Shown piece by piece: positions 1-64,000 of a stretch of DNA of 64,000 bases. The notes beneath the pieces were generated by a model, which saw only the letters and a list, made by a program, of their open reading frames with translations, was not told the origin of the DNA and searched no databases. Each line of letters begins with the position of its first letter. Position 1 is the stretch's first letter. The stretch lies in the NCBI RefSeq assembly GCF_900112335.1, contig NZ_FOLG01000011.1, positions 62,001 through 126,000 of the forward strand, read 5' to 3'. Origin of the DNA: Tropicimonas isoalkanivorans (GTDB lineage Bacteria > Pseudomonadota > Alphaproteobacteria > Rhodobacterales > Rhodobacteraceae). A program made the translations under genes and the position numbers.

Positions 1-2013
1 TCCAAGGCGATCTGGTTCACCGAGCTCGGCTGCCCGGCCATCGACCGGGGCACAAACCAGCCGAACGTCTTCTTCGACCCGAAATCGTCGGAAAGCTTCA
101 CGCCGCATTTCTCACGCGGCTGGCGCGATGACGCGATCCAGCGCGCTTATCTGGAAGCGACGTATCTCTGGTGGGGCACTCCGGCGAACAACCCGGTGTC
201 GTCGGTCTACGGCGGCCGCATGGTGCACGTCCCCGAATGCGCTGCCTGGACCTGGGACGCGCGGCCCTATCCGTTCTTCCCGGCGCTGACCGACGTCTGG
301 ACGGACGGCGCGAACTGGCGGCTCGGCCACTGGCTGACCGGCCGTCTCGGCGCGGTGTCGCTGGCAGCACTGGTCCGGCATCTCTGCCTGCGTGCGGGGT
401 TGCCCGGGCCCCGGATCGACGTCTCGGGCCTCTGGGGCGCGGTCGAGGGCTACGCCATCACGGCGCTGGAAAGCCCGCGCGCCTCGATCACCACGCTGTC
501 GCGCCACTTCGGCTTCGATGCGGTGGAGACCGAGGGCGTGATCCGCTTCGTCATGCGCGGCCGGGCCTCTGTCGCCACCCTCGCGCCCGACGATCTGGTG
601 GCCGCCCGTGAGGGCGACGTGCAGGAACTGACGCGCGGCCAGGAGACCGAACTGCCGCAGGCGCTGAAGTGGCAGGTCGCGCGGGCGGACGAGGATTACG
701 ACGCCGCCCTCGTCGAGGCGCGACGCATCACCGTGGACACGACGCGGATCGCGTCCGAGTCCTTCCCCATGGCGGTGCCGCCCGAGGAGGCCGAGCGCCG
801 CTGCCGCCGCGCGCTGATGGAGGCGTGGGTGGGGCGCGAGACGGCGGCGTTCCGACTGCCGCCCTCGCGGCTCGCGCTCGATCCGGCCGACGCGATCCGG
901 CTGGAGCATGACGGGCGGTTGGTCGATCTGCGGCTCGTCTCCATCGCCGACGCCGAGGCGCGCGGCATCGAGGCGGTCCGCCAGGACCGCGCGACCTACG
1001 ATCTGCCGCCCGGCGATCCCCGCGCGGCGTCGCTGACGCGGGCCGTGGTGTTCGGCGCGCCGGATGCGCTGCTGATGGACCTGCCGCAGCTGACCGAGGA
1101 CCAGCCTGCGCATCGGCCGTTTGTCGCGGCGCATGCCGCGCCGTGGCCCGGCGAGATGGCGGTGTTCCGCAGCCCTTCGACGGATGGCTTCGAGCTGCTG
1201 ACCACCTTCGGCAGCCGCGCCCGGATCGGGGCGCTGGTCTCGGACCTCTACGCGGGCCCCACGTCGCGCTTCGATCTCGGCAATGCGCTGGTGGTCGATC
1301 TGCTGACCGGCACGCTGGAAAGCGTCACGGACCTGACGCTGTTCGGCGGGGCGAACGCGCTCGCCATCGAGAGCGCGCCGGGCGTCTGGGAGATCGTGCA
1401 GGCGGGTGCGGCGGAGCTTCTCGCGCCCGGCCGGTATCGCCTGACCCGACTCCTCCGCGGCCAGCGCGGCACGGAAGGCGCGATGGGCAATCCGGCGCCT
1501 GCGGGCGCGCGGGTGGTGGTGCTCGACGACAGCCTCGCGTCCCTGCCGATCGCCGAGGCCGATCTCGGCATCCCGTGGAACTGGCGCATCGGTCCGGCCA
1601 GCCGTTCGGTCAGCGACGAGACTTACGTCGCGCAGTCCTTCGCGTCCGAGGGCGTTGGGCTGCGGCCGTTCTCGGTCGCCCATGTCGAGCAGCCGTGGCG
1701 CAGGCCGCGCACGCCCGGCGATCTGACGATCCGCTGGACGCGCCGGTCCCGAGCTCTCGCGGCCGACAGCTGGGGCGGACTCGAGGTGCCTCTCGGCGAG
1801 GAACTGGAGGCCTACGAGATCGAGATCCTCGACGGCGCCACCGTGAAGCGGGTGCTGAGCACCGCCACCACCAACGCGGTCTACACCGCCGCCCAGCAGA
1901 GCGCCGACTGGGGCGCGCCGCTCGGCCCCGGCGACAGCGTCACCGTCCGCATCTTCCAGCTCTCCGCCCTCGTCGGGCGGGGTGCGCCGAAAACCGTCAC
2001 GCTGACCTTCTGA
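1..2013 (+). CDS. GTA/phage tail host-specificity protein (gp15-like), 5' truncated by window edge
   Basis: The frame is open from base 1, so this is the C-terminal 670 residues of a larger protein. The visible N-terminus (FTELGCPAIDRGTNQPNVF, then SSESF and FSRGWRDDAIQRAYLEA) matches the end of the TIM-barrel-like domain of the Rhodobacter gene transfer agent gp15 protein. The rest corresponds to the putative phage tail domain that follows it in this family. It would sit at the tip of a phage or GTA tail and contact the host surface. It ends 7 bases before the DUF2793 gene. Prophage and GTA versions cannot be separated from this fragment; the phage-type genes downstream favour a prophage or GTA-like element. 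Confidence 0.88.
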   Translation, partial: SKAIWFTELGCPAIDRGTNQPNVFFDPKSSESFTPHFSRGWRDDAIQRAYLEATYLWWGTPANNPVSSVYGGRMVHVPECAAWTWDARPYPFFPALTDVWTDGANWRLGHWLTGRLGAVSLAALVRHLCLRAGLPGPRIDVSGLWGAVEGYAITALESPRASITTLSRHFGFDAVETEGVIRFVMRGRASVATLAPDDLVAAREGDVQELTRGQETELPQALKWQVARADEDYDAALVEARRITVDTTRIASESFPMAVPPEEAERRCRRALMEAWVGRETAAFRLPPSRLALDPADAIRLEHDGRLVDLRLVSIADAEARGIEAVRQDRATYDLPPGDPRAASLTRAVVFGAPDALLMDLPQLTEDQPAHRPFVAAHAAPWPGEMAVFRSPSTDGFELLTTFGSRARIGALVSDLYAGPTSRFDLGNALVVDLLTGTLESVTDLTLFGGANALAIESAPGVWEIVQAGAAELLAPGRYRLTRLLRGQRGTEGAMGNPAPAGARVVVLDDSLASLPIAEADLGIPWNWRIGPASRSVSDETYVAQSFASEGVGLRPFSVAHVEQPWRRPRTPGDLTIRWTRRSRALAADSWGGLEVPLGEELEAYEIEILDGATVKRVLSTATTNAVYTAAQQSADWGAPLGPGDSVTVRIFQLSALVGRGAPKTVTLTF

Positions 2014-2020
2014 GGATCTC

Positions 2021-3097
2021 ATGTCCGACGCCACGACCCATCTTCTGCTGCCCTACATCCTGGCGGCGCAGGCCCAGAAGCACGTCACCCACAACGAGGC
2101 GCTGCGGATCCTCGACGGGCTCGTCCAGCTCTCGGTGCTCGACCGGGACCTGACCGCGCCGCCTGGTTCGCCCGCCGATGGCGACCGCTACATCGTCGGC
2201 TCGGGCGCGACGGGCGACTGGGCGGGCTGGGACCTGAACGTGGCGCTCTGGACGGACGGCGCCTGGCTGCGTCTGCCGCCCCGGACCGGCTGGCGGGCTT
2301 GGGTCGAGGACGAGGGTCTGCTGCTTGTCTACGATGGCGCAAGCTGGGTTGGCACGACCCCGGACGCTCTGCAGAACATGGCGCTCCTGGGCATCGGCAC
2401 GACAGCGGATGCGTCGAACCCGTTCTCGGCCAAGCTCAACGCCGCGCTCTGGACGGCGAAAACGGTGGCCGAGGGCGGGACCGGAGATCTGTTCTACACC
2501 ATGAACAAGGAGGCCACGGGCGACGATCTCGGCCTGACGCTGCAGACCGGCTTCGTGACCAAGGCGCTGGTCGGGCTCTTCGGTTCCGACCGCTTCCGCC
2601 TCGCGGTCTCCGCCGACGGCAGCACCTTCTTCGACGGGCTCAGCGTCGACAACGCCACCGGCATCGTCGACCAGCCCCGGCTGCCGCGGTTCAAGGCCTA
2701 TACCAACTACGACAACTACGTCGGTGTGGGGGCCTGGACGAAGATCGTCATCAACAACACCGACTATAACGATCAGGGGGCCTTCGACGCCGCGAACAAC
2801 CGGTTCGTGGCGCCGGTCGACGGCACCTACCTCTTCGGCGCCACGCTCCTCTACAAGGTGAACGCCAGCACGTCCGCGCGGATGAGCGGGCGGCTCGTGC
2901 TGAACGGCACGACCGAAATCCCCGGCTCGCGGAGCGAGATCAGCGGGGCGCATGTTTCCGAGGCGACGGCGCTCTGGCTGCAGACGATGGTGTCGCTCAC
3001 CGCCGGCGACACCGTCGAGCTGCAGGGCAACTTCCGCGCCGCGGACGGCTACTTCGCCGCCGACCAGACCTCGTTCTGGGGCGCCAAGATCGGCTGA
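2021..3097 (+). CDS. DUF2793 phage protein with C-terminal C1q/TNF-like domain
   Basis: This 358-residue protein starts with the DUF2793 pattern (LLLPYILAAQAQKHVTHNEAL, then GDRYIVG and the WDLNVALWTDGAWL stretch, roughly residues 5-110). That domain is found at the ends of alphaproteobacterial prophage tail modules. From about residue 225 a C1q-like beta-sandwich follows (YNDQGAFDAANNRFVAPVDG, then TYLFGATLLYK, ending FWGAKIG), typical of phage appendage tips. It is likely a structural or receptor-binding accessory of the tail. It lies 7 bases after the tail gene and 12 before the DUF6127 gene. A diverged copy of its C-terminal third recurs at 12,250-12,591. Confidence 0.85.
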   Translation: MSDATTHLLLPYILAAQAQKHVTHNEALRILDGLVQLSVLDRDLTAPPGSPADGDRYIVGSGATGDWAGWDLNVALWTDGAWLRLPPRTGWRAWVEDEGLLLVYDGASWVGTTPDALQNMALLGIGTTADASNPFSAKLNAALWTAKTVAEGGTGDLFYTMNKEATGDDLGLTLQTGFVTKALVGLFGSDRFRLAVSADGSTFFDGLSVDNATGIVDQPRLPRFKAYTNYDNYVGVGAWTKIVINNTDYNDQGAFDAANNRFVAPVDGTYLFGATLLYKVNASTSARMSGRLVLNGTTEIPGSRSEISGAHVSEATALWLQTMVSLTAGDTVELQGNFRAADGYFAADQTSFWGAKIG

Positions 3098-3109
3098 GGA
3101 AGGCACGCC

Positions 3110-3400
3110 ATGGCCCCACAACGCCCGGAGGACGGCTTCGTCCGCATGCCAGAGCACGAGTTCGAGGCGATCCTTGCGCGCGCTGCCGAGGAAGGCGCCA
3201 AGCGCGCGCTCGCCGATGTCGGGCTCGAGGGCGACGGGGCCGCGCTCGACATCCGTGACCTGCGCTCGATGCTGGATTTGCTCCGACTGGTGCGCCGTAC
3301 AGCCGTTCAGACCGTCGTCCGCGCGGTCACAACGGCGGTCCTGCTCGCGCTGCTCGCGGGCGTCGCCATCAAGCTGAAGGTCTTCGGCAACGGCCCGTAG
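3110..3400 (+). CDS. DUF6127 family small membrane protein of phage module
   Basis: This 96-residue protein has an acidic N-terminal part (EDGFVRMPEHEFEAILARAAEEGAKRALADVG), a conserved DIRDLRSMLDLLRLVRRTAVQT stretch, and one C-terminal hydrophobic segment (about residues 72-90) followed by a short basic tail. This is the DUF6127 family, found between DUF2793 genes and endolysins in Rhodobacteraceae prophages. A holin-like role is possible from its position but unproven. A second, frameshifted copy lies at 12,611-12,862. Confidence 0.8.
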   Translation: MAPQRPEDGFVRMPEHEFEAILARAAEEGAKRALADVGLEGDGAALDIRDLRSMLDLLRLVRRTAVQTVVRAVTTAVLLALLAGVAIKLKVFGNGP

Positions 3401-3473
3401 CCCAAAATAATCCGACCCGATAGACCACCGGACCCGTCCTTCGAGGCGGGTTTTCTCGTTTCTGGAGGACCCC

Positions 3474-3803
3474 ATGACCACGACCTTCTACGACCACAGG
3501 CGCGATGTCCCCGAGAGCAGTTGGCGCTGGCCGAACTTCTCGCCTGCCGAGATCGCCTGCCGCGGCACCGGCAAACTGCTCGTCAACGAACCGGCGCTCG
3601 ACAAGCTTCAGGCGCTGCGCGACCGGCTGGGCAAGCCGCTGATCGTCCGCCCGGCCTATCGCAGCCCCGAGCACAACCGCGCCGTCGGCGGCGCGACCCG
3701 GTCGAAACACCGTATGCGGGGGATCGACGGCAGCGTTCCAGACCACCGAGGCAACAGACCCAGCACTGCTCCACCAATTATGAAGTTGGGCGGTCGCTTG
3801 TAG
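3474..3803 (+). pseudogene. Truncated peptidase M15A (phage endolysin-type) remnant
   Basis: The first ~79 residues match the M15A D-Ala-D-Ala carboxypeptidase family of phage endolysins: WRWPNFSPAEIACRGTGKLLVN, then LQALRDRLGKPLIVRPAYRS and HNRAVGGATRSKH. Homology stops at SKH, about base 3,710, just before the metal-binding H-x(n)-G-x-A-F-D segment. Some 30 unrelated residues follow to a stop at 3,801-3,803. All downstream zinc ligands are missing, so the product should be inactive. A good ribosome site (ctggagg) precedes the ATG. The break marks the right edge of the phage module. Confidence 0.8.
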
Positions 3804-3856
3804 TTAGAAGGCCGTCTCGGGGCACCGCGACGTGGGAGAAATATGGGAGATGCCAG

Positions 3857-4633
3857 TTGCTATTCTCAATTAAGCGGGCCCTGTTCGCCACTCTGGTGCT
3901 GTTGATGCCAAGCCTGGCGTTTGCACAGATGGGCGGCCACGGTCCCGATGCATGGCAAGTCACCGGTGTGGCCGCAGACGATACGCTGAATGTGCGCACA
4001 GGGCCCGGCACCGATCATCTTGTGATAGGGGAATTCGCACACGATGCCACTGGCCTGCGGATGGTTACCTGCGTTCCATTCCTCAACCGGCAACAGCACT
4101 ACGAACTGACGGAGGATCAGAAGGCGCAACTTCCGCCCCGCTGGTGCCTGATGAAGAGTTCAGACCGACGTGTGGAGGGGTGGGTCTCCGCCAATTTCCT
4201 CCGGGAAGACACATCGGGCAGCCAGCCCGAAACCGATCCGCTCATTGCCGAAGCGGTCGACATGGTGCGGCGGGTCTATGAATTGGAACTGAGCGCGAGG
4301 AGTGAGAGCGCGATCGGCCCGCTGCACCCCTCCGTCGCCCGGTCCTTCTTCTTCTCCGATGTCGTCGAGCGGTTGAGGCAGGGGAATATTGGCGCCGACC
4401 CGCTCTTCGGCACCCAAGATAGGGATATCACGGATCTCGAGGTCTTCCCGGCGCCCGAGCGGGCGATGTTCCGCGGCCTGCTCACCGTCCACGCGACGTT
4501 TCGCAATTTCGGACATCCGCAACGGGCGATCTTTCGCCTGCGTATAGATGGAACGCTCGAAGATCCGGAAGTCCGTATCATGAGAATCGAACACGATGGA
4601 TGGGCCCTGAGGCATGTCACTACGCAAAAGTGA
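3857..4633 (+). CDS. Secreted SH3-domain protein, function unknown
   Basis: The chosen start is a TTG at 3857, preceded by gggaga six bases upstream; the frame is open further upstream but reads into phage junk. From it the 258-residue protein begins with a clear signal peptide (LFSIKRALFATLVLLMPSLAFA, cleavage before QMGG). A bacterial SH3 domain follows (about residues 35-105: DTLNVRTGPGTDHLVIGEF, later WCLMKSSDRRVEGWVSANFL). The remaining ~150 residues match no family I recognise. The protein should be periplasmic or outer-membrane associated. It lies directly beyond the broken endolysin and just upstream of the WG-repeat gene on the same strand. Confidence 0.7.
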   Translation: MLFSIKRALFATLVLLMPSLAFAQMGGHGPDAWQVTGVAADDTLNVRTGPGTDHLVIGEFAHDATGLRMVTCVPFLNRQQHYELTEDQKAQLPPRWCLMKSSDRRVEGWVSANFLREDTSGSQPETDPLIAEAVDMVRRVYELELSARSESAIGPLHPSVARSFFFSDVVERLRQGNIGADPLFGTQDRDITDLEVFPAPERAMFRGLLTVHATFRNFGHPQRAIFRLRIDGTLEDPEVRIMRIEHDGWALRHVTTQK

Positions 4634-4720
4634 TCCGGCCGAAGAGTGACGTTTGTCGGGGTGTGGACGCCGGCTCGTCCGGGATGCCAGACAAGGCACG
4701 GGCCCCAAGGAGGAGGTGGG

Positions 4721-5887
4721 ATGACAGTGATGAATTTCCATACGGCAAGCTGTGTCATTGCACTCGTCTGCGCCGGCAGCATGGCCAGGGCAGAAATGCA
4801 CGAGATGCCGGTCGGCGCGGGGGCGCCCCCGTGCGGATCGACGGTCGCGACCGCGGGCCCCGTCCTCTTCCCGATGCCGCAGGACGGTCAATGGGGCTAT
4901 GTGGACCGCGAGGGCAGCTGGCAACTGGAGCCACAATGGGCGCAGGCGCGAGACTTTCACGAGGCCCGCGCCGCTGTCGGCAGTGAACGGCAATGGGGCA
5001 TCATCGACACCGAAGGCATATATGTCGTCGAACCCAGATACGAGTCCGATACAATTATCGACGTCGACGGAAGCCGCTGGATCGACAACCCGTTCAAACC
5101 ATATTCAGAAGGCTGCACCGTAGCGCATCTTTTTGTCGAGAGGTCGCTGAAGCCTTTCCTGATCGACCGCGAAGGCCGCACCTATTGGCGTGACGAATTG
5201 CCGGCAGACTTGCGGGGCATGGAGATCCGCGATTTTGGCACCTTCTCCGAAGGGTTGGCCTGGTTTCAGGACGGCACGGTTATGGATGCGAGCTACGGCT
5301 GGATCGACCCCACGGGCGCCATCGCGATCGAACCGGAGTTCGTCGAGGCAGGCGATTTCGTTGGCGGGCTCGCGCCTGCTGCGGCACGCGACGGGCAGGC
5401 CGGTTTCATTTCGACCGACGGCCAGCTGCAATTGCCGCGCAAGTGGACACTTGACGCCGCCGAGCCGTTTTCGGAAGGCCTCGCGCAGGTCTGGACAGGA
5501 CCATTCGATATCGCCTTCATGACGCAGTCGGATTTTGCCTTTTCCAGCGTCACGGACAGGGACGGCACCGAGGGGTCCGTCGACATGGCAGGTGCATTCG
5601 CCGATGGGCTCGCGCCGGTCCTCGCTGATTTCGGAAATCGATCGGGCCTTGTCTACGTGAACCAGCAGGGCGATGTCGCACTCGTGCCGGACGAGATCGA
5701 TGGTGTCGCCGTCTGCGATCCGCGGCAGATCCCGGAGTTCCTCAACGGCCTCGCCCGACTTGTGGTGGCGGACGATGGCGAGGATTGCGGCGAAGGGCGG
5801 TTCCTCGACGAGCTGCCGTCCTACGATGCGGCACACTACGTCTACATCGACACCGCCGGCGAGGTCGTTCTGCGCGAGCAGAAGTAG
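4721..5887 (+). CDS. Secreted WG-repeat protein
   Basis: The start is fixed by a strong ribosome site (aaggaggagg) ahead of ATG 4721. The 388-residue protein has a signal peptide (MTVMNFHTASCVIALVCAG, cleaved after ARA). WG (KWG) repeats follow: WGYVDREGSWQLEPQWAQA, WGIIDTEGIYVVEPRYES, YGWIDPTGAIAIEPEF and AGFISTDGQLQLP, with a more degenerate C-terminal repeat. Such repeats form beta-sheet scaffolds in exported proteins of mostly unknown function. It probably forms a pair with the SH3 gene 87 bases upstream. Confidence 0.78.
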   Translation: MTVMNFHTASCVIALVCAGSMARAEMHEMPVGAGAPPCGSTVATAGPVLFPMPQDGQWGYVDREGSWQLEPQWAQARDFHEARAAVGSERQWGIIDTEGIYVVEPRYESDTIIDVDGSRWIDNPFKPYSEGCTVAHLFVERSLKPFLIDREGRTYWRDELPADLRGMEIRDFGTFSEGLAWFQDGTVMDASYGWIDPTGAIAIEPEFVEAGDFVGGLAPAAARDGQAGFISTDGQLQLPRKWTLDAAEPFSEGLAQVWTGPFDIAFMTQSDFAFSSVTDRDGTEGSVDMAGAFADGLAPVLADFGNRSGLVYVNQQGDVALVPDEIDGVAVCDPRQIPEFLNGLARLVVADDGEDCGEGRFLDELPSYDAAHYVYIDTAGEVVLREQK

Positions 5888-6395
5888 CATGGCAGCGCGC
5901 CGCAATGGCGGTGGCTTTGGTGGCGGCTCTCGTTGAATGCCTGATCCGCCACCACGTTCGTCCACGCCGGCTGCGCGCCCTGAATGTCGTCCGACCTGCC
6001 CTCCCGGCCGTCGCACCACCCGCCTTCACCGTTTTGGAGAACTGCTCTGTCTGCGTTTCCGACCTTCACAAGTTGAGCGACGCTGCACAAAGTCGCCGAC
6101 GGCAGCTTTAGAGACGACGCACTGCGGCGTCGTAGTGTCGCGTGAAGGTCGGGAATGGGCCGACCACGTCGAGCCGGACCATGCTGTAAGCGCGAAGCAG
6201 GCTGCCACCAGCGAGGTCAGTATGGGCTCGGGGCGGACTTGCGGCAGCGCGACAGTCCGAGATGGCCGCTTATCTGTCCTGCCGACGCTCACGGCCCAGA
6301 CCCGCCATTCGATGGCAGCGGGGTGCCGCGGTGCAGCTTCCACGAAGCGGTCCTTCGCTCATTGGATTGCGGCCAAGAACGTCCGGGAAGGTTTG
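5888..6395. other. Gene-free stretch between WG-repeat gene and tctA
   Basis: About 500 bases without a convincing gene. Open frames exist on both strands but translate to low-complexity Arg/Ser/Pro-rich peptides without family character. The middle part (about 6,110-6,370) looks like decayed sequence. No clear terminator was found downstream of either converging gene. Confidence 0.5.
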
Positions 6396-7904
6396 CTAAA
6401 CCGGGTCAGAGGCGCTTGCTCTCGGGGAGATCGAGCGGCGGATCGTCGAAATCACGATGGCGATCAGCAGGAGGGCATCGACAGCGAGGATCGTCGCGCT
6501 GATCGGGCGCTCAATGAAGATCGACAGACCGTCGCGGGACAGGAGCAGCGCGCGGCGGAAGTTGTTCTCGAGCACGGGGCCGAGGATCATGCCGATGATG
6601 ATGGGGGCGAGCGGGTAGCTCGCGCGCCGCAGGACGTAGCCCACCACGCCAAAGACCAGCATGACCCAGAGGTCGAAGACCGAGTTCTGAAGGGCATAGG
6701 TCCCGAGCGTCGAGAGCAGCAGCACGATGGGTAGCAGCCAAGCCTTCGGGATGCGCAGGACCGACCCGAAGAAGGGAGCGAGCAGCAGGCCCAGGACCAA
6801 AAGCACCACGTTGCTCGTCAGGTAAGCGAGGAAGATGCCGCCCGCGATCTCAGGTGTGTTCTGAAACAGATCCGGTCCTGGAAAAAAGCCCAGCAGGAAC
6901 AGCGCGCCGAGTAGCACGGCGGTCGAGGCATCGCCGGGGATGCCGAGCGACAGGCTCGGGATCAGCGCGCCGCCGCAGGTGCCGTTGTTCGCGGCTTCGG
7001 TGGCGACGACACCGCCCGGCGCGCCATCGCCATAGCCCTCTTCCTCGCGCGCAAGGCGCTTGGCCGTGGCGTAGGAGATGAAGGCGCTGACATCGCCGCC
7101 GGCCCCAGGGATTGCGCCGAAGAAGGTGCCGATGAGCGCCGAGCGCAGGAGGTTCAGCTTGTGGGAGAGGATAAGGCGCAGGCCCTTCAGCGAGATCCCG
7201 AGCCGGTCGATGCTGGGGCGTTTGAGGAACCCGCCGCCCTCAATCTGGAAAACGACTTCGGAAAGCGCGAAGAGCCCGACGACCACGGCAACAAGATGTG
7301 GGCCGCTGGAGAGATTGAAGTTGCCGAAGGTAAACCGGTAGGCGTTGGTGAATTCGTCGGTGCCGACCATGGCCAGCACGAGGCCGAGGCCGCCCGACAG
7401 CATGCCCTTGAGCGGCGAGCCCTCGGACACGAGGGAGATCGTCAGGAGTCCCAGGATCGCCATGGCGGCATATTCCGGCGGCGCAAACCGCAGCGCGAAA
7501 TCGGCGAGGATCGGCGAGAAGAATAGCAGGATCAGCCCGCCGATCAGACCGCCGATGGCCGAGGCAGAGACGGCGAGGCCGACGGCGTCCTGCGCGCGGC
7601 CCTTCTGCGCCATCGGATAGCCGTCGAAGAGGGTCGCGGCGGCGAGCGGCGTGCCGGGGATGCGCAGGAGGATCGCCGAGATCGATCCGCCCGCCGAGCC
7701 ACCGATATAGATTGCGATCAGCATCCCCATGGCCGGGACCGGCGGCAAGTGGAAGGCGACGGGCAGCATCAGCACGATGCCCATGAGGGGCCCAAGCCCC
7801 GGCAGCACACCGATCACGAGGCCGGCCGCGACTCCGAGCGAAGTCAGCAGGAGTGCCTGGGCGGAGAAGAAGAGCGGCACGCCTTCGCGGATGAGTTCGA
7901 GCAT
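6396..7904 (-). CDS. tctA: Tripartite tricarboxylate transporter large permease TctA
   Basis: This 502-residue polytopic membrane protein has the TctA hallmarks: GLVIGVLPGLGPLMGIVLML near residue 32, GSISAILLRIPGTPLAAATLFDGYP near residue 75, and the second copy of the fold with GAIPGAGGDVSAFISY and GIPGDASTAVLLGAL. It is the main channel of a solute-binding-protein-dependent secondary transporter for carboxylates or related anions. It is the last gene of the sulfatase-tctC-tctB-tctA operon, 10 bases after tctB. The sulfatase partner suggests the cargo is a sulfated organic anion or its product, but specificity cannot be read from sequence. Confidence 0.93.
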   Translation of the reverse strand: MLELIREGVPLFFSAQALLLTSLGVAAGLVIGVLPGLGPLMGIVLMLPVAFHLPPVPAMGMLIAIYIGGSAGGSISAILLRIPGTPLAAATLFDGYPMAQKGRAQDAVGLAVSASAIGGLIGGLILLFFSPILADFALRFAPPEYAAMAILGLLTISLVSEGSPLKGMLSGGLGLVLAMVGTDEFTNAYRFTFGNFNLSSGPHLVAVVVGLFALSEVVFQIEGGGFLKRPSIDRLGISLKGLRLILSHKLNLLRSALIGTFFGAIPGAGGDVSAFISYATAKRLAREEEGYGDGAPGGVVATEAANNGTCGGALIPSLSLGIPGDASTAVLLGALFLLGFFPGPDLFQNTPEIAGGIFLAYLTSNVVLLVLGLLLAPFFGSVLRIPKAWLLPIVLLLSTLGTYALQNSVFDLWVMLVFGVVGYVLRRASYPLAPIIIGMILGPVLENNFRRALLLSRDGLSIFIERPISATILAVDALLLIAIVISTIRRSISPRASASDPV

Positions 7905-7914
7905 CTGGGCGGCC

Positions 7915-8406
7915 TTAGCTGAAGAGGGAGATCCCGAAGATCCCCACCGGAAGGACGACGTTCAGGAGGCCTTCGAAGACGAAGGCCACAGAGAGCGACA
8001 GGGCAACGCCGCCCGCAACGGCGACGAGCGGACGGATGCCGAGCAGCACGAAGAGAACGGCGGAAATGACCGGCGAGGCGATATGGAAGCCGATGAACGG
8101 CAACGCGACCAGGTAGGCGATGAAAAGGCCTGTCGTGAGGACCGCCTTGCCGGTCCCTTCGTCCCAAGTTGGTGGCGACGGCTCGGCCACGCGCGCCAGC
8201 GCCACGCGGAGGCCGTTCAGGACCAGAAGCCCGATCATGATCACAGCGACCGCCTTGGGATAGATCGCGGCGTTTCGCATCGGTCCGCCGCTTGCCACGC
8301 CTTGCTCGGCCAGCGAGGTGGCCGATTGCCAGAAGATCGCGACCGGAATCGCGGCGAAGAGCATCCAGGCGATCCAGTCGAAGGCATAGGTTTGGAGGTT
8401 GCGCAT
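7915..8406 (-). CDS. tctB: Tripartite tricarboxylate transporter small permease TctB
   Basis: This is a 163-residue membrane protein with four hydrophobic segments, the TctB topology: WIAWMLFAAIPVAIFW near the N-terminus, AVAVIMIGLLVLNGL, TTGLFIAYLVALPFIGFHIA, and a C-terminal pair ending VVLPVGIFGISLF. The frame is open further upstream, but only the ATG at 8406 places the first membrane helix correctly. It lies between tctC (53-base gap) and tctA (8-base gap) and forms the small subunit of the transporter. Confidence 0.88.
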   Translation of the reverse strand: MRNLQTYAFDWIAWMLFAAIPVAIFWQSATSLAEQGVASGGPMRNAAIYPKAVAVIMIGLLVLNGLRVALARVAEPSPPTWDEGTGKAVLTTGLFIAYLVALPFIGFHIASPVISAVLFVLLGIRPLVAVAGGVALSLSVAFVFEGLLNVVLPVGIFGISLFS

Positions 8407-8459
8407 GGCGGGCCCCGGGATGGACGGGCGCGGCGGTTTATCCGCCACGCCCGCGCGGA

Positions 8460-9455
8460 TCAGTTGTCGAGCGACTGAAGCTGCTCTTCCTCCCAGGCGA
8501 CGGCGTCGATGCCGCTTTGCAGGTCGTCCGCCACGGGACCGACGATCTCGGCATATTGCTCGGGGCTGTAGAGCGTCGGCACATAGCCCATGTCGAGAAG
8601 GCGCTGTTGCACCTCTTCGTCGTTCAGCGCGGCGCCCATGGCCTCGCGCAGGGTGGCGACGACGTCCTCGGGCGTGTCCTCGCGGACGAGCCACCAGTTC
8701 CAGCCCATCGGCGCGAGCCCGGACATGCCGAGGTCGATGCCGAAATCCTGGACGCGCGGCGCACCGTCATAGGTCTCGGAGGCGTCCTCGAGTTCGGACA
8801 GGACGGCGAGCACGTCCACCTCGTCCTTGTTCACCGTATAGACGCCGGGGTTGATGATCATGAAATCGAGAATGCCGCTGCGTAGGTCACGGATCGCGAC
8901 ATCGATTTCCGGGTAGGGCACGAGCTGGGCCACCGCGTCCGAGGTCTGAAGGACTTTGGCACCGACCATGTGGGGCAGGCCGCCGGCGACGCCCGGCGAA
9001 TAGCGCAGCTCGCCCGGATTCTCCTGCGCGTAGGCGATCAGCGCGGGCAGGTCTTCGAACCGGTCCTCGCCCTCGCGCACGACGATTGCGAAGCTGTTCG
9101 AGGTCGCGGACCAGAGCGGCGTGAAATCCTCGTAGGTCCAGTCGGCGTTGCCTTGCATCGGTTGCAGGACCAGAGGCGCCACGTAGCCGTCGAAGATCGT
9201 GTAGCCGTCGGCGGGGCGCGACAGCGCTGTCTCGAACGCCTTGGTTCCGGCCGCGCCCGGCGTTGAAACGACCGAGATGTTCACCCCGAGCTCCTGGCCC
9301 ATGGCGTCGGCGATCACCTGGCTCGCGGCCATGGTGGCGCCCGGCGCCCAAGGGTAGATGTTCTCGATATTGCGCTCCGGGAATTGCTGTGCCGCACCCG
9401 GCAACGCGAGGGTTGCGCAGACGAGCGCACCCGCCAGCATCTTGATGGTTTTCAT
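8460..9455 (-). CDS. tctC: Tripartite tricarboxylate transporter solute-binding protein TctC
   Basis: This 331-residue periplasmic binding protein starts at ATG 9455 with a good ribosome site (gggagg). It has a signal peptide (MKTIKMLAGALVCATLALPGAAQ), then the Bug/TctC family pattern: FPERNIENIYPWAPGATMAA, VVSTPGAAGTKAFETAL, and the C-terminal NDEEVQQRLLDMGYVP. It captures the solute and delivers it to TctAB. Its start overlaps the stop of the upstream sulfatase gene by four bases (ATGA), implying translational coupling and a shared substrate pathway. Confidence 0.9.
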   Translation of the reverse strand: MKTIKMLAGALVCATLALPGAAQQFPERNIENIYPWAPGATMAASQVIADAMGQELGVNISVVSTPGAAGTKAFETALSRPADGYTIFDGYVAPLVLQPMQGNADWTYEDFTPLWSATSNSFAIVVREGEDRFEDLPALIAYAQENPGELRYSPGVAGGLPHMVGAKVLQTSDAVAQLVPYPEIDVAIRDLRSGILDFMIINPGVYTVNKDEVDVLAVLSELEDASETYDGAPRVQDFGIDLGMSGLAPMGWNWWLVREDTPEDVVATLREAMGAALNDEEVQQRLLDMGYVPTLYSPEQYAEIVGPVADDLQSGIDAVAWEEEQLQSLDN

Positions 9456-10993
9456 GGTATCCTCCCTTCGGATGAGCGGTGGTGCAGTCCGTACCACCGG
9501 TAGAATTCCTCCGGCGTGTCGTGACGCTGGAGATCGGCGATCATCGCCGCTTCGAGACGCGACTGGATGTCGTCGTCCCGGATCGGGTTCTGTTGCGCGG
9601 GATCGGCGACGAGGTCGTAGAGCCGCGTGCCGAGATCGTCGAACCCGATCCCGTCGTTGTTCGGGGGGCGCTTCGCCTCCGCCGTCGCGTCAATTGCGAG
9701 CAGTGGGATGCCCTGCGTAAAGTCGAACGCCGGCGCGAGGCGCGCGGTGCGCAGCTCCTCGGGCGTGAATGGCTCGGTCATGTGGTTTGGGGCGAGCGTG
9801 TACTCGACCAGGCCCTCGCTGAAGATATCGGGGGGGTAGTGATAGAGGACGTGTTGCCCGTCGGTGACGCCGATGGGCCCCGAGAACACGCCGAACACCG
9901 CCGCGTCACGAGGGCGCGCCTTGGGGTCCTCGACGACCCGCCAGAGGCTCGTCGCGCGCGCCTCGCCGGGCACGTCGAGACCGTGGACCTCCAGAAAGGT
10001 CGGCATCAGGTCCGTGGTCTGTGTGAGGGCATCCCGGCGGGTCCCGGCCTGAGCGGTATGCGCGGGGTGATGCACGACCAGAGGAATATGCGAGATCTCC
10101 TCGTAATAAGGCATCCGCGCCTTGCCCCACCAGCCGTGTTCGGACAGCAGAAAGCCGTGATCTGTGCCCAGCACGAGGCAGGTGTCCTCCCACATCCCGT
10201 GCGTGTCGAGATAGTCGAGCAGCCGGCCGAAATACTCGTCGCACATGGCGACGAGCGCGGCGTAGTTGGCGCGGATTTCGTCGATCTCCTCGGGGCTTTC
10301 GGCAACGCGCTCGTAATGCGGCCAGTCGAGAATGCGGCCCTCGTAGCCGGTCCGATAGGTGTCCTTGAACCGCTCGGGGGCGTGGAAAGGCTCGTGCGGG
10401 TCGAAGCATTCGAGCATCAGGAACCAGTCGTCGGCCGTGCGATTGTCGTCGAGGAAGCGGAAGGCCGAGGCGAAGCAGCGCGGCCCCGGCATCTGCTCTT
10501 CCTCTTCCATGCGCTGGCGATTGATCGCGTGCTGGAGATGTTTGTCGGGTGTCTCGGTGTTGTAATGGCGTGGATCGAACTGCGAACGGATGCGCTCCAC
10601 CGGCGGCTGAACCAGCGCGACCCAGGGGTCGTATTCCTGCCCGCGGATGAAGTCGTAGCTGTCGAACTTAGTGTGGAAACCATGCCCTCCATCCTCGAAG
10701 TAATGCAGGTGATCCGAGACGAGATGCGTATGGACTCCCGCCTGAGACAGCTGCCGCACGAAGGAGCGGTCGTAGGGCTCCATCGGCCCCCAGGAGCGGT
10801 GCATGAAGTTGAGCCGCCCAGTGTGCAGATCGCGCCGCGCCGGCATGCAGGGCATCGAGCCGACGTAATGCGTGTCGAACGCCACGCCGAGCGCCGCGAA
10901 GCGGTCGAAATTCGGCGTCGCAACTTCGGTGCCGCCATAGGCCCCGAGCGCGCTGCGATTGAGCGAGTCGAACAGGACGAAAATCGTACGCAT
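9452..10993 (-). CDS. Type I sulfatase (formylglycine-dependent), first gene of tct operon
   Basis: This 513-residue alkaline-phosphatase-fold sulfatase starts at ATG 10993 with a gggagg site. The N-terminus TIFVLFDSLNRSALGAYGG carries the first metal-binding Asp. Cys49 lies in C-M-P-A-R (GSMPCMPARRDLHTGR), the motif in which FGE converts Cys to formylglycine. A later GTDHGFLLSEHGWWGK supplies further metal ligands. No signal peptide is seen, so action is probably cytoplasmic after uptake. It heads the operon with tctCBA and is divergent from a LysR gene. The nearest maturation enzyme is the FGE at 12,701-13,813. The substrate is unknown. Confidence 0.88.
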   Translation of the reverse strand: MRTIFVLFDSLNRSALGAYGGTEVATPNFDRFAALGVAFDTHYVGSMPCMPARRDLHTGRLNFMHRSWGPMEPYDRSFVRQLSQAGVHTHLVSDHLHYFEDGGHGFHTKFDSYDFIRGQEYDPWVALVQPPVERIRSQFDPRHYNTETPDKHLQHAINRQRMEEEEQMPGPRCFASAFRFLDDNRTADDWFLMLECFDPHEPFHAPERFKDTYRTGYEGRILDWPHYERVAESPEEIDEIRANYAALVAMCDEYFGRLLDYLDTHGMWEDTCLVLGTDHGFLLSEHGWWGKARMPYYEEISHIPLVVHHPAHTAQAGTRRDALTQTTDLMPTFLEVHGLDVPGEARATSLWRVVEDPKARPRDAAVFGVFSGPIGVTDGQHVLYHYPPDIFSEGLVEYTLAPNHMTEPFTPEELRTARLAPAFDFTQGIPLLAIDATAEAKRPPNNDGIGFDDLGTRLYDLVADPAQQNPIRDDDIQSRLEAAMIADLQRHDTPEEFYRWYGLHHRSSEGRIP

Positions 10994-11027
10994 CTTACCT
11001 CCCGAACCGAGTCTTGCAGGGGGCAGA

Positions 11028-11075
11028 GATAAGCGCCAATATATCTTTACGCGCCTCCGATAGATGGAATTTATC
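11028..11075. promoter_or_regulatory. Candidate LysR operator pair in the sulfatase-tct / lysR divergent region
   Basis: The 90-base divergent region holds two GATA...TATC dyads: GATA-N10-TATC at 11,028-11,045 and GATA-N9-TATC at 11,059-11,075. The second contains T-N11-A, the core pattern of LysR-type regulator boxes, and sits just ahead of the lysR start. The dyads are visible in the sequence; their use by the adjacent regulator is inferred. Confidence 0.4.
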
Positions 11076-11083
11076 CCTTGCGG

Positions 11084-11986
11084 ATGCTTGTGTCCCGCCA
11101 CCTCGAGAACTTTCTGGCGCTCTACGAGGCGCGCAGCACGCACGAGGCGGCACGGCGCAAGGGCATCAGCCAGCCCGCACTCACGAGCAGCCTCAAGCTG
11201 ATCGAGCGTGCCGCGGGCGGCGAGCTCTTCACACGCTCGGCGCGGGGGCTCGAGCCCACAGAGGCCGGAACGGCCCTGCACCGCCATGCGCTCGCCATCG
11301 ACCAGCACGCCCGCTTCGCGTCGATGGACATTTCGACTGTCCAGAACCGGCTGGGTGGCCGCATCCGCGTAGGCGTCGGGCCTGTGCTCGCCGTCAGTTC
11401 GTTTCCCGACGTCGTAGTCCGCTTCCATCGCGAGTTTCCCGATGTGGCGATAGACGTCGAAAGCGGTATTTCAAGCCAACTCGTGGACCGGCTGGGGCGG
11501 GATCAGCTCGACCTGATTGTCACGGCTCGACCGACCCGTCCCATGAGTGACGCAATGATCGGCCTGCCGCTGTTTCGCAGCGAGATGGTCGTAGTCTGTC
11601 GTGAGGGTCATCCGCTGACAGCCGGTCTGCCAGTGACGCCAGACGCGCTGACCGACTACAGCCGCGTCGGGTTCACCGAGGACTTGGAGTTCGAGGAGCA
11701 TTCGCGCTCCATGTCTCACTGGCCGTCCGAACGGCTTCGGCCGATTCTCCAGACCAGCTCGATCTCGGTGATGTTCGGCGTACTGGCAGCCACGGATCAT
11801 TTCGCCATCGTCAGCCACGTGCTCGTCCCGAAGGCGCGCCGCGAGGGGCTCGTCCGACTCGATCTGACCGAGCCGCTCTGGCAGATCGAGGTCGAAGCGT
11901 TCTGCAAGACCTCACTGTCCGGTTCGCGGCCGATCAAAGCACTTCAGTCGATCCTTTCGGATGATCCGCCCCTGACATTTGAGTGA
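11084..11986 (+). CDS. LysR-family transcriptional regulator
   Basis: This ~300-residue LTTR has an N-terminal winged helix-turn-helix (SRHLENFLALYEARSTHEAARR, ISQPALTSSLKLIERAAGG, LFTRSARGLEPTEAG) and a C-terminal effector domain (IRVGVGPVLAVSSFPDVVVRF onward). ATG 11084 is used; a TTG six bases upstream is an alternative, and neither has a strong ribosome site. It diverges from the sulfatase-tctCBA operon and is the obvious candidate regulator of it, probably sensing the substrate or a degradation product. Confidence 0.85.
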   Translation: MLVSRHLENFLALYEARSTHEAARRKGISQPALTSSLKLIERAAGGELFTRSARGLEPTEAGTALHRHALAIDQHARFASMDISTVQNRLGGRIRVGVGPVLAVSSFPDVVVRFHREFPDVAIDVESGISSQLVDRLGRDQLDLIVTARPTRPMSDAMIGLPLFRSEMVVVCREGHPLTAGLPVTPDALTDYSRVGFTEDLEFEEHSRSMSHWPSERLRPILQTSSISVMFGVLAATDHFAIVSHVLVPKARREGLVRLDLTEPLWQIEVEAFCKTSLSGSRPIKALQSILSDDPPLTFE

Positions 11987-12183
11987 AGGCGGAGCCGAGC
12001 AAGTGAAATGCCGTGTTCAATGGATGCCCTCTGCGCGGTTCTTGAGGCGGCAGGCCGTGGTAGAACTTGTAGGTAAAGCGTATCTTCTCTGAGGTTGGAC
12101 GCAAATCGGACAGGCTCCGGCTCAGAGACCAACCCCGTTGCCACGCAATACAGCTGCGCGAAGCGGACGGTCATTCAGTCCTC

Positions 12184-12591
12184 GTGAGCATGATCAACAG
12201 CTATCGAATGGCGCGTCGGATGGGATGCGCCAACGGTTGGGGCCTTCACAACACCGACTATAACGATCAGGGTGCCTTTGATGCCGGGACCAACCTGTTC
12301 ACAGCGCCCGTGGGCGGCACCTACCTCTTCGGTGCGACGCTGCTCTACAAGGTCAATTCCAGCACAGCGGCCCGGATGCGAGGCCGTCTCGTCCTGAACG
12401 GCGCGACCGAAATCCGGGGCTCCTATGGTGAGATCAGCGGCGCGCATGTCTCGGAAGCCACGTCCCTCTGGCTGCAGACGATGGTGCCGCTGGCGGCGGG
12501 CGATACCGTTGAGCTGCAGGGGTATTTCCGGGTCGCGGACGGCTACTTCGCGGCCGATCACACGTCCTTCTGGGGCTGCAAGATCGGCTGA
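12184..12591 (+). pseudogene. C-terminal fragment of a second DUF2793/C1q-like phage protein
   Basis: From 12,250 the translation (NTDYNDQGAFDAGTNLFTAP, then YLFGATLLYKVNSSTAARM and the end FWGCKIG) parallels the last 114 residues of the DUF2793 protein at 2,021-3,097. The two are similar but clearly diverged at DNA level. The N-terminal two thirds, including DUF2793, is absent and replaced by 22 unrelated residues. It is therefore the remnant of a related phage module, not a recent duplication. It is in the same orientation as the first copy. Confidence 0.8.
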
Positions 12592-12610
12592 GCGGCGAAA
12601 GGAGGACCCG

Positions 12611-12862
12611 ATGACCCCACCCCGATCCGAGGGCTTCATGCGCATGCCCGACGCCGAGTTCGAGGCGATCCTGACGCGGGCGGAAGAGGAGCGAGACGGA
12701 TCAGCGGAACGTCAAGTGGACGTTTCGACCGTCGAACGCCAAGCGCGCGTTGACCGATGTCGTCCTCGACGGCGACGATGCTGCGCTCGACGTCCGCGAT
12801 CTGCGCTCTCTCGTTGACTGCATCCGCCTGGTGCGGCGGGCGGTGCTTTCGTCGGAGCCCTG
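12611..12862 (+). pseudogene. Frameshifted and truncated DUF6127 copy
   Basis: The reading frame starts at ATG 12611 as a DUF6127 protein (EGFMRMPDAEFEAILTRAEEE). It is then disrupted after about 12,690, and the family sequence resumes in another frame as KRALTDVVLDGDDAALDVRD followed by LRSLVDCIRLVRRAV. It ends at a stop at 12,860-12,862, before the C-terminal membrane segment. It lies 19 bases after the DUF2793 fragment, preserving phage gene order. Its antisense strand now encodes the C-terminal tail of the FGE gene. Confidence 0.75.
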
Positions 12863-13813
12863 ATCCAGGGCCACGCGAAAGCCGGCATTGCCGGTCGAGC
12901 TATCGGGGTCGTTGCGGGTGCGTGAATGGACGTGATAGCGGTCGCAGTAGCTGACGTGACAGAGATAGGATCCGCCGCGCTGGACGCGGGCGCCGCCTTG
13001 CAAGGGCCCGGACGGATCGCGCAGGGGGAAGGGGCCTTTCGGCGGATGCGGCGCGTAGAGATCGCGCGCCCATTCCCAAACGTTGCCGCAGGTATTGTAA
13101 AGCCCGAAGCGATTGGGTGCGAAGGCCGCGACCGGCGCGGTCGCTAGAAAGCCGTCCTCTGCCGTGTTCTCCACGGGGAACCGGCCCTGCCAGGTGTTCA
13201 TCGCGGGCCTGCCTTTCGGGGACATGGTGTTGCCCCAGGGAAACTTCTTGCGGGCGAGGCCACCCCGCGCCGCGAACTCCCACTGGGCCTCCGTTGGCAG
13301 GTCGAGCCCGGCCCATGTGCAATACGCCAGCGCGTCGAACCAGCAGACATGGACGACCGGGTGATCCTCCCGGCCGGCCGTGCCGCTGCCCGGGCCCTCC
13401 GGCGCGGACCAGCAGGCACCGTCCACCTTCCGCCACCAGGGAAGGCCCGGCGGAGACTTCGGGAACCGCGCGGGATCGTCCAGAAGCAGGTGGAAAACGT
13501 AGGACCAGCCTTCCACCTCGGCCACCGTGCGGTAGCCGGTGGCCGCGACGAAGCGCGCGAATTCGGCGTTGGTGCAGGCCGTGGGCGACATGCGGAACGG
13601 CGACAGCCACACCCTGCGGCGCGGTGCGTCGAAGTCCTCGCGAAATCGGGACTGCCGCGCGCCCATGTCGAAGAACCCGCCCGCGAGCGGGATCAGTCCG
13701 GCACGCAGCTCCTCGCGAACCGCAGGGGACGCCACGGGAACGCGCAGCGCGGCGTCCATGTAGGAGGCGTGGTGCGCAGCCATCCCCAGCGCTGTGCCGC
13801 AACACCCTCTCAC
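12701..13813 (-). CDS. Formylglycine-generating enzyme (sulfatase-modifying factor)
   Basis: The likely start is GTG 13813 (ribosome site aggggc), giving an N-terminal RGCCGTA motif usual in bacterial FGE-like proteins. Of 370 residues, about 38-315 form the FGE-sulfatase domain: LIPLAGGFFDMG, LPTEAQWEFAARGG, TCGNVWEWARDLY, then GGSYLCHVSYCDRYHVHSRT and GFRVA. Cys285 and Cys290 match the copper-binding catalytic pair of aerobic FGE. It oxidises the Cys of C-x-P-x-R in sulfatases to formylglycine. It follows the sulfatase gene by 91 bases in the ABC-transporter operon. Residues ~316-370 are not FGE-like; they are antisense to the DUF6127 pseudogene, so the original 3' end seems to have been replaced. 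Confidence 0.88.
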   Translation of the reverse strand: MRGCCGTALGMAAHHASYMDAALRVPVASPAVREELRAGLIPLAGGFFDMGARQSRFREDFDAPRRRVWLSPFRMSPTACTNAEFARFVAATGYRTVAEVEGWSYVFHLLLDDPARFPKSPPGLPWWRKVDGACWSAPEGPGSGTAGREDHPVVHVCWFDALAYCTWAGLDLPTEAQWEFAARGGLARKKFPWGNTMSPKGRPAMNTWQGRFPVENTAEDGFLATAPVAAFAPNRFGLYNTCGNVWEWARDLYAPHPPKGPFPLRDPSGPLQGGARVQRGGSYLCHVSYCDRYHVHSRTRNDPDSSTGNAGFRVALDQGSDESTARRTRRMQSTRERRSRTSSAASSPSRTTSVNARLAFDGRNVHLTFR

Positions 13814-13904
13814 GCCGCCGCCCCTGCGAACATCAAGACGCTTGCGGCTATGGGCAGTTCGGCCCTTGCGTGCCTGCACCCTCCGCAGCCCCGTGGGCGC
13901 CGTT

Positions 13905-15449
13905 TCACGACAAAGGCCCGGCCTGCTCCGCGACAGCCCTGGCGCTGTCGTGGCGCGGCACGTCACCGATCTCGGCCATCTTCGCATCCAGGCGGGCCAG
14001 CATGTCCGCAAAGACTTCCGCATGCCCCGGATCGCCCGCAAGATTGCGCAGTTCGTCCGGATCCTCGTGGCAGTCGAACAGCTCCCATTCGGGCGGCGCA
14101 TCGCCGTCGTTGGCCCCCGGCTGGCTCAGCCCCTCGGCATACCAGTAGATCAGCTTGTAGCGATCCGTCCGCACGCCGTAATGGGCATAGGCGTTGTGGA
14201 TGTCGTCCATGTTCATCCAGTAGCGGTGATAGGCCACCTCCTGCCAGCCGTCGGCAGCGCGACCTTCCAGCACCGGGCGCAGGCTGACGCCCTGCATGTA
14301 GCTGGGCACCGGCACGCCCGCATAGTCGAGGAATGTCGGCGCGAAATCCACGTTGGTCGCGATCTCGCGCCCCACGGTGCCGGCCGCAATCCCGGCGGGA
14401 TAGCGCACGAGGAACGGCATCTTCAGCGATTCCTCGTACATGAAGCGCTTGTCGAACCAACCGTGCTCGCCCAGGAAGAACCCCTGGTCCGAGGTATAGA
14501 TCACGATCGTGTCGCGAGCCAGGCCGTTGGCGTCGAGCCAGTCGAGCATCCGCCCCACATTGTCGTCGATCCCGGCGATGGTGCGCAGGTAGCGCCTGAT
14601 GTAGCGCTGATACTTGAAGAGGTCGAGTTCGCGCTTGCTGTCGAACATATGGCGCTCGCCGGTCTTGCGGTCGATCAGGACCAGCCCCCGGTGATCGTCC
14701 GGCACCTTGCGCATGTCCGAGCCGGGCTTTTCCCGCTCGCCCACTTCCGAGCCACCCTCCGGCAGGACGAGGCCGAGGTCCTCATACGTCATGTCCTGCC
14801 GCACCCGCATCTTCGCTGCGGCCGCGGCTGCGGCGCGGTTGGCATAATCGTCGTCATAGGTTTCGGGTACCTGCAGATCGCCCTGGTAGAGGTGGTCGTA
14901 GCGCGGATGCGGCACGAAGGGCCGGTGCGGCGCCTTGTGATGACACATCATGAAGAACGGCCGGTCGGGATCGCGCCTTTCGAGGAAGTCGAGGCACTTG
15001 TCGGTGATGATGTCGGTCGCGTAGCCCTTCTCGACCACCGGGCCCTCCGGGCCGATCATCTCGGGGTCGAAATAGTCGCCCTGGCCCGGCAGGACCGACC
15101 ATGCGTCGAAGCCGCTCGGCTCGTGCGCCGGCCCCTCGCCCAGGTGCCACTTGCCGAACATCGCCGTCTGATAGCCCGAGGCGCGCAAATGCCTGGCGAC
15201 GTTCGGCAGGCGATTGTCCAGATGCGTGTCCAGCGTGGTGACCAGATTCACGTGGTTATGCGTGCCGGTCAGGATCGCCGCTCGCGACGGCGTGCAGATC
15301 GAGTTCGTGACATAGCAATGATCCAGCCGCATGCCCTCATCGGCCAGCCGGTCGATATGGGGGGTGCTGTTCAGCCCCGACCCGTAGGCCGAGATCGCGT
15401 TGGCGGCGTGGTCGTCGCACATGATGAAGAGGATGTTCGGGCGCGTCAT
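13905..15449 (-). CDS. Type I sulfatase / arylsulfatase-like, ABC-transporter operon
   Basis: This 514-residue sulfatase begins RPNILFIMCDDHAANAISAYG (metal-binding Asp pair). It carries Cys52 in C-T-P-S-R (SICTPSRAAILTGTHNH), the formylglycine site, then GKWHLGEGP and YTSDQGFFLGEHGWFDKR with the other metal and sulfate ligands. It resembles arylsulfatase A or N-sulfoglucosamine sulfohydrolase-like S1 enzymes of marine bacteria. No signal peptide is visible, so hydrolysis is likely cytoplasmic after import. It lies downstream of the ABC transporter genes and upstream of the FGE. The ROK regulator hints at a sulfated sugar, but the substrate is not determined. Confidence 0.9.
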   Translation of the reverse strand: MTRPNILFIMCDDHAANAISAYGSGLNSTPHIDRLADEGMRLDHCYVTNSICTPSRAAILTGTHNHVNLVTTLDTHLDNRLPNVARHLRASGYQTAMFGKWHLGEGPAHEPSGFDAWSVLPGQGDYFDPEMIGPEGPVVEKGYATDIITDKCLDFLERRDPDRPFFMMCHHKAPHRPFVPHPRYDHLYQGDLQVPETYDDDYANRAAAAAAAKMRVRQDMTYEDLGLVLPEGGSEVGEREKPGSDMRKVPDDHRGLVLIDRKTGERHMFDSKRELDLFKYQRYIRRYLRTIAGIDDNVGRMLDWLDANGLARDTIVIYTSDQGFFLGEHGWFDKRFMYEESLKMPFLVRYPAGIAAGTVGREIATNVDFAPTFLDYAGVPVPSYMQGVSLRPVLEGRAADGWQEVAYHRYWMNMDDIHNAYAHYGVRTDRYKLIYWYAEGLSQPGANDGDAPPEWELFDCHEDPDELRNLAGDPGHAEVFADMLARLDAKMAEIGDVPRHDSARAVAEQAGPLS

Positions 15450-15510
15450 GAATTGCCTTGGTTCGTCGCGGGATGGCCGGCCCCGTGCAGGACGGGTCCG
15501 GCCAGCGTGG

Positions 15511-16467
15511 TCATTGCGCGTAGAGGTTGCCGAGATAGAACTCGGACGCCGGCAGCGGGTCCTCGATCTTGCCGAACTGCGCATAGAGATCGGCCAGCGT
15601 GCCGAACCAGTTCTCGACCTGCCCAGCGCGGCTGAGTTCTTCGTATTCGGCGCTCGAGGGAAGCCGGGCCAGCTTTGATTCCGCCAGCAGCGGCGCCTCG
15701 GGGACATTCAGGAAATCCGCGGTGATCCTGACCGCCTCTTCGGGGTTGTTCTTGCGGAAGTCGTTGGCTTCCTTGATGACCGCCACGACCTTGCGGATCA
15801 CCTCCTGGTTCCCGGCCATGTCATCGCTGACGATGAACGACGAGGGAAACGCGATCTCGGGGAAGAACTGCTCGTTCGAGGACAGCTCGTTCAACTCGGG
15901 GACGCGCTGCTTGACGACGTCGACGAACGGGTACCAGATGCCCGCCGCATCGATCTGACCGGACGAGAAGGCCGTGACGATGGTCGAGGGATCCATCGGG
16001 ATCACTTCGATGTCGTCCATCGTCATGCCTGCCTCTTCCAGCGCCAGGCGCAACAGCATGTCGCCGGAAGTGCCCTCGGGCACGCCGACCTTCTTGCCCT
16101 TCAGGTCCGAGATGCTTTCGATCCCCGGCTGGGCGATCACGCGATCGGTGTATCCCAGGGCGTTCGGGGCGATGACCTTGGCCTGACCGGACGCAGGCAG
16201 CCACAAGGCGCCGGGGCCGATATAGGCGAAGTCGAGCGAGCCGGCGTTCAGCGCCTGCACCTGGATCGGACCGTTGGTGAAGACCTTCAGGTCCGCGTCC
16301 AGCCCGTGTTTTTCCCAAAGCCCACGGTCGGTGGCGATGGCCGCGATGGACGTGCCGAAATAGTCGGCGATGTAGCCCATGCGGATCTCGTCCAGCTCCT
16401 GCGCGGACAGCGGTCCGGACAGGGCCAGTGCCGACGCAGCGGCCAGCAGGATTCTTCTGGTGATCAT
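15511..16467 (-). CDS. ABC transporter substrate-binding protein, SsuA/TauA/NMT1 type
   Basis: This 318-residue periplasmic protein has a signal peptide (MITRRILLAAASALALSG, cleaved after LSAQ). The SsuA/TauA-like fold follows: IRMGYIADYFGTSIAAIATD, GLDADLKVFTNGPIQVQAL, LKGKKVGVPEGTSGDMLL and AAGIWYPFVDVV. Family members bind sulfonates, taurine, nitrate or pyrimidine precursors. Next to a sulfatase, a sulfated or sulfonated organic compound is the most likely ligand. It lies 36 bases after the ATPase gene. Confidence 0.88.
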   Translation of the reverse strand: MITRRILLAAASALALSGPLSAQELDEIRMGYIADYFGTSIAAIATDRGLWEKHGLDADLKVFTNGPIQVQALNAGSLDFAYIGPGALWLPASGQAKVIAPNALGYTDRVIAQPGIESISDLKGKKVGVPEGTSGDMLLRLALEEAGMTMDDIEVIPMDPSTIVTAFSSGQIDAAGIWYPFVDVVKQRVPELNELSSNEQFFPEIAFPSSFIVSDDMAGNQEVIRKVVAVIKEANDFRKNNPEEAVRITADFLNVPEAPLLAESKLARLPSSAEYEELSRAGQVENWFGTLADLYAQFGKIEDPLPASEFYLGNLYAQ

Positions 16468-16503
16468 CGAGCTCCTCCTTTGACGATCTGGTGACGTTCT
16501 GGA

Positions 16504-17280
16504 TCAGGCGGCTTGGGCGTCGCGGCGGTAGACCGCGCGCCAGACCCGGTTGCGAATCTCCATAAATTCGGGCGACAGCCGCACCTCTTCGTCGCGCGGG
16601 TAGGGCAGGTCGACCTCGATGATTTCCTGCAGGCGTCCCGGTCTGGCCGCCAGCACGACGACGCGGCTGGCGATGAAGACGGCCTCGTCCACGTCATGGG
16701 TGATGAACATGACCGTGCGGCGATCCTTCGACCAGGTGTCCAGCAACTGGTTCTGCAGCGTCACCCGGGTCAGCGCGTCGAGCGCGCCGAAGGGCTCGTC
16801 CATCAGCAGGACCGAGGGGTTCACCGCGTAGGCCCGTGCGATGGCGCAGCGTTGCTTCATGCCGCCCGAGAGGGTCTTGGGATAGGATTCGGCGAAGTCC
16901 TGCAACCCGACGAGGCCCAAGTAGTGCATCGCCCGCTTGCGCCGCTCTTGCCGGCCCAGGCCCTGCAGCTTGAGGCCGAACTCGACGTTCTCGCGCACGG
17001 TCAGCCAAGGGAACAGGGCGTATTGCTGGAAGATCACGCCGCGGTCGGGGCCCGGACCGGACACCGGCCTGCCGTCCACCAGAACCTCGCCCGAACTGTG
17101 CGGGATCAGCCCGGCAACCATGTTCATTGCGGTGGACTTTCCGCAGCCCGAGGGGCCGACGACGGTGACGATCTCGCCGTCGGCGATCTCCAGCGTCAGG
17201 TCTCGGATCGCCGTGAATGCGTCCGCCCCCGTGCCGAAGACCTTGGAGACGTTGCGGAAGGCGATCTTGGGGTCGGCCAT
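16504..17280 (-). CDS. ABC transporter ATP-binding protein, SsuB/TauB type
   Basis: This 258-residue ATPase carries Walker A GPSGCGKST (about residue 43), the Q-loop region FQQYALFPWLTV, signature LSGGMKQRCAIARAYAV, Walker B VLLMDEPFGALDALT, and the switch His in MFITHDVDEAVF. This is the nitrate/sulfonate/taurine importer subfamily. It starts 3 bases after the permease stop, so the two are translationally linked, and energises import through that permease. Confidence 0.92.
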   Translation of the reverse strand: MADPKIAFRNVSKVFGTGADAFTAIRDLTLEIADGEIVTVVGPSGCGKSTAMNMVAGLIPHSSGEVLVDGRPVSGPGPDRGVIFQQYALFPWLTVRENVEFGLKLQGLGRQERRKRAMHYLGLVGLQDFAESYPKTLSGGMKQRCAIARAYAVNPSVLLMDEPFGALDALTRVTLQNQLLDTWSKDRRTVMFITHDVDEAVFIASRVVVLAARPGRLQEIIEVDLPYPRDEEVRLSPEFMEIRNRVWRAVYRRDAQAA

Positions 17281-17283
17281 GGC

Positions 17284-18081
17284 TCAGACCCTTTCCTGCC
17301 AGTGGGTCATGCGCTCTTCGGTGCGCACCACGATCCGGTCCATGAGCAGGCCGAGGATGCCTATGGCGACGAGGCTGACGAAGATGGTGGGCAGGTCGTA
17401 GTAGAGCTGCGCCTGCTGCATGCGGAACCCGAGGCCCGACTGCGCCGCGATCAGTTCGGCCGCGACCACGGTGGCCCAGGCCGAGCCGAGGCCGATGCGG
17501 AAACCCACCAGAATGAACGGGGTCGAGGCCGGGATGACAACGCGCGCAAAGATCGTCCCGTCGCTCGCCCCCAGCACGCGCGCGGCGTTGATGTAGGTCT
17601 TGTCCACGCTGACGACGCCCTGATAGGTCGAGACGACCGCCGACAGGAACGCGGCCAGGAAGATCACGAAGGTCTTCGGCTTTTCGTCGATGCCTAGCGT
17701 CACGATCGCCAGCGGGATGATCGCCAGTGGCGGGATCACGCGGAAGAACTGGATCCACGGGTCGATGATGACCCGCGCGATCCGGTACCAGCCCATCAGG
17801 AAGCCCACCGGCACCGCCAGCACCGCCCCCAGCGCAAATCCGATCAGCACGCGCCGCAGGGACGCGTACATGTCCCCCCACAACTGCCCGTCGATTCCCA
17901 GCTCGATCATCCGTGTCAGCACCGTCCACGGGCTCGGCAGTTCGGAGAAACCGGCGACCGTCGCCAGCCACCACAACCCGATGCCCCCCGCGAAGGACAG
18001 CACGCCCCAGGCGACATTGCCCGGGTCCCAGCGCCACCGCCTCTTCGGCTCTGCGGTCTCCACGTCGCTGATGAGGCTCAT
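17284..18081 (-). CDS. ABC transporter permease, SsuC/TauC type
   Basis: This 265-residue inner-membrane protein starts at ATG 18081 with a ggaggg-type site. It has about six hydrophobic segments, from [20 protein letters not shown] onward. The BPD_transp_1 EAA loop reads [24 protein letters not shown], which contacts the ATPase. It is the first structural gene after the ROK regulator (19-base gap) and forms the channel of the SsuABC-like importer. Confidence 0.9.
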
Positions 18082-18100
18082 GTCCCCTCCCTTCACGCGC

Positions 18101-19243
18101 TCACGTGCTTGCCGCCAGGCGCTGCACGCGCAACGCGGCCGCCGGTCCGGTCGTGTAGAAGAACCGCTCCAGGGCGACGCATGCGGCGCCATGCACGCCC
18201 GCGGGCTCGGGCAGGCTGGTGCGCTCGACCGTCAGGCGCTGGCGCTGCTGCGGCATCACCCGCGGCGGCAGGTCGCGGCGGAGCGCCTCCAGAAAGGCAT
18301 CGGGCGCGGTATTCAGATCGCCGCCCAGGACCACCCGTTCCGGCCCCAGCAACGTCACCGCCGTCGACAGCGCCTGCAGCAGGTGCTCGTAGACCCCGAG
18401 CCAGGCCTCGGTCCGCATCGCGGCCCCGACCAGTGCGGACCGCGGGATGCCCTGATCGCCCACCATGTCGCGCAACGGCTGCTCGGAAAAGAACCGCTCC
18501 AGACAGCCGCGTCCGCCACAGCGGCAGGCCGGGCCGCCGGGATCGACCACCACATGGCCGATCTCGACCGGCGCACAGCGTTCGCCGGCCCCGGTCTGCG
18601 CGAACCCCGCGCCGATCCCCTTACCGAGAAACAGGTGCAGGATGCTGCGGGCGTCGCGCCCGGCACCGTAGCGCGCCTCGGCCATGGCGATGGCGGTGGC
18701 GTTGTGCTCGAGGACCACCGGCAGCCCCAGTGCCGCCTCGAACGCATCCGCAAAGGCGACGTCGCGCCAGCCGGCAAGGATCGAATGCGTGTTCACCCGG
18801 CCAGAGGCATCGACGCTGCCCGGCACGCCGACCCCGACGCCCAGGACCATGCCGCGGTCGGGCCCCGCGCTCTCCAGCACCTCGGCCGCCAGATCGGCGG
18901 TGGCCGAGATGATCTCCCGGATCGGATCGGCAAAGTCGAACTCGAACGACCGCGCCGGTCCCAGACCCAGCATCAGATCGCTGAAGGCAACCTGCAACCG
19001 CCCCGCGCCGAGGTGGATCGCCAGCACGCGTCGCGCACCCGCGACCAGCGACACGGCCACTGGCGGGCGTCCGATCGCGTGCCCCAGGCCCTCTCGTTCG
19101 CGGATCAGCCCGTCGGCATTAAGCTGAGCGATGATCTTGGTGACACCCGCGGACGAGATCGCGGCGCGCCGGGCAAGCTCTGCCCGCGATAGCGGCCCAT
19201 TGGCGCGCAAGCGTCTCAGGATTTCGCCCGTCCCGTTTCTCAA
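18101..19243 (-). CDS. ROK-family transcriptional repressor
   Basis: This 380-residue protein has an N-terminal winged helix ([39 protein letters not shown]) and a ROK sugar-kinase-like domain ([37 protein letters not shown]). The zinc-site pattern [23 protein letters not shown] is complete. The start codon appears to be TTG at 19243. ROK repressors sense sugars or sugar phosphates, so the operon it heads (ABC importer, sulfatase, FGE) may be induced by a sulfated or otherwise derivatised sugar. A dyad lies just upstream of the gene. Confidence 0.88.
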
Positions 19244-19267
19244 GGCTTGCCGACCCCGCTTAATTTA

Positions 19268-19280
19268 CTTACTTAGTAAG
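19268..19280. promoter_or_regulatory. Candidate ROK operator upstream of the ABC-sulfatase operon
   Basis: A perfect CTTAC-tta-GTAAG dyad lies in an AT-rich patch 25 bases before the ROK start codon, within taattTACTTACTTAGTAAG. ROK repressors commonly bind AT-rich dyads near their own promoters. The dyad is seen; its function is inferred. Confidence 0.45.
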
Positions 19281-19416
19281 ATAAGCTGACGCGCTTCGCT
19301 CGTCAAGGCAATCGGTTGAAGCCGATGATGGTTGAAATTGCTGACGAGGTGGCCGCCATGTCCAAATATGGACATTTGTCGGGATCCGCCCGCATCAGTC
19401 CGTTTCCGGCCGAAAG

Positions 19417-19692
19417 CCCAGAACTCACCGGGAACGTCAGATCGACAGGCAGATCGCCCAGATGGATGCCGGACTGGTCCCCCTCATCAAGGCCGACCCC
19501 GAGGTGGCCCGGCGCTACGAGATCCTGATGTCAATCCCTGGCATCGGACCGGTGGCTGCCACCGCTATGATCGTGGACATGCCTGAGCTCGGCACGATGA
19601 CCCCGAAAGAGGCAGCGAGTCTGGCAGGTCTCGCACCGGTCAGCCGGCAGTCGGGGAGCTGGAAGGGCAAGGCCCACATCTTCGGCGGCTGA
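19417..19692 (+). pseudogene. IS110-family transposase C-terminal remnant
   Basis: The translation RERQIDRQIAQMDAGLVPLI, then ADPEVARRYEILMSIPGIGP, continues through AASLAGLAPVSRQSGSWKGK. This is the transposase_20 (IS116/IS110/IS902) domain with its helix-hairpin-helix motif. The N-terminal DEDD catalytic domain is missing and the C-terminus is cut after KAHIFGG by a stop. It is a dead fragment, in tandem with the IS5 remnant that follows. Confidence 0.82.
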
Positions 19693-19781
19693 AGCGGGCT
19701 GCGCACCTGGACACCTCCGGAAACCTCGCGCTGAAGGGTGGATCGTGATTCACTCGGTCTGAGGTCACCGGGGGGACGGCG

Positions 19782-20174
19782 ATGATGGGTCAGATGGGGT
19801 TGTGGTCGATGACGGACCGGCTGGCGGAGATCTCCGCACAAGGCGATCCGCTGGAGACGCTGGCGGCGACGGTTGAATTCGAGATGTTCCGGCCGGTGCT
19901 GGAGAAGGCGCTCGGCCGCCCGCCGCGCTGGAAGGGGGGCCGGCCGCGGTTCGATCCGGTGCTGAAGTTCCGGATGCTGGTCTTGCAGTCGCTGCACGGG
20001 CTCTCATTGGAGCAGACCGAGTATCTCGTCCGGGATCGGCTGTCGTGGATGCGGTTCTGTCAGCTCGGCCCCGAGGACCGGGTGCCGGATGCGAATACCC
20101 TCTGGGACATAACAAAGGGGAAATCGAAGGCCCTGTCCTTGAATGCGCTATATGACGCGGCATCCGGGTTCTGA
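19782..20174 (+). pseudogene. IS5-family transposase N-terminal fragment
   Basis: Residues 1 to about 109 match IS5-group transposases: GDPLETLAATVEFEMFRPVL, GGRPRFDPVLKFRMLVLQSL, HGLSLEQTEYLVRDRLSW and GPEDRVPDANTLWD. At about 20,108 the sequence switches to unrelated residues and ends at 20,174. The DDE catalytic core is absent. It lies between the sulfatase locus and the QorB-like gene and marks an old insertion or deletion boundary. Confidence 0.82.
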
Positions 20175-20269
20175 CTGATCTGCGTATGCGGGGCACAAGG
20201 CGTGGTGACCGGCCCTGGCCCCTCGCGTGGCGATATATTCAGCATGACAGCGCCTCCGGTGATGATGGT

Positions 20270-21163
20270 TTACGCTTGCCCCAGCAGGGCCGCCTTGTTG
20301 GCCATCAGGAAATCGCGGACCGATTGCGGTTTCTGCCCGGTCAGCTGTTCCACGTCATCCGAGGCCACGTCGAGATTCCCCTGGGCAATGGCGACATCGA
20401 AGGACGAAAAGACATTCGCCATGAACTCCGGCAGTCCGTGTTCCTTCATCGCCTCTACCAGGGCGTCGCGCGTGATCGGGACGTAGGGGATATCCTTCCC
20501 GGCAACTTCCGAAAGAATCGCGGCGATCTCGGCATGGCCGACGGCCTCGGGTCCGGTGATGTCGCGCAGGGTCGAGCCCGTCTCGGATAACAGGGCCGCG
20601 GCAGCGGCGCGGGCACAATCGGCGCGCGTGGCATAGCCTGCCTTGCCGTCGCCCGCCGCGGCATAAAGCGCCCCCGCGCCAATCGCCTGCTGTCCGCTCA
20701 TCAACAGAAGGTCGGCATAAAGGCAGTTGCGCAGGATCGTGTGGGGGATGCCGGTCTGCTCGATCAGCGCCTCGGTCTCGCGGTGATCCACGGCGAATCC
20801 GATCGGGTTGTCTTCATCGGGATTGGTGAGCGAGGTATAGACGATATGTGACACGCCGGCCTCCCTGGCGGCCGCGATCGCGTTGCGATGCGCGGCGAGC
20901 CGTTTGCCCGGCTCAAGGTCGTCCGTCGAGATGATCAGCAGCCGCCCGCCGCCGGCGAAGGCCGCGCCAAGCGTGGCCGGGTCATTGAAATCACCCGCCC
21001 TGACGTCGACCCCTCGCGCCCGAAGCGACTCGAGCTTTTCCGGCGTGCGGGTCATCGCGACGAGGGGTTCGGCCCCTTGCGCCAGCAGGTTCTCAATAAC
21101 GTGGCTGCCGAGTTGACCGCATGCGCCGGTCACGATGAAGGGGCCCTTGATGGAATTGGACAT
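20270..21163 (-). CDS. NAD(P)-binding SDR-type reductase, QorB/NmrA-like
   Basis: This 297-residue atypical short-chain dehydrogenase has the N-terminal dinucleotide motif VTGACGQLGSHVIENLLAQG, the strand-4 region RLLIISTDDLEPGKRLAAHR, and the NmrA-like substrate domain. It resembles E. coli YtfG (QorB, NAD(P)H:quinone oxidoreductase 2) and related azoreductase-like proteins. ATG 21163 has an aaagga site; an upstream TTG overlapping the previous stop is possible. It is second in an operon after the LigB-like gene and diverges, with it, from an HxlR regulator, mirroring the E. coli ytfG-ytfH arrangement. The role is probably quinone or electrophile detoxification. Confidence 0.8.
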   Translation of the reverse strand: MSNSIKGPFIVTGACGQLGSHVIENLLAQGAEPLVAMTRTPEKLESLRARGVDVRAGDFNDPATLGAAFAGGGRLLIISTDDLEPGKRLAAHRNAIAAAREAGVSHIVYTSLTNPDEDNPIGFAVDHRETEALIEQTGIPHTILRNCLYADLLLMSGQQAIGAGALYAAAGDGKAGYATRADCARAAAAALLSETGSTLRDITGPEAVGHAEIAAILSEVAGKDIPYVPITRDALVEAMKEHGLPEFMANVFSSFDVAIAQGNLDVASDDVEQLTGQKPQSVRDFLMANKAALLGQA

Positions 21164-21192
21164 GGCGTTGTGTTCCTTTCCTGAGTTTCTGT

Positions 21193-22005
21193 TCAACTGA
21201 AGCGAAAGGCGCTTTCGACGGCGCCAAGAACGTGGTCTTCGAAGGTCTTCCGGCCGATATCGGTGCCCGCCGCGCCCGCCACGACATGCAACGGGATCAG
21301 GTGCTCTTCGCGCGGATGTGCATCGCGGCCGCCCGGCGCCTCCGACCAGCGCGCGAGCCTGCGGTTGCGTTCATCGGGATCGGGGCAGGTCACCGCATCG
21401 GTCAGCCAGGCATCGAACGCCTTGCCGGCGATGGGGCCGCGTGGCCTGCCGCGCAGGCTCTGCATCATTGCAGCCATGTTGTGATAGGTGTTGCCGCTGC
21501 CCAGGATCAGCACGCCCTCGTCGCGCAGCGGTTCCAGCGCCCGACCGAGGGCGATATGGCGCCCGGGGTCGAGATCGCGGGCAAGCGAGAGCTGGACACA
21601 GGGAATGTCGGCCTCGGGAAAGGCGACCTTGAGCGGCACGAAGGCGCCGTGATCGAACCCGCGCACGGCGTCCTTCGCGGCCGGGAGACCGGCGGCGCGG
21701 ATCAGGTCATGGATGCGGTCCGCCAGCGCCGGATCGCCGGGGGCGGGCCAGCTCAACTCGTAGGTATGGGGCGGGAAACCGCCATAGTCGAACAGAAGCG
21801 GAGGCGCGGGGTTGGTCTGCACGGTGAAGGCGGGCTCTTCCCAATGACCCGAGATCACCAAGAGTGCCCCGGGGCGCTCAGGCAGCGTGCCCGGCAGATC
21901 CTGCAGGAACTGCCGGTGCCGGTCCCATTCATCCGGCGGGTTCCAGTCCATGAAGAAGCAGGGGCCGCCGCCATGGGGAATGAAGAGCGTGGGCTGGCGG
22001 GCCAT
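21193..22005 (-). CDS. Class III extradiol ring-cleavage dioxygenase family protein (DODA/YgiD-like)
   Basis: This 270-residue LigB-superfamily protein has the metal-site pattern of 4,5-DOPA-extradiol-dioxygenase relatives: LFIPHGGGPCFFMDW, LLVISGHWEEPAF, YGGFPPHTYELSWPAPGD, RGFDHGAFVPLKVAFP and LGSGNTYHNM. The usual reaction is ring opening of a catechol-type substrate with Fe or Zn. It is co-transcribed with the QorB-like reductase (30-base gap). Catechol and quinone handling under HxlR control is a coherent reading but an inference. Confidence 0.85.
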   Translation of the reverse strand: MARQPTLFIPHGGGPCFFMDWNPPDEWDRHRQFLQDLPGTLPERPGALLVISGHWEEPAFTVQTNPAPPLLFDYGGFPPHTYELSWPAPGDPALADRIHDLIRAAGLPAAKDAVRGFDHGAFVPLKVAFPEADIPCVQLSLARDLDPGRHIALGRALEPLRDEGVLILGSGNTYHNMAAMMQSLRGRPRGPIAGKAFDAWLTDAVTCPDPDERNRRLARWSEAPGGRDAHPREEHLIPLHVVAGAAGTDIGRKTFEDHVLGAVESAFRFS

Positions 22006-22065
22006 GTCCGATTGTCCTTCCCGGTTCGCGGGGAAACCCCGAGTGCCTTTTGCAGGAGGTGGAAT

Positions 22066-22086
22066 AGTTGATTTGTAGCGAAAACT
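22066..22086. promoter_or_regulatory. Possible HxlR operator in divergent region
   Basis: The 127-base divergent region between the LigB-like and HxlR genes is AT-rich near 22,060-22,110 and carries an AGTT-N13-AACT dyad at 22,066-22,086. HxlR-family proteins bind such dyads between divergent genes. The motif is short and could occur by chance. Confidence 0.25.
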
Positions 22087-22132
22087 AAAGTAGGAACAGA
22101 AAAGTAACCACCCGGTAAGCGAGTGCACAGCG

Positions 22133-22483
22133 ATGCCCAAAACTCCGCCACAGTGCCCGATGGACTCGATCTTGCGTCTGCTCATGGGACCGTGGACGAC
22201 CTACATCATCTGGGTCCTGAGCGATCAGGGGCCGCAAAGGTTCGGGGCGCTGAAGCGCGCCGTGCCCGGGATATCGACCCGAATGCTGACCGAGCGTCTG
22301 CGAATGCTGCAATGTGCCGGGGTCATCTGGCGGGAACAGGCGGAGACTATTCCGCCTGCGGTGACCTATGGCCTGACGCCGCGCGGCGACGACCTTCGAA
22401 ACGTTCTGGACGCACTGGGGGAAATCGCGAACAGGTGGATGGCTGAGGGGGTCTTTGATGACGATGACGTGGGCGCTGTTTGA
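22133..22483 (+). CDS. HxlR-family transcriptional regulator, probable redox sensor
   Basis: This 116-residue winged-helix protein is of the HxlR/DUF24 family: CPMDSILRLLMGPWTTYIIWVL, RFGALKRAVPGISTRMLTERLR, and VTYGLTPRGDDLRNVLDALGE. Cys8 lies in the N-terminal C-P-M context where redox-sensing members (YodB, QorR type) carry their single conserved thiol. It diverges from the LigB-like and QorB-like genes and probably represses them until quinones or oxidants modify the Cys. Confidence 0.85.
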   Translation: MPKTPPQCPMDSILRLLMGPWTTYIIWVLSDQGPQRFGALKRAVPGISTRMLTERLRMLQCAGVIWREQAETIPPAVTYGLTPRGDDLRNVLDALGEIANRWMAEGVFDDDDVGAV

Positions 22484-22691
22484 CTGCGCCGGCCCAAAGA
22501 ACATCCGGGTGAGAAAGCTTTCGGCGAGGTCGCGTCGCCCCGATTGTGTGTACCCGATTGTATGTATGAGTTGCACAGCGAAAGCTCGTTTTTTGCCGAA
22601 GACAGGTGATGGAAACGCCGGATGCCGTTAAGCGCGGCCAGACAGGTGGAGCTATGCGTTCGGTATCACGTATTGGAATCAGGTGATCGAT

Positions 22692-23288
22692 ATGAGGGAG
22701 AGTAAAGTGGCCGATGTTCTGAAAGGAGCCAGAGAGGTCTTCTTGAAGTTCGGCTTCGAAGGTGCAAGCGTCGATGCGATCGCCGAAGAAGCCAAGGTGT
22801 CGAAGGCAACCCTCTATGCGCATTTCCCAAGTAAGGACAAACTCTTTTTAAGCGTCTTGCAAGCTGAGTGCGACAGCCTTTCAATGGAAATCTGCCGTCC
22901 GCTTTCAAGCCAGAACGATGCGCGGAGCGTGCTGGAAGAACTCTCGCAGCGGATGATCGGGCTGGTCATGGATGATGACTATATTCGCCTCCTGCGTGTT
23001 TGCATCGGCGCGGCCTCGGTTCTGCCGGAGGCAGGCGAAATATACATGGGCTCAGGCCCAACACGCGCCATCAGGACAGTCGCGCAAATACTCGAACGCT
23101 TGCACGAGGCAAAATCACAGAACGTGCAAGACATTCAAGGCGCCGCCAGTCAGTTTATTCATCTGTCAATCGCCGGCGTTATCATGCCGCGCTTGCTGGC
23201 CGTCGACCAGCCCGTCGATGCATCTGAGCACTCAAAGAGGGCGGCTGACGCGTTTCTGAGGATCTATGCCGGACGAAATAACTTGTAG
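22692..23288 (+). CDS. TetR/AcrR-family regulator
   Basis: This 198-residue protein has an N-terminal TetR helix-turn-helix (LKGAREVFLKFGFEGASVDA, IAEEAKVSKATLYAHFPSKDK) and a C-terminal AefR/TetR_C-like ligand domain. ATG 22692 follows an aggtga site. It lies upstream of a second TetR gene and an RND pump on the same strand, so it could co-regulate the pump; the 118-base gap allows independent transcription. Confidence 0.85.
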   Translation: MRESKVADVLKGAREVFLKFGFEGASVDAIAEEAKVSKATLYAHFPSKDKLFLSVLQAECDSLSMEICRPLSSQNDARSVLEELSQRMIGLVMDDDYIRLLRVCIGAASVLPEAGEIYMGSGPTRAIRTVAQILERLHEAKSQNVQDIQGAASQFIHLSIAGVIMPRLLAVDQPVDASEHSKRAADAFLRIYAGRNNL

Positions 23289-23406
23289 AGCGGGGGCGCT
23301 CAACCGCTTGGCTTCGCATGGTCTGCGGGCGTCATGGTGAGCCACCCGGGTCGGATTCGATTGAACGCTTGACCTTGATGGAACCCCAGACTACCTGAAA
23401 GTCAAC

Positions 23407-23985
23407 GTGAACCGACCGGACGGTACAGTTTTGAGTGAGCACATGCCCCTTGCAGAATCCAGAAATGCGTCCCGTAGGATACTTTCTGCGGCGCGTGCGA
23501 TAGCCGCGCGTGAGGGAGCGGGAAGGATCACGATCGACGCGGTCGCAAAAGAGTCAGGCCTCAGCAAGGGTGGCTTGCTTTACAATTTCCCGACGAAGAA
23601 AGCCCTGCTTTCCGGGCTGTTGGATCAGATGTTGGCCGAACATCGGGATCTGCTGGGAAGTGTGCCGGAGCAGCACCCGCTACGCACTTTACGTGGTCAT
23701 CTCGAAACGGCACTGCAGTCCGAAGGCGTTACCGATGACCTGTCTATAGCCATTCTTGCGGCTGCCGCATTGGACCCGCCGTTGCTCGATCCGCTACGAG
23801 TTGAACTGGCCGACGACCTTGAACGTATCGTGTCCGAGACGCAAGACGCTCCGGGTGCTATGGTCGCTGTCCTGGCAATCCAGGGACTGCGGTTCCAGAA
23901 ACTCCTGAATCTTCCCGACGGCGGCGCAGATCTCAGAGATCGCGCCATCGAACGCTTGAGGACCATGATCGATGAACTCGAATAG
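23407..23985 (+). CDS. TetR-family regulator coupled to RND efflux genes
   Basis: This 192-residue TetR protein starts at GTG 23407 or ATG 23443. Its helix-turn-helix reads SRRILSAARAIAAREGAGRI, IDAVAKESGLSKGGLLYNFPTKK, and the C-terminus (TetR_C-like) ends TMIDELE. Its stop lies inside the membrane-fusion gene (14-base overlap), so the regulator and pump are translationally coupled. It is the best candidate for drug-responsive control of the pump. Confidence 0.87.
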   Translation: MNRPDGTVLSEHMPLAESRNASRRILSAARAIAAREGAGRITIDAVAKESGLSKGGLLYNFPTKKALLSGLLDQMLAEHRDLLGSVPEQHPLRTLRGHLETALQSEGVTDDLSIAILAAAALDPPLLDPLRVELADDLERIVSETQDAPGAMVAVLAIQGLRFQKLLNLPDGGADLRDRAIERLRTMIDELE

Positions 23986-25114
23986 AAAGCGAAGTTGGAA
24001 ACGGGTCGCTTCCGTGCTTGCGGGCGCAGTCGCGGCGGCTCTGGCCATTCCGTTCCTTCCGGCGCCTCTGAGCGATGTGTTGGCCCAAGCGAGGAAAGAT
24101 ACCAATGAAACTGCCGAAGCGGCGGTCGCGCCCGAACTCGACCAACCGGTCGTGGTAGAGGTAACCCGAGCACTCACCCGGGCTGTCAATCGGTCCCGCA
24201 CTGTTGCCGGCCGCGTCGAGCCCGCCCGCACGGTGGATATTGCGTTTCAGGTGCCGGGACAGATTATTCAACTTCACGTCGAACCGGGCGACAGGATACG
24301 CGAGGGCGAGGTGATCGCCAAGCTCGATCAGGTCGATTTCGAACTCACGGTCGTTCGGACTCAGGCGTCCTTCGAGCTTGCGGAGTCCGAATTCGAACGC
24401 GCGTCGAGTCTCGCCGAACGGGGAGTCGCGGCCGACGCCCGTCTCGACACTGCACGCGCTCAGTTGGCACAGGCAGGCGCTGCGCTTCGCGAGGCCGAGC
24501 GGCGCTTCGAACAAACCGAGCTCGTCGCGCCCTTCGATGCGATCGTCGCACGCGCCTTCATCGAAGAGTATGTCAACGTCACCTCGGCCGCGCCGGTCGT
24601 GCGGCTCCAGGATATCAGCGAGATGCGGATCGTGATCTCGCTGCCCGAGGAACTGGCCGCCATCGCGCGGGCGTCCCCCGACGCCTTCGACGTTGTTGCG
24701 ACTTTCGCGGCGGTGCCGGGCTACACGGCGCCGCTGGTGCTGCGGTCCTTCGCCACGGATGTGGATCCCATGGCGCAGACCTACGACGTGGAATTCGCAA
24801 TCACGGGCAAGATCGACCCACGCCTGCTTCCGGGAATGACGGCGGATGTGCGCATCTCGATCGCGGCGGAGGAAGATCGCCCGCACTCCGTCATCGTTCC
24901 GGTATCGGCGGTGGACACGACGAGCCGGACCGAGCCGTCCATTTGGATCTACGAGGAAGCGTCTGGCCAGGTCGCCCGCAAAACGGTTCGTCTGGGCCTT
25001 CCGATGGACGACGAGATCGCCATTCTGAAAGGCCTCCAAGGTGACGAAGTGGTCGTATCCGGCGGCTGGTGGCGGCTTAGAGAAAACCAGACGGTGGCAG
25101 TCTCGGGACTCTGA
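23972..25114 (+). CDS. RND efflux periplasmic adaptor (membrane fusion protein)
   Basis: This 380-residue adaptor has an N-terminal membrane anchor (VASVLAGAVAAALAIPFLPA). The lipoyl half-motifs are RTVAGRVEPARTVDIAFQVP and GQIIQLHVEPGDRIREGEVI. A short alpha-hairpin follows (about residues 125-170), then VAPFDAIVARAFIEEYVNV and a beta-barrel domain. It bridges the RND permease and an outer-membrane channel. It starts inside the TetR gene and is followed by the permease after 33 bases. No TolC-type channel gene is present nearby. Confidence 0.92.
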   Translation: MNSNRKRSWKRVASVLAGAVAAALAIPFLPAPLSDVLAQARKDTNETAEAAVAPELDQPVVVEVTRALTRAVNRSRTVAGRVEPARTVDIAFQVPGQIIQLHVEPGDRIREGEVIAKLDQVDFELTVVRTQASFELAESEFERASSLAERGVAADARLDTARAQLAQAGAALREAERRFEQTELVAPFDAIVARAFIEEYVNVTSAAPVVRLQDISEMRIVISLPEELAAIARASPDAFDVVATFAAVPGYTAPLVLRSFATDVDPMAQTYDVEFAITGKIDPRLLPGMTADVRISIAAEEDRPHSVIVPVSAVDTTSRTEPSIWIYEEASGQVARKTVRLGLPMDDEIAILKGLQGDEVVVSGGWWRLRENQTVAVSGL

Positions 25115-25147
25115 CCCTGTGCTCCTGGGATAGGCGGAAAAGGATCT

Positions 25148-28100
25148 ATGGCACTCAGCATATCGCGCGCAAGCATCCGGCGTCCGGTGGCGGTTTGGCT
25201 CGCCATCATCTTCTGCCTCGTTGGCGGCTATTGGGGCCTCAATACGGTCGGCCGCCTCGAAGACCCCAGCTTCACCCTCAAGACGGCGCTTGTCTTCGTG
25301 GCCTATCCCGGCGCTACGGCCGTAGAGGTTGAAGAGGAGGTCGCCGACGTCGTTGAGAATGCGTTGCAGCAGATGAAGCAGCTTGACCGGGTGGAGTCCA
25401 AGTCCATGCCGGGCATGGCCCAGATCACTGTCGAGATCGAGATGACCTATGGGCCGGACGAAATCCCGCAGGTCTGGGACGAGATGCGCCGCCGCATCCG
25501 CGACGTGGAGGGGGACTTGCCCGCGGGCGCCCGCCCGCCGATCATCAACGACGATTTTGGCGACGTCTATGGCATGTTCTATGCGGTGACGACGGAAGGT
25601 TTGAGCCCGAAGGAACAGCGCGACCTGGCCAAGACCCTGCGGCTCGGGCTGGTCACTGTCGATGGCGTCGCGAAAGTCGAGGTTCAGGGCCTTGCCGAAG
25701 AGGTGATCAACATCTCGATCCCGTCCGCACGGCTCACCGAACTGGGCCTTCCGCCGAACCAAATCCTGGGTATTCTGGCGGACGAGAACCAGGTGTTCTT
25801 GAACGGCGAGATCACCGAGGGCCCCGCCCGAATCGGCCTATCGGTTCCGCCAGGCTATGTAAGTCCCGAAGGTATAGAGTCGCTGCGGCTGGGCACGGCC
25901 GGAAACGTCGGCCAGGTCGCGGTCCATGACATCGCCCGCGTGACCCGTGAGTCGGCCGAACAGCCCAGCCAGATCATCCGGCAAAACGGCGCCCCAGCCT
26001 TCACCCTCGGCGTTTCGGCGTTAACGGACCGAAACGTGGTCGAAGTCGGCGAGGCGGTGTCGGCACGGCTGGAGCGCCTCGAGGCGGAGCTTCCGGAAGG
26101 CGCTGAGATCATTCCGATCTACGAACAGCACGTCGTCGTGGATGAAGCGGTTTCAAGCTTTCTCGTCAGCCTCGGACAATCGGTCACCATCGTCATCGCG
26201 GCGCTGATGCTGACCATGGGCTGGCGCGCAGGGCTCGTGGTTGGCGCGACGCTCGGGCTGACCGTCTTCTCGACGCTGTTCTTCATGTCGATCTTCGGGA
26301 TCGCGATGGAACGGATCAGCCTCGGTGCGCTGATCATCGCGATGGGAATGCTCGTCGACAACGCCATCGTCATTACCGAAGGGATGGTGATCGGCATGGC
26401 GCGCGGCAAATCCGCAGAGGAGGCGGCGGCAGAAACGGAAAGCGCGACGTCGATCCCGCTGCTCGGTGCGACCGTGATCGGGATCATGGCCTTTTCCGGA
26501 ATTGGCCTGTCGCCGGATGCGACGGGCGAGTTTCTGTTCTCGCTCTTTGCGGTGATTGCGATCTCGCTGCTGATGAGCTGGGCGCTTGCCGTTACGGTTA
26601 CGCCCTACCTCGGCAAGCTGCTGCTCCGAGCGCCGAAGGACACGTCGACCGATCCTTACAAGGGCGCATTCTACGGGCTTTACCGCGCGTTTCTGTGGCT
26701 GGCGCTGCGAAACCGTGTGCTGGTCGTCCTGACGATTGTGGGGGTGACCGTCTGGTCCGTCATGGCCTTCGGGCAGGTCAAGCAGGCCTTCTTTCCCGCT
26801 TCGAACACGCCGATCTTCTATGTCGAGTTCCAGATGCCGCAAGGAACCGACATCAACGTCACCGACACTGAAATGCGGCGGCTGGAGCAGATGCTTCTGG
26901 ACGAGGACGGCGTGACGGACCTGACCGCCCTCGTCGGGAGAGGGGCGAGCCGCTTCATGCTGACCTATAATCCCGAGCAGTCGGATCCGAGCTACGGTCA
27001 GCTTATCGTTCGAGTTGCCGACGCCGAGGCTATCACGTCCATCGCGAGGCGGCTCAACCGGGATCTGCCCGCCGAATTCCCCCACGCCTTGGTCCGCGTC
27101 GAAGAAATCGTGTTCGGTCCGCCCGCCGGCGCCGATGTGGCAGTCCGCTTTTCGGGACCAGATCCTGTCATCCTGCGCCAGCTCGCGGACGATGCCACCA
27201 GGATTTTCGAGAAAGCAGGGACAATCACCAATCCGCGTACCGATTGGCGACAGCGAGAGATCCTTGTCGAACCCATTGTTGACGAGTCACGCATGCGCAT
27301 TGCTGGCGCGACACGAAGCGCGATCGCGGATACCATTCGCTACGGAACGTCCGGCCTGCGTGTAGGCGAGCTGCGCGAGGACGACACGGTCATCCCAATC
27401 CATCTCCGTCTTCCCGAGAGTGACCGCGACGGTGTCGACCGTCTTCTTGACCTGTCGGTTTGGTCCGATGGGGCAGGATCATACGTTCCGATGGCCAACC
27501 TTGCCGAGCGGTTCGAGCCACGACTCGTCGAGGCACTCATTCACCGGCGCAACCGCGAACGAACGATCACCGCCCTCGGCGGCGCACGCGGCGACCTGAC
27601 CGCCGACGAAGCCTTCCGAAGTGTCCGGACACAAATCGAGGCCCTCCCGCTTCCCGATGATTATTCGATGGAATGGGGCGGCGAGTACGAAAGCGCCAAG
27701 GATGCTCAGGCAAGCCTTGGCAAACAGCTTCCCTTGGGCTTTCTCGTCATGCTGACAATCTCGATTTTGATGTTCAACAAAGTTCGCCAGCCGCTCATAC
27801 TGTGGCTCGTCGTGCCTATGTCCGTGACGGGCATGGTCTTGGGGCTCCTGTTCACCGGACTGCCCTTCACCTTCACCGCCCTGCTCGGCTTCCTGTCGCT
27901 TTCGGGCATGCTGATGAAAAACGCCATCGTTCTGGTCGAAGAGATCGACCTGCAACGTGCAGATGGTGTTGCGGACTACGAGGCCGTGATGAATGGATCG
28001 GTCAGCCGTCTGCGCCCAGTGGTGCTCGCGGCCGGCACGACGATTTTCGGCATGGTTCCGCTCCTGCCGGATGCCTTCTTCGCCTCGATGGCTGTGACCA

Positions 28101-28237
28101 TCATGGGCGGCCTTGCCTTTGCTTCGGTCTTGACGTTGGTGGCCGTGCCCGTGCTTTTCGCGCTCCTCTTTCGGATTCGTCCACCGAAGCGGGAGAGCGA
28201 GCCGACCGGACCACAAACCGATCTGGCCTCGGTTTAA
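25148..28237 (+). CDS. RND-family efflux permease (AcrB/MexF-like)
   Basis: This 1,029-residue inner-membrane proton antiporter has the usual RND layout: TM1 (VAVWLAIIFCLVGGYWGLN), large periplasmic loops, TM2-6 near residues 330-490, a second periplasmic loop, and TM8-12 at the C-terminus (FTALLGFLSLSGMLMKNAIVL, VPVLFALLFRI). In TM4 the proton-relay motif reads GMLVDNAIVITEG: the second Asp of the classical DD pair is Asn. It exports amphiphiles or drugs together with the adjacent adaptor. Genes are on one strand with short gaps, so they form one operon with the TetR gene. Confidence 0.93.
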   Translation: MALSISRASIRRPVAVWLAIIFCLVGGYWGLNTVGRLEDPSFTLKTALVFVAYPGATAVEVEEEVADVVENALQQMKQLDRVESKSMPGMAQITVEIEMTYGPDEIPQVWDEMRRRIRDVEGDLPAGARPPIINDDFGDVYGMFYAVTTEGLSPKEQRDLAKTLRLGLVTVDGVAKVEVQGLAEEVINISIPSARLTELGLPPNQILGILADENQVFLNGEITEGPARIGLSVPPGYVSPEGIESLRLGTAGNVGQVAVHDIARVTRESAEQPSQIIRQNGAPAFTLGVSALTDRNVVEVGEAVSARLERLEAELPEGAEIIPIYEQHVVVDEAVSSFLVSLGQSVTIVIAALMLTMGWRAGLVVGATLGLTVFSTLFFMSIFGIAMERISLGALIIAMGMLVDNAIVITEGMVIGMARGKSAEEAAAETESATSIPLLGATVIGIMAFSGIGLSPDATGEFLFSLFAVIAISLLMSWALAVTVTPYLGKLLLRAPKDTSTDPYKGAFYGLYRAFLWLALRNRVLVVLTIVGVTVWSVMAFGQVKQAFFPASNTPIFYVEFQMPQGTDINVTDTEMRRLEQMLLDEDGVTDLTALVGRGASRFMLTYNPEQSDPSYGQLIVRVADAEAITSIARRLNRDLPAEFPHALVRVEEIVFGPPAGADVAVRFSGPDPVILRQLADDATRIFEKAGTITNPRTDWRQREILVEPIVDESRMRIAGATRSAIADTIRYGTSGLRVGELREDDTVIPIHLRLPESDRDGVDRLLDLSVWSDGAGSYVPMANLAERFEPRLVEALIHRRNRERTITALGGARGDLTADEAFRSVRTQIEALPLPDDYSMEWGGEYESAKDAQASLGKQLPLGFLVMLTISILMFNKVRQPLILWLVVPMSVTGMVLGLLFTGLPFTFTALLGFLSLSGMLMKNAIVLVEEIDLQRADGVADYEAVMNGSVSRLRPVVLAAGTTIFGMVPLLPDAFFASMAVTIMGGLAFASVLTLVAVPVLFALLFRIRPPKRESEPTGPQTDLASV

Positions 28238-28257
28238 CCATATGTTCCGGTTCGACG

Positions 28258-28289
28258 TGCCCGTCCGGCGTGCAGACACCTGACGGGCA
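28258..28289 (+). terminator. Possible terminator after RND operon
   Basis: An 8-bp inverted repeat (TGCCCGTC / GACGGGCA) with a 16-base loop lies 20 bases after the permease stop. There is no T-run after it, so it is weak as an intrinsic terminator. Confidence 0.3.
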
Positions 28290-28447
28290 AATCCTAAGTC
28301 GTGCCCCGAAGGCGTTCAGAAGCTGCCTTCCGTTGTGACCGGCAATCACTCTTCAATATTTCATGGCTTGATGTTAGTCCGCCATTGCGCTAGCAATCTA
28401 ACAAGTGTTAGAATTAGAGCGCGGCGAACCGATGGCCAGTCGATAAC

Positions 28448-28465
28448 GTACAGAGTCTTTCGCAC
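28448..28465 (+). repeat. IS256 left terminal inverted repeat
   Basis: Reads GTACAGAGTCTTTCGCAC and pairs with the inverted copy at 30,906-30,923 with one mismatch. Confidence 0.75.
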
Positions 28466-28528
28466 ATTTGATTTGGATGGCGGTTCCTTTCAGACTGGCT
28501 GAGAGGAGCTGATACCGGTTCCGGTTGA

Positions 28529-29095
28529 TCAGTTCGGGGCAACGCGGTCGGGCCACCAGTGAAAGCCGGCTTGGCTTCGGATGAGATTGCGGTTGGCGGC
28601 AAGGCTCACGCAGCGATCGGCGACGATGGCATCCAGGTCTTCGAGGGTGTCGATGTGCCTGTTGACGATCGGCTCGTCCACGTGGACCCAGAGTGTCTCG
28701 GCCGGCTGCAGTTCGGGGGTGTATGGCGGCAGAAAGACGAGGCGGATGCCTTCTGGCACCTCGAGCGGCGCGGTGTGCCAGCCGGCCCCGTCGAGCACGA
28801 GGATAATGATCCGGTCGCGTCCGGCCCCGGCCTCGCGGGCGAAGAGCCGGAGAGTGTCCTCGAACAGCGCCTTGTCGACGCCGGTCGCGAGATACCAGAA
28901 GCTCTCGCCGGTGGCCGGCGAGACGAAGGCGGTGACGTAGAGCCATTCGAAGCGATGGTGGCCCCGTGCCACCGGCCGTTCGCCGCAGGGTGCCCAGACC
29001 CGGCGCAGGATCGGCTTCAGCCCGATGCGATGCTCGTCGGTGGCGAAGACCTCGATCACCGCGCCGGGATGGCGCTCCGCTTCCTCGACGACCAC
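28529..29095 (-). CDS. IS630 transposase, C-terminal DDE part (OrfB)
   Basis: This frame carries the IS630 DDE domain: EVFATDEHRIGLKPILRRVW, RIIILVLDGAGWHTAP and VFLPPYTPELQPAETLWVHV supply the catalytic Asp, Asp and Glu. It lacks the DNA-binding part, which lies in the preceding frame. Reading back one base at a run of seven A joins the two frames into a full transposase (EAFKKKLAGVVVEEAERHPG). Alone it is unlikely to be translated efficiently. Confidence 0.82.
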   Translation of the reverse strand: MVVEEAERHPGAVIEVFATDEHRIGLKPILRRVWAPCGERPVARGHHRFEWLYVTAFVSPATGESFWYLATGVDKALFEDTLRLFAREAGAGRDRIIILVLDGAGWHTAPLEVPEGIRLVFLPPYTPELQPAETLWVHVDEPIVNRHIDTLEDLDAIVADRCVSLAANRNLIRSQAGFHWWPDRVAPN

Positions 29096-29589
29096 CCCCG
29101 CGAGCTTTTTTTAAACGCTTCCTGCTCCTCGGCCGTCGCCGCCTGCGCATGCTGCGGCCGTGGACGCTGGACGGTCCAGCCGATCGCCTTGAGAGCCTCC
29201 CAGCCGCGCTGCTCGGCGACCCGCGTGAGCCCAAGTTCGGCCGCGATCACCGCCGCCACCTTCTTCGCGGTCCAGACCCCACCGTCGTCGGGCGGGGCCT
29301 TCACCCGCTCGCGCAGCATCGCCAGAACCTGCGGCGTCAGAATCCGTGGCTTCGCGCCGTTCCGCCGGCGCCGGTCGCCGAGCGAGGCCGGCCCGAAGCG
29401 GTTGTAGCGCACCAGCAACTCCTCGACCCAGCGCCGAACAAACCCGGTCAGCTGTGCAGTTTCGGCAACCGTGTGCCCCCGCGCCAGCAGCCAGATCACC
29501 TGAAAATGGCGCGCCAGTGTCGCATCCTTGCTGCCGCGATATCCCGCCTGCAACTCGGCGACGCTCAGATGAGCCGCAACCTGTACCAT
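29056..29589 (-). CDS. IS630 transposase, N-terminal helix-turn-helix part (OrfA)
   Basis: This frame encodes the DNA-binding half: LSVAELQAGYRGSKDATLAR, HFQVIWLLARGHTVAETAQL and a second HTH (VWTAKKVAAVIAAELGLTRV). At AFKK it reaches a run of seven A and continues in frame zero to a short tail ending at 29,056. A -1 shift there connects it to the catalytic frame. The pair is a two-frame IS630-type transposase, probably still functional. Confidence 0.82.
   Translation of the reverse strand: MVQVAAHLSVAELQAGYRGSKDATLARHFQVIWLLARGHTVAETAQLTGFVRRWVEELLVRYNRFGPASLGDRRRRNGAKPRILTPQVLAMLRERVKAPPDDGGVWTAKKVAAVIAAELGLTRVAEQRGWEALKAIGWTVQRPRPQHAQAATAEEQEAFKKSSRGWSSRKRSAIPAR
29106..29112 (-). other. 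A7 slippage site joining the IS630 transposase frames
   Basis: On the coding strand seven A residues follow TTT (Phe-Lys-Lys). Slipping -1 by the ribosome, or RNA-polymerase slippage, yields F-K-K-K-L-A-G and enters the DDE frame without interruption. A-run frameshifting is known for several IS families including IS630. An ancestral point mutation is the alternative explanation. Confidence 0.6.
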
Positions 29590-29682
29590 GCCTGCCCCCT
29601 TCGTTGTCGTTGGGAAGGAGTCTAAAGCGTTTCATTCCAGCAGGGAATCCCACGCACCGCGAGTCAATCAGGCGGAGGCCGT

Positions 29683-30900
29683 ATGAGAATGGACGAGAAC
29701 GAGAAGCCCAATGCGATGGGGCAAGTGATACAGATCGACGAGGCGCGCATTCGCGACCACCTTGGCGAGATGGTGCGTGGCACGGTGGAGGAAGCGCTGA
29801 ATGCGATGCTCGATGCCGAGGCGGACCGGCTGTGCGGGGCCGGCCGGTATGAGCGGAGCGAAGGCCGCAAGGACACGCGGGCGGGCAGTTACGAGCGTTC
29901 GCTGGAGACGAAGGCCGGATCGGTGAAGCTCAAGGTGCCGAAGCTGCGCCGGCAGACCTTCGAGACGGCGATCATCGAGCGCTACCAGCGCCGGGAAAGC
30001 TCGGTCGAGGAGGCGCTGATCGAGATGTATCTGGCGGGCGTCTCGGTGCGCCGAGTGGAAGACATCACCGAGGCGCTCTGGGGCACGCGGGTGAGCCCCG
30101 GCACGGTCTCGAACCTGAACAAGAAGATCTACGCCAAGATCGACGACTGGCGGCACCGGAAAATCGAGGGCGACCACCCGTATGTCTTCCTCGATGGCAT
30201 TGTCATGAAGCGCAGTTGGGCCGGTGAGGTGCGCAACGTGTCGCTGCTGGTGGCCATCGGCGTCACCGCCGACGGTTACCGAGAGATCCTGGGCATCATG
30301 GAAGGCCCCAAGGAGGACAAGTCCGGCTGGTCGGCCTTCCTGCGCCATCTGGTGGATCGCGGGCTCTCGGGCGTGCAGCTGATCGTATCCGACGCCTGCC
30401 GGGGGCTGGTGGAGAGCGCCACCGAGGTCCTGCCGGACACCCAATGGCAGCGCTGTGTCGTTCATTTCTACCGCAACGTCTTCAGCCTGGTGCCGTCGGG
30501 CAAGGTCCGGGATATCAGCAAAATGCTGAAGGCGATCCACGCCCAGGAGGACCGCAAGGCGGCGGCCGAGAAGATGCAGGCGGTGATCGCCGATTTGCGC
30601 GCCATGAGATTGGTGAAAGCGGCAGAGCTGTTGGAAGAGAGCGGCCACGAGACGCTGACCTATTACGGCTTTCCAGACAGCCACTGGATCAAGCTAAGAA
30701 CCAACAACCCGCTGGAACGGATCATGCGCGAGATCAGGCGGCGCACGAAAGTCGTCGGCGCCTTCCCGGACGGTAAATCCTGCCTGAACCTCGCCGCCGC
30801 CCGTCTGCGTCACATCGCTGGAACCCAGTGGTCGACACGGAAGTACATGAACATGACCCCGCTATTCGCGGAGCAAACCCAAGGAGCCGTCGTCGCATGA
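29683..30900 (+). CDS. IS256-family (mutator) transposase
   Basis: This full-length 405-residue transposase matches IS256: YERSEGRKDTRAGSYERSLE, VEEALIEMYLAGVSVRRVED, then the DDE core with DGIVMKRSWAGEVRNVSLLV, QLIVSDACRGLVESATEVLP, WQRCVVHFYRNVF, and LRTNNPLERIMREIRRRTKV at the end. No frameshift or stop is seen, so it looks active. It occupies the right part of the element bounded by the repeats at 28,448 and 30,923. Confidence 0.93.
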   Translation: MRMDENEKPNAMGQVIQIDEARIRDHLGEMVRGTVEEALNAMLDAEADRLCGAGRYERSEGRKDTRAGSYERSLETKAGSVKLKVPKLRRQTFETAIIERYQRRESSVEEALIEMYLAGVSVRRVEDITEALWGTRVSPGTVSNLNKKIYAKIDDWRHRKIEGDHPYVFLDGIVMKRSWAGEVRNVSLLVAIGVTADGYREILGIMEGPKEDKSGWSAFLRHLVDRGLSGVQLIVSDACRGLVESATEVLPDTQWQRCVVHFYRNVFSLVPSGKVRDISKMLKAIHAQEDRKAAAEKMQAVIADLRAMRLVKAAELLEESGHETLTYYGFPDSHWIKLRTNNPLERIMREIRRRTKVVGAFPDGKSCLNLAAARLRHIAGTQWSTRKYMNMTPLFAEQTQGAVVA

Positions 30901-30905
30901 TGAAA

Positions 30906-30923
30906 GTGCGAAAGACTCTGGAC
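30906..30923 (-). repeat. IS256 right terminal inverted repeat
   Basis: Reads GTGCGAAAGACTCTGGAC on the + strand. It begins 5 bases after the transposase stop and is the inverted partner of 28,448-28,465. Confidence 0.75.
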
Positions 30924-31430
30924 ACTACCTCAGCAGCCTGTTAGACAAGAACATCCAGGAGTAGACTAAACCTAAGCGGTGCTTTTCCATTGTGGAGAAC
31001 GTTTGACTCCGGTCCTGCTCCCTCCGCCACCAAATACTGCGAGTTTTATCTGCTGGGTGATCAGCGGCCAATCCCAAGTCTCCCATAGCAGAGTTCGCAG
31101 CGTGCCTTGGAGAGACGTGCAGCTGCGAATCCCGGCTAGGTAAGCTTCTCCCCGGCCCCCCTTGGCGGCCCCTTTTCACCGAGCATTGAGACGGACGTCG
31201 ACGCACGACGAACGTCCAAAGCGCTAGTTGTGCCAAATCACTCCAGCTCCCATTCACCTTGCGGTCCCGCTTGGAGGACCTTTCGCTCTGATTGCGAAGG
31301 CAAAAATTGAACTCCGACTTGCCTTATATTACAACATGACAAGCAGTTTGGAGCACACGTGTGGTGGTTACCGCCAGTCCGGATGAGACGGATCCCAGTT
31401 TGTGCGGATTACCAGCAGAGGGATGATCGC
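30924..31430. other. Gene-free stretch right of IS256
   Basis: About 500 bases with no convincing gene. It contains a ctccctccgccacca string near 31,018 that resembles a tRNA 3' end, but no tRNA body folds around it. A locally AT-rich stretch around 31,300-31,345 could hold a promoter for the small gene and GntR regulator downstream. Confidence 0.4.
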
Positions 31431-31841
31431 ATGCCAGCACCCAGGCAGCGGAACATGATGACAGGTAAAGAACCGATCTCTGTGACCGGGGTTTACGGCA
31501 CACTCAACACCGCTACGGCCTGTGGGCAGCATGGACTGGAGGTCATCGCGGCCGTTCTGCTCGGCGACCACTCAGGCTCTTTGGCGGATGGCGCAGCAGA
31601 ACCCAACATGTATCTGGTGGACACAGTTGCGCCAGTGGACGGCTCATCCCGCGTCGTGCCGGCTAAGGCGCCGGTCGCGCCGGCATTCGAGGCACGTGTT
31701 TTCGTGACGCTCGCCGATGACGAGGCGCACTCAATCCGACCGATCGCGCGAGCACCGAGTGGCAATTTGCCCGACACTGTCTTGACCAACGCACACTTTG
31801 CTAAAGCGGCCGGTCGGCTTTGCAGCGAGGGGAACGAATGA
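31431..31841 (+). CDS. Hypothetical protein upstream of GntR regulator
   Basis: A 136-codon frame ends in a four-base overlap with the GntR start (ATGA), suggesting coupling. The frame is open further upstream to GTG 31359; ATG 31431 is chosen for a purine-rich stretch (agaggga) ahead of it. Readable parts include GLEVIAAVLLGDHSGSLADG and ARVFVTLADDEAHSIRPIA, but I do not recognise a family. It could be a decayed fragment of a metabolic enzyme rather than a working gene. Confidence 0.35.
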   Translation: MPAPRQRNMMTGKEPISVTGVYGTLNTATACGQHGLEVIAAVLLGDHSGSLADGAAEPNMYLVDTVAPVDGSSRVVPAKAPVAPAFEARVFVTLADDEAHSIRPIARAPSGNLPDTVLTNAHFAKAAGRLCSEGNE

Positions 31842-32557
31842 AACAGGACCAAACGAAAAAACGGACAACCCTGGCCGATCGGGTCTATCACATGATCTAC
31901 ACCCGGATCGTGAACGGTGATTACCCGCCGAACCAGAAGTTGCCGTCCGAGGCCGTTCTTTCGGAGGAGTTCGACGTCTCTCGGCCGGTGCTTCGCGCCG
32001 CGCTAGAACGGCTCCGGCAGGAGAACATGGTCTATTCGCGGCAGGGCGCGGGCTCCTTCGTTCGCGCGCACCAGGCGATGCCGGTCGGCTTTGCCCGTGT
32101 CGAGACCCTTGCCGACATCCAGCGATGCTACGAGTTTCGCCTGACGCTGGAAACCGAAGCCGTCGCGCTAGCCGCGGTTCGGCGCAATGCCGCGGTGCTG
32201 GAGGAGATTGAGGTCGCGCTCGACCTGTTGCGGGATGCAACCAAGTCTCAGCAACACCGCGAGGATGCAGATTTCACCTTTCACCACGGCATCGCGAAGG
32301 CGTCGAACAACCAGTATTTTGAGACGGCGCTGCGGGCGCTTCGCGAACATATCAACGTCGGCATGACGTTGCATGGCACTGCGCTCATCACCGAAGGCCC
32401 GGTTGGGCTGAACGCCGTGCTCGACGAGCACACTGCGATCTTCGATGCAATTCGGCTTCAACAGCCGGAGGAGGCCCGGAAACTGATGCACGGCCACCTC
32501 GTCAACTCGCGCGATCGGCTTTTTGGCGGCGGCCTGATGGACCTCCGGATGAAATGA
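31838..32557 (+). CDS. GntR-family regulator, FadR/FCD subfamily
   Basis: This 239-residue protein has a GntR winged helix (LADRVYHMIYTRIVNGDYPP, SEEFDVSRPVLRAALERLRQ, VYSRQGAGSFVRA) followed by an all-helical FCD domain (YEFRLTLETEAVALAAVRRN, DFTFHHGIAKASNNQYFETA, VLDEHTAIFDAIRLQQPEEA) with the Asp and His residues that usually bind a metal and carboxylate ligand. ATG 31838 has an aggggaa site. FCD regulators usually control sugar-acid or organic-acid catabolism, but no such operon is adjacent, so the target may have been lost or lie elsewhere. Confidence 0.87.
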   Translation: MKQDQTKKRTTLADRVYHMIYTRIVNGDYPPNQKLPSEAVLSEEFDVSRPVLRAALERLRQENMVYSRQGAGSFVRAHQAMPVGFARVETLADIQRCYEFRLTLETEAVALAAVRRNAAVLEEIEVALDLLRDATKSQQHREDADFTFHHGIAKASNNQYFETALRALREHINVGMTLHGTALITEGPVGLNAVLDEHTAIFDAIRLQQPEEARKLMHGHLVNSRDRLFGGGLMDLRMK

Positions 32558-32689
32558 AGGAGGGCGCTCGACTGGGTCGCGGTCTTCGAAACGAGGCGGC
32601 AATCTGGGCCTGTCAGCCGCACTTTGCTCCGCGGTGAGTTAGATTAGCGACCGTATGAAGCGAACGGAAACAGTCTGTTCACCGAGATC

Positions 32690-33055
32690 TGTGCTTTCAA
32701 TTGTGGCGGACACAAGGAACGCGCATTGTTGACCATCTGACAACAACTCGAGCGCATGCACGCGAGTGAACCTGTCTGAAAGGCTCACCCCCCAAGGGAA
32801 ATTGTTAACAATCTCGCCCTCCGGGCCCTGCCGATTCACCGGAAACGCGCACAGGTTGTGGTGTCGATTGCCGGTTCCAACAAGATGTGACCCAACTGAA
32901 GTCGGGTTTCGGGAGCAGACAGGCACTACGGATCGAGGTGTTTAAGGCGATCCGGCGTATGGGTCCGGTTATGATCCGTAGCGAGTGCCACGTTTTGCTT
33001 GGGGTACATCCACTTCCAGTGTTTTTGGGGAGGGGAGGATGTGCCCCAGGTTGGC
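32690..33055. repeat. Dispersed intergenic repeat, copy A
   Basis: Collinear with copy B at 36,219-36,584. Shared blocks in the same order and spacing include caattgtggcg, gttaac (about 105 bases on), ttccaaca.gatg (70-74 bases further), actga.gtc.ggttt, gggtcc.gttatga.ccgt and gcgagtgcc, then cttccagtgtt and a G-rich end near tgcacccca/tgtgcccca. Overall length is about 350 bases in both. No shared protein frame stays open across the whole unit, so it looks like a non-coding or decayed repeat family. Confidence 0.6.
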
Positions 33056-33459
33056 GTTCCAAGGCAGCAACACATCCTGTTCGCCATTATCGCTCAGACC
33101 ATCCGAAATTTCTGGCCCACGAAACAGCGCCTCCCGGAAAGTACGGATCGGCCCCACGCTAGCGCGCGCCGGTGATGGTGACGCCTTGCGGAGACACCTA
33201 CGTCGTCACCAAACAAGCTTGGCGTGAGCGTTTAGTCAGCTCAGCCGGCCGTCGGACCTAACACCGCTCTTCCGGTCATGCGCGCACACGCCATTCCAGT
33301 GGCCGATCAACGTGAGCGCGCGCCTCCCAGAATGACATGGATCAATGTCGGGATGATTAGTCTGCGCCGCGCTGCACACAGCGTGTTGAGCTTTCCCAAA
33401 TTGTACTGTCGCGCACAATTCGCAGGATACGCCTTGGAAATAAGAAAAATCCCCGCACA
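33056..33459. other. Gene-free stretch upstream of the DoxX gene
   Basis: About 400 bases after repeat copy A without a supportable gene. It presumably holds the promoter for the DoxX - multicopper oxidase - cytochrome genes. No clear operator was recognised. Confidence 0.4.
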
Positions 33460-33471
33460 ATGGAGGCCACC

Positions 33472-34044
33472 TTGGCTGACGTTTTTCTCCCCGCCCGTGA
33501 GCGCCTTTTCATACCGTACATGCGCAAGTTCTACGAAATCTTCGCCGAGCCGGTCGGCTGGGCGGCCTTTCGCGCGATCATCGGCATCAGCTTCATGATC
33601 TCCGGCTGGCCTAAGATCATGGCTCCCTTCGCCCAGGTCGGATTTCTGGAATCGATCGGGCTCGCGCCGGGCTGGTTCTTCTCGCCAGCGCTGGCAATCC
33701 TGCAGTTCGTGGGGGGCGCGATGATTGTGATCGGGCTTTATACCCGGCCAATCGCGGTCGCCAACACGGTGATGATGCTGGTGACGATCTCATTCCACCT
33801 GAACCATCCCTACCCCGAGCTGTTCCTGACAACGGAGGGCCTCTCCTATCTCACAGCCAATCCGGATCTGCTGACAGACAGTGCTCAGCGAGTTCTGCTG
33901 TCCGACGGCGGTATCGCCTTCGGAGAGCGCATTCAGGAAAAGGCAATCTATACCTCCGTCTTCTGGGCCGCTGGCACGGCGCTGATCGCAGCGTTCGGAG
34001 GCGGCTATCTCTCCGTCGATCGGAGGATGAGCAAGGAGTTCTGA
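33472..34044 (+). CDS. DoxX-family membrane protein
   Basis: This ~190-residue protein has four hydrophobic segments and DoxX character: GWAAFRAIIGISFMISGWPK, FFSPALAILQFVGGAMIVIG, LYTRPIAVANTVMMLVTISF and a C-terminal helix. The TTG at 33472 has an ideal ggagg five bases ahead; ATG 33460, in frame, lacks one. DoxX proteins are small quinone- or redox-linked membrane proteins. It precedes a multicopper oxidase and a c-type cytochrome on the same strand, suggesting an oxidase-linked module. Confidence 0.82.
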   Translation: MADVFLPARERLFIPYMRKFYEIFAEPVGWAAFRAIIGISFMISGWPKIMAPFAQVGFLESIGLAPGWFFSPALAILQFVGGAMIVIGLYTRPIAVANTVMMLVTISFHLNHPYPELFLTTEGLSYLTANPDLLTDSAQRVLLSDGGIAFGERIQEKAIYTSVFWAAGTALIAAFGGGYLSVDRRMSKEF

Positions 34045-34286
34045 TCCAGATACTCCCGCCGACGAACGCCGCGTCGCCCCGCCGGTCCCCGGACCGAGTG
34101 GGGCGATCTCCGATCTTGGGGAGGATCGAACCGGCGCATTCGGCGCTCAGGCACATCGAAATCACCGCTTCGTTATGCCTGCTCTGTTGACCTTCCGGTG
34201 CCGGAAGGCTGCACATAGTGCCTCTCTTCCCTGGGAAATGGGGGCAACCACATGATGTCCGACTGGCGATTCCGCTTGATTGAGAG

Positions 34287-35693
34287 ATGGGCAAACGAAG
34301 GATGACGACACGCAGGTCCATGTTGGCCGGAACGGCGGCCCTCGCCGTCGCGCCTCTTCTGCCATATCGCGCGGCTTTGGCAGGGGCCGAGGCGGAGGTT
34401 CTGAAGGCTGCCGTCGCGCAGGTCCAAATTGCGCCTGAGGGGTATCCGGCGACCGAGGTCTGGGGCTACGGGGGAGTCGTACCTAGCACCGAGATTCGGT
34501 TGCGGCAAGGGGGGCGCCTCCAGCGCCGACTGGTCAATACACTGCCGGAGCCGACAACGGTGCACTGGCATGGCATCCGCCTCGACAATGCGATGGACGG
34601 CGTGCCGGGGGTGACTCAGGAGGCCGTGCCGCCGGGCGGCGAGTTTGCTTATGCGTTCGACCTGCCGGACGCCGGAACATATTGGTATCATTCACACAAC
34701 CAGTCCTACGAGCAGGTCGCGCGCGGCCTTCATGGACCCCTGATTGTGGAAGAGGCCGATGCGCCGGACGTGGACCGGGACCAAGTGATCGTGCTCGACG
34801 ATTTCCGGCTGGACCCGGAGACGGGGCAGATCGCCGGCTTTGCGAATATGATGGACTTCAGCCACGGCGGCCGTCTCGGCAACATCGTGGTGACCAACGG
34901 CCGCTTCAACCATTCCATGACGGCGAAACACAAGGAACGGCTCCGCCTGCGCCTGATCAACGCGGCGAATGCGAAGATCTTTGAACTGGCGCTCGAGGGT
35001 CTTGAAGGGTGGATAGTGGCGCTGGACGGAATGCCGCTCGACGCGCCTGAGCCGATCTCCGAGACGTTCCTGCTGGCGCCCGCACAAAGGGCAGATCTGA
35101 TCGTGGACGTGACAGCGGACGTGGGCGCGCAAGCCCACCTCGTCCGTTTCGAGCGCGACGAAGCCTTCTCCCAAGTGATGTTCGAAGTTCGTGGCGAGGC
35201 CTCCACGAACCGCCGAGACGCGCCACTTCCCCTGCCGCCGAACCCGCGGATGGAGGTCACCGGGTTGGAGGACGCGCTAACGAGCCGGCTGCTGATGGAA
35301 GGCGGCGCCATGCGCGGCTTTCAGTCGGCGTCAATGGACGGGCGACCGGTAGGTTTCCAAGAGGCAGCCCAGGCCATGAATTTCTGGGCCTTCAACGGCA
35401 CGATCGGCATGCCCGATGAGCCGCTGTTCATCGCCGAACAGGGCCGCACCGTGCGGGTGGCGATGCAGAACGACACGATGTTCCCCCATGCGATGCATCT
35501 GCACGGCCACCATTTTCGCGAGGTCCTGCCCGGCGGCGGCCTCGGACCGCTCAGGGACACGCTCCTGGTCCTTGGCGACGAGAGCCGCGAGATCGCCTTC
35601 GTCGCCCATACGCCGGGCGAATGGGTCTTTCACTGCCACATGCTGACCCATGCCGCGTCCGGAATGATGACACGGTTCAGGGTGACGGCGTGA
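34287..35693 (+). CDS. Multicopper oxidase, Tat-exported
   Basis: This 468-residue protein starts with a twin-arginine signal (TTRRSMLAGTAALAVAPLLP). It has all four copper motifs: HWHG, HSHNQS (WYHSHNQS), HAMHLHGHHF and HCHMLTHAASGM, the last containing the type-1 Cys, His and axial Met. It is a three-cupredoxin-domain laccase/CueO-like enzyme that oxidises metals or phenols in the periplasm and reduces oxygen to water. The c-type cytochrome gene overlaps its stop (GTGA), so electrons may pass between them. No Met-rich CueO insert is apparent. Confidence 0.92.
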   Translation: MGKRRMTTRRSMLAGTAALAVAPLLPYRAALAGAEAEVLKAAVAQVQIAPEGYPATEVWGYGGVVPSTEIRLRQGGRLQRRLVNTLPEPTTVHWHGIRLDNAMDGVPGVTQEAVPPGGEFAYAFDLPDAGTYWYHSHNQSYEQVARGLHGPLIVEEADAPDVDRDQVIVLDDFRLDPETGQIAGFANMMDFSHGGRLGNIVVTNGRFNHSMTAKHKERLRLRLINAANAKIFELALEGLEGWIVALDGMPLDAPEPISETFLLAPAQRADLIVDVTADVGAQAHLVRFERDEAFSQVMFEVRGEASTNRRDAPLPLPPNPRMEVTGLEDALTSRLLMEGGAMRGFQSASMDGRPVGFQEAAQAMNFWAFNGTIGMPDEPLFIAEQGRTVRVAMQNDTMFPHAMHLHGHHFREVLPGGGLGPLRDTLLVLGDESREIAFVAHTPGEWVFHCHMLTHAASGMMTRFRVTA

Positions 35694-36148
35694 GGCATCC
35701 CGGCGTCCTGACCGGCGCAGGCGTACTGGCAGCCGGCGTGATCGCGGTGGGTGTTCTGACCGGTGGAACGCACACACAGCGCCAGCCAGAAGACGTGGAC
35801 ATCGCGGACGGTGAGGCTCTTTACCAGGCGCATTGTGCCGCGTGTCACGGGGCTCGGCTGGAAGGGCAGGAGAACTGGCAAACGGCCAGCGGCGATGGCC
35901 CCCCGCCCGCCCCGCCTCATGACGCGTCCGGCCATACCTGGCACCACGGTGACGACTTGCTCTTTACCTACACCAAGCTCGGCGGCGCAGAGACGCTGGC
36001 GCGGCAGGGGGTGCAATTCGAAAGTGGTATGCCGGGGTTCGGAGAGGACCTGAGCGACCGGGATATCTGGAACATCCTCGCTTTCATCAAGTCCACCTGG
36101 CCGCAGCGGGTGAAAGAGGTGCAGGCAGCCCGGACCGCAGCGGAATAG
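35690..36148 (+). CDS. Membrane-anchored c-type cytochrome
   Basis: This 152-residue protein starts at GTG 35690, overlapping the oxidase stop. A hydrophobic N-terminal segment (GVLTGAGVLAAGVIAVGVLTG) is either an anchor or a signal. The haem site is C49-A-A-C-H53, with Met114 in ESGMPGF as likely axial ligand, and a typical C-terminal helix (LSDRDIWNILAFIKSTWP). It is a class I cytochrome c, probably donating to or accepting from the multicopper oxidase just upstream. Confidence 0.9.
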   Translation: MRHPGVLTGAGVLAAGVIAVGVLTGGTHTQRQPEDVDIADGEALYQAHCAACHGARLEGQENWQTASGDGPPPAPPHDASGHTWHHGDDLLFTYTKLGGAETLARQGVQFESGMPGFGEDLSDRDIWNILAFIKSTWPQRVKEVQAARTAAE

Positions 36149-36218
36149 GCGTGGAATCGCGCCTTTGCTGGTCCTAAGACCCCACAGCTAGGTCACAATC
36201 AAGTTGGTGTTGCATTTC

Positions 36219-36584
36219 CGACACTGCAATTGTGGCGCGCTCCCTGGCGGGCCATTGTATGCGACGGCACGACGATCTTTGCGCCTCCGGCTCCGGCTCC
36301 CTGTCCAAAAGGACAATCCAGACACCTGCACTGTTAACGGATGGGAATTCGCAGCGGCCTCCCTCGCGCCACAGTTCAACCGTCTGAGCGCAAACACCTG
36401 CGCTTTCCAACACGATGAATCCCTACTGAGGTCAGGTTTTTGCGGTCTCTCAGACCCTACGGACCGAGTGTTTTTTTCGGTCCTGCGTAAGGGTCCGATT
36501 ATGACCCGTGGCGAGTGCCTTGTTGGCGAGGGGTGCAACCGCTTCCAGTGTTGTTTGGGAGAGAACCGGTGCACCCCAAGTCGC
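36219..36584. repeat. Dispersed intergenic repeat, copy B
   Basis: Second copy of the ~350-base unit at 32,690-33,055, in the same orientation. It lies between the convergent cytochrome c and DsbA-like genes. A minus-strand frame is open across it, but the corresponding frame in copy A is broken, which argues against a conserved protein. It contains a tract of seven T (about 36,470-36,476) flanked by GGACCGAG and CGGTCCTG, a potential hairpin. Confidence 0.6.
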
Positions 36585-36606
36585 GGACACTTATCGAAGA
36601 ATCTGG

Positions 36607-37194
36607 CTAGCGCTTCGCCCACGCCACAGCGTCTTCCAGCCTGTCGTCGCCCCAGAACACCTCGCCACCCACCACGAAACTCGGCGCGCCGAATATACCG
36701 AGCGCCATCGCCTCCTCCGTCGCGGCTGAAAGCGCCTCGACGATCCGCGGGGACTTTGCCGTGTCGATGATGCGTTCTGCGGGAAGACCGATCTCCGACA
36801 GGCTTGCGGACAGGTTCGGCTCCTCACCCGCCAGAAGCCCCTCTTCGAACCAGCGGCGATACGTGGCGCGGGTATAAGCTTCGACCCAGCCTTCCTCCGA
36901 TCCCAGGAGCGCCACCTGGTTTGCCAAGGGAAGATCGGCCAGAGGATACGGCGCCGGCAGCCTCGGGGATAAGCCGTACTTCTGCGCCCTGCGTTCGATA
37001 TCCCGCCACATGTAGGCTGACTTGATCGGCTTGTCCTTGAAGGGAACGTTGTTCTGCGCGAGCATTACGTGGCGCACGTTGAAGGGCCGCCAACGGAACG
37101 CAACTCCGGACGAGTCTGCCATCTGCGCGAGGCGCATGACGGTCAGGTAGCTGTAGGTGCTGCCGATGGAATACCAGAAGTCGATTGTTGCCAT
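36607..37194 (-). CDS. DsbA-like 2-hydroxychromene-2-carboxylate isomerase family protein
   Basis: This 195-residue thioredoxin-fold protein of the kappa-GST/HCCA-isomerase family starts IDFWYSIGSTYSYLTVMRLA: the usual C-x-x-C is replaced by a Ser-containing loop, as in glutathione-dependent isomerases. Other family features are FRWRPFNVRHVML, an insert helical domain, and GIFGAPSFVVGGEVFWGDDR with the cis-Pro. It probably isomerises an aromatic catabolite or conjugates glutathione. It is a single gene between the repeat and oxyR. Confidence 0.85.
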   Translation of the reverse strand: MATIDFWYSIGSTYSYLTVMRLAQMADSSGVAFRWRPFNVRHVMLAQNNVPFKDKPIKSAYMWRDIERRAQKYGLSPRLPAPYPLADLPLANQVALLGSEEGWVEAYTRATYRRWFEEGLLAGEEPNLSASLSEIGLPAERIIDTAKSPRIVEALSAATEEAMALGIFGAPSFVVGGEVFWGDDRLEDAVAWAKR

Positions 37195-37377
37195 ACGCGA
37201 TCAGTCCCGAACTCATTTATCCCATGCCACGTCCGGTGCTCCGAAGGTGTAGACGGCGCGGAGACGATTCGATTTTCGATAGTTTTACGCGTGTGGCGGG
37301 AGGGGACGCCCATTATTTGTCGATCTGCGGGCACTTCCATCCTGTCATCAGCGTTCACACCGGCACGAAGAGCGGCG

Positions 37378-38307
37378 TCAGGGCGCGAGCAGAGCATCTC
37401 GGCCCGCGTCGACGGCACGCTCCAAGGCGGCGTCACGCACCACGTCTGCAATGCCCTGAAGTTGATCAGCCAGGGGGTTCGTCTTCCTCCAGATCATTCC
37501 GATCGTCCGCGTGGGCCGCGGCGGACGCAGGCGGGCGACCGAGATGTGCGCCGACCGGCGTTCGATGGGCGCGGCCATTTCGGGGATCAATGTCACCCCG
37601 ATCCCGGCGCTGACCATTTGCACGAGTGTCGAGAGCGAACTGCCCTCCATCAGTTCCCGTGGCGACTGCGAAACGATCTTGCAAAACTCCAGCGCCTGGT
37701 CCCGGAAGCAGTGCCCTTCTTCCAACAGCAGCAGCCGCATCTTCTGAAGCGCGTCCACGTTCGGCACGGGCTTGTCCGCATCCGAGACTGGGCGAACCAG
37801 CACGAACTCTTCGTCGAACAACTTCACCTCGGTCAACGAAGGCTCCGAGATCGGCAGGGCGACGATTGCGGCATCGAGACGGGCTTCCAGCAAATGGGCG
37901 ATCAGTTTCTGCGTCACTGCTTCGCGCGGTTGAAGGTCCAACCCGGGATAGAGCGTGGTGAGATGCCGGATGACTCCCGGCAACAGGTATGGGGCAATCG
38001 TCGGGATGACACCGATCCGAAGCCGCCCCGCCAAGGGCCCCTGCGACGCGCGGGCCATATCCTGAAGTTCGTCGACGGCGCTCAGGATGGCTGCGGCGCG
38101 GGCGGCGAATTCTTCCCCCAGCCCGGTCAGCCGCGTCTGCCGTGGGCCTCGCTCGACCAAGGGCGCGCCGATCAGGCCCTCCAGCTCCTTCACCTGTACC
38201 GACAACGCCGGCTGGGTCACGGCGCAATCCTCAGCCGCACGGCCGAAATGGCCATGACGGGCCAGCGCATCGAAATACCGTAAGTGTTTGAGAGAGATGC
38301 GAGACAT
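37378..38307 (-). CDS. oxyR: LysR-type peroxide sensor OxyR
   Basis: This 309-residue LTTR has its HTH in LKHLRYFDALARHGHFGRAA and CAVTQPALSVQVKELEGLIG. The redox pair is Cys200 and Cys209 within EGHCFRDQALEFC, equivalent to Cys199 and Cys208 of E. coli OxyR, which form the peroxide-induced disulphide. It diverges from katG, the classical OxyR target, with 194 bases between the starts. It is therefore confidently OxyR, activating katG under hydrogen peroxide. Confidence 0.95.
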   Translation of the reverse strand: MSRISLKHLRYFDALARHGHFGRAAEDCAVTQPALSVQVKELEGLIGAPLVERGPRQTRLTGLGEEFAARAAAILSAVDELQDMARASQGPLAGRLRIGVIPTIAPYLLPGVIRHLTTLYPGLDLQPREAVTQKLIAHLLEARLDAAIVALPISEPSLTEVKLFDEEFVLVRPVSDADKPVPNVDALQKMRLLLLEEGHCFRDQALEFCKIVSQSPRELMEGSSLSTLVQMVSAGIGVTLIPEMAAPIERRSAHISVARLRPPRPTRTIGMIWRKTNPLADQLQGIADVVRDAALERAVDAGRDALLAP

Positions 38308-40676
<2,369 letters not shown>

Positions 40677-40766
40677 TAAGGGCTGGCGCTCTCGTGCCGC
40701 CCTTCTGTGGCACGTGAGCATTCGGGGTGTCCTTCCCGCTCGTCCATCCGGCAGTATCTTTGAAAG

Positions 40767-40790
40767 GACCGGCCACATGGCCGGTCTTTT
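40767..40790 (+). terminator. Intrinsic terminator of katG
   Basis: A perfect 8-bp stem GACCGGCC / GGCCGGTC with loop ACAT is followed directly by TTTT, 91 bases after the katG stop and 50 before the lasso-cluster nucleotidyltransferase. It separates katG from the downstream cluster. Confidence 0.85.
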
Positions 40791-40839
40791 CGCAACGTGG
40801 GCTTGCTGATACCGATAGGTCACGACACTGAAGGGCGCG

Positions 40840-41988
40840 TTGGGAAACGGGATCAAGCACGTGGCACGGACATCTAAAGGCCCGGATCGCGATACGACAA
40901 ACGAATTCGCCCGCCTCGATGCGTTCATAGGTTCGTACATGACGCCCCACGGCGGGGATGCCGCCCTTCCCGGCCCCGAACTCGGCCCATTCCTTAAGCG
41001 TGTCCGATACCACGGGGTGCAGGGCATCCTGAATGCCACGCCATCCTTCCAGGCCGCAGCCGGACCGGACCTGGCAGGCGCCGTCTCCCGGATGGCTATG
41101 GCCGATGCCGTGCACGAAGAGGTCCACCGCACCCTTTTGCGCGAGGTGTTCGACGCATTCGCTGCGGCTGAAATCCCATTTCTGGTCCTCAAGGGCACAG
41201 CAGTGGCTTACCTGTTCCACGAGGACCCGGCGGCGCGCCCGCGCTGCGATACGGACCTCTTCGTGCCGGAGGATCGCCTGTCAGATGCCGAAAGCTGTCT
41301 GGCAAGCCTCGGCTTCCAAACCTCGCCGGTCTACGCGCCGGTCTATCAGCACACGCACGCGATCACCCGCCACGGCATGAGCCTCGAGATCGACCTCCAC
41401 TGGCGCGCCGCCAATTCCGAGGTCATCAGCCGCGCCTTTGAGTTCGACCCGATGCTGGCGGACAGCCAGCCGGTCCCCCGGCTTCACCCGGCCGCTCGCG
41501 CGCCGTCCTCCGCCGATCTGCTGTGCTTCGCGATCATGCACATGGCGCTCGATCAGGCGCACCGGAGTGGCGCGCGGATGATCTGGCTCGACGACATGGC
41601 ACTCATTGCCCGGCGCCTCGGCGAAGCGGGCTGGGCGTCCTTCCTGCGCGGCGTGGAAGTACGGGGGCTTGCCGGGGTCGCGCGATCCAGCCTGAATAAG
41701 GTCGAAGCCAAGTTTGGCGGCTTGGTTCCGCAGCCCGTCACCGCCACGTTGAACACATTGCCCAACGGCGCGCTCTCCGACTACCTTTCGGCATCCCGCA
41801 CACAGCGCTTCCGCCAGGAACTGGCGATCCGGCCGCCCGCCGACGCGCTTCGTTTCCTCTGGCAGGTCGTCCTGCCCGACCGCGCACGCCTCGCCGCGAA
41901 ATATGGTGCCGCGCCGGCATGGAAGGTACCGTGGCTCTATGCGCGCCGTGCGGTGTCGGGCCTGCGCCAGTGGAGACTGATGCGATGA
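40840..41988 (+). CDS. Nucleotidyltransferase-family protein (NTP_transf_5) of lasso-peptide cluster
   Basis: This ~382-residue protein uses a TTG start at 40840 (site aaggg); GTG 40861 is an alternative. The central region FLVLKGTAVAYLFHEDPAAR followed by PRCDTDLFVPEDRL gives Lys118-Gly and the D137-x-D139 pair of the NTP_transf_5 family. The later LEIDLHWRAA and LLCFAIMHMALDQAH blocks also fit. In other lasso clusters with a kinase, this family is a tailoring enzyme that extends the phosphorylated peptide. Its stop overlaps the ABC gene start (ATGA). The donor and acceptor here are unknown. Confidence 0.82.
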   Translation: MGNGIKHVARTSKGPDRDTTNEFARLDAFIGSYMTPHGGDAALPGPELGPFLKRVRYHGVQGILNATPSFQAAAGPDLAGAVSRMAMADAVHEEVHRTLLREVFDAFAAAEIPFLVLKGTAVAYLFHEDPAARPRCDTDLFVPEDRLSDAESCLASLGFQTSPVYAPVYQHTHAITRHGMSLEIDLHWRAANSEVISRAFEFDPMLADSQPVPRLHPAARAPSSADLLCFAIMHMALDQAHRSGARMIWLDDMALIARRLGEAGWASFLRGVEVRGLAGVARSSLNKVEAKFGGLVPQPVTATLNTLPNGALSDYLSASRTQRFRQELAIRPPADALRFLWQVVLPDRARLAAKYGAAPAWKVPWLYARRAVSGLRQWRLMR

Positions 41989-43661
41989 AGGCGCTTGCCC
42001 TACGGCTCCTGCGCCCGCGCGCAGGGCAGTTCCTTCTGGTCGCTTTGCTTATCGCTTCAGGAAGTCTCGCTGGTCTGGCACTCCCGCTGGCGGCGGGGCG
42101 GATCGTGGCGGGGCTGGTGGGTGACGCGGTCGAGGTATCCCCCGCGCTGCTGCTGGCCACCTTGGCATTTCTCGCCGTGCAGAATGGCCTGACCTACCTC
42201 AGCAATGTCCGCTCGGAGCGGCTCGCGACGCACGTATTGGCGGAACTCCGACGCACCGTTTACGCCCACGTGCAGCGCCTGCCGTTGGACTTCCATGAGA
42301 GCCGGCCCCGCGGCGCAACGATGTCGGTCCTCGTCCGGGATGTGGACTTCGTCGGCCAGTTCATGACCAGCTTTGCGGTCTCGATGGTGCCGCTTCTGGT
42401 GACCCTCGCTGGGGCGTCGGTCGCCATGCTGAGCCTCGATGTGGCCTTGGCGCTGCCGATTCTGGTCGTCATTCCGGTGGCCATTATCGCCTTCAGATTG
42501 TTGGCACGGCATTTCCGGCCACTCTCGCTTGAACTCCGGGATGCCGAGGGGCAGGTCCTCGACCGGTTGGAAGAGACCATCGGAATGATCCGCACGATCA
42601 AGTCCTTCGGCCGAGAGCCGCTGGAGGATCTGCGGTTCGCCGAGGCCGTGGCCGATGCCCGCGACCTGCGCTGCCGGCTCGAACATCGGGAAGCGGCGCT
42701 CCGGCCCGCGATCCAGTTCCTGTCAGGAGCTGCGGTGCTTCTGCTCTTCTGGGCGATTGGCGCGCGTCTGTCCGGCTCCGGCCTGTCCACATCCGAATGG
42801 ACGGCGTTGCTGCTCTATTCCGGGATGATCATCCGTCCGCTGAGCGGTTTGGCGGGGTCCTGGGGCATGGTTCAGATTGCACGGGGCAGCGTTGCGCGGC
42901 TCGACGACGTCCTCAGGCTCGCGCCCGAAGACCTGCCGCCGGATTGGGCGGAGACGCCAAGGCTGACCGGAGAGATCTCGTTTCTCGATGTGGGGTTCTG
43001 TTACCCGAACGGCACGAGAGTCCTCGATGAGGTCAGCTTCACGATCCGCGAGGGCACCGTGGCCGGCCTGCTGGGCCGCAACGGCGCCGGAAAGAGCACC
43101 GTTCTGAAGCTGATCGAGGGCCTCTATCTCCCCTCCGACGGCACCGTTCTGGTCGGCGGGCAGCCGACCTCCGAGCAGGATCTCACGGTCCTCCGGCGGA
43201 ACGTGATCGTCGTCTCTCAACAGGTCCAACTGGTGGACGGATCCGTCCGGGACAACATCGCCTACGGCCGCCCCGATGCTCCCGAGGAGGCCGTGATTGC
43301 CGCCGCCCGGCGCGCCTTGGCACATGACTTCATCCAATCTCTTGATAGGGGCTATGAGACCGCGATTGGCGAGAACGGCGTGCGGCTCTCCGGTGGGCAG
43401 CGGCAACGCCTCGCGCTCGCGCGTGCGCTTCTGTGCGATCCGCCGATCCTTCTGCTCGACGAGGCAACAGCCATGTTCGACCTCGAAGGTGAAGACGCGT
43501 TCTTTTCGACCTGCGCGGAGGCTTTTGCCGGCCGGACAGTCATCATCGTCGGCCATACGCCCAAGGTATTCGACGCCGTCGACCTTTGCCTCACTGTGGA
43601 GAATGGCCACGTCTTCTCCTCGGACCTGCCGCAGGAACGGAAAGCGCATGCGGGGGAGTGA
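41985..43661 (+). CDS. ABC exporter (fused permease and ATPase) of lasso-peptide cluster
   Basis: This 558-residue half-transporter has six membrane segments in residues ~15-290 (FLLVALLIASGSLAGLALPL onward). Its ATPase domain has Walker A LLGRNGAGKST, signature VRLSGGQRQRLALARALL, Walker B ILLLDEATAMFD, and the switch region VIIVGHTPKVFD. It has the type IV exporter layout seen in RiPP clusters (McjD-like) and should export the mature lasso peptide and give self-immunity. It overlaps both neighbours (4 and 14 bases), so the three plus-strand genes are one translationally coupled operon. Confidence 0.92.
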   Translation: MKALALRLLRPRAGQFLLVALLIASGSLAGLALPLAAGRIVAGLVGDAVEVSPALLLATLAFLAVQNGLTYLSNVRSERLATHVLAELRRTVYAHVQRLPLDFHESRPRGATMSVLVRDVDFVGQFMTSFAVSMVPLLVTLAGASVAMLSLDVALALPILVVIPVAIIAFRLLARHFRPLSLELRDAEGQVLDRLEETIGMIRTIKSFGREPLEDLRFAEAVADARDLRCRLEHREAALRPAIQFLSGAAVLLLFWAIGARLSGSGLSTSEWTALLLYSGMIIRPLSGLAGSWGMVQIARGSVARLDDVLRLAPEDLPPDWAETPRLTGEISFLDVGFCYPNGTRVLDEVSFTIREGTVAGLLGRNGAGKSTVLKLIEGLYLPSDGTVLVGGQPTSEQDLTVLRRNVIVVSQQVQLVDGSVRDNIAYGRPDAPEEAVIAAARRALAHDFIQSLDRGYETAIGENGVRLSGGQRQRLALARALLCDPPILLLDEATAMFDLEGEDAFFSTCAEAFAGRTVIIVGHTPKVFDAVDLCLTVENGHVFSSDLPQERKAHAGE

Positions 43662-44118
43662 TTTCCTTCGGTTCCTGCTCACGCTCGACGGTCCGCACCG
43701 CCGGCTGGCGGCGGAGGCGTCGGTCGGCCTGCCCCGCCTGCAGCGGCGCATCAAGATTGACGGGCTGAGCAAAACGCTGTCCGCGCCCACCTATCCCATG
43801 TCGACGCCAGTTTTGCCGGAATACGATGTCCTCACCGGTTATGGGGCGGTCGTGAACAGAGTGGCCGGGATGCGCCTTGTCCGGGCCACCTGCCTCACCC
43901 GCTCGGTTTTCCTGCAACGCTGGCTCAGATCGCGGAATACCGAGACCACGCTCCGGATTGGCATTCGCACTTCGGAGGGGCCATTCGCGGCCCACGCCTG
44001 GCTCGAAGCGGACGGTCGGCCGATCAACGATACGGCCGAAAATGTCGCTCGCTACGAGCCGATTGCGGACGTGGCGCTTGCCGATGGGGCGCTATTTCGT
44101 GCTGCTGACGTCGGGTAG
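43648..44118 (+). CDS. Lasso-peptide leader peptidase B2 (transglutaminase-like Cys protease)
   Basis: This 156-residue protein starts at ATG 43648 inside the ABC gene. It shows the B2/McjB catalytic fold: Cys82 in RATCLTRSVFLQRWL, His116 in FAAHAWLEADG and Asp128 in PINDTAENV, a Cys-His-Asp triad. It cuts the leader from the precursor after the penultimate Thr position, letting the cyclase close the ring. It lacks the recognition domain, which is a separate protein encoded on the opposite strand 16 bases away. This split B1/B2 layout differs from the fused McjB of microcin J25. Confidence 0.9.
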   Translation: MRGSDFLRFLLTLDGPHRRLAAEASVGLPRLQRRIKIDGLSKTLSAPTYPMSTPVLPEYDVLTGYGAVVNRVAGMRLVRATCLTRSVFLQRWLRSRNTETTLRIGIRTSEGPFAAHAWLEADGRPINDTAENVARYEPIADVALADGALFRAADVG

Positions 44119-44134
44119 AGGCAGACCGGACGCT

Positions 44135-44422
44135 TCAGCCCGCAGGCTCGATCAAACCGCGCTCGCGAAGCTCGGAAACGAGGGCCTCCAGGTCCGAACG
44201 CACGTCGGCCTGGGCGACGTCGAATTCCGCCGCGACGGTGCTGATGATGGCACCCACTGTACTGCCGTCCGCGAAAAGGCTCCAGATGAAGGCACCGCTT
44301 CGGTTTAGGCCGAAATACCGGTCGGAGTTCAGGTCGAGGATCACCATTTCCTCGCCCACCGTCCGCGGAAGGACGTTCTGAGGCACCCGAAACCGATCGT
44401 CGTCGTCCAAACCAACCGTCAT
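44135..44422 (-). CDS. PqqD-like RiPP recognition protein B1 of lasso cluster
   Basis: This 95-residue PqqD-family protein begins with a beta-hairpin (RFRVPQNVLPRTVGEEMVIL, DLNSDRYFGLNRSGAFIWSL), followed by three helices (VGAIISTVAAEFDVAQADVR, DLEALVSELRERGLI). This is the RiPP recognition element (RRE) that binds the Y-x2-P-x-L leader motif and presents the precursor to the B2 protease. ATG 44422 has a gggag site; GTG 44431 is possible but poorly spaced. It is last of the minus-strand genes, 25 bases after the kinase, converging with B2. Confidence 0.88.
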   Translation of the reverse strand: MTVGLDDDDRFRVPQNVLPRTVGEEMVILDLNSDRYFGLNRSGAFIWSLFADGSTVGAIISTVAAEFDVAQADVRSDLEALVSELRERGLIEPAG

Positions 44423-44447
44423 TGCCCGCACTCCCTAAATACTCGTA

Positions 44448-45392
44448 TCACGGCGCCCGTCCCGCCAAACTGTCCATGTGTCGTGTCTCCAGGTGGTCTA
44501 TCACCTTCGGGAGGCAGTCGAAACGGCGCGGATAGGACAAGGTGAACACGGGCACCCGGGCGGCGATCTCGGCACAACTCCCGATGAGCCACGCCTTCCA
44601 GTCGGCCGACCAGAGGTCGATCCCGAAACTGTTGCGCACGAGATGTCCGCAAGCCTCTGCGGGCGACAGGCGTAGGCTTTTTATCTCGTCGCCAGAGTCC
44701 TGTGCGGGCTGCAAAACGTAGATCGCGTCGAGCGGTCCGGCCTCCGCCGCGGCGTCGCCATCCAGATCCACCCGAAGCTTGCCCGGTGGACCGGCCTCCC
44801 CCGAGACAATCCCATCCTCAGCGAACATCGCCTCGAAGGTCTGCGGCCAAACCCGAAGAGAGGCCGAGAGCCCTCTTGCGATGACGCCATCGGCCAGCGG
44901 CGTCAGCGTCAGACAGTCGTCTGTCAGCAACGCATGCCCCGCCCGCATCATCGCAGCGGCGAGCGTGGACTTGCCCTGCCCGGACCGCCCGCAAAAGGCA
45001 ACCGCCGCCCCACCGAGCCGCACGGCAGACATGTGCAGTGTCGCGATACGTTCGTGCGACAGGATACGAGGAATGATGTCGTCGGAGACCAAGTGGTCGA
45101 GGGCTGCCGGGCTATGCCGAAAGTGATCGGGCATCCGGACATGTCGGGACCAAGTATCGAGGACGAAGCGCAGCACGTCACCATCCCAGCATGAAATTGG
45201 CTCCGTCGCTCCTTTATGAGCGGCCTCGGCGGTGATCTCATGCCGACGAAAGGAAAAGTCCGTTGCCGGGTGCGTTACCCGGGCCACCTCGGCTCCGATC
45301 TGGCCAGGATCGCAATCAAATCCGAAAGACCAGCCTGCCAAAGGCTCCCGATAGGGTGCGGTCCCCACAATTAGATCCTGAATTTGCGGCAT
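44448..45392 (-). CDS. HprK-like kinase, predicted lasso-peptide tailoring enzyme
   Basis: This 314-residue protein has Walker A GRSGQGKST at residues 135-143 (VAFCGRSGQGKSTLAAAMMR) and the following LLTDDCLTL acidic motif, as in the HPr kinase C-terminal domain. The N-terminal ~120 residues are specific to the RiPP-associated group. In paeninodin-type clusters this family phosphorylates the lasso peptide on its C-terminal Ser. Here it lies between the precursor and B1 genes, so a tailoring role is likely. The predicted core ends in Val, so the target residue must differ. Confidence 0.82.
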   Translation of the reverse strand: MPQIQDLIVGTAPYREPLAGWSFGFDCDPGQIGAEVARVTHPATDFSFRRHEITAEAAHKGATEPISCWDGDVLRFVLDTWSRHVRMPDHFRHSPAALDHLVSDDIIPRILSHERIATLHMSAVRLGGAAVAFCGRSGQGKSTLAAAMMRAGHALLTDDCLTLTPLADGVIARGLSASLRVWPQTFEAMFAEDGIVSGEAGPPGKLRVDLDGDAAAEAGPLDAIYVLQPAQDSGDEIKSLRLSPAEACGHLVRNSFGIDLWSADWKAWLIGSCAEIAARVPVFTLSYPRRFDCLPKVIDHLETRHMDSLAGRAP

Positions 45393-45421
45393 GACGATAC
45401 ACTCGCCCCATCGGCGCGGCA

Positions 45422-45437
45422 GGAGCCCTCCGGCTCC
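45422..45437 (-). promoter_or_regulatory. Stem-loop between lasso precursor and kinase genes
   Basis: GGAGCC-ctcc-GGCTCC, a 6-bp perfect stem in the 95-base gap between precursor and kinase. With the nearer hairpin it could lower downstream expression relative to the precursor. The structure is seen; the effect is inferred. Confidence 0.35.
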
Positions 45438-45470
45438 GGCGGCGCTAAACCAAGCTCGTTACGCGCCGCA

Positions 45471-45486
45471 GATGCTTTCAAGCATC
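45471..45486 (-). promoter_or_regulatory. Stem-loop directly after the lasso precursor gene
   Basis: A perfect 7-bp stem GATGCTT-tc-AAGCATC starts 2 bases after the precursor stop. Precursor genes of RiPPs are often followed by such hairpins, which stabilise the 5' mRNA and partially terminate transcription. There is no T-run, so full termination is not expected. Confidence 0.5.
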
Positions 45487-45487
45487 T

Positions 45488-45664
45488 TCAGACGTTGGGC
45501 CTTCTGATGGTCTGATCGTCCGCACCACTATTTTCCCTGTTTCCGGCCGACCCTGCGAGCGTCAACTCGGACAATCCGCCCAGTTCGCTCAGTCTCGGCG
45601 CCTGGTAAGCTTTGAGGGAGCTTACGTCGTCAGACGATGCCGTCGTCACAAATCCATTATTCAT
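45488..45664 (-). CDS. Lasso-peptide precursor (58 residues)
   Basis: A short minus-strand gene between the cyclase (39-base gap) and kinase genes, start ATG 45664. Leader residues 20-35 read YQAPRLSELGGLSELT, matching the lasso motif Y-x2-P-x-L-x3-G-x5-T at every fixed position. With Thr35 as penultimate leader residue, cleavage falls after Leu36. The core is then Ala37 to Val58 (22 residues), starting AGSAGNREN. Core Glu8 can form the ring with Ala1, an 8-residue macrolactam. The tail ends TIRRPNV. Starting at Gly38 instead would give a 7-residue ring. The motif and gene context are observed; the product structure is predicted. Confidence 0.9.
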   Translation of the reverse strand: MNNGFVTTASSDDVSSLKAYQAPRLSELGGLSELTLAGSAGNRENSGADDQTIRRPNV

Positions 45665-45703
45665 GTCAGACCCGATTAGCCAATAATGCAGTCTCGTTAA
45701 CCT

Positions 45704-47545
45704 TTAGACACGTTCTAGAAATTTCTCAAGTGTCAAGGCCATTAAGGTATGGTTTTCCGCTGACGACCCGGCGGGCGGCTTCATGTATTCTCTGACGGAC
45801 AGCCGCGCGGCCTGAACACGATCTTTGGGAATGGCCTCTTCCAGAGCATTGTTGAACCGCCGACCGACGTGCTGGAACCCCCGGCGCCACCTGAGGTCCT
45901 CGGGCATCCTATCCGCCATTGCCCGGCGAACGATGTGTTTCGGCCACCCGCGCCGGCGTTTCTGGTCGTCTGGCAAACCGATGCAGAACTCCACGAGGCG
46001 CCTGTCCGTATATGGGTCGCGGCATTCGATGCCCCAGGCTGCCGCGATGCGGTCGTATCCTTCCCGAGCTGATGAAATGAAGGGAAAGACCATTGTCGCC
46101 ATCGCTTCGGCTTCCCTGTCGTAGGGAGTCCGCCGTTCCAGTGATGCCCGCATCGCGCGTATGCGGCCGATGGCGTCGACGCGTTTTGCAAAAACCGGGT
46201 CGATGGTCGACCGGGCAATGATCTCGGCCGGGGCGTGCCGGTTCCAATGCGCGCTTCGAAGATGCCTCACCGCGGACGGCATGAGGACGCGCCGTACGAC
46301 GCGGCCGAATTTGAGTGCCCCACTCAACGAGGATTGCCGAGCGAAATCCGCTTCGCCGATGCAATCCCGGTAGGCCGTCAATACGTGCCCTGATCGGACC
46401 AACCGCAAGATCATCGAGCCTGTGGAGGTCACCACATCGCCCATCACGCCATCCAGCATGACCGAAACGCCATGATCCGCGGCGGTTCGGTAGACCTGCC
46501 GCGGCATGGTGGCCGTGAAGTTGAAGGGTTCCTCCGTCTTAAGCAGGTCCGCCAGCGCCTGGTTCGCATGTCGGGATACATCCGTGAGCGGCACGTCAAC
46601 CGGCTGCAATCCGCAGGTCTCCTGATTGCGCCTGATCATGGCCGTCTCGATGAACGTCGGGTCGTCCGTCACGCCCGAAAATGTCCGGAGTGGCGGTCGT
46701 CCGGCCGACAACACAGCCGCCGCCGCCACGGAGCCAGAGTCCAGCCCGCCGCTGAGCATGATCCCACCCGGCTTCGACATTCGTAAGCGACATCGGACGG
46801 CCTCATCGAAGACCTCGAGGAAGTGGGCCTCGTAATCCCCATCGCTTGTCTTGTCGCTGTGGGACAGCGCCGTCGGCTGCCAGTATCGCGATAGGTCCAC
46901 GGTATGGGACGAAACGATCATCCGGTGCCCGGGCGGGAGACGGTAGACGTCTTGCCAGAACGTGGATTCGTGGTCGATCCCTTCCAGCGGGATCTGATCG
47001 TCGAGGAGGAAATCCGCGATCCGTGGTTCATACAGTTTCCGCGGGACCATCGGCGCGGCGACCACCGACATCGGCGTGGAGCCGAACACGAACCAGCCGT
47101 CGTTTGCGAAATAGGCAAAGGGCTTCATGCCCATGTGGTCGCGCGCGGCAAAGAGGGTCTGGTCCCGTGGATCCCAGATCGCGAAGGCAAAATCGCCCAG
47201 CAAGTGGTCCACACAGTCGCGCCCCCATTTGAGGTACGCCAGAAGTGTCAGTTCCGCGTCCGAGGCCGGATGGCGGCAGTCCAATGCCGTCAGCAGTTCC
47301 TCGCGGTTATCGAGGCGTATGTCGGCGGTGAGTGTGCAGCCGGTCGGAGGATGGCGGAGCGGCTGCTCGTCGCGCACGGCGTCAGGCGTGGTCAGGTTGT
47401 GTCCGTTGCCGAGGGCGGCCGCGCCGTCAACAAAATACCGCGTGCCGTCCGGTGCGCGCGTGGCGAGGTCCTTCGCCATCGGCACGAGGCTTTCGCGCGA
47501 GACCACCCCACCCCGGCGGTTCAGGAGGCCGAAGATTGCGCCCAT
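45704..47545 (-). CDS. Asparagine-synthetase-like lasso cyclase (C protein)
   Basis: This 613-residue homologue of AsnB has an N-terminal Ntn-type domain (GAIFGLLNRRGG, LLGDFAFAIWDPRDQTLFAA) and a C-terminal PP-loop domain with MLSGGLDSGSVAA at residues 263-275. Position 2 is Gly instead of the catalytic Cys, so it cannot hydrolyse glutamine. This fits lasso cyclases, which adenylate the Asp/Glu side chain of the core and let the N-terminus attack. It is directly upstream of the precursor gene on the same strand and starts 73 bases after malate synthase. Confidence 0.9.
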   Translation of the reverse strand: MGAIFGLLNRRGGVVSRESLVPMAKDLATRAPDGTRYFVDGAAALGNGHNLTTPDAVRDEQPLRHPPTGCTLTADIRLDNREELLTALDCRHPASDAELTLLAYLKWGRDCVDHLLGDFAFAIWDPRDQTLFAARDHMGMKPFAYFANDGWFVFGSTPMSVVAAPMVPRKLYEPRIADFLLDDQIPLEGIDHESTFWQDVYRLPPGHRMIVSSHTVDLSRYWQPTALSHSDKTSDGDYEAHFLEVFDEAVRCRLRMSKPGGIMLSGGLDSGSVAAAAVLSAGRPPLRTFSGVTDDPTFIETAMIRRNQETCGLQPVDVPLTDVSRHANQALADLLKTEEPFNFTATMPRQVYRTAADHGVSVMLDGVMGDVVTSTGSMILRLVRSGHVLTAYRDCIGEADFARQSSLSGALKFGRVVRRVLMPSAVRHLRSAHWNRHAPAEIIARSTIDPVFAKRVDAIGRIRAMRASLERRTPYDREAEAMATMVFPFISSAREGYDRIAAAWGIECRDPYTDRRLVEFCIGLPDDQKRRRGWPKHIVRRAMADRMPEDLRWRRGFQHVGRRFNNALEEAIPKDRVQAARLSVREYMKPPAGSSAENHTLMALTLEKFLERV

Positions 47546-47618
47546 AGGTCAGGTTCGCTCCTGCGAAGCTGCGCGCTCCCCGTGTTTCTGCCGCGGCGTT
47601 TGGGTCATCGTCCCTGCG

Positions 47619-49820
47619 TCAGCTGGCCGGCGCGTTGGCGGCCTTGCGAGCCTCCTTGGCCTTCACCTGGCGCCTGCGATGATGCAACGTCGGCTCTGTG
47701 TATCCAGACGGCCAATTGCCGTCGTTGAAGACCAGATCGCACGCCGCCTGGAACGCGTGGCTTCCGAACTTCGGCGCCATGGGGCGATATTCCGGATCGC
47801 CCGCGTTCTGCGCATCGACCTTTTCGGCCATTCGACGCATCGCGTTCATCACCCGCGTCTCGTCCACGACCCCATGATGGAGCCAGTTGACCAGTGCCTG
47901 GCTGGAGATCCGGCAGGTCGCACGGTCCTCCATCAGCCCGACGTCGTTGATGTCGGGCACCTTGGAGCAACCGACCCCCGAATTTACCCACCGAACGACG
48001 TAGCCGAGGATGCCCTGGCAGCAGTTCTCCACTTCCGTCTCGATTTCGTCCTCGCTCAGCGTGCGATTGAGAACCGGGATCGTCAGCAAGGCATCCAGCG
48101 AGGCCCGCGGCCCCCTCTCTTTTATTTCCGCTTCGATCTCGTCGAGGCGGTGGAAGACGTCGACGACGTGGTAATGCGTGGCGTGAAGCGTCGCCGCGGT
48201 CGGGCTGGGGACCCAGGCGCAGGTGGCCCCTGAGAGGGGGTGGCCGATCTTCTGGTCCAGCATGTCGGCCATCCGGTCCGGCGCGGCCCACATCCCCTTG
48301 CCGATCTGCGCGCGCCCCTTGAGCCCGCAGGACAGCCCGATATCGACGTTCCGGGTTTCATAGGCCGACAGCCAGGCCGCGTTCTTCATCTCTGCCTTCG
48401 GCACCATCGGGCCCGCCTCCATGGAGGTGGAGGTCTCGTCCCCCGTCCGGTCGAGGAAGCCCGTGTTGATGAAGCACACCCGCTTCTTCGCCGCCTCGAT
48501 GCAGGCGGCAAGGTTGGCCGAGGTTCGCCGTTCCTCATCCATGATGCCGACCTTGACCGTGTTGGGCTCGAGTCCGAGGATTTCCTCGACCTTGGCGAAG
48601 ATCTCGCAGGCGAAGCGCACCTCTTCCGGGCCGTGCATCTTGGGCTTGACCACATAGACCGAGCCCGCCGGCGAGTTGACCGGACCGCCCTCGCGTCGCA
48701 GGTCGTGCAACGCGATCAGGACAGAGATCAGGGCATCGAGAAGGCCCTCGTAGATTTCCCCTCCAGCCGCATCAAGGACCGCAGGGGTCGTCATCAAGTG
48801 GCCGACGTTGCGGACCAACATGAGCGAGCGCCCGCGCAGCACCTCCGGCGTGCCGTCCGGCGCCTCATACTGGATGTCCGCGTTGAGCGAGCGGGTGAAG
48901 GTTTGCCCGCCCTTGGCGACGTCCGCCGTCAGGTCGCCCTTCATCAGGCCCAGCCAGTTTCCATAGGCCTGCGCCTTGTCCGGCCCGTCGACACAGGCGA
49001 CGCTGTCCTCCATATCCATGATCGTGGAAATGGCGGCCTCCAGGATGACGTCCGATATCCCCGCCGGATCGCTCGCGCCCACCTCCGTGGTGGGGTCGAT
49101 GACAATACGGATGTGCAGGCCGTGGACCTTCAGGATCAGCTCCTCCAACGTGCCGTCCTCGGCTCGCACCGTTCCGGCGAAGGCCGACGGGTCGTCCAGC
49201 GCCGTCAATCCGGCCGAATGCTTGAGCCCGAGGATCGGTCCATCGAAGGTGAAGCCCGCCACCTCCTTCCACCGGCCTGCCGCCAGCGGCACGACCCGGT
49301 CCAGGTGCTTCTTGGCCCAACGGATCACTTGTTGGCCACGCTCGGGGTCGTATCCGCCTTCGGGCGGCAGGCTGCCCAGAGCGTCTGTGCCATAAAGGGC
49401 ATCGTAAAGGCTGCCCCAACGGGCATTGGCGGCGTTCAGGGCATACCGCGCGTTCGTTACCGGCACCACAAGCTGCGGCCCGGCGATCCGGCTGAATTCC
49501 GGGTCGATATTGGCGGTCTCGATGGTGAAGGGCGCCGGCTCCGGCACGAGATACCCGATTTCTCGCAGGTAATCTTCGTAGGCTTTCGGGTCGATGGGTT
49601 CGTCGCGACGCCGGATATGCCAGGCGTCAATCTTCTGATGGATGCGACCGCGCTCCTTGAGGAGGGTCTTGTTGCGCTCTCCGAACGCCTCCACCATGTC
49701 GGCAAGGCCCGCCCAGACACGATCCGCGTCTAGTCCGGTGCCGGGTATCACGTCCTCCTCGACCAACCGCGCCAGCGTTTCCTCGACATTCAGGCCGTTG
49801 CGTTCGGTATAGCTATCCAC
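47619..49820 (-). CDS. glcB: Malate synthase G
   Basis: This 733-residue enzyme starts at GTG 49820, preceded by ggggggag. It has the MSG pattern throughout: N-terminal ERNGLNVEETLARLVEEDVI; VVPVTNARYALNAANARWGS; STIMDMEDSVACVDGPDKA; YVVKPKMHGPEEVRFACEIF; and the C-terminal VGCSKVPDINDVGLMEDRAT. It condenses glyoxylate and acetyl-CoA to malate in the glyoxylate shunt and glycolate use. It lies upstream of the lasso cyclase on the same strand, but function and gap suggest a separate unit. Confidence 0.96.
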   Translation of the reverse strand: MDSYTERNGLNVEETLARLVEEDVIPGTGLDADRVWAGLADMVEAFGERNKTLLKERGRIHQKIDAWHIRRRDEPIDPKAYEDYLREIGYLVPEPAPFTIETANIDPEFSRIAGPQLVVPVTNARYALNAANARWGSLYDALYGTDALGSLPPEGGYDPERGQQVIRWAKKHLDRVVPLAAGRWKEVAGFTFDGPILGLKHSAGLTALDDPSAFAGTVRAEDGTLEELILKVHGLHIRIVIDPTTEVGASDPAGISDVILEAAISTIMDMEDSVACVDGPDKAQAYGNWLGLMKGDLTADVAKGGQTFTRSLNADIQYEAPDGTPEVLRGRSLMLVRNVGHLMTTPAVLDAAGGEIYEGLLDALISVLIALHDLRREGGPVNSPAGSVYVVKPKMHGPEEVRFACEIFAKVEEILGLEPNTVKVGIMDEERRTSANLAACIEAAKKRVCFINTGFLDRTGDETSTSMEAGPMVPKAEMKNAAWLSAYETRNVDIGLSCGLKGRAQIGKGMWAAPDRMADMLDQKIGHPLSGATCAWVPSPTAATLHATHYHVVDVFHRLDEIEAEIKERGPRASLDALLTIPVLNRTLSEDEIETEVENCCQGILGYVVRWVNSGVGCSKVPDINDVGLMEDRATCRISSQALVNWLHHGVVDETRVMNAMRRMAEKVDAQNAGDPEYRPMAPKFGSHAFQAACDLVFNDGNWPSGYTEPTLHHRRRQVKAKEARKAANAPAS

Positions 49821-50072
49821 GTCTCCCCCCGGATACTCGCCTGCGGCTCGGCGTCCGCCCAGCGACCCTACCAGAAATGCCGCCCGCATCAATCGTCAGG
49901 ACCATTCCGCAAGCAGTCATGTCGCCCCCGGCAGAAGCCTCCCGCGCAGGGAATGTTGGCCCGAAAGCTCCACCGGACGTATCATCCATACGCCAGAACA
50001 ACGTAACGCACGTGTGCCGTACGCCCCGGTACTGCCAGAGACGAAACCATCCGCGAGCCGTTCATGGTGGCC

Positions 50073-51086
50073 CTACCCTTCCGTTCCGAACAGCCCACTC
50101 AGCGCCCGTTTTACCAGCGACGAAACAGACGGCTTCTTCAGCCGCATGAACGGCAGCGGCCTGCAGACCTCGATCGCGGCCAGACCGACGCGCGCCGTCA
50201 GCGCGCCGTTGACCACCCCTTCGCCGAACCGCCGCGAGACCCGGCTGAGCAGCCCGCCACCCGCCACGGAGTGTATCAGGTCGTCGCCCACAGCCACCGC
50301 GCCCGTGGCGACCAAGTGTGTCAGGACGGAGCGGGTCAGGCGAAGGCTGCCAAGGGTGCCCGAGCGACCGCCATAGATCTCCCCCACCCGACGGATCATG
50401 CGCACGGTGGAGACCAGGGCCGTCATCATGTCTGCCAGCGCCAGCGGAACGATCGCCGTGACCGTCGCAACCTGCCGCGCCGCGGTCTCCACCTCCCGTC
50501 TCGCCGCAGCATCGAGCAGGGCCATAAGCTCCACTTCAGCCAATCCGAGCAACGCGTCGGCGTCGAACTGCTCCTCCGCCCGTTCCGCCAATCGTTTCCG
50601 GCCCAGGTCCAGCTCGCGCCGCGCCCCGTAGAGCCCTTCGAGCCGGTCGACCACCTTGCGCGCAGCCCCAAGGTCGTGCGCCGCCAGCGCGGCACTCGCG
50701 TCGGCATGGATCACATCCAGCCGGCCGAGCCGAAAGAACCCCGCAATCTCCCGCAGCGCCAGGCCCAGGATGGAAAGCCCAAGCAGCACAACCAGCCCAA
50801 GCGCAAGGGTGCCGAGGAACGTGTTTCGCGTCAGCAGCCCGGTCACGAAATCCCAAGCCGCGACGGTTGCGGCAAAGGTCACCAGCGAGACCAAAGCCCC
50901 CCAGAACAACCGGGCAAGGGGCGAGACGCGCCGTGCACCCACCGCGACCACCGTCTGCATCGCCTGCCCCTGAGGCAGGTCCGTGACGAGATCGGGAACC
51001 GGGGGCGCCTCCGCCGGCCCCGGCGCCACCGGCCCGTCACCCTCCTCGATGTCGATGAGGACGGGTCGCCTCGGTGTATCGCTCAT
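50073..51086 (-). CDS. TIGR01620 / YcjF-like membrane protein (DUF697)
   Basis: This 337-residue protein has two N-terminal membrane helices (LFWGALVSLVTFAATVAAWD, LGTLALGLVVLLGLSILGLA), then a helical region and the conserved DUF697-like C-terminal part (VTAIVPLALADMMTALVSTV, GTLGSLRLTRSVLTHLVATG, and VGDDLIHSVAGGGLLSRVSR). It is always paired with YcjX-like P-loop proteins; here it lies 88 bases downstream of that gene. The family is linked to envelope stress, but its biochemical role is unknown. Confidence 0.9.
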   Translation of the reverse strand: MSDTPRRPVLIDIEEGDGPVAPGPAEAPPVPDLVTDLPQGQAMQTVVAVGARRVSPLARLFWGALVSLVTFAATVAAWDFVTGLLTRNTFLGTLALGLVVLLGLSILGLALREIAGFFRLGRLDVIHADASAALAAHDLGAARKVVDRLEGLYGARRELDLGRKRLAERAEEQFDADALLGLAEVELMALLDAAARREVETAARQVATVTAIVPLALADMMTALVSTVRMIRRVGEIYGGRSGTLGSLRLTRSVLTHLVATGAVAVGDDLIHSVAGGGLLSRVSRRFGEGVVNGALTARVGLAAIEVCRPLPFMRLKKPSVSSLVKRALSGLFGTEG

Positions 51087-51174
51087 GATCGTGCCTCCTG
51101 CGGACGCCGCCAAGACGGCCCCCTAGCCTCGGACGCCGACGGGCGGCGGCGGTTCCTCGCTATGGCCTGCCCCA

Positions 51175-52629
51175 TCATCGCAGCCGGTCCCCAATCAGGA
51201 ACTCCGCGGCCTGGTCCAGTCGGATGTGGGGCGGACCCAGGCCGGGCTTGCGCGTCTGGGAGGCGGGCGCGAAGTGCATCACCGAATAGTCGCCGTCGAG
51301 CCAGCGCTCCGCGCCTTCCCGCGCCGGTCCGGTCAGGCGCGAGGGATCTTCCGGCAGCGTGCCCGGAAACAGCACTGCCTCCCGCCCGGTCTCCAGCAGA
51401 CGCCCGCGCACCATGTCGAGGCTTTCGCCATTCACGACGCGCGTCTCCTCCACAGTGGCCCGAAGCGCGGCAATCGCCATGGCGCGCGTCTTCGCACCGG
51501 CAAAGTCGGCACGGTCGCGGGCCTGGCGCAAAAGCGCCTCCAGGATCGCCGTCATGCGCCCATGCTGGCTGTGATGAATATGGTCCGCCTTCGTCGCGGC
51601 AAAAAGAATCCGGTCCACCCGCTTTTGTCCGAGCAATCGCGCCAGCCACGCATTCGCCCCGGGCCGGAATGCGCCCAGGATGTTGTCCATCGCGCGGCCC
51701 AAATCCTCCATGGCGCGCGGCCCGGCATGGATCGCGCCGAGCAGATCCACCAGAACGACCTGCCGATCGATCCGCGCAAAATGCTCCCGGAAGAACGGCT
51801 TGACGACTCGCGACTTATACGCCTCGTAACGCCGATGCATCTCGCGCCGCAGCGATCCCCGGGCAGAGGATCCATCACCGGCCGGCATGGGCACAAAGGT
51901 CAGCGCGGGCGAGCCTTCCATTTCCCCCGGCATCAGAAACCGCCCTGGCGTGCAGTCCGAGTACCCGGACTCCCGCGCGGAGCGCAGATAGCCAGTATAA
52001 CTTCGCGCCAAGGCCTGCGCCGTGGGCTCTTCGAACCGCGCGGCCGCGTCCGTCGCGTCCAGGGCTGCAAGGAATTCCGACGCCTCCGTCCGGGTCCGGG
52101 CCAGCGCCAGAACCGCCTCGGACCACGCATCGTAACTCCGGTCGAGCAACTCCAGATCGAGCAGCCATTCGCCGGGATAGTCGATGATGTCGAGGTGGAC
52201 CGTCCGTGGCCCGGAAAACGCGCTGAACATACCCTGCGGCTGGATCCGGAGCGAAAGCCGCAATTCGGAAATCGAACTCGTCGGCTCCGGCCAATGCGGC
52301 TCGGCCCCGGTCAGCGCGCCCAGATGATCCTCGAATGCAAAACGCGGCACTGTATCGTCGGGCTGCGGCTGCAACCAGGCCGACACGATCCGCCCCTCCG
52401 CCGCGGCCGCCAGGCCCGGCATCCGGCCACGGTCCATAAGGTTGGCGACCAGCGACGTAATGAAGACCGTCTTCCCCGCCCGCGCCAGCCCCGTCACCCC
52501 CAGCCGGATCGACGGCTCGAAGAAGACTTCCGACAGCGCGTTTCCGGCGTTCTCCACGCCCTGCACGAGCTCATCGGCGATGCGACCAATAACCAACCGT
52601 TCGTCCCTCTTATCTGCTTCTTTCAACAT
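51175..52629 (-). CDS. YcjX-like P-loop protein (DUF463)
   Basis: This 484-residue protein has the family's GVTGLARAGKTVFITSLVAN (Walker A, about residues 44-63), the HLDIIDYPGEWLLDLELL box, RRYEAYKSRVVKPFFREHFA and DRQVVLVDLLGAIHAG, then the G4-like FAATKADHIHHSQHGRM. It is a predicted GTPase/ATPase of unknown cellular role, heading the two-gene unit with the YcjF-like protein. It is divergent from truA. Confidence 0.93.
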   Translation of the reverse strand: MLKEADKRDERLVIGRIADELVQGVENAGNALSEVFFEPSIRLGVTGLARAGKTVFITSLVANLMDRGRMPGLAAAAEGRIVSAWLQPQPDDTVPRFAFEDHLGALTGAEPHWPEPTSSISELRLSLRIQPQGMFSAFSGPRTVHLDIIDYPGEWLLDLELLDRSYDAWSEAVLALARTRTEASEFLAALDATDAAARFEEPTAQALARSYTGYLRSARESGYSDCTPGRFLMPGEMEGSPALTFVPMPAGDGSSARGSLRREMHRRYEAYKSRVVKPFFREHFARIDRQVVLVDLLGAIHAGPRAMEDLGRAMDNILGAFRPGANAWLARLLGQKRVDRILFAATKADHIHHSQHGRMTAILEALLRQARDRADFAGAKTRAMAIAALRATVEETRVVNGESLDMVRGRLLETGREAVLFPGTLPEDPSRLTGPAREGAERWLDGDYSVMHFAPASQTRKPGLGPPHIRLDQAAEFLIGDRLR

Positions 52630-52831
52630 AGGGCCCCCAGCACGCCTGCCTAGAGGCCACGCGCAAACGCCCCGGCGGCCACTTGGCCCAAACGGGGGCC
52701 GGTCCGCCCAACGCTCTTAGCTTCTTGTGTCCCGAAATATCCCCGCCGGAGGCAGGCCGCGCAGCGGCCTTCGGCGCAGACACCACGCACACCGGATGGA
52801 CAGCGCGCGCGCGCCGCGCTAAGCGCCGCCC

Positions 52832-53614
52832 ATGCCACGTTATGCCCTGAAGATCGAATACAACGGCGCGCCTTTCTCCGGCTGGCAACGGCAGAAGGAG
52901 CACCCTTCGGTCCAGCAGGCCATCGAGACAGCCATCTCGCGGCTTCAGCAACAACAGGTGACGATCGCCGCTGCAGGCCGTACCGATGCCGGCGTGCATG
53001 CGCTCGCGCAGGTCGCCCATGTGGACATGGCACGCGCTTGGGACCCATTCCGGTTGTCAGAGGCGCTGAACTACCACCTCAAACCGTCGCCAGTCGCAAT
53101 TCTGGCCGCGGCCCCGGTATCGGGCGACTGGCACGCCCGGTTCTCGGCTCATGAACGACGCTATCTCTTTCGCCTTCTCCCCCGAAGGGCGCCGGCGGCG
53201 CTGCTCGCAGGAAAGGTCTGGCAGGTCGCCCACCCCCTGCGCATAGCGCCGATGCAGGAGGCCGCGCGATACCTCCTCGGCCGCCACGACTTCACCACCT
53301 TCCGTGCCACCGAGTGCCAGGCCGACAGCCCCGTGCGAACCCTTGATCAGCTCGATATCGAATGGGTTGAAACGCCTCTGGGCCCGGAGATCCACTTCTA
53401 TGTTCGCGCGCGGTCATTCCTGCACAACCAGGTGCGCAGCTTTGTCGGCACGCTCGAACGGGTGGGCGCCGGCGCCTGGACGCCGGAGGACGTGCGCCGC
53501 GCCTTGCAAGCAAAAGACCGCGCCGCCTGCGGCCCTGTCTGCCCGCCCCATGGATTGTATCTGTCCGGCGTGGGATACGTTGACAATCCGTTCGACCGCC
53601 CGTCCGAGCCCTAA
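52832..53614 (+). CDS. truA: tRNA pseudouridine synthase A
   Basis: This 260-residue TruA has the catalytic GRTDAGVHA with Asp52, the N-terminal [38 protein letters not shown] and [18 protein letters not shown]. It makes pseudouridine at positions 38-40 of tRNA anticodon arms. It is a single gene, convergent with the TIGR02302 gene, with a GC-rich hairpin between them. Confidence 0.96.
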
Positions 53615-53623
53615 GCGTGGCCC

Positions 53624-53640
53624 GCGCACCGAAGGTGCGC
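53624..53640. terminator. Hairpin between convergent truA and TIGR02302 genes
   Basis: GCGCACC-gaa-GGTGCGC, a perfect 7-bp stem with a 3-base loop, lies 10 bases after the truA stop. It lacks a T-run, so termination strength is uncertain. Confidence 0.4.
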
Positions 53641-53701
53641 CTGGCCCAACGGGAGGAGATGCATCTTCGATGCGTCGACGACGGGCGGGAGCGCCCTGCC
53701 G

Positions 53702-56275
53702 TCAGAACCGGTCGAGGAGGCGTCGCAGGTAGTCCAGCTCGAGTTCCGGCCGTTCCCTGTCGCTTGAGCGGCGGCGCAGTTCGTCGAGCAGGTCGCGCGC
53801 GCGGCGATAGATGTCTTCGCCCTGGAGCAGGTTCTCCTCGCTGCCAAAACTGCCGGAGGAGCCAGCTTCGCGTCCGAGTGGGTCGCGCTGCCGGTTGCCG
53901 TCGGCACTGCCGAACTGCTCGCCCTCCTGTCCCTGCTGCTGTTGCTGTTGCTGTGCCATCGCCTCGCCAAGTGCGCGCATTCCCTCGCGCATCTCCTCCA
54001 TGGCGCGGGATTGCTCGTCGATCGCCTCGGCAAGCTCGTTGCCCTCCAGCGCATCCTCGGCGCGGTCCATGTGTCCTTCGGCCCGGCCAAGCGAGTCCCG
54101 TGCGGCATCCCCCGGCTCCGTTCCCGCGCCCGGTAGGTCGCGTCGCAACTCTTCAAGCCGTTGCCGCAGGGCGCCCTGGCGCTGCGCCAGAGAGCGCGCA
54201 TCGGGCTCTCCCTGTTCACCGGGCTGGCCAGGTTGCTGACCGGTGCCCGGCGCGCCGCGCGGCTGACCGTTGCCCGATTGACCCTGTTGCTGACCGGGTT
54301 GCTGCCCATCCTGCTCGCCGGGGTTCGTGTTAAATTGGTCCTGAAGATCGCGAAACGCTTCGTCCGACAGACCCTGCTGGTCTCGCAGGGTCTCAGCCAG
54401 ACCCTGCATCGCCTGATCGCCTGGGCTTTGCCCCTGTTGCCCCTGCTGGCCCTGCGCGACCTGCATATTCTCCATCATCTGCCGGAGCTGCTCCATAAGG
54501 GCCATAGCCTCCTCGGTCCGGCCCTCCTCCATGAGCTGCTGCAGACGGTCCAGGAGCTGCTGCAACTGATCGCCCGTCATCGTCTGCATGTTCTCCGACA
54601 GCTCACGCTCCTCATCGGTCTGACGCTGCTGCTGGGCAAGCTGCCGCATGTAATCCTGCAGAGCCTCGCGGAACTCGTCCATCAGGTCGGCGATCTCTTC
54701 ATCGGTCGCCCCGTTCCGGATCGCCTCCGTCAGCCGGTCCTGAGCCCGGCGCAACCGCTCCAGGGCATCTGACAGATCGCCTTCTTCGATGGTCAGCGCA
54801 ATCGTCCACAGTGCTTCCGCCACCTCTTCCTGCGTCTCCGCCGACAGACCACCCGGCGCGCGGACGGCGGCCTCCAGCCGCAGGATCGCCACCCGCAGCG
54901 GAAGGTAATGGCCGCCATCACGCATGATCTCTTCCGGCCGGTCGATCACAGCGCGCAGGATCTGGGCGACGCGCAACGCGTTCGCCCGCGCCCACAACAG
55001 GTCGCGCCGTTGCTCAATCAGCGCCGCAGCCAGCGGGTCGAAAAAGCGCCGCCCTGGGAGGGCGATCTCGAGCGGCACGCTCGCGCCCTCCTGGCCCGGA
55101 TCGTCGACAGCCGTCAGCGTGATATTGACCGGAAGGCCGACCCAGGGGTGCTTGGAGAAATCGGCCTCCATCGTTTCGACGAACTCACGCCGGTCGCCTG
55201 CGATCGTCATTGGCAAGTCTAGCGTGATCGGCTCCCGTGGATCCGGCTCCACTTCGAGGCCGTACCGCCGCTGAATGGCGTCCTCGTCGAGGGTAATCTC
55301 CGCACGCCCCGCAATGACGCCGAAATCGTCGGTGGCACGAAACGCCTGGGTCATCTGGCCGTTCGCTTCGCGCTCCATGTCGCCCTCGAAGGCGATGGAG
55401 GGCGGCGCGTCGGTCGTCACCTCGACGCGCCATTCCCGGCCGCCGGGCCCTTCGACGGAGAGACGTCCGCCCTGTGCAATCTCGAAATCCTGACTGGGCT
55501 CGGTCGCAGGTGTCGCCGCATCAGCGCTGCGGCCCGAAACCGACTCGTCGACACTCAGCGCGCCGACGGTCCCATAGAGCCTGAGCGTGACGCGGCTCCC
55601 GACCGGCGTCTTGAGAACTCCGGGATCAATGTCGTTCAGGTAAAGGCTCGGGAGTCCGGTGTAGGCAGGCGGCTCGACCCAGCCCTCCCATGCTGGCCCG
55701 CCAGCCAGATCGACCCCGGTTCCAGGAGCGACGGCGCCGCTGACGCTCGCTACTCTCCAGACGGACCCAAACAGCAGCCCCACAACGAGCGCGACCAATG
55801 CGACGTACCTCAAGGCGAAGGGATCGCGCCGGGCCAGTCGCAGGTCCGGCGGCACCCGCCGCGCTTTCGCCGCGCGTTCGGTCATCCGTTCCAGGTGGGC
55901 CGCCCAGACGGCGGCGGACGCATCGTCCCCCGCCCCAACAGCCTGAACATCCTCGAGCGCTTGCAGGGGACGTCCGGGCAAGGTCGCATCCAGCCGGGCG
56001 ACGGCCTCTGCCCGGCTCGGCCAGTGGAAGCTGCGCAGACCGGCAATCGCGAACCAGACGAGCGCACCCGTCGCGATCAGGGCGCCGATCCAGACGATCT
56101 CCACTGGCGCATTCTCGTGGAGACCCAGCATCAGAATGCCTGCAACGGCGAAGATGATGGTCCAGACAGGCCAGAAAGACCGGGTCAGGCGCTCGGCCAC
56201 CATGCCTGCTCGGGTGAGGCGCAGAGGCCGAATCAGGCGCCGCAGCGCGCGGGTTCGGGTGGCGTCCAGCTCCAT
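53702..56275 (-). CDS. TIGR02302 / DUF4175 family membrane protein
   Basis: This 857-residue protein has three membrane helices near the N-terminus (TRSFWPVWTIIFAVAGILML, VWIGALIATGALVWFAIAGL, YVALVALVVGLLFGSVW) and a long periplasmic part with beta-rich domains. A Gln/Glu-rich helical region follows (AQQQQQQQGQEGEQ and QQGQQGQSPGD stretches), ending LLQGEDIYRRARDLLDELRR. The family is conserved next to lysA in Rhodobacterales. Its function is unknown; an envelope role is likely. It follows lysA by 49 bases. Confidence 0.9.
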   Translation of the reverse strand: MELDATRTRALRRLIRPLRLTRAGMVAERLTRSFWPVWTIIFAVAGILMLGLHENAPVEIVWIGALIATGALVWFAIAGLRSFHWPSRAEAVARLDATLPGRPLQALEDVQAVGAGDDASAAVWAAHLERMTERAAKARRVPPDLRLARRDPFALRYVALVALVVGLLFGSVWRVASVSGAVAPGTGVDLAGGPAWEGWVEPPAYTGLPSLYLNDIDPGVLKTPVGSRVTLRLYGTVGALSVDESVSGRSADAATPATEPSQDFEIAQGGRLSVEGPGGREWRVEVTTDAPPSIAFEGDMEREANGQMTQAFRATDDFGVIAGRAEITLDEDAIQRRYGLEVEPDPREPITLDLPMTIAGDRREFVETMEADFSKHPWVGLPVNITLTAVDDPGQEGASVPLEIALPGRRFFDPLAAALIEQRRDLLWARANALRVAQILRAVIDRPEEIMRDGGHYLPLRVAILRLEAAVRAPGGLSAETQEEVAEALWTIALTIEEGDLSDALERLRRAQDRLTEAIRNGATDEEIADLMDEFREALQDYMRQLAQQQRQTDEERELSENMQTMTGDQLQQLLDRLQQLMEEGRTEEAMALMEQLRQMMENMQVAQGQQGQQGQSPGDQAMQGLAETLRDQQGLSDEAFRDLQDQFNTNPGEQDGQQPGQQQGQSGNGQPRGAPGTGQQPGQPGEQGEPDARSLAQRQGALRQRLEELRRDLPGAGTEPGDAARDSLGRAEGHMDRAEDALEGNELAEAIDEQSRAMEEMREGMRALGEAMAQQQQQQQGQEGEQFGSADGNRQRDPLGREAGSSGSFGSEENLLQGEDIYRRARDLLDELRRRSSDRERPELELDYLRRLLDRF

Positions 56276-56324
56276 CTCGCTCCTTTCGGCGGCCCGTAAG
56301 GCGGGCCCGGAGTGGGGGCCGCCC

Positions 56325-57593
56325 CTAGGACAGCCACTCGGGAATGTTATCGCGCGCGATCATTTCGTCAAAGGTCGGACGGGGCCGGATGACGGCGAAT
56401 TGATCCCCGCGCACCAACACTTCCGGGATCAGCGGCCGCGTGTTGTATTCGGACGACATGACCGCCCCGTAGGCGCCCGCGGAACGAAAAGCGACCAAAT
56501 CGCCGGGCTTTAGCGGCGGCATGTTGCGCCCACGGGCAAAGGTGTCGCCACTCTCGCAGACAGGGCCGACCACGTCGTAGGGCGTTTGCTCGAGTCCCGG
56601 CTCCGGCTCGAAAACAGGCACAATGTCGTGATGCGCGTCATACATGGAAGGGCGGACAAGGTCATTCATCGCCCCGTCCAGAATCAGGAAGTCCCGCCCC
56701 TCGCCGTGCTTCACATAGATTACGGCGCTCACCATGATGCCCGCGTTGCCGGAAATCAGCCGCCCCGGTTCGATCTCCACCTCGCAGCCCAGATGGCCAA
56801 CGGTGCGCTTGATCAGATCGCCATAGTCGCTTGGCAACGGCGGCGCCTCGTTGCTCCGGGTATAGGGAATGCCCAGTCCACCACCGAGGTCGAGACGCCG
56901 GATCGCGTGGCCGTCGGCCCGCAGCGCCTCGGTCAGATCCGCAACCTTTCGATAGGCCATCTCGAACGGTTCGAGTTCCGTGAGCTGCGAGCCGATATGC
57001 ACATCGATGCCCACCACTTCCAGGCCCGGAAGCTCGGCCGCACGCGCATAGGCGTCCCGGGCCCGCGCGATCGGGATACCGAACTTGTTCTCCGACTTCC
57101 CCGTCGCAATCTTTGCGTGGGTGCGGGCGTCGACGTCCGGGTTGATGCGAAGTGCGACGGGCGCTGTCACGCCAAGCGACGTCGCCACAGCGCTCAGCAC
57201 CTCCATCTCCGGCTCGCTTTCCACATTGAACTGCCGGATACCCCCTTCAAGGGCGGCGCGCATCTCTGCCGCCGTCTTGCCGACGCCGGAAAAGACGATC
57301 CTGTCCCCCGAAACGCCGGCGGCCTTCGCGCGTGCGTATTCGCCCCCAGAGACCACATCCATGCCGGCCCCGAGCGCGGCCAGCGTCTTCAGAATCGCCT
57401 GGTTCGAGTTCGACTTCATCGCAAAACAGACGAGGTGGTCCATCGGCTCCAGCGCTTCGTCGAAAAGCCGGAAGTGCCGCTCCAGTGTCGCCGTGGAGTA
57501 GCAGTAGAACGGCGTGCCGACAGCCGCCGCGATATCCGCGACGGGAACGTCCTCGGCGTGGAGCGCGCCGTCGCGATACAGGAAATGGTCCAT
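56325..57593 (-). CDS. lysA: Diaminopimelate decarboxylase
   Basis: This 422-residue fold-III PLP enzyme starts at ATG 57593. The PLP lysine lies in VCFAMKSNSNQAILKTLA. Other motifs are VDVHIGSQLTELEPF, LDLGGGLGIPY, EPGRLISGNAGIM, and VGPVCESGDTFARGR with the catalytic Cys. It makes L-lysine from meso-diaminopimelate. It lies in the argH - lipoprotein - lysA - TIGR02302 group on one strand. Confidence 0.96.
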   Translation of the reverse strand: MDHFLYRDGALHAEDVPVADIAAAVGTPFYCYSTATLERHFRLFDEALEPMDHLVCFAMKSNSNQAILKTLAALGAGMDVVSGGEYARAKAAGVSGDRIVFSGVGKTAAEMRAALEGGIRQFNVESEPEMEVLSAVATSLGVTAPVALRINPDVDARTHAKIATGKSENKFGIPIARARDAYARAAELPGLEVVGIDVHIGSQLTELEPFEMAYRKVADLTEALRADGHAIRRLDLGGGLGIPYTRSNEAPPLPSDYGDLIKRTVGHLGCEVEIEPGRLISGNAGIMVSAVIYVKHGEGRDFLILDGAMNDLVRPSMYDAHHDIVPVFEPEPGLEQTPYDVVGPVCESGDTFARGRNMPPLKPGDLVAFRSAGAYGAVMSSEYNTRPLIPEVLVRGDQFAVIRPRPTFDEMIARDNIPEWLS

Positions 57594-57693
57594 TCTGGCG
57601 CGTCCTTCTGGCGTGCGATCGAAGCCGGGTCTTAGCACACATGCGGTCCGCTGCAATTATCGCGAAGCCGAACGCAGCCGCCCATGCGTCCGG

Positions 57694-57879
57694 TCAGTCG
57701 ATCCCGGAGACGAGCCGGGTTCCCCCGCTTCCGCCCACAACCCCCACTTTCGCCGAACCGGAGAGCGTGATGCCGGGCTGGACATGGTCTGGGCGATCCG
57801 AGGGCGGCACGGGCGCTCCGTCCACGCCGCAGGCTGACAGGGCACAAAGACCAAGGAGGAGGAAAAGGCCGCGTCTCAT
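57694..57879 (-). CDS. Small lipoprotein between argH and lysA
   Basis: This 61-residue protein starts at ATG 57879, overlapping the argH stop by four bases. It has a lipobox: [16 protein letters not shown], with Cys17 as the lipidated residue. The mature part is short and Pro/Gly-rich ([20 protein letters not shown]). Position and form match the LptM/YifL-like lipoprotein encoded near lysA in proteobacteria, which assists the LptD-LptE complex; sequence alone does not prove that identity. Confidence 0.8.
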
Positions 57880-59276
57880 CCGATGCGCTCCTTCCAATCC
57901 GAGATCCGCGCGCGCACCTGGTCGGGCGCCGTGCCGCCAAAGGAGACGCGGCTGGCAACCGAATTGTGCACACCGAGCACATCGAAAACGTCCCCGGTAA
58001 TGCCGGGGTGGACTGACTGCATGTCCTCCACCGACAGATCCGGCAGGTCGCAGCCACGCGCCTCGGCCATCGCGACGAGGGAACCGGTGACGTGATGCGC
58101 CTCCCGGAACGGCAGGTCCAGCACGCGCACCAGCCAGTCCGCCAGATCCGTCGCGGTAGAAAACCCGCTCGACGCCGCGGCCTCCAGCGCGCTGACGTTG
58201 GCGCGCATGTCGCCCACCATGCCGGTCATCGCCGCAAGCGCCAGCATCAGCGTGTCGGCGGCGTCGAAGACCTGCTCCTTGTCCTCCTGCATGTCCTTGG
58301 AATAGGCGAGCGGCAGCCCCTTCATGACCGTCAGAAGCGCGATGTTTGCCCCGACGACCCGGCCGATCTTGGCCCGGATGAGTTCGGCAGCGTCCGGGTT
58401 CTTCTTCTGCGGCATGATCGAGGAGCCGGTAGAGAAGCGGTCCGACAGGGTCACGAACCGGAACTGGGCGGAGGACCAGATTACGAGCTCCTCGGCCAAC
58501 CGGCTGAGATGCATGGAGGTGATGCTGGACGCCGCGAGGAACTCCAGCGCGAAGTCCCGGTCGCTCACCGCATCCAACGAATTGGCCATCGGACGGTCGA
58601 AGCCGAGCGCGGCGGCCGTGGCGTGCCGGTCGATGGGGAAGGACGTGCCCGCCAACGCCGCAGCCCCCAGCGGGCATTCGTTCATGCGCGCGCGGGCGTC
58701 GCGGAAGCGGCCAATGTCCCGGCCGAGCATTTCCACGTAGGCAAGCATGTGGTGGCCCCAGGTCACGGGCTGCGCCGTCTGCAGGTGTGTGAATCCCGGC
58801 ATCACCCAGTCAGCGCCGGCCTCTGCCTGCGCCAAGAGCGCCCCCTGCAGCGCGGCGAGTCCGTCCATGGCCGCGTCGCACTGTTCCCGCACCCAAAGGC
58901 GGAAGTCCGTCGCCACCTGATCGTTGCGCGATCGCGCCGTGTGCAGCCGCCCCGCCGGCTCGCCGATGAGCTGCCGCAGCCGCGCCTCGACGTTCATGTG
59001 GATGTCTTCGAGCGCAGCGGAAAACTCGAAACGCCCGCCCTCGATCTCTGACAAGACCGTGAGCAGCCCTTCTCGGATCGCGTCTGCGTCGTTATCGGTG
59101 AGGATGCCTTGGGCTGCCAGCATCGCGGCGTGGGCGCGGGAACCTTCGATGTCCTGACGGGCAAGCCGGCGGTCGAAATCGATGGAGGCATTGATCGCCT
59201 CCATGATCGCATCGGGCCCGGAGGCGAATCGCCCGCCCCACATCTGGTTGGCAGCCTGTCGAGACACGTCGGTCAT
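57876..59276 (-). CDS. argH: Argininosuccinate lyase
   Basis: This 466-residue enzyme of the fumarase/aspartase superfamily starts at ATG 59276. Motifs are [60 protein letters not shown] and the signature [18 protein letters not shown]. It splits argininosuccinate into arginine and fumarate, the last arginine step. It is the first gene of the group, divergent from the TlpA-like gene with only 23 bases between them. Confidence 0.97.
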
Positions 59277-59299
59277 GGATCGGACCCCGGAGGAAGAGA

Positions 59300-59857
59300 A
59301 TGAAACATCTGTTGGCTGCAGTGGTCTATACGGCCCTCTGCGTGTTGGCAAACCCGGCACTGGCGGAGATGGGCGATCCTGCGGCGCTGCGCGACGGCGA
59401 CATGAAGAAACTGGCCTTTCACGCCGATCCGAAGGACGTGCCCGACATTGAAATCGTCGATGCCGATGAGGCCGCCGTGCGACTGTCGGACATGGCGGGC
59501 CGATGGCTTGTGGTGAATTTCTGGGCCACATGGTGCGCCCCCTGCCGCGAGGAGATGCCCACGCTGTCCAATCTTCAGGCACACTATGACGGCAAGCCAG
59601 TGGATGTCGTGACCATCGCCACCGGTCGCAACCCGCCCACTTCCATCCGCCGGTTCTTCGAGGAGATCGAGGTTGAAAACCTCCCGCTCTATCGCGATCC
59701 CAACCAGGCACTCGCACGGGGAATGGGCATTCTCGGCTTGCCGGTCACGGTCATCATCGACCCGGAGGGCCGCGAAATCGCCCGCCTGATGGGCGACGCG
59801 GACTGGGACAGCGATAGCGCAATTGCGATTCTCGACGCCCTGTCCGCGGGGTCCTGA
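59300..59857 (+). CDS. TlpA-like periplasmic thioredoxin
   Basis: This 185-residue protein has a signal peptide ([20 protein letters not shown], cleaved after LAE) and a thioredoxin domain with W-C79-A-P-C82 ([18 protein letters not shown]), then [20 protein letters not shown] with the cis-Pro. It is a reductant for periplasmic disulphides, in the TlpA/ResA group that serves cytochrome c and oxidase assembly. It diverges from argH, a common pairing in this family. Confidence 0.93.
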
Positions 59858-59925
59858 CCCGAGGCTTGCAGGACGTCCCGCAGTACCGTCAAGCGCTTAC
59901 GGGTAAGCGGGATACTGTCGCCCCG

Positions 59926-60294
59926 TCAGCCGACGACCATCCCCCCGGCGTTCGCCCAGGCGCCCAACGGGCCCATGTCATAGACCTTTTCATAGCCAAG
60001 GGCGCGCATCACCTTGCCCGCCATTCCGGACCGCGCGCCCGTCGCGCAATAAAGCACGATGGGGCGATCCCTACGCAGGGCTGGATCGCACGCCGGATCG
60101 CGCGGGTTCGCGCGATGGTTGAGCGCCGCAAGCGGGATATTGATCGCACCCTGTGCCTTCTGGCCGCCATCCAGTTCCGATGCATCCCGGACATCAACCA
60201 GCACGGCGTTTTCGGATTCGACCATCGAAATGGCTGTTTCACCGTCCACGTGCGTGGCTTTTGCCGCGAAGGGGTTCAGAACAGTCAGAAGCAT
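59926..60294 (-). CDS. Rhodanese-domain sulfurtransferase
   Basis: This 122-residue single-domain rhodanese has its active-site loop Cys83-A-T-G-A-R (VLYCATGARSG). The family pattern ENAVLVDVRDASELDGG, then GAINIPLAAL, precedes it. It transfers sulfane sulfur to a thiol acceptor; the partner is unknown. ATG 60294 is chosen because the upstream extension has no rhodanese character. It is a single gene. Confidence 0.92.
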   Translation of the reverse strand: MLLTVLNPFAAKATHVDGETAISMVESENAVLVDVRDASELDGGQKAQGAINIPLAALNHRANPRDPACDPALRRDRPIVLYCATGARSGMAGKVMRALGYEKVYDMGPLGAWANAGGMVVG

Positions 60295-60361
60295 CGGGTA
60301 GGCCTTATATTTTCTTTCCCGCATATATGGCCGGTACGGGGCGCATCGCAAGGGGGACGGA

Positions 60362-60934
60362 TTATCGGCTAAGGGCTGCGACGTCCGCATGGCGCGCACA
60401 ACCTATGAGGTGGTCGTTCACCATGCCCGTGGCCTGCATGAACGCATAGACGATTGTCGGCCCGCAGAAGCGAAAACCCCGCGCCTTCAGGTCCTTCGAA
60501 ATCCGGCGGGACAGGTCCGTTTCCGCAGGCACCTCTTCGAGCGTTGCAAAGCCGTTCTGAATCGGGCTGCCCCCCACCCTGTCCCATAGGAAGGCGGTGA
60601 ATCCTTCCCGTGATTCGATCTCGAGGTAGGCCCGCGCGTTGCCGATCGTCGATTCGATCTTGCCGCGGTGGCGCACGATGCCGGCGTCTCCCAAGAGGCG
60701 CGTGACGTCTGCCTCCCCCCACCCGGCAACGATCTCGGGGTCGAAGCCGGCAAATGCCGCCCGGAAATTCTCGCGCTTCTTGAGAATCGTGAGCCAGGAC
60801 AGACCGGCCTGAAATCCATCGAGCACCAGCTTTTCCCAAAGCGCGCGCGAGTCGTACTCCGGCACCCCCCACTCGGTATCATGATAAGCAATGTAGAGCG
60901 GATCCTGCCCCACCCATCCGCACCGTTCACCCAT
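60362..60934 (-). CDS. tag: DNA-3-methyladenine glycosylase I
   Basis: This 190-residue Tag has zinc ligands at both ends (Cys5 and His18 in RCGWVGQDPLYIAYHDTEWG; His and Cys in NDHLIGCARH) and the core pattern LVLDGFQAGLSWLTILKKRE. It removes 3-methyladenine from alkylated DNA. It is a single gene, divergent from the EAL-domain gene. Confidence 0.95.
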   Translation of the reverse strand: MGERCGWVGQDPLYIAYHDTEWGVPEYDSRALWEKLVLDGFQAGLSWLTILKKRENFRAAFAGFDPEIVAGWGEADVTRLLGDAGIVRHRGKIESTIGNARAYLEIESREGFTAFLWDRVGGSPIQNGFATLEEVPAETDLSRRISKDLKARGFRFCGPTIVYAFMQATGMVNDHLIGCARHADVAALSR

Positions 60935-61021
60935 CGTCTCGCCTCCGTCAGCCGACTGCTACGGGCCGCAAGCTGCCTCAGTGCGCGACGCTTTACCAGT
61001 TCTTCACGGGCCGGGACTTAG

Positions 61022-61900
61022 ATGGCCGTGATTATTGCGGAATTCGTCAGGCAGCGCGGGCACGACATGGAACATCACACCGACCTGGACCTAGCGCCCG
61101 CGGGCAATCCCTTGCGGGAGGCCGTTTCGCTGAGGGGTCGGAGCATCTTCGGCATGGTGCGCCGCGCTTTGGACCGCAAGGACGTGCTGCTGGCCTACCA
61201 GCCGGTGGTCGATTCGCGGCGGCCGACCCACACGGCCTTCTACGAGGGGTTGATCCGGGTGGTCGACGACACGGGCCGGATCATTCCGGCGAAAGACTTC
61301 ATCGAGGCGTGCGAAACCAGCGAGACCGGGCGCAGTCTGGATTGCTTGTCCCTGGAGATGGGCCTTGCCGCTCTCGCCCGCGCGCCCGCGCTGCGCCTGT
61401 CGGTCAACATGTCGGCGCGCTCGATTGGCTATCCTCGTTGGATGGAGACGTTGGAGGCCGGCCTTTCGGTCGATGAGACCGTCGCGGAGAGGCTCATCAT
61501 CGAAATCACCGAATCCTCCGCCATGGTCGTGCCGGACAAGACGATGGTGTTCATGGAGCGGTTGCGGGCCTGTGGCATCTCCTTCGCCCTGGATGACTTC
61601 GGCGCGGGCTATACTGCGTTCCGATACCTGAGAGACCTCGATTTCGACATCCTGAAGATCGCCGGCCAATTCGTCACCGGCATCAACCAGAATCCGGACA
61701 ACCGGGTTCTGACCAAGGCGCTGGTGCTGATCGCGCAGCAGTTCGAGATGTTGACAGTGGCTGAAGCCGTGGAAAGCGAGCAAGACGCACGGATGCTCAC
61801 CGCCCTCGGCGTGGATTGCATGCAAGGCTTCTACTACGGGGCACCCACCACCCGCCCCTGCTGGCCCGAGTTCCCGCCATCTCTGCGGGCGGCCGGTTAG
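61022..61900 (+). CDS. EAL-domain cyclic-di-GMP phosphodiesterase
   Basis: This 292-residue stand-alone EAL protein carries E75-G-L (TAFYEGLIRV) instead of E-A-L. It keeps LSVNMSARSI, IIEITESSAMV, ALDDFGAGYTAFRYL, LKIAGQFV and AEAVESEQDARML, the metal and catalytic residues of active phosphodiesterases. There is no GGDEF, PAS or membrane segment, so it acts in the cytoplasm. It should hydrolyse c-di-GMP, affecting motility or attachment. ATG 61022 is used; ATG 61067 is possible. Confidence 0.88.
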   Translation: MAVIIAEFVRQRGHDMEHHTDLDLAPAGNPLREAVSLRGRSIFGMVRRALDRKDVLLAYQPVVDSRRPTHTAFYEGLIRVVDDTGRIIPAKDFIEACETSETGRSLDCLSLEMGLAALARAPALRLSVNMSARSIGYPRWMETLEAGLSVDETVAERLIIEITESSAMVVPDKTMVFMERLRACGISFALDDFGAGYTAFRYLRDLDFDILKIAGQFVTGINQNPDNRVLTKALVLIAQQFEMLTVAEAVESEQDARMLTALGVDCMQGFYYGAPTTRPCWPEFPPSLRAAG

Positions 61901-62267
61901 GCAAGGGAGCGCCCGTCTGCACCGGTCCGTGAGCCATGGATTTGTGGCCCGGCCGCGAAGGAAGATGCCGGCACGTCGCCATATCGGCGGAGCGCGCCGA
62001 GCACATGCGCCCCCTCCAACGAAAGCGAACCAACGTCGTGTCCGCCGCTGGGTTTTCCGATTCGTTGAGGCCGCTCAGGTACTCCACTGAACGCGAAATC
62101 AGCCCGAATCCGCCCCCCTGAGCCCTTGCGACGTGGGTGGGACACCCTGTCAGTTGCTATTGACCCGGCGTCACCCGTACCAAGTCGGTAGCCTTGGGGG
62201 GAGAAAGTTTGCAGTCTGGGAGGCAGACCCCTCAACTGAGGGCTTAATGACTTAATAGGGAGCCATC
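61901..62267. other. Upstream region of phaA with two small hairpins
   Basis: About 370 bases without a gene. Near the phaA start it holds two dyads, GTCTG-ggagg-CAGAC and CCTCA-ac-TGAGG, at about 62,215-62,243, then a taggga ribosome site. They may be a leader structure or regulator site for the PHB operon. Confidence 0.4.
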
Positions 62268-63443
62268 ATGACAAACGTCGTTATCGCATCGGCCGGCCGC
62301 ACAGCCGTCGGCAGTTTCCTCGGATCCTTCGCGAATACACCGGCCCACGATCTCGGCGCAGCCGTGCTGAAGGGTGTTGTGGAGCGCGCAGGCGTCGACC
62401 CATCGGAAGTATCCGAAACGATCCTGGGTCAGATCCTTGTCGCCGGACAGGGTCAGAACCCGGCCCGCCAGGCCCATATCAACGCGGGCTTCCCCGTCGA
62501 ATCGCCGGGCTGGAACATCAACCAGTTGTGCGGCTCCGGCTTGCGCAGCGTTGCTCTCGGCGCGCAGCACATCATGCTGGGAGATGCCGCCATCGTTGCA
62601 GCCGGCGGGCAGGAGAGCATGTCCATGGCGCCGCACGTGGCCTACCTGCGCAGCGGGCAGAAGATGGGCGACCTGAAGATGCAGGACACGATGCTCCGCG
62701 ACGGTCTGCTCGACGCCTTCCACGGCTATCACATGGGCCAGACCGCCGAGAACGTCGCCGAGAAGTGGCAAATCACCCGCGACGAGCAGGACGAGTTCGC
62801 GTTCCGCAGCCAGAACAAGGCGGAGGACGCCCAGAACGCCGGCAAGTTCAAGGACGAGATCATCCCCTTCACTGTGAAGACCCGCAAGGGCGACATCGTG
62901 GTCGAGGACGACGAGTACATCCGCAAGGGCGCCACGCTTGAAGGGATGCAGAAGCTGCGGCCGGCCTTCGACAAGAATGGCACGGTGACCGCCGGCAACG
63001 CCTCGGGCATCAACGACGGTGCGGCAGCCGTTCTGCTGATGAGCGAGGAAGAGGCCGGCAAGCGCGGTATCGAGCCTCTTGCCCGGATCGTCTCCTGGGC
63101 GAGCTGCGGCGTAGACCCGGCGATCATGGGCACGGGGCCGATTCCGGCGTCCCGCAGGGCGCTCGAAAAGGCAGGCTGGACGATCGACGACCTCGATCTT
63201 GTGGAAGCCAACGAGGCCTTCGCAGCCCAGGCCCTGGCCGTGAACAAGGACCTCGGGTGGGATACATCCATCGTCAATGTGAATGGCGGCGCCATCGCCC
63301 TTGGCCACCCGATCGGTGCCTCCGGCGCCCGCGTCCTGAACACTCTGCTCTACGAAATGAAGCGGCGTGACGCGAAGAAGGGCCTGGCCACGCTGTGCAT
63401 CGGTGGCGGCATGGGCATCGCCATGTGCCTCGAACGTCCCTGA
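62268..63443 (+). CDS. phaA: Acetyl-CoA acetyltransferase (beta-ketothiolase)
   Basis: This 391-residue thiolase has nucleophile Cys88 ([13 protein letters not shown]), His347 ([16 protein letters not shown]) and acid/base Cys377 ([13 protein letters not shown]). The length and GMQKLRPAF segment fit biosynthetic PhaA. It condenses two acetyl-CoA to acetoacetyl-CoA, the first step of polyhydroxybutyrate synthesis. phaB follows 165 bases downstream. Confidence 0.95.
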
Positions 63444-63467
63444 TACTGTCAGCGGAAAAGAGTCTGG

Positions 63468-63490
63468 AGGGCGCCCATGTGGCGCCCTTC
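63468..63490 (+). terminator. Hairpin after phaA
   Basis: AGGGCGCC-catgt-GGCGCCCT, an 8-bp perfect stem followed by tctc, lies 24 bases after the phaA stop. The short T-poor tail suggests partial termination between phaA and phaB. Confidence 0.5.
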
Positions 63491-63608
63491 TCAACGGCGC
63501 AGCGACACGAACATCCTTGGAAAAACAGAACTGCGCAATATTGTTGCTCTATGCGCTGCGTTCTGATTAAGAGTATTGCAAGGCATTACGCGAACTTGGA
63601 GGAGAAAA

Positions 63609-64000
63609 ATGGGTAGAGTTGCAATCGTCACGGGGGGGACGCGCGGCATTGGCGCCGCCATTTCAAAAAGTCTCAAGGCGGCCGGATACGAGGTCGCTGC
63701 GAACTTCGGCGGAAATGAGGAGGCCGCCGCCAAGTTCACGGACGAGACCGGAATCAAGACATACAAGTGGAACGTCGCGGACTACGAAGCGTCCAAGGCC
63801 GGCCTCGCGCAAGTCGAGTCCGACCTCGGCCCGATCGAGGTCGTCGTCGCCAATGCCGGGATCACCCGCGACGCGCCGTTTCACAAGATGACGCCGGACC
63901 AGTGGAAAGAAGTCATCGACGTCAACCTGTCCGGCGTCTTCAACACCGTTCACCCCGTCTGGCCCGGCCTGCGGGAGCGGAAGTTCGGCCGGATCATCGT
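63609..64000 (+). CDS. phaB: Acetoacetyl-CoA reductase, 3' part beyond window
   Basis: The first 130 residues of an SDR reductase: N-terminal RVAIVTGGTRGIGAAISKSL (NADPH motif), VVVANAGITRDAPFHKMTPD and WKEVIDVNLSGVFNTVHPVW. The window ends before the catalytic Ser-Tyr-Lys. A ggaggaga ribosome site precedes ATG 63609. It reduces acetoacetyl-CoA to (R)-3-hydroxybutyryl-CoA for PHB synthesis, as its place after phaA indicates. Confidence 0.93.
   Translation, partial: MGRVAIVTGGTRGIGAAISKSLKAAGYEVAANFGGNEEAAAKFTDETGIKTYKWNVADYEASKAGLAQVESDLGPIEVVVANAGITRDAPFHKMTPDQWKEVIDVNLSGVFNTVHPVWPGLRERKFGRII

Follow-up and report, generated by a model that had tools for sequence, protein, structure and literature searches.

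The locus studied here, in a 64,000-nucleotide stretch of DNA from Tropicimonas isoalkanivorans (hereafter, the window), raises the question of which residue a lasso-peptide kinase modifies when the precursor does not end in Ser, and what job the accompanying nucleotidyltransferase has. Seven genes at 40840–47545 lie in the order N, ABC exporter, B2, B1, K, A and C and form two convergent runs. The initial annotation had read them as a lasso pathway with a kinase and a nucleotidyltransferase; all seven genes it named are present in this interval, and the family evidence bears out its call. The genes are as follows.

40840–41988, + strand: N, NTP_transf_5 nucleotidyltransferase, 382 aa from TTG 40840 (PF14907, 102.8 bits, cut-off 31.2)
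41985–43661, + strand: D, ABC exporter, a permease–ATPase fusion, 558 aa (above cut-off for PF00005 and PF00664)
43648–44118, + strand: B2, leader peptidase, 156 aa (PF13471, 81.4 bits, cut-off 26; NF033537, 76.6 bits, cut-off 33)
44135–44422, − strand: B1, PqqD-type leader-binding protein, 95 aa (PF05402, 72.4 bits, cut-off 23.4)
44448–45392, − strand: K, HprK-like peptide kinase, 314 aa, which groups with kinases of ring-Ser3 clusters
45488–45664, − strand: A, precursor, 58 aa (NF033521 lasso_leader_L3, 23.8 bits, cut-off 19)
45704–47545, − strand: C, asparagine-synthetase-like macrolactam cyclase, 613 aa (NF033535, 402 bits, cut-off 525)

On the plus strand, the order is N, D and B2, with neighbors overlapping by a few bases, and on the minus strand the genes are transcribed in the order C, A, K and B1. 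The start of N is uncertain because a second candidate, ATG 40939, lies downstream of TTG 40840. The cluster is flanked by what we take, from their translations, to be katG and malate synthase G, and its GC content is 0.641 versus 0.646 for the window. The idea that the cluster inserted recently between the katG and malate synthase genes was considered and set aside: katG is present in three congeners, malate synthase was not found in 16–18 kb around it, and an empty site is therefore lacking for comparison. A small hairpin (GATGCT-TGAA-AGCATC, about 45470–45487, minus strand) stands immediately past the stop codon of A and could separate the expression of A from that of K. Scanning for promoters and terminators gave hits not above those in shuffled sequence, with one promoter-like site against 1.0 expected by chance.

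Precursor A has the leader register Tyr(-17), Pro(-14), Leu(-12) and Thr(-2), and it shares the YxxPxL leader, Thr(-2) and an acidic residue within core positions 7–9 with lasso precursors. Its 22-residue core is AGSAGNRENSGADDQTIRRPNV, composed of the ring AGSAGNRE (Ala1–Glu8) and the tail NSGADDQTIRRPNV; the C-terminus is Val, and the tail hydroxyls are Ser10 and Thr16. The calculated monoisotopic neutral mass of this core is 2284.090 as the linear peptide and 2266.080 as the macrolactam, and would be 2346.046 with an added phosphate and 2508.099 with a phosphate and a hexose. A profile built from the leaders and first eight core residues of 28 relatives, with the window left out, ranked A first of 1215 window ORFs (E 4.5e-9; next 0.22), so its detection is not due to chance. 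A core-only matrix of eight residues placed the ring 91st of 106950 sequence windows; the gene is found by its leader, not by the ring motif alone. Neither a second precursor nor a Ser-ending extension was seen in the three minus-strand frames of 45381–45720.

The closest known system is the bsf cluster of Bradymonas sediminis FA350, which has the genes A, B1, B2, C, D, K and N (Duan 2023, PMC10368454). According to the excerpts of that study used here, BsfK phosphorylates core Ser3, as determined by MS/MS and an S3A variant; B1 accelerates the reaction, S3T is accepted, and BsfK does not act on the core by itself. BsfA carries Tyr(-17), Pro(-14) and Leu(-12), its ring is closed at residue 8, and an Ile(-2) leader is reported for Bradymonadales. 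The same excerpts state that no mature bsf peptide was ever observed, and they leave the role of BsfN open (PMC10368454). The two clusters are alike in the seven-gene set, the leader residues at -17, -14 and -12, ring closure at residue 8, Ser3 and the absence of a C-terminal Ser. They differ in that bsf has Ile(-2), Gly1 and Asp8, whereas the window has Thr(-2), Ala1 and Glu8, and the window genes are arranged in two convergent runs, unlike those of bsf, which comes from a distant taxon. The window cluster thus appears to work like bsf, yet it falls outside the Ile(-2) group because its leader has Thr(-2). The new lasso peptide that had been predicted stands as a new member; the seven-gene set itself was already published as bsf.

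Other kinase-bearing systems fit less well. Pseudomycoidin and paeninodin share lasso biosynthesis and an HprK-like kinase with the window, and pseudomycoidin also has a nucleotidyltransferase; in the parts of the reviews drawn on, paeninodin-type kinases use a conserved C-terminal Ser, and PsmN has been connected with the hexoses that pseudomycoidin carries on its phosphate (PMC9266682, PMC8498205). The phosphate in both peptides is on the C-terminal Ser, whereas the window core ends in Val, which rules out a cluster of the C-terminal-Ser kind. The linear polyphosphorylated peptides (LPP) share an RRE, an HprK-like kinase acting on S3, an NTP transferase and an exporter with the window; as far as the excerpted text goes, S3T failed with LppK and LppN was inactive (PMC13381572). 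LPP clusters are described there as having no macrolactam cyclase and using an SpI-type peptidase (PMC13381572), and the cyclase-like protein of the window rules out this class.

Profile searches on the three leader-processing and ring-closing proteins placed B1 and B2 above cut-off; C has NF033535 as its top NCBIfam match but remains under the curated cut-off. B1 matches the solved TbiB1 (E 3.8e-9) and TfuB1 (2.6e-7), in agreement with the PqqD fold proposed earlier. Residue columns were counted over rows that take in the window's own ORF plus one contig fetched twice. In B2, Cys82 is kept in 66/67 and His116 in 67/67 rows; Asp128 occurs in only 2/67, the window's own included, and Gly in 64. 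Two residues of the triad in the initial annotation, Cys82 and His116, are thus upheld, and Asp128 as its third member is unsupported because it is kept in so few rows. C also exceeds the cut-offs of PF00733 and PF13537 and is 43 and 42% identical to two related cyclases. Its PP-loop is intact, as claimed, with SGGxDS in 93/95 rows (2 gaps), and the missing Cys of the initial annotation corresponds to residue 5, which is Phe in the window protein (MGAIF) and Cys in two aligned relatives (MSGIC), with Cys in 20/95 rows overall.

K scores 23.4 bits with PF07475 (cut-off 33.3), 35.6 with TIGR04352 (cut-off 200) and 25.2 with TIGR00679 (cut-off 240). An HPr kinase proper was rejected, as neither PF07475 nor TIGR00679 reaches its cut-off, and by its profile scores K appears to be only HprK-like. 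His120, Lys141 and Ser142 are present in 77/77 rows and Asp158 and Asp159 in 74/77 (3 gaps); the His, Lys, Ser and Asp-Asp residues on which BsfK depends thus have counterparts in K.

Relatives were collected by scanning genome_contigs with three cyclases, which gave 461 pattern matches, 208 of them confirmed; the best 80 of the 208 were kept and represent 78 distinct loci. With the window and two family genomes, these make 81 stretches. Among the matches listed, all six enzyme families occur in 51/81 stretches and C together with K in 70/81, and the loci span Alpha- and Gammaproteobacteria, many Cyanobacteria, Acidobacteria, a Nitrospirota bin and archaeal bins. Within the window's family, 10/198 genomes match the window cyclase at 1e-30, and within its order 4/390 match the three-cyclase profile at 1e-80, the window's own genome included in both counts; the cluster is rare in its own family. 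Two of the 198 family genomes (L014, L015) hold clusters of the C-terminal-Ser kind. G505 (L100), of the same genus as the window, has a cyclase frame of 316 aa and K spread over two frames; N and a precursor were not recognized in 19 kb, and this is a degraded version of the window cluster.

Precursors in these stretches were picked by leader register plus an acidic residue at positions 7–9, leaving position 3 unconstrained; because the scoring favored Thr(-2), precursors with Ile(-2) or Val(-2) may have escaped detection. A proteobacterial group, chosen after the precursors were seen, comprises 29 precursors at 23 loci among the matches listed, one of them (L028) of an unnamed phylum. Three ORFs of group loci were removed, one for its low score and two because they sit inside another gene; the register of L052 was reset by hand; L012 and L013 were left out because they duplicate the contigs of L016 and L022; and no precursor came from three proteobacterial loci whose contigs are short or truncated (L031, L048, L061), which stand outside the 23. 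Core position 3 in this group is Ser in 22 and Thr in 7, that is, Ser or Thr in 29/29. Elsewhere in the ring, Gly2 is found in 28/29, Gly4 in 15/29 and Glu8 in 25/29, while positions 5–7 and the tails vary. Outside the group, after seven rows were dropped, 6/37 usable precursors have Ser/Thr3, most of the 37 with K in the same stretch (Fisher p 4e-13, ignoring relatedness). The C-terminal Ser was rejected as the target of K, since Val is the last residue of the window core and Ser-ending cores make up only 4/29 of the group; outside it, they number 9/37. A GSx(D/N) motif was also observed in the tail (residue 10 on) of 13/37 outside-group precursors, with cyanobacterial examples at L041, L060, L064, L083 and L086, and is possibly a third kinase site.

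Ser3 is not a universal rule. Seven Sphingomonadales-like precursors (L104, L120–L124, L188) break it: in the Tyr(-17) register they have Gly-Ser at positions 1–2, Ser/Thr3 is found in 3/7, and most of their clusters contain K. If B2 cut after Thr, these cores would read Gly-Gly-Ser. Precursors of the Ser2 type also appeared in an alphaproteobacterial control scan (L187, L188, L192, L193). A kinase-less control of 34 alphaproteobacterial stretches plus four earlier ones yielded a single recognized kinase-less precursor, L169, which has Ile at position 3. Four group precursors with no K in their stretch (L022, L034, L052, L089) retain Ser3. The genomes of these four have an HprK-like match elsewhere (best E 5.2e-24, 4.5e-32, 8.9e-14 and 2.5e-20, respectively), and that of L034 falls, by its coordinates, on the kinase gene of L037, another lasso cluster of that genome. 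Such matches outside the stretch fit the ring-Ser3 reading but are no proof of it, and in L022, L052 and L089 they could be other HprK-like proteins. The L022 stretch, from a Rubellimicrobium bin, has N, the ABC protein, C and A; K, B1 and B2 were not found in it.

A kinase tree was computed by a quick method from 51 rows thinned from 77. A branch with 97% SH-aLRT, weaker when long rows are included, has 18 group kinases together with L078 and L104 on one side, and the five labeled C-terminal-Ser kinases are all opposite the window's side. The precursor of L078 has Ser3, in agreement with the position of its kinase; the L104 kinase lies on the ring-Ser3 side although its precursor lacks the Ser3 pattern. 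The Ser3 rule is therefore not general even on the window's side of the tree, because L104 and its six relatives have Ser2. Window K itself is a long branch with a best identity of 30%. Judged from this tree, the kinase lineages appear to split largely, if roughly, as precursor Ser/Thr3 does.

The gene families, most catalytic residues, the precursor register, the conservation of Ser/Thr3 in the group and the kinase grouping are observed, and from them we infer all reaction steps, the threading and the job of N. It is likely that the cluster makes one lasso peptide by phosphorylation of Ser3 at the linear stage, perhaps extension by N, cleavage by B2, Glu8–Ala1 ring closure and export. B1 would bind the leader through Tyr(-17), Pro(-14) and Leu(-12), and K would phosphorylate core Ser3 while the precursor is still linear. 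N may extend this phosphate by a sugar or nucleotidyl group. B2 would then cut the leader off after Thr(-2)-Leu(-1), and C would activate Glu8 and couple it to the Ala1 amino group, giving an eight-residue ring around the tail, after which the ABC protein would export the product. The Ser3 mechanism is carried over rather than discovered here, since it follows from homology to bsf and the conserved position.

Three other readings were weighed against this pathway. The cluster may be silent or decaying in this strain, as the degraded version in the congener G505 and the chance-level promoter-like sites would allow; none of the seven frames is interrupted and the key residues persist, and we regard silence or decay as unlikely. 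K could instead modify Ser10 or Thr16 of the tail rather than ring Ser3, in the manner of known C-terminal-Ser kinases, which act on the tail (PMC9266682, PMC8498205, as excerpted). However, 3/29 group tails (residue 9 on) lack both Ser and Thr while Ser/Thr3 is invariant, and BsfK, in the excerpted results, still phosphorylated S10A and T11A precursors but not S3A (PMC10368454), which makes a tail target improbable. Least probable, and in our judgment very unlikely, is that Ser/Thr3 is kept for ring folding or cyclase recognition while K has its target at another position or in a different protein, a view favored by the general constraint on the ring implied by Gly2 and Glu8 and by the four K-less precursors with Ser3, but opposed by the scarcity of Ser/Thr3 outside the group, where K is mostly nearby, and by the excerpted BsfK biochemistry (PMC10368454). 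Phosphorylation of ring Ser3 thus remains the preferred reading, and the window holds a real and complete lasso cluster of the type with a ring-Ser3 kinase, one that is probably functional.

Several related arrangements were observed during the survey. The window's own genome has a second NTP_transf_5 gene (L127, C15; 95 bits) near an ABC protein, an HprK-like kinase (28.1 bits, below the cut-off of 33.3) and a neighbor that by eye resembles a polysaccharide chain-length protein; a lasso cyclase was not found in 16 kb. An arginine-methyltransferase-like gene adjoins K at L018:11569-12795, L038:12123-13268 and L104:10831-11958, with PRMT_C above cut-off in all three, and similar ORFs were recognized by eye in L021, L023, L024 and L029; no such gene was seen in the window cluster. 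At L104:10431-10787 (G846), a lasso-type leader and short core form one fusion with a chaperone domain, Peptidase_S74 (PF13884, 33.8 bits, cut-off 22), with relatives in G1078 (L120) and G668 (L121). Matches occur in 6/296 genomes searched; the S74 part is present in three (two by eye), and the other three have this leader and core but lack it. SDxRxK is retained by each of the S74-bearing genomes. Lasso enzymes adjoin the fusion in L104 and G1078 and were not found in 18 kb around it in G668. Among the literature matches listed for the S74 fusion, lasso peptides are not mentioned.

Such gene sets are already known, so the window cluster is a further member and not a new system. No description of ring-Ser3 lasso peptides of Rhodobacterales was recognized among the literature matches listed, a scope that takes in few subscription journals. 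As far as these searches reach, what is added to print is Ser/Thr3 across 29 proteobacterial Thr(-2) precursors, its rough match to kinase lineage and the limiting Ser2 exceptions. Together, these suggest a sequence rule for the target of the lasso kinase in this group, namely ring Ser/Thr3 and not the C-terminal Ser. The window cluster also offers a compact system for the job of the NTP_transf_5 partner, which is unsolved in bsf and was inactive in the LPP study. It is possible, if on balance somewhat doubtful, that these precursors represent a large, hardly described proteobacterial group with Thr(-2) leaders and X-Gly-Ser/Thr-x4-Glu rings, in which ring Ser/Thr3 receives a phosphate that NTP_transf_5, a protein of MenT/ANT/FKRP-like fold, then caps. 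If this is true, capped Ser/Thr3 would give a lasso peptide with a phosphodiester head group on the ring, not on the tail.
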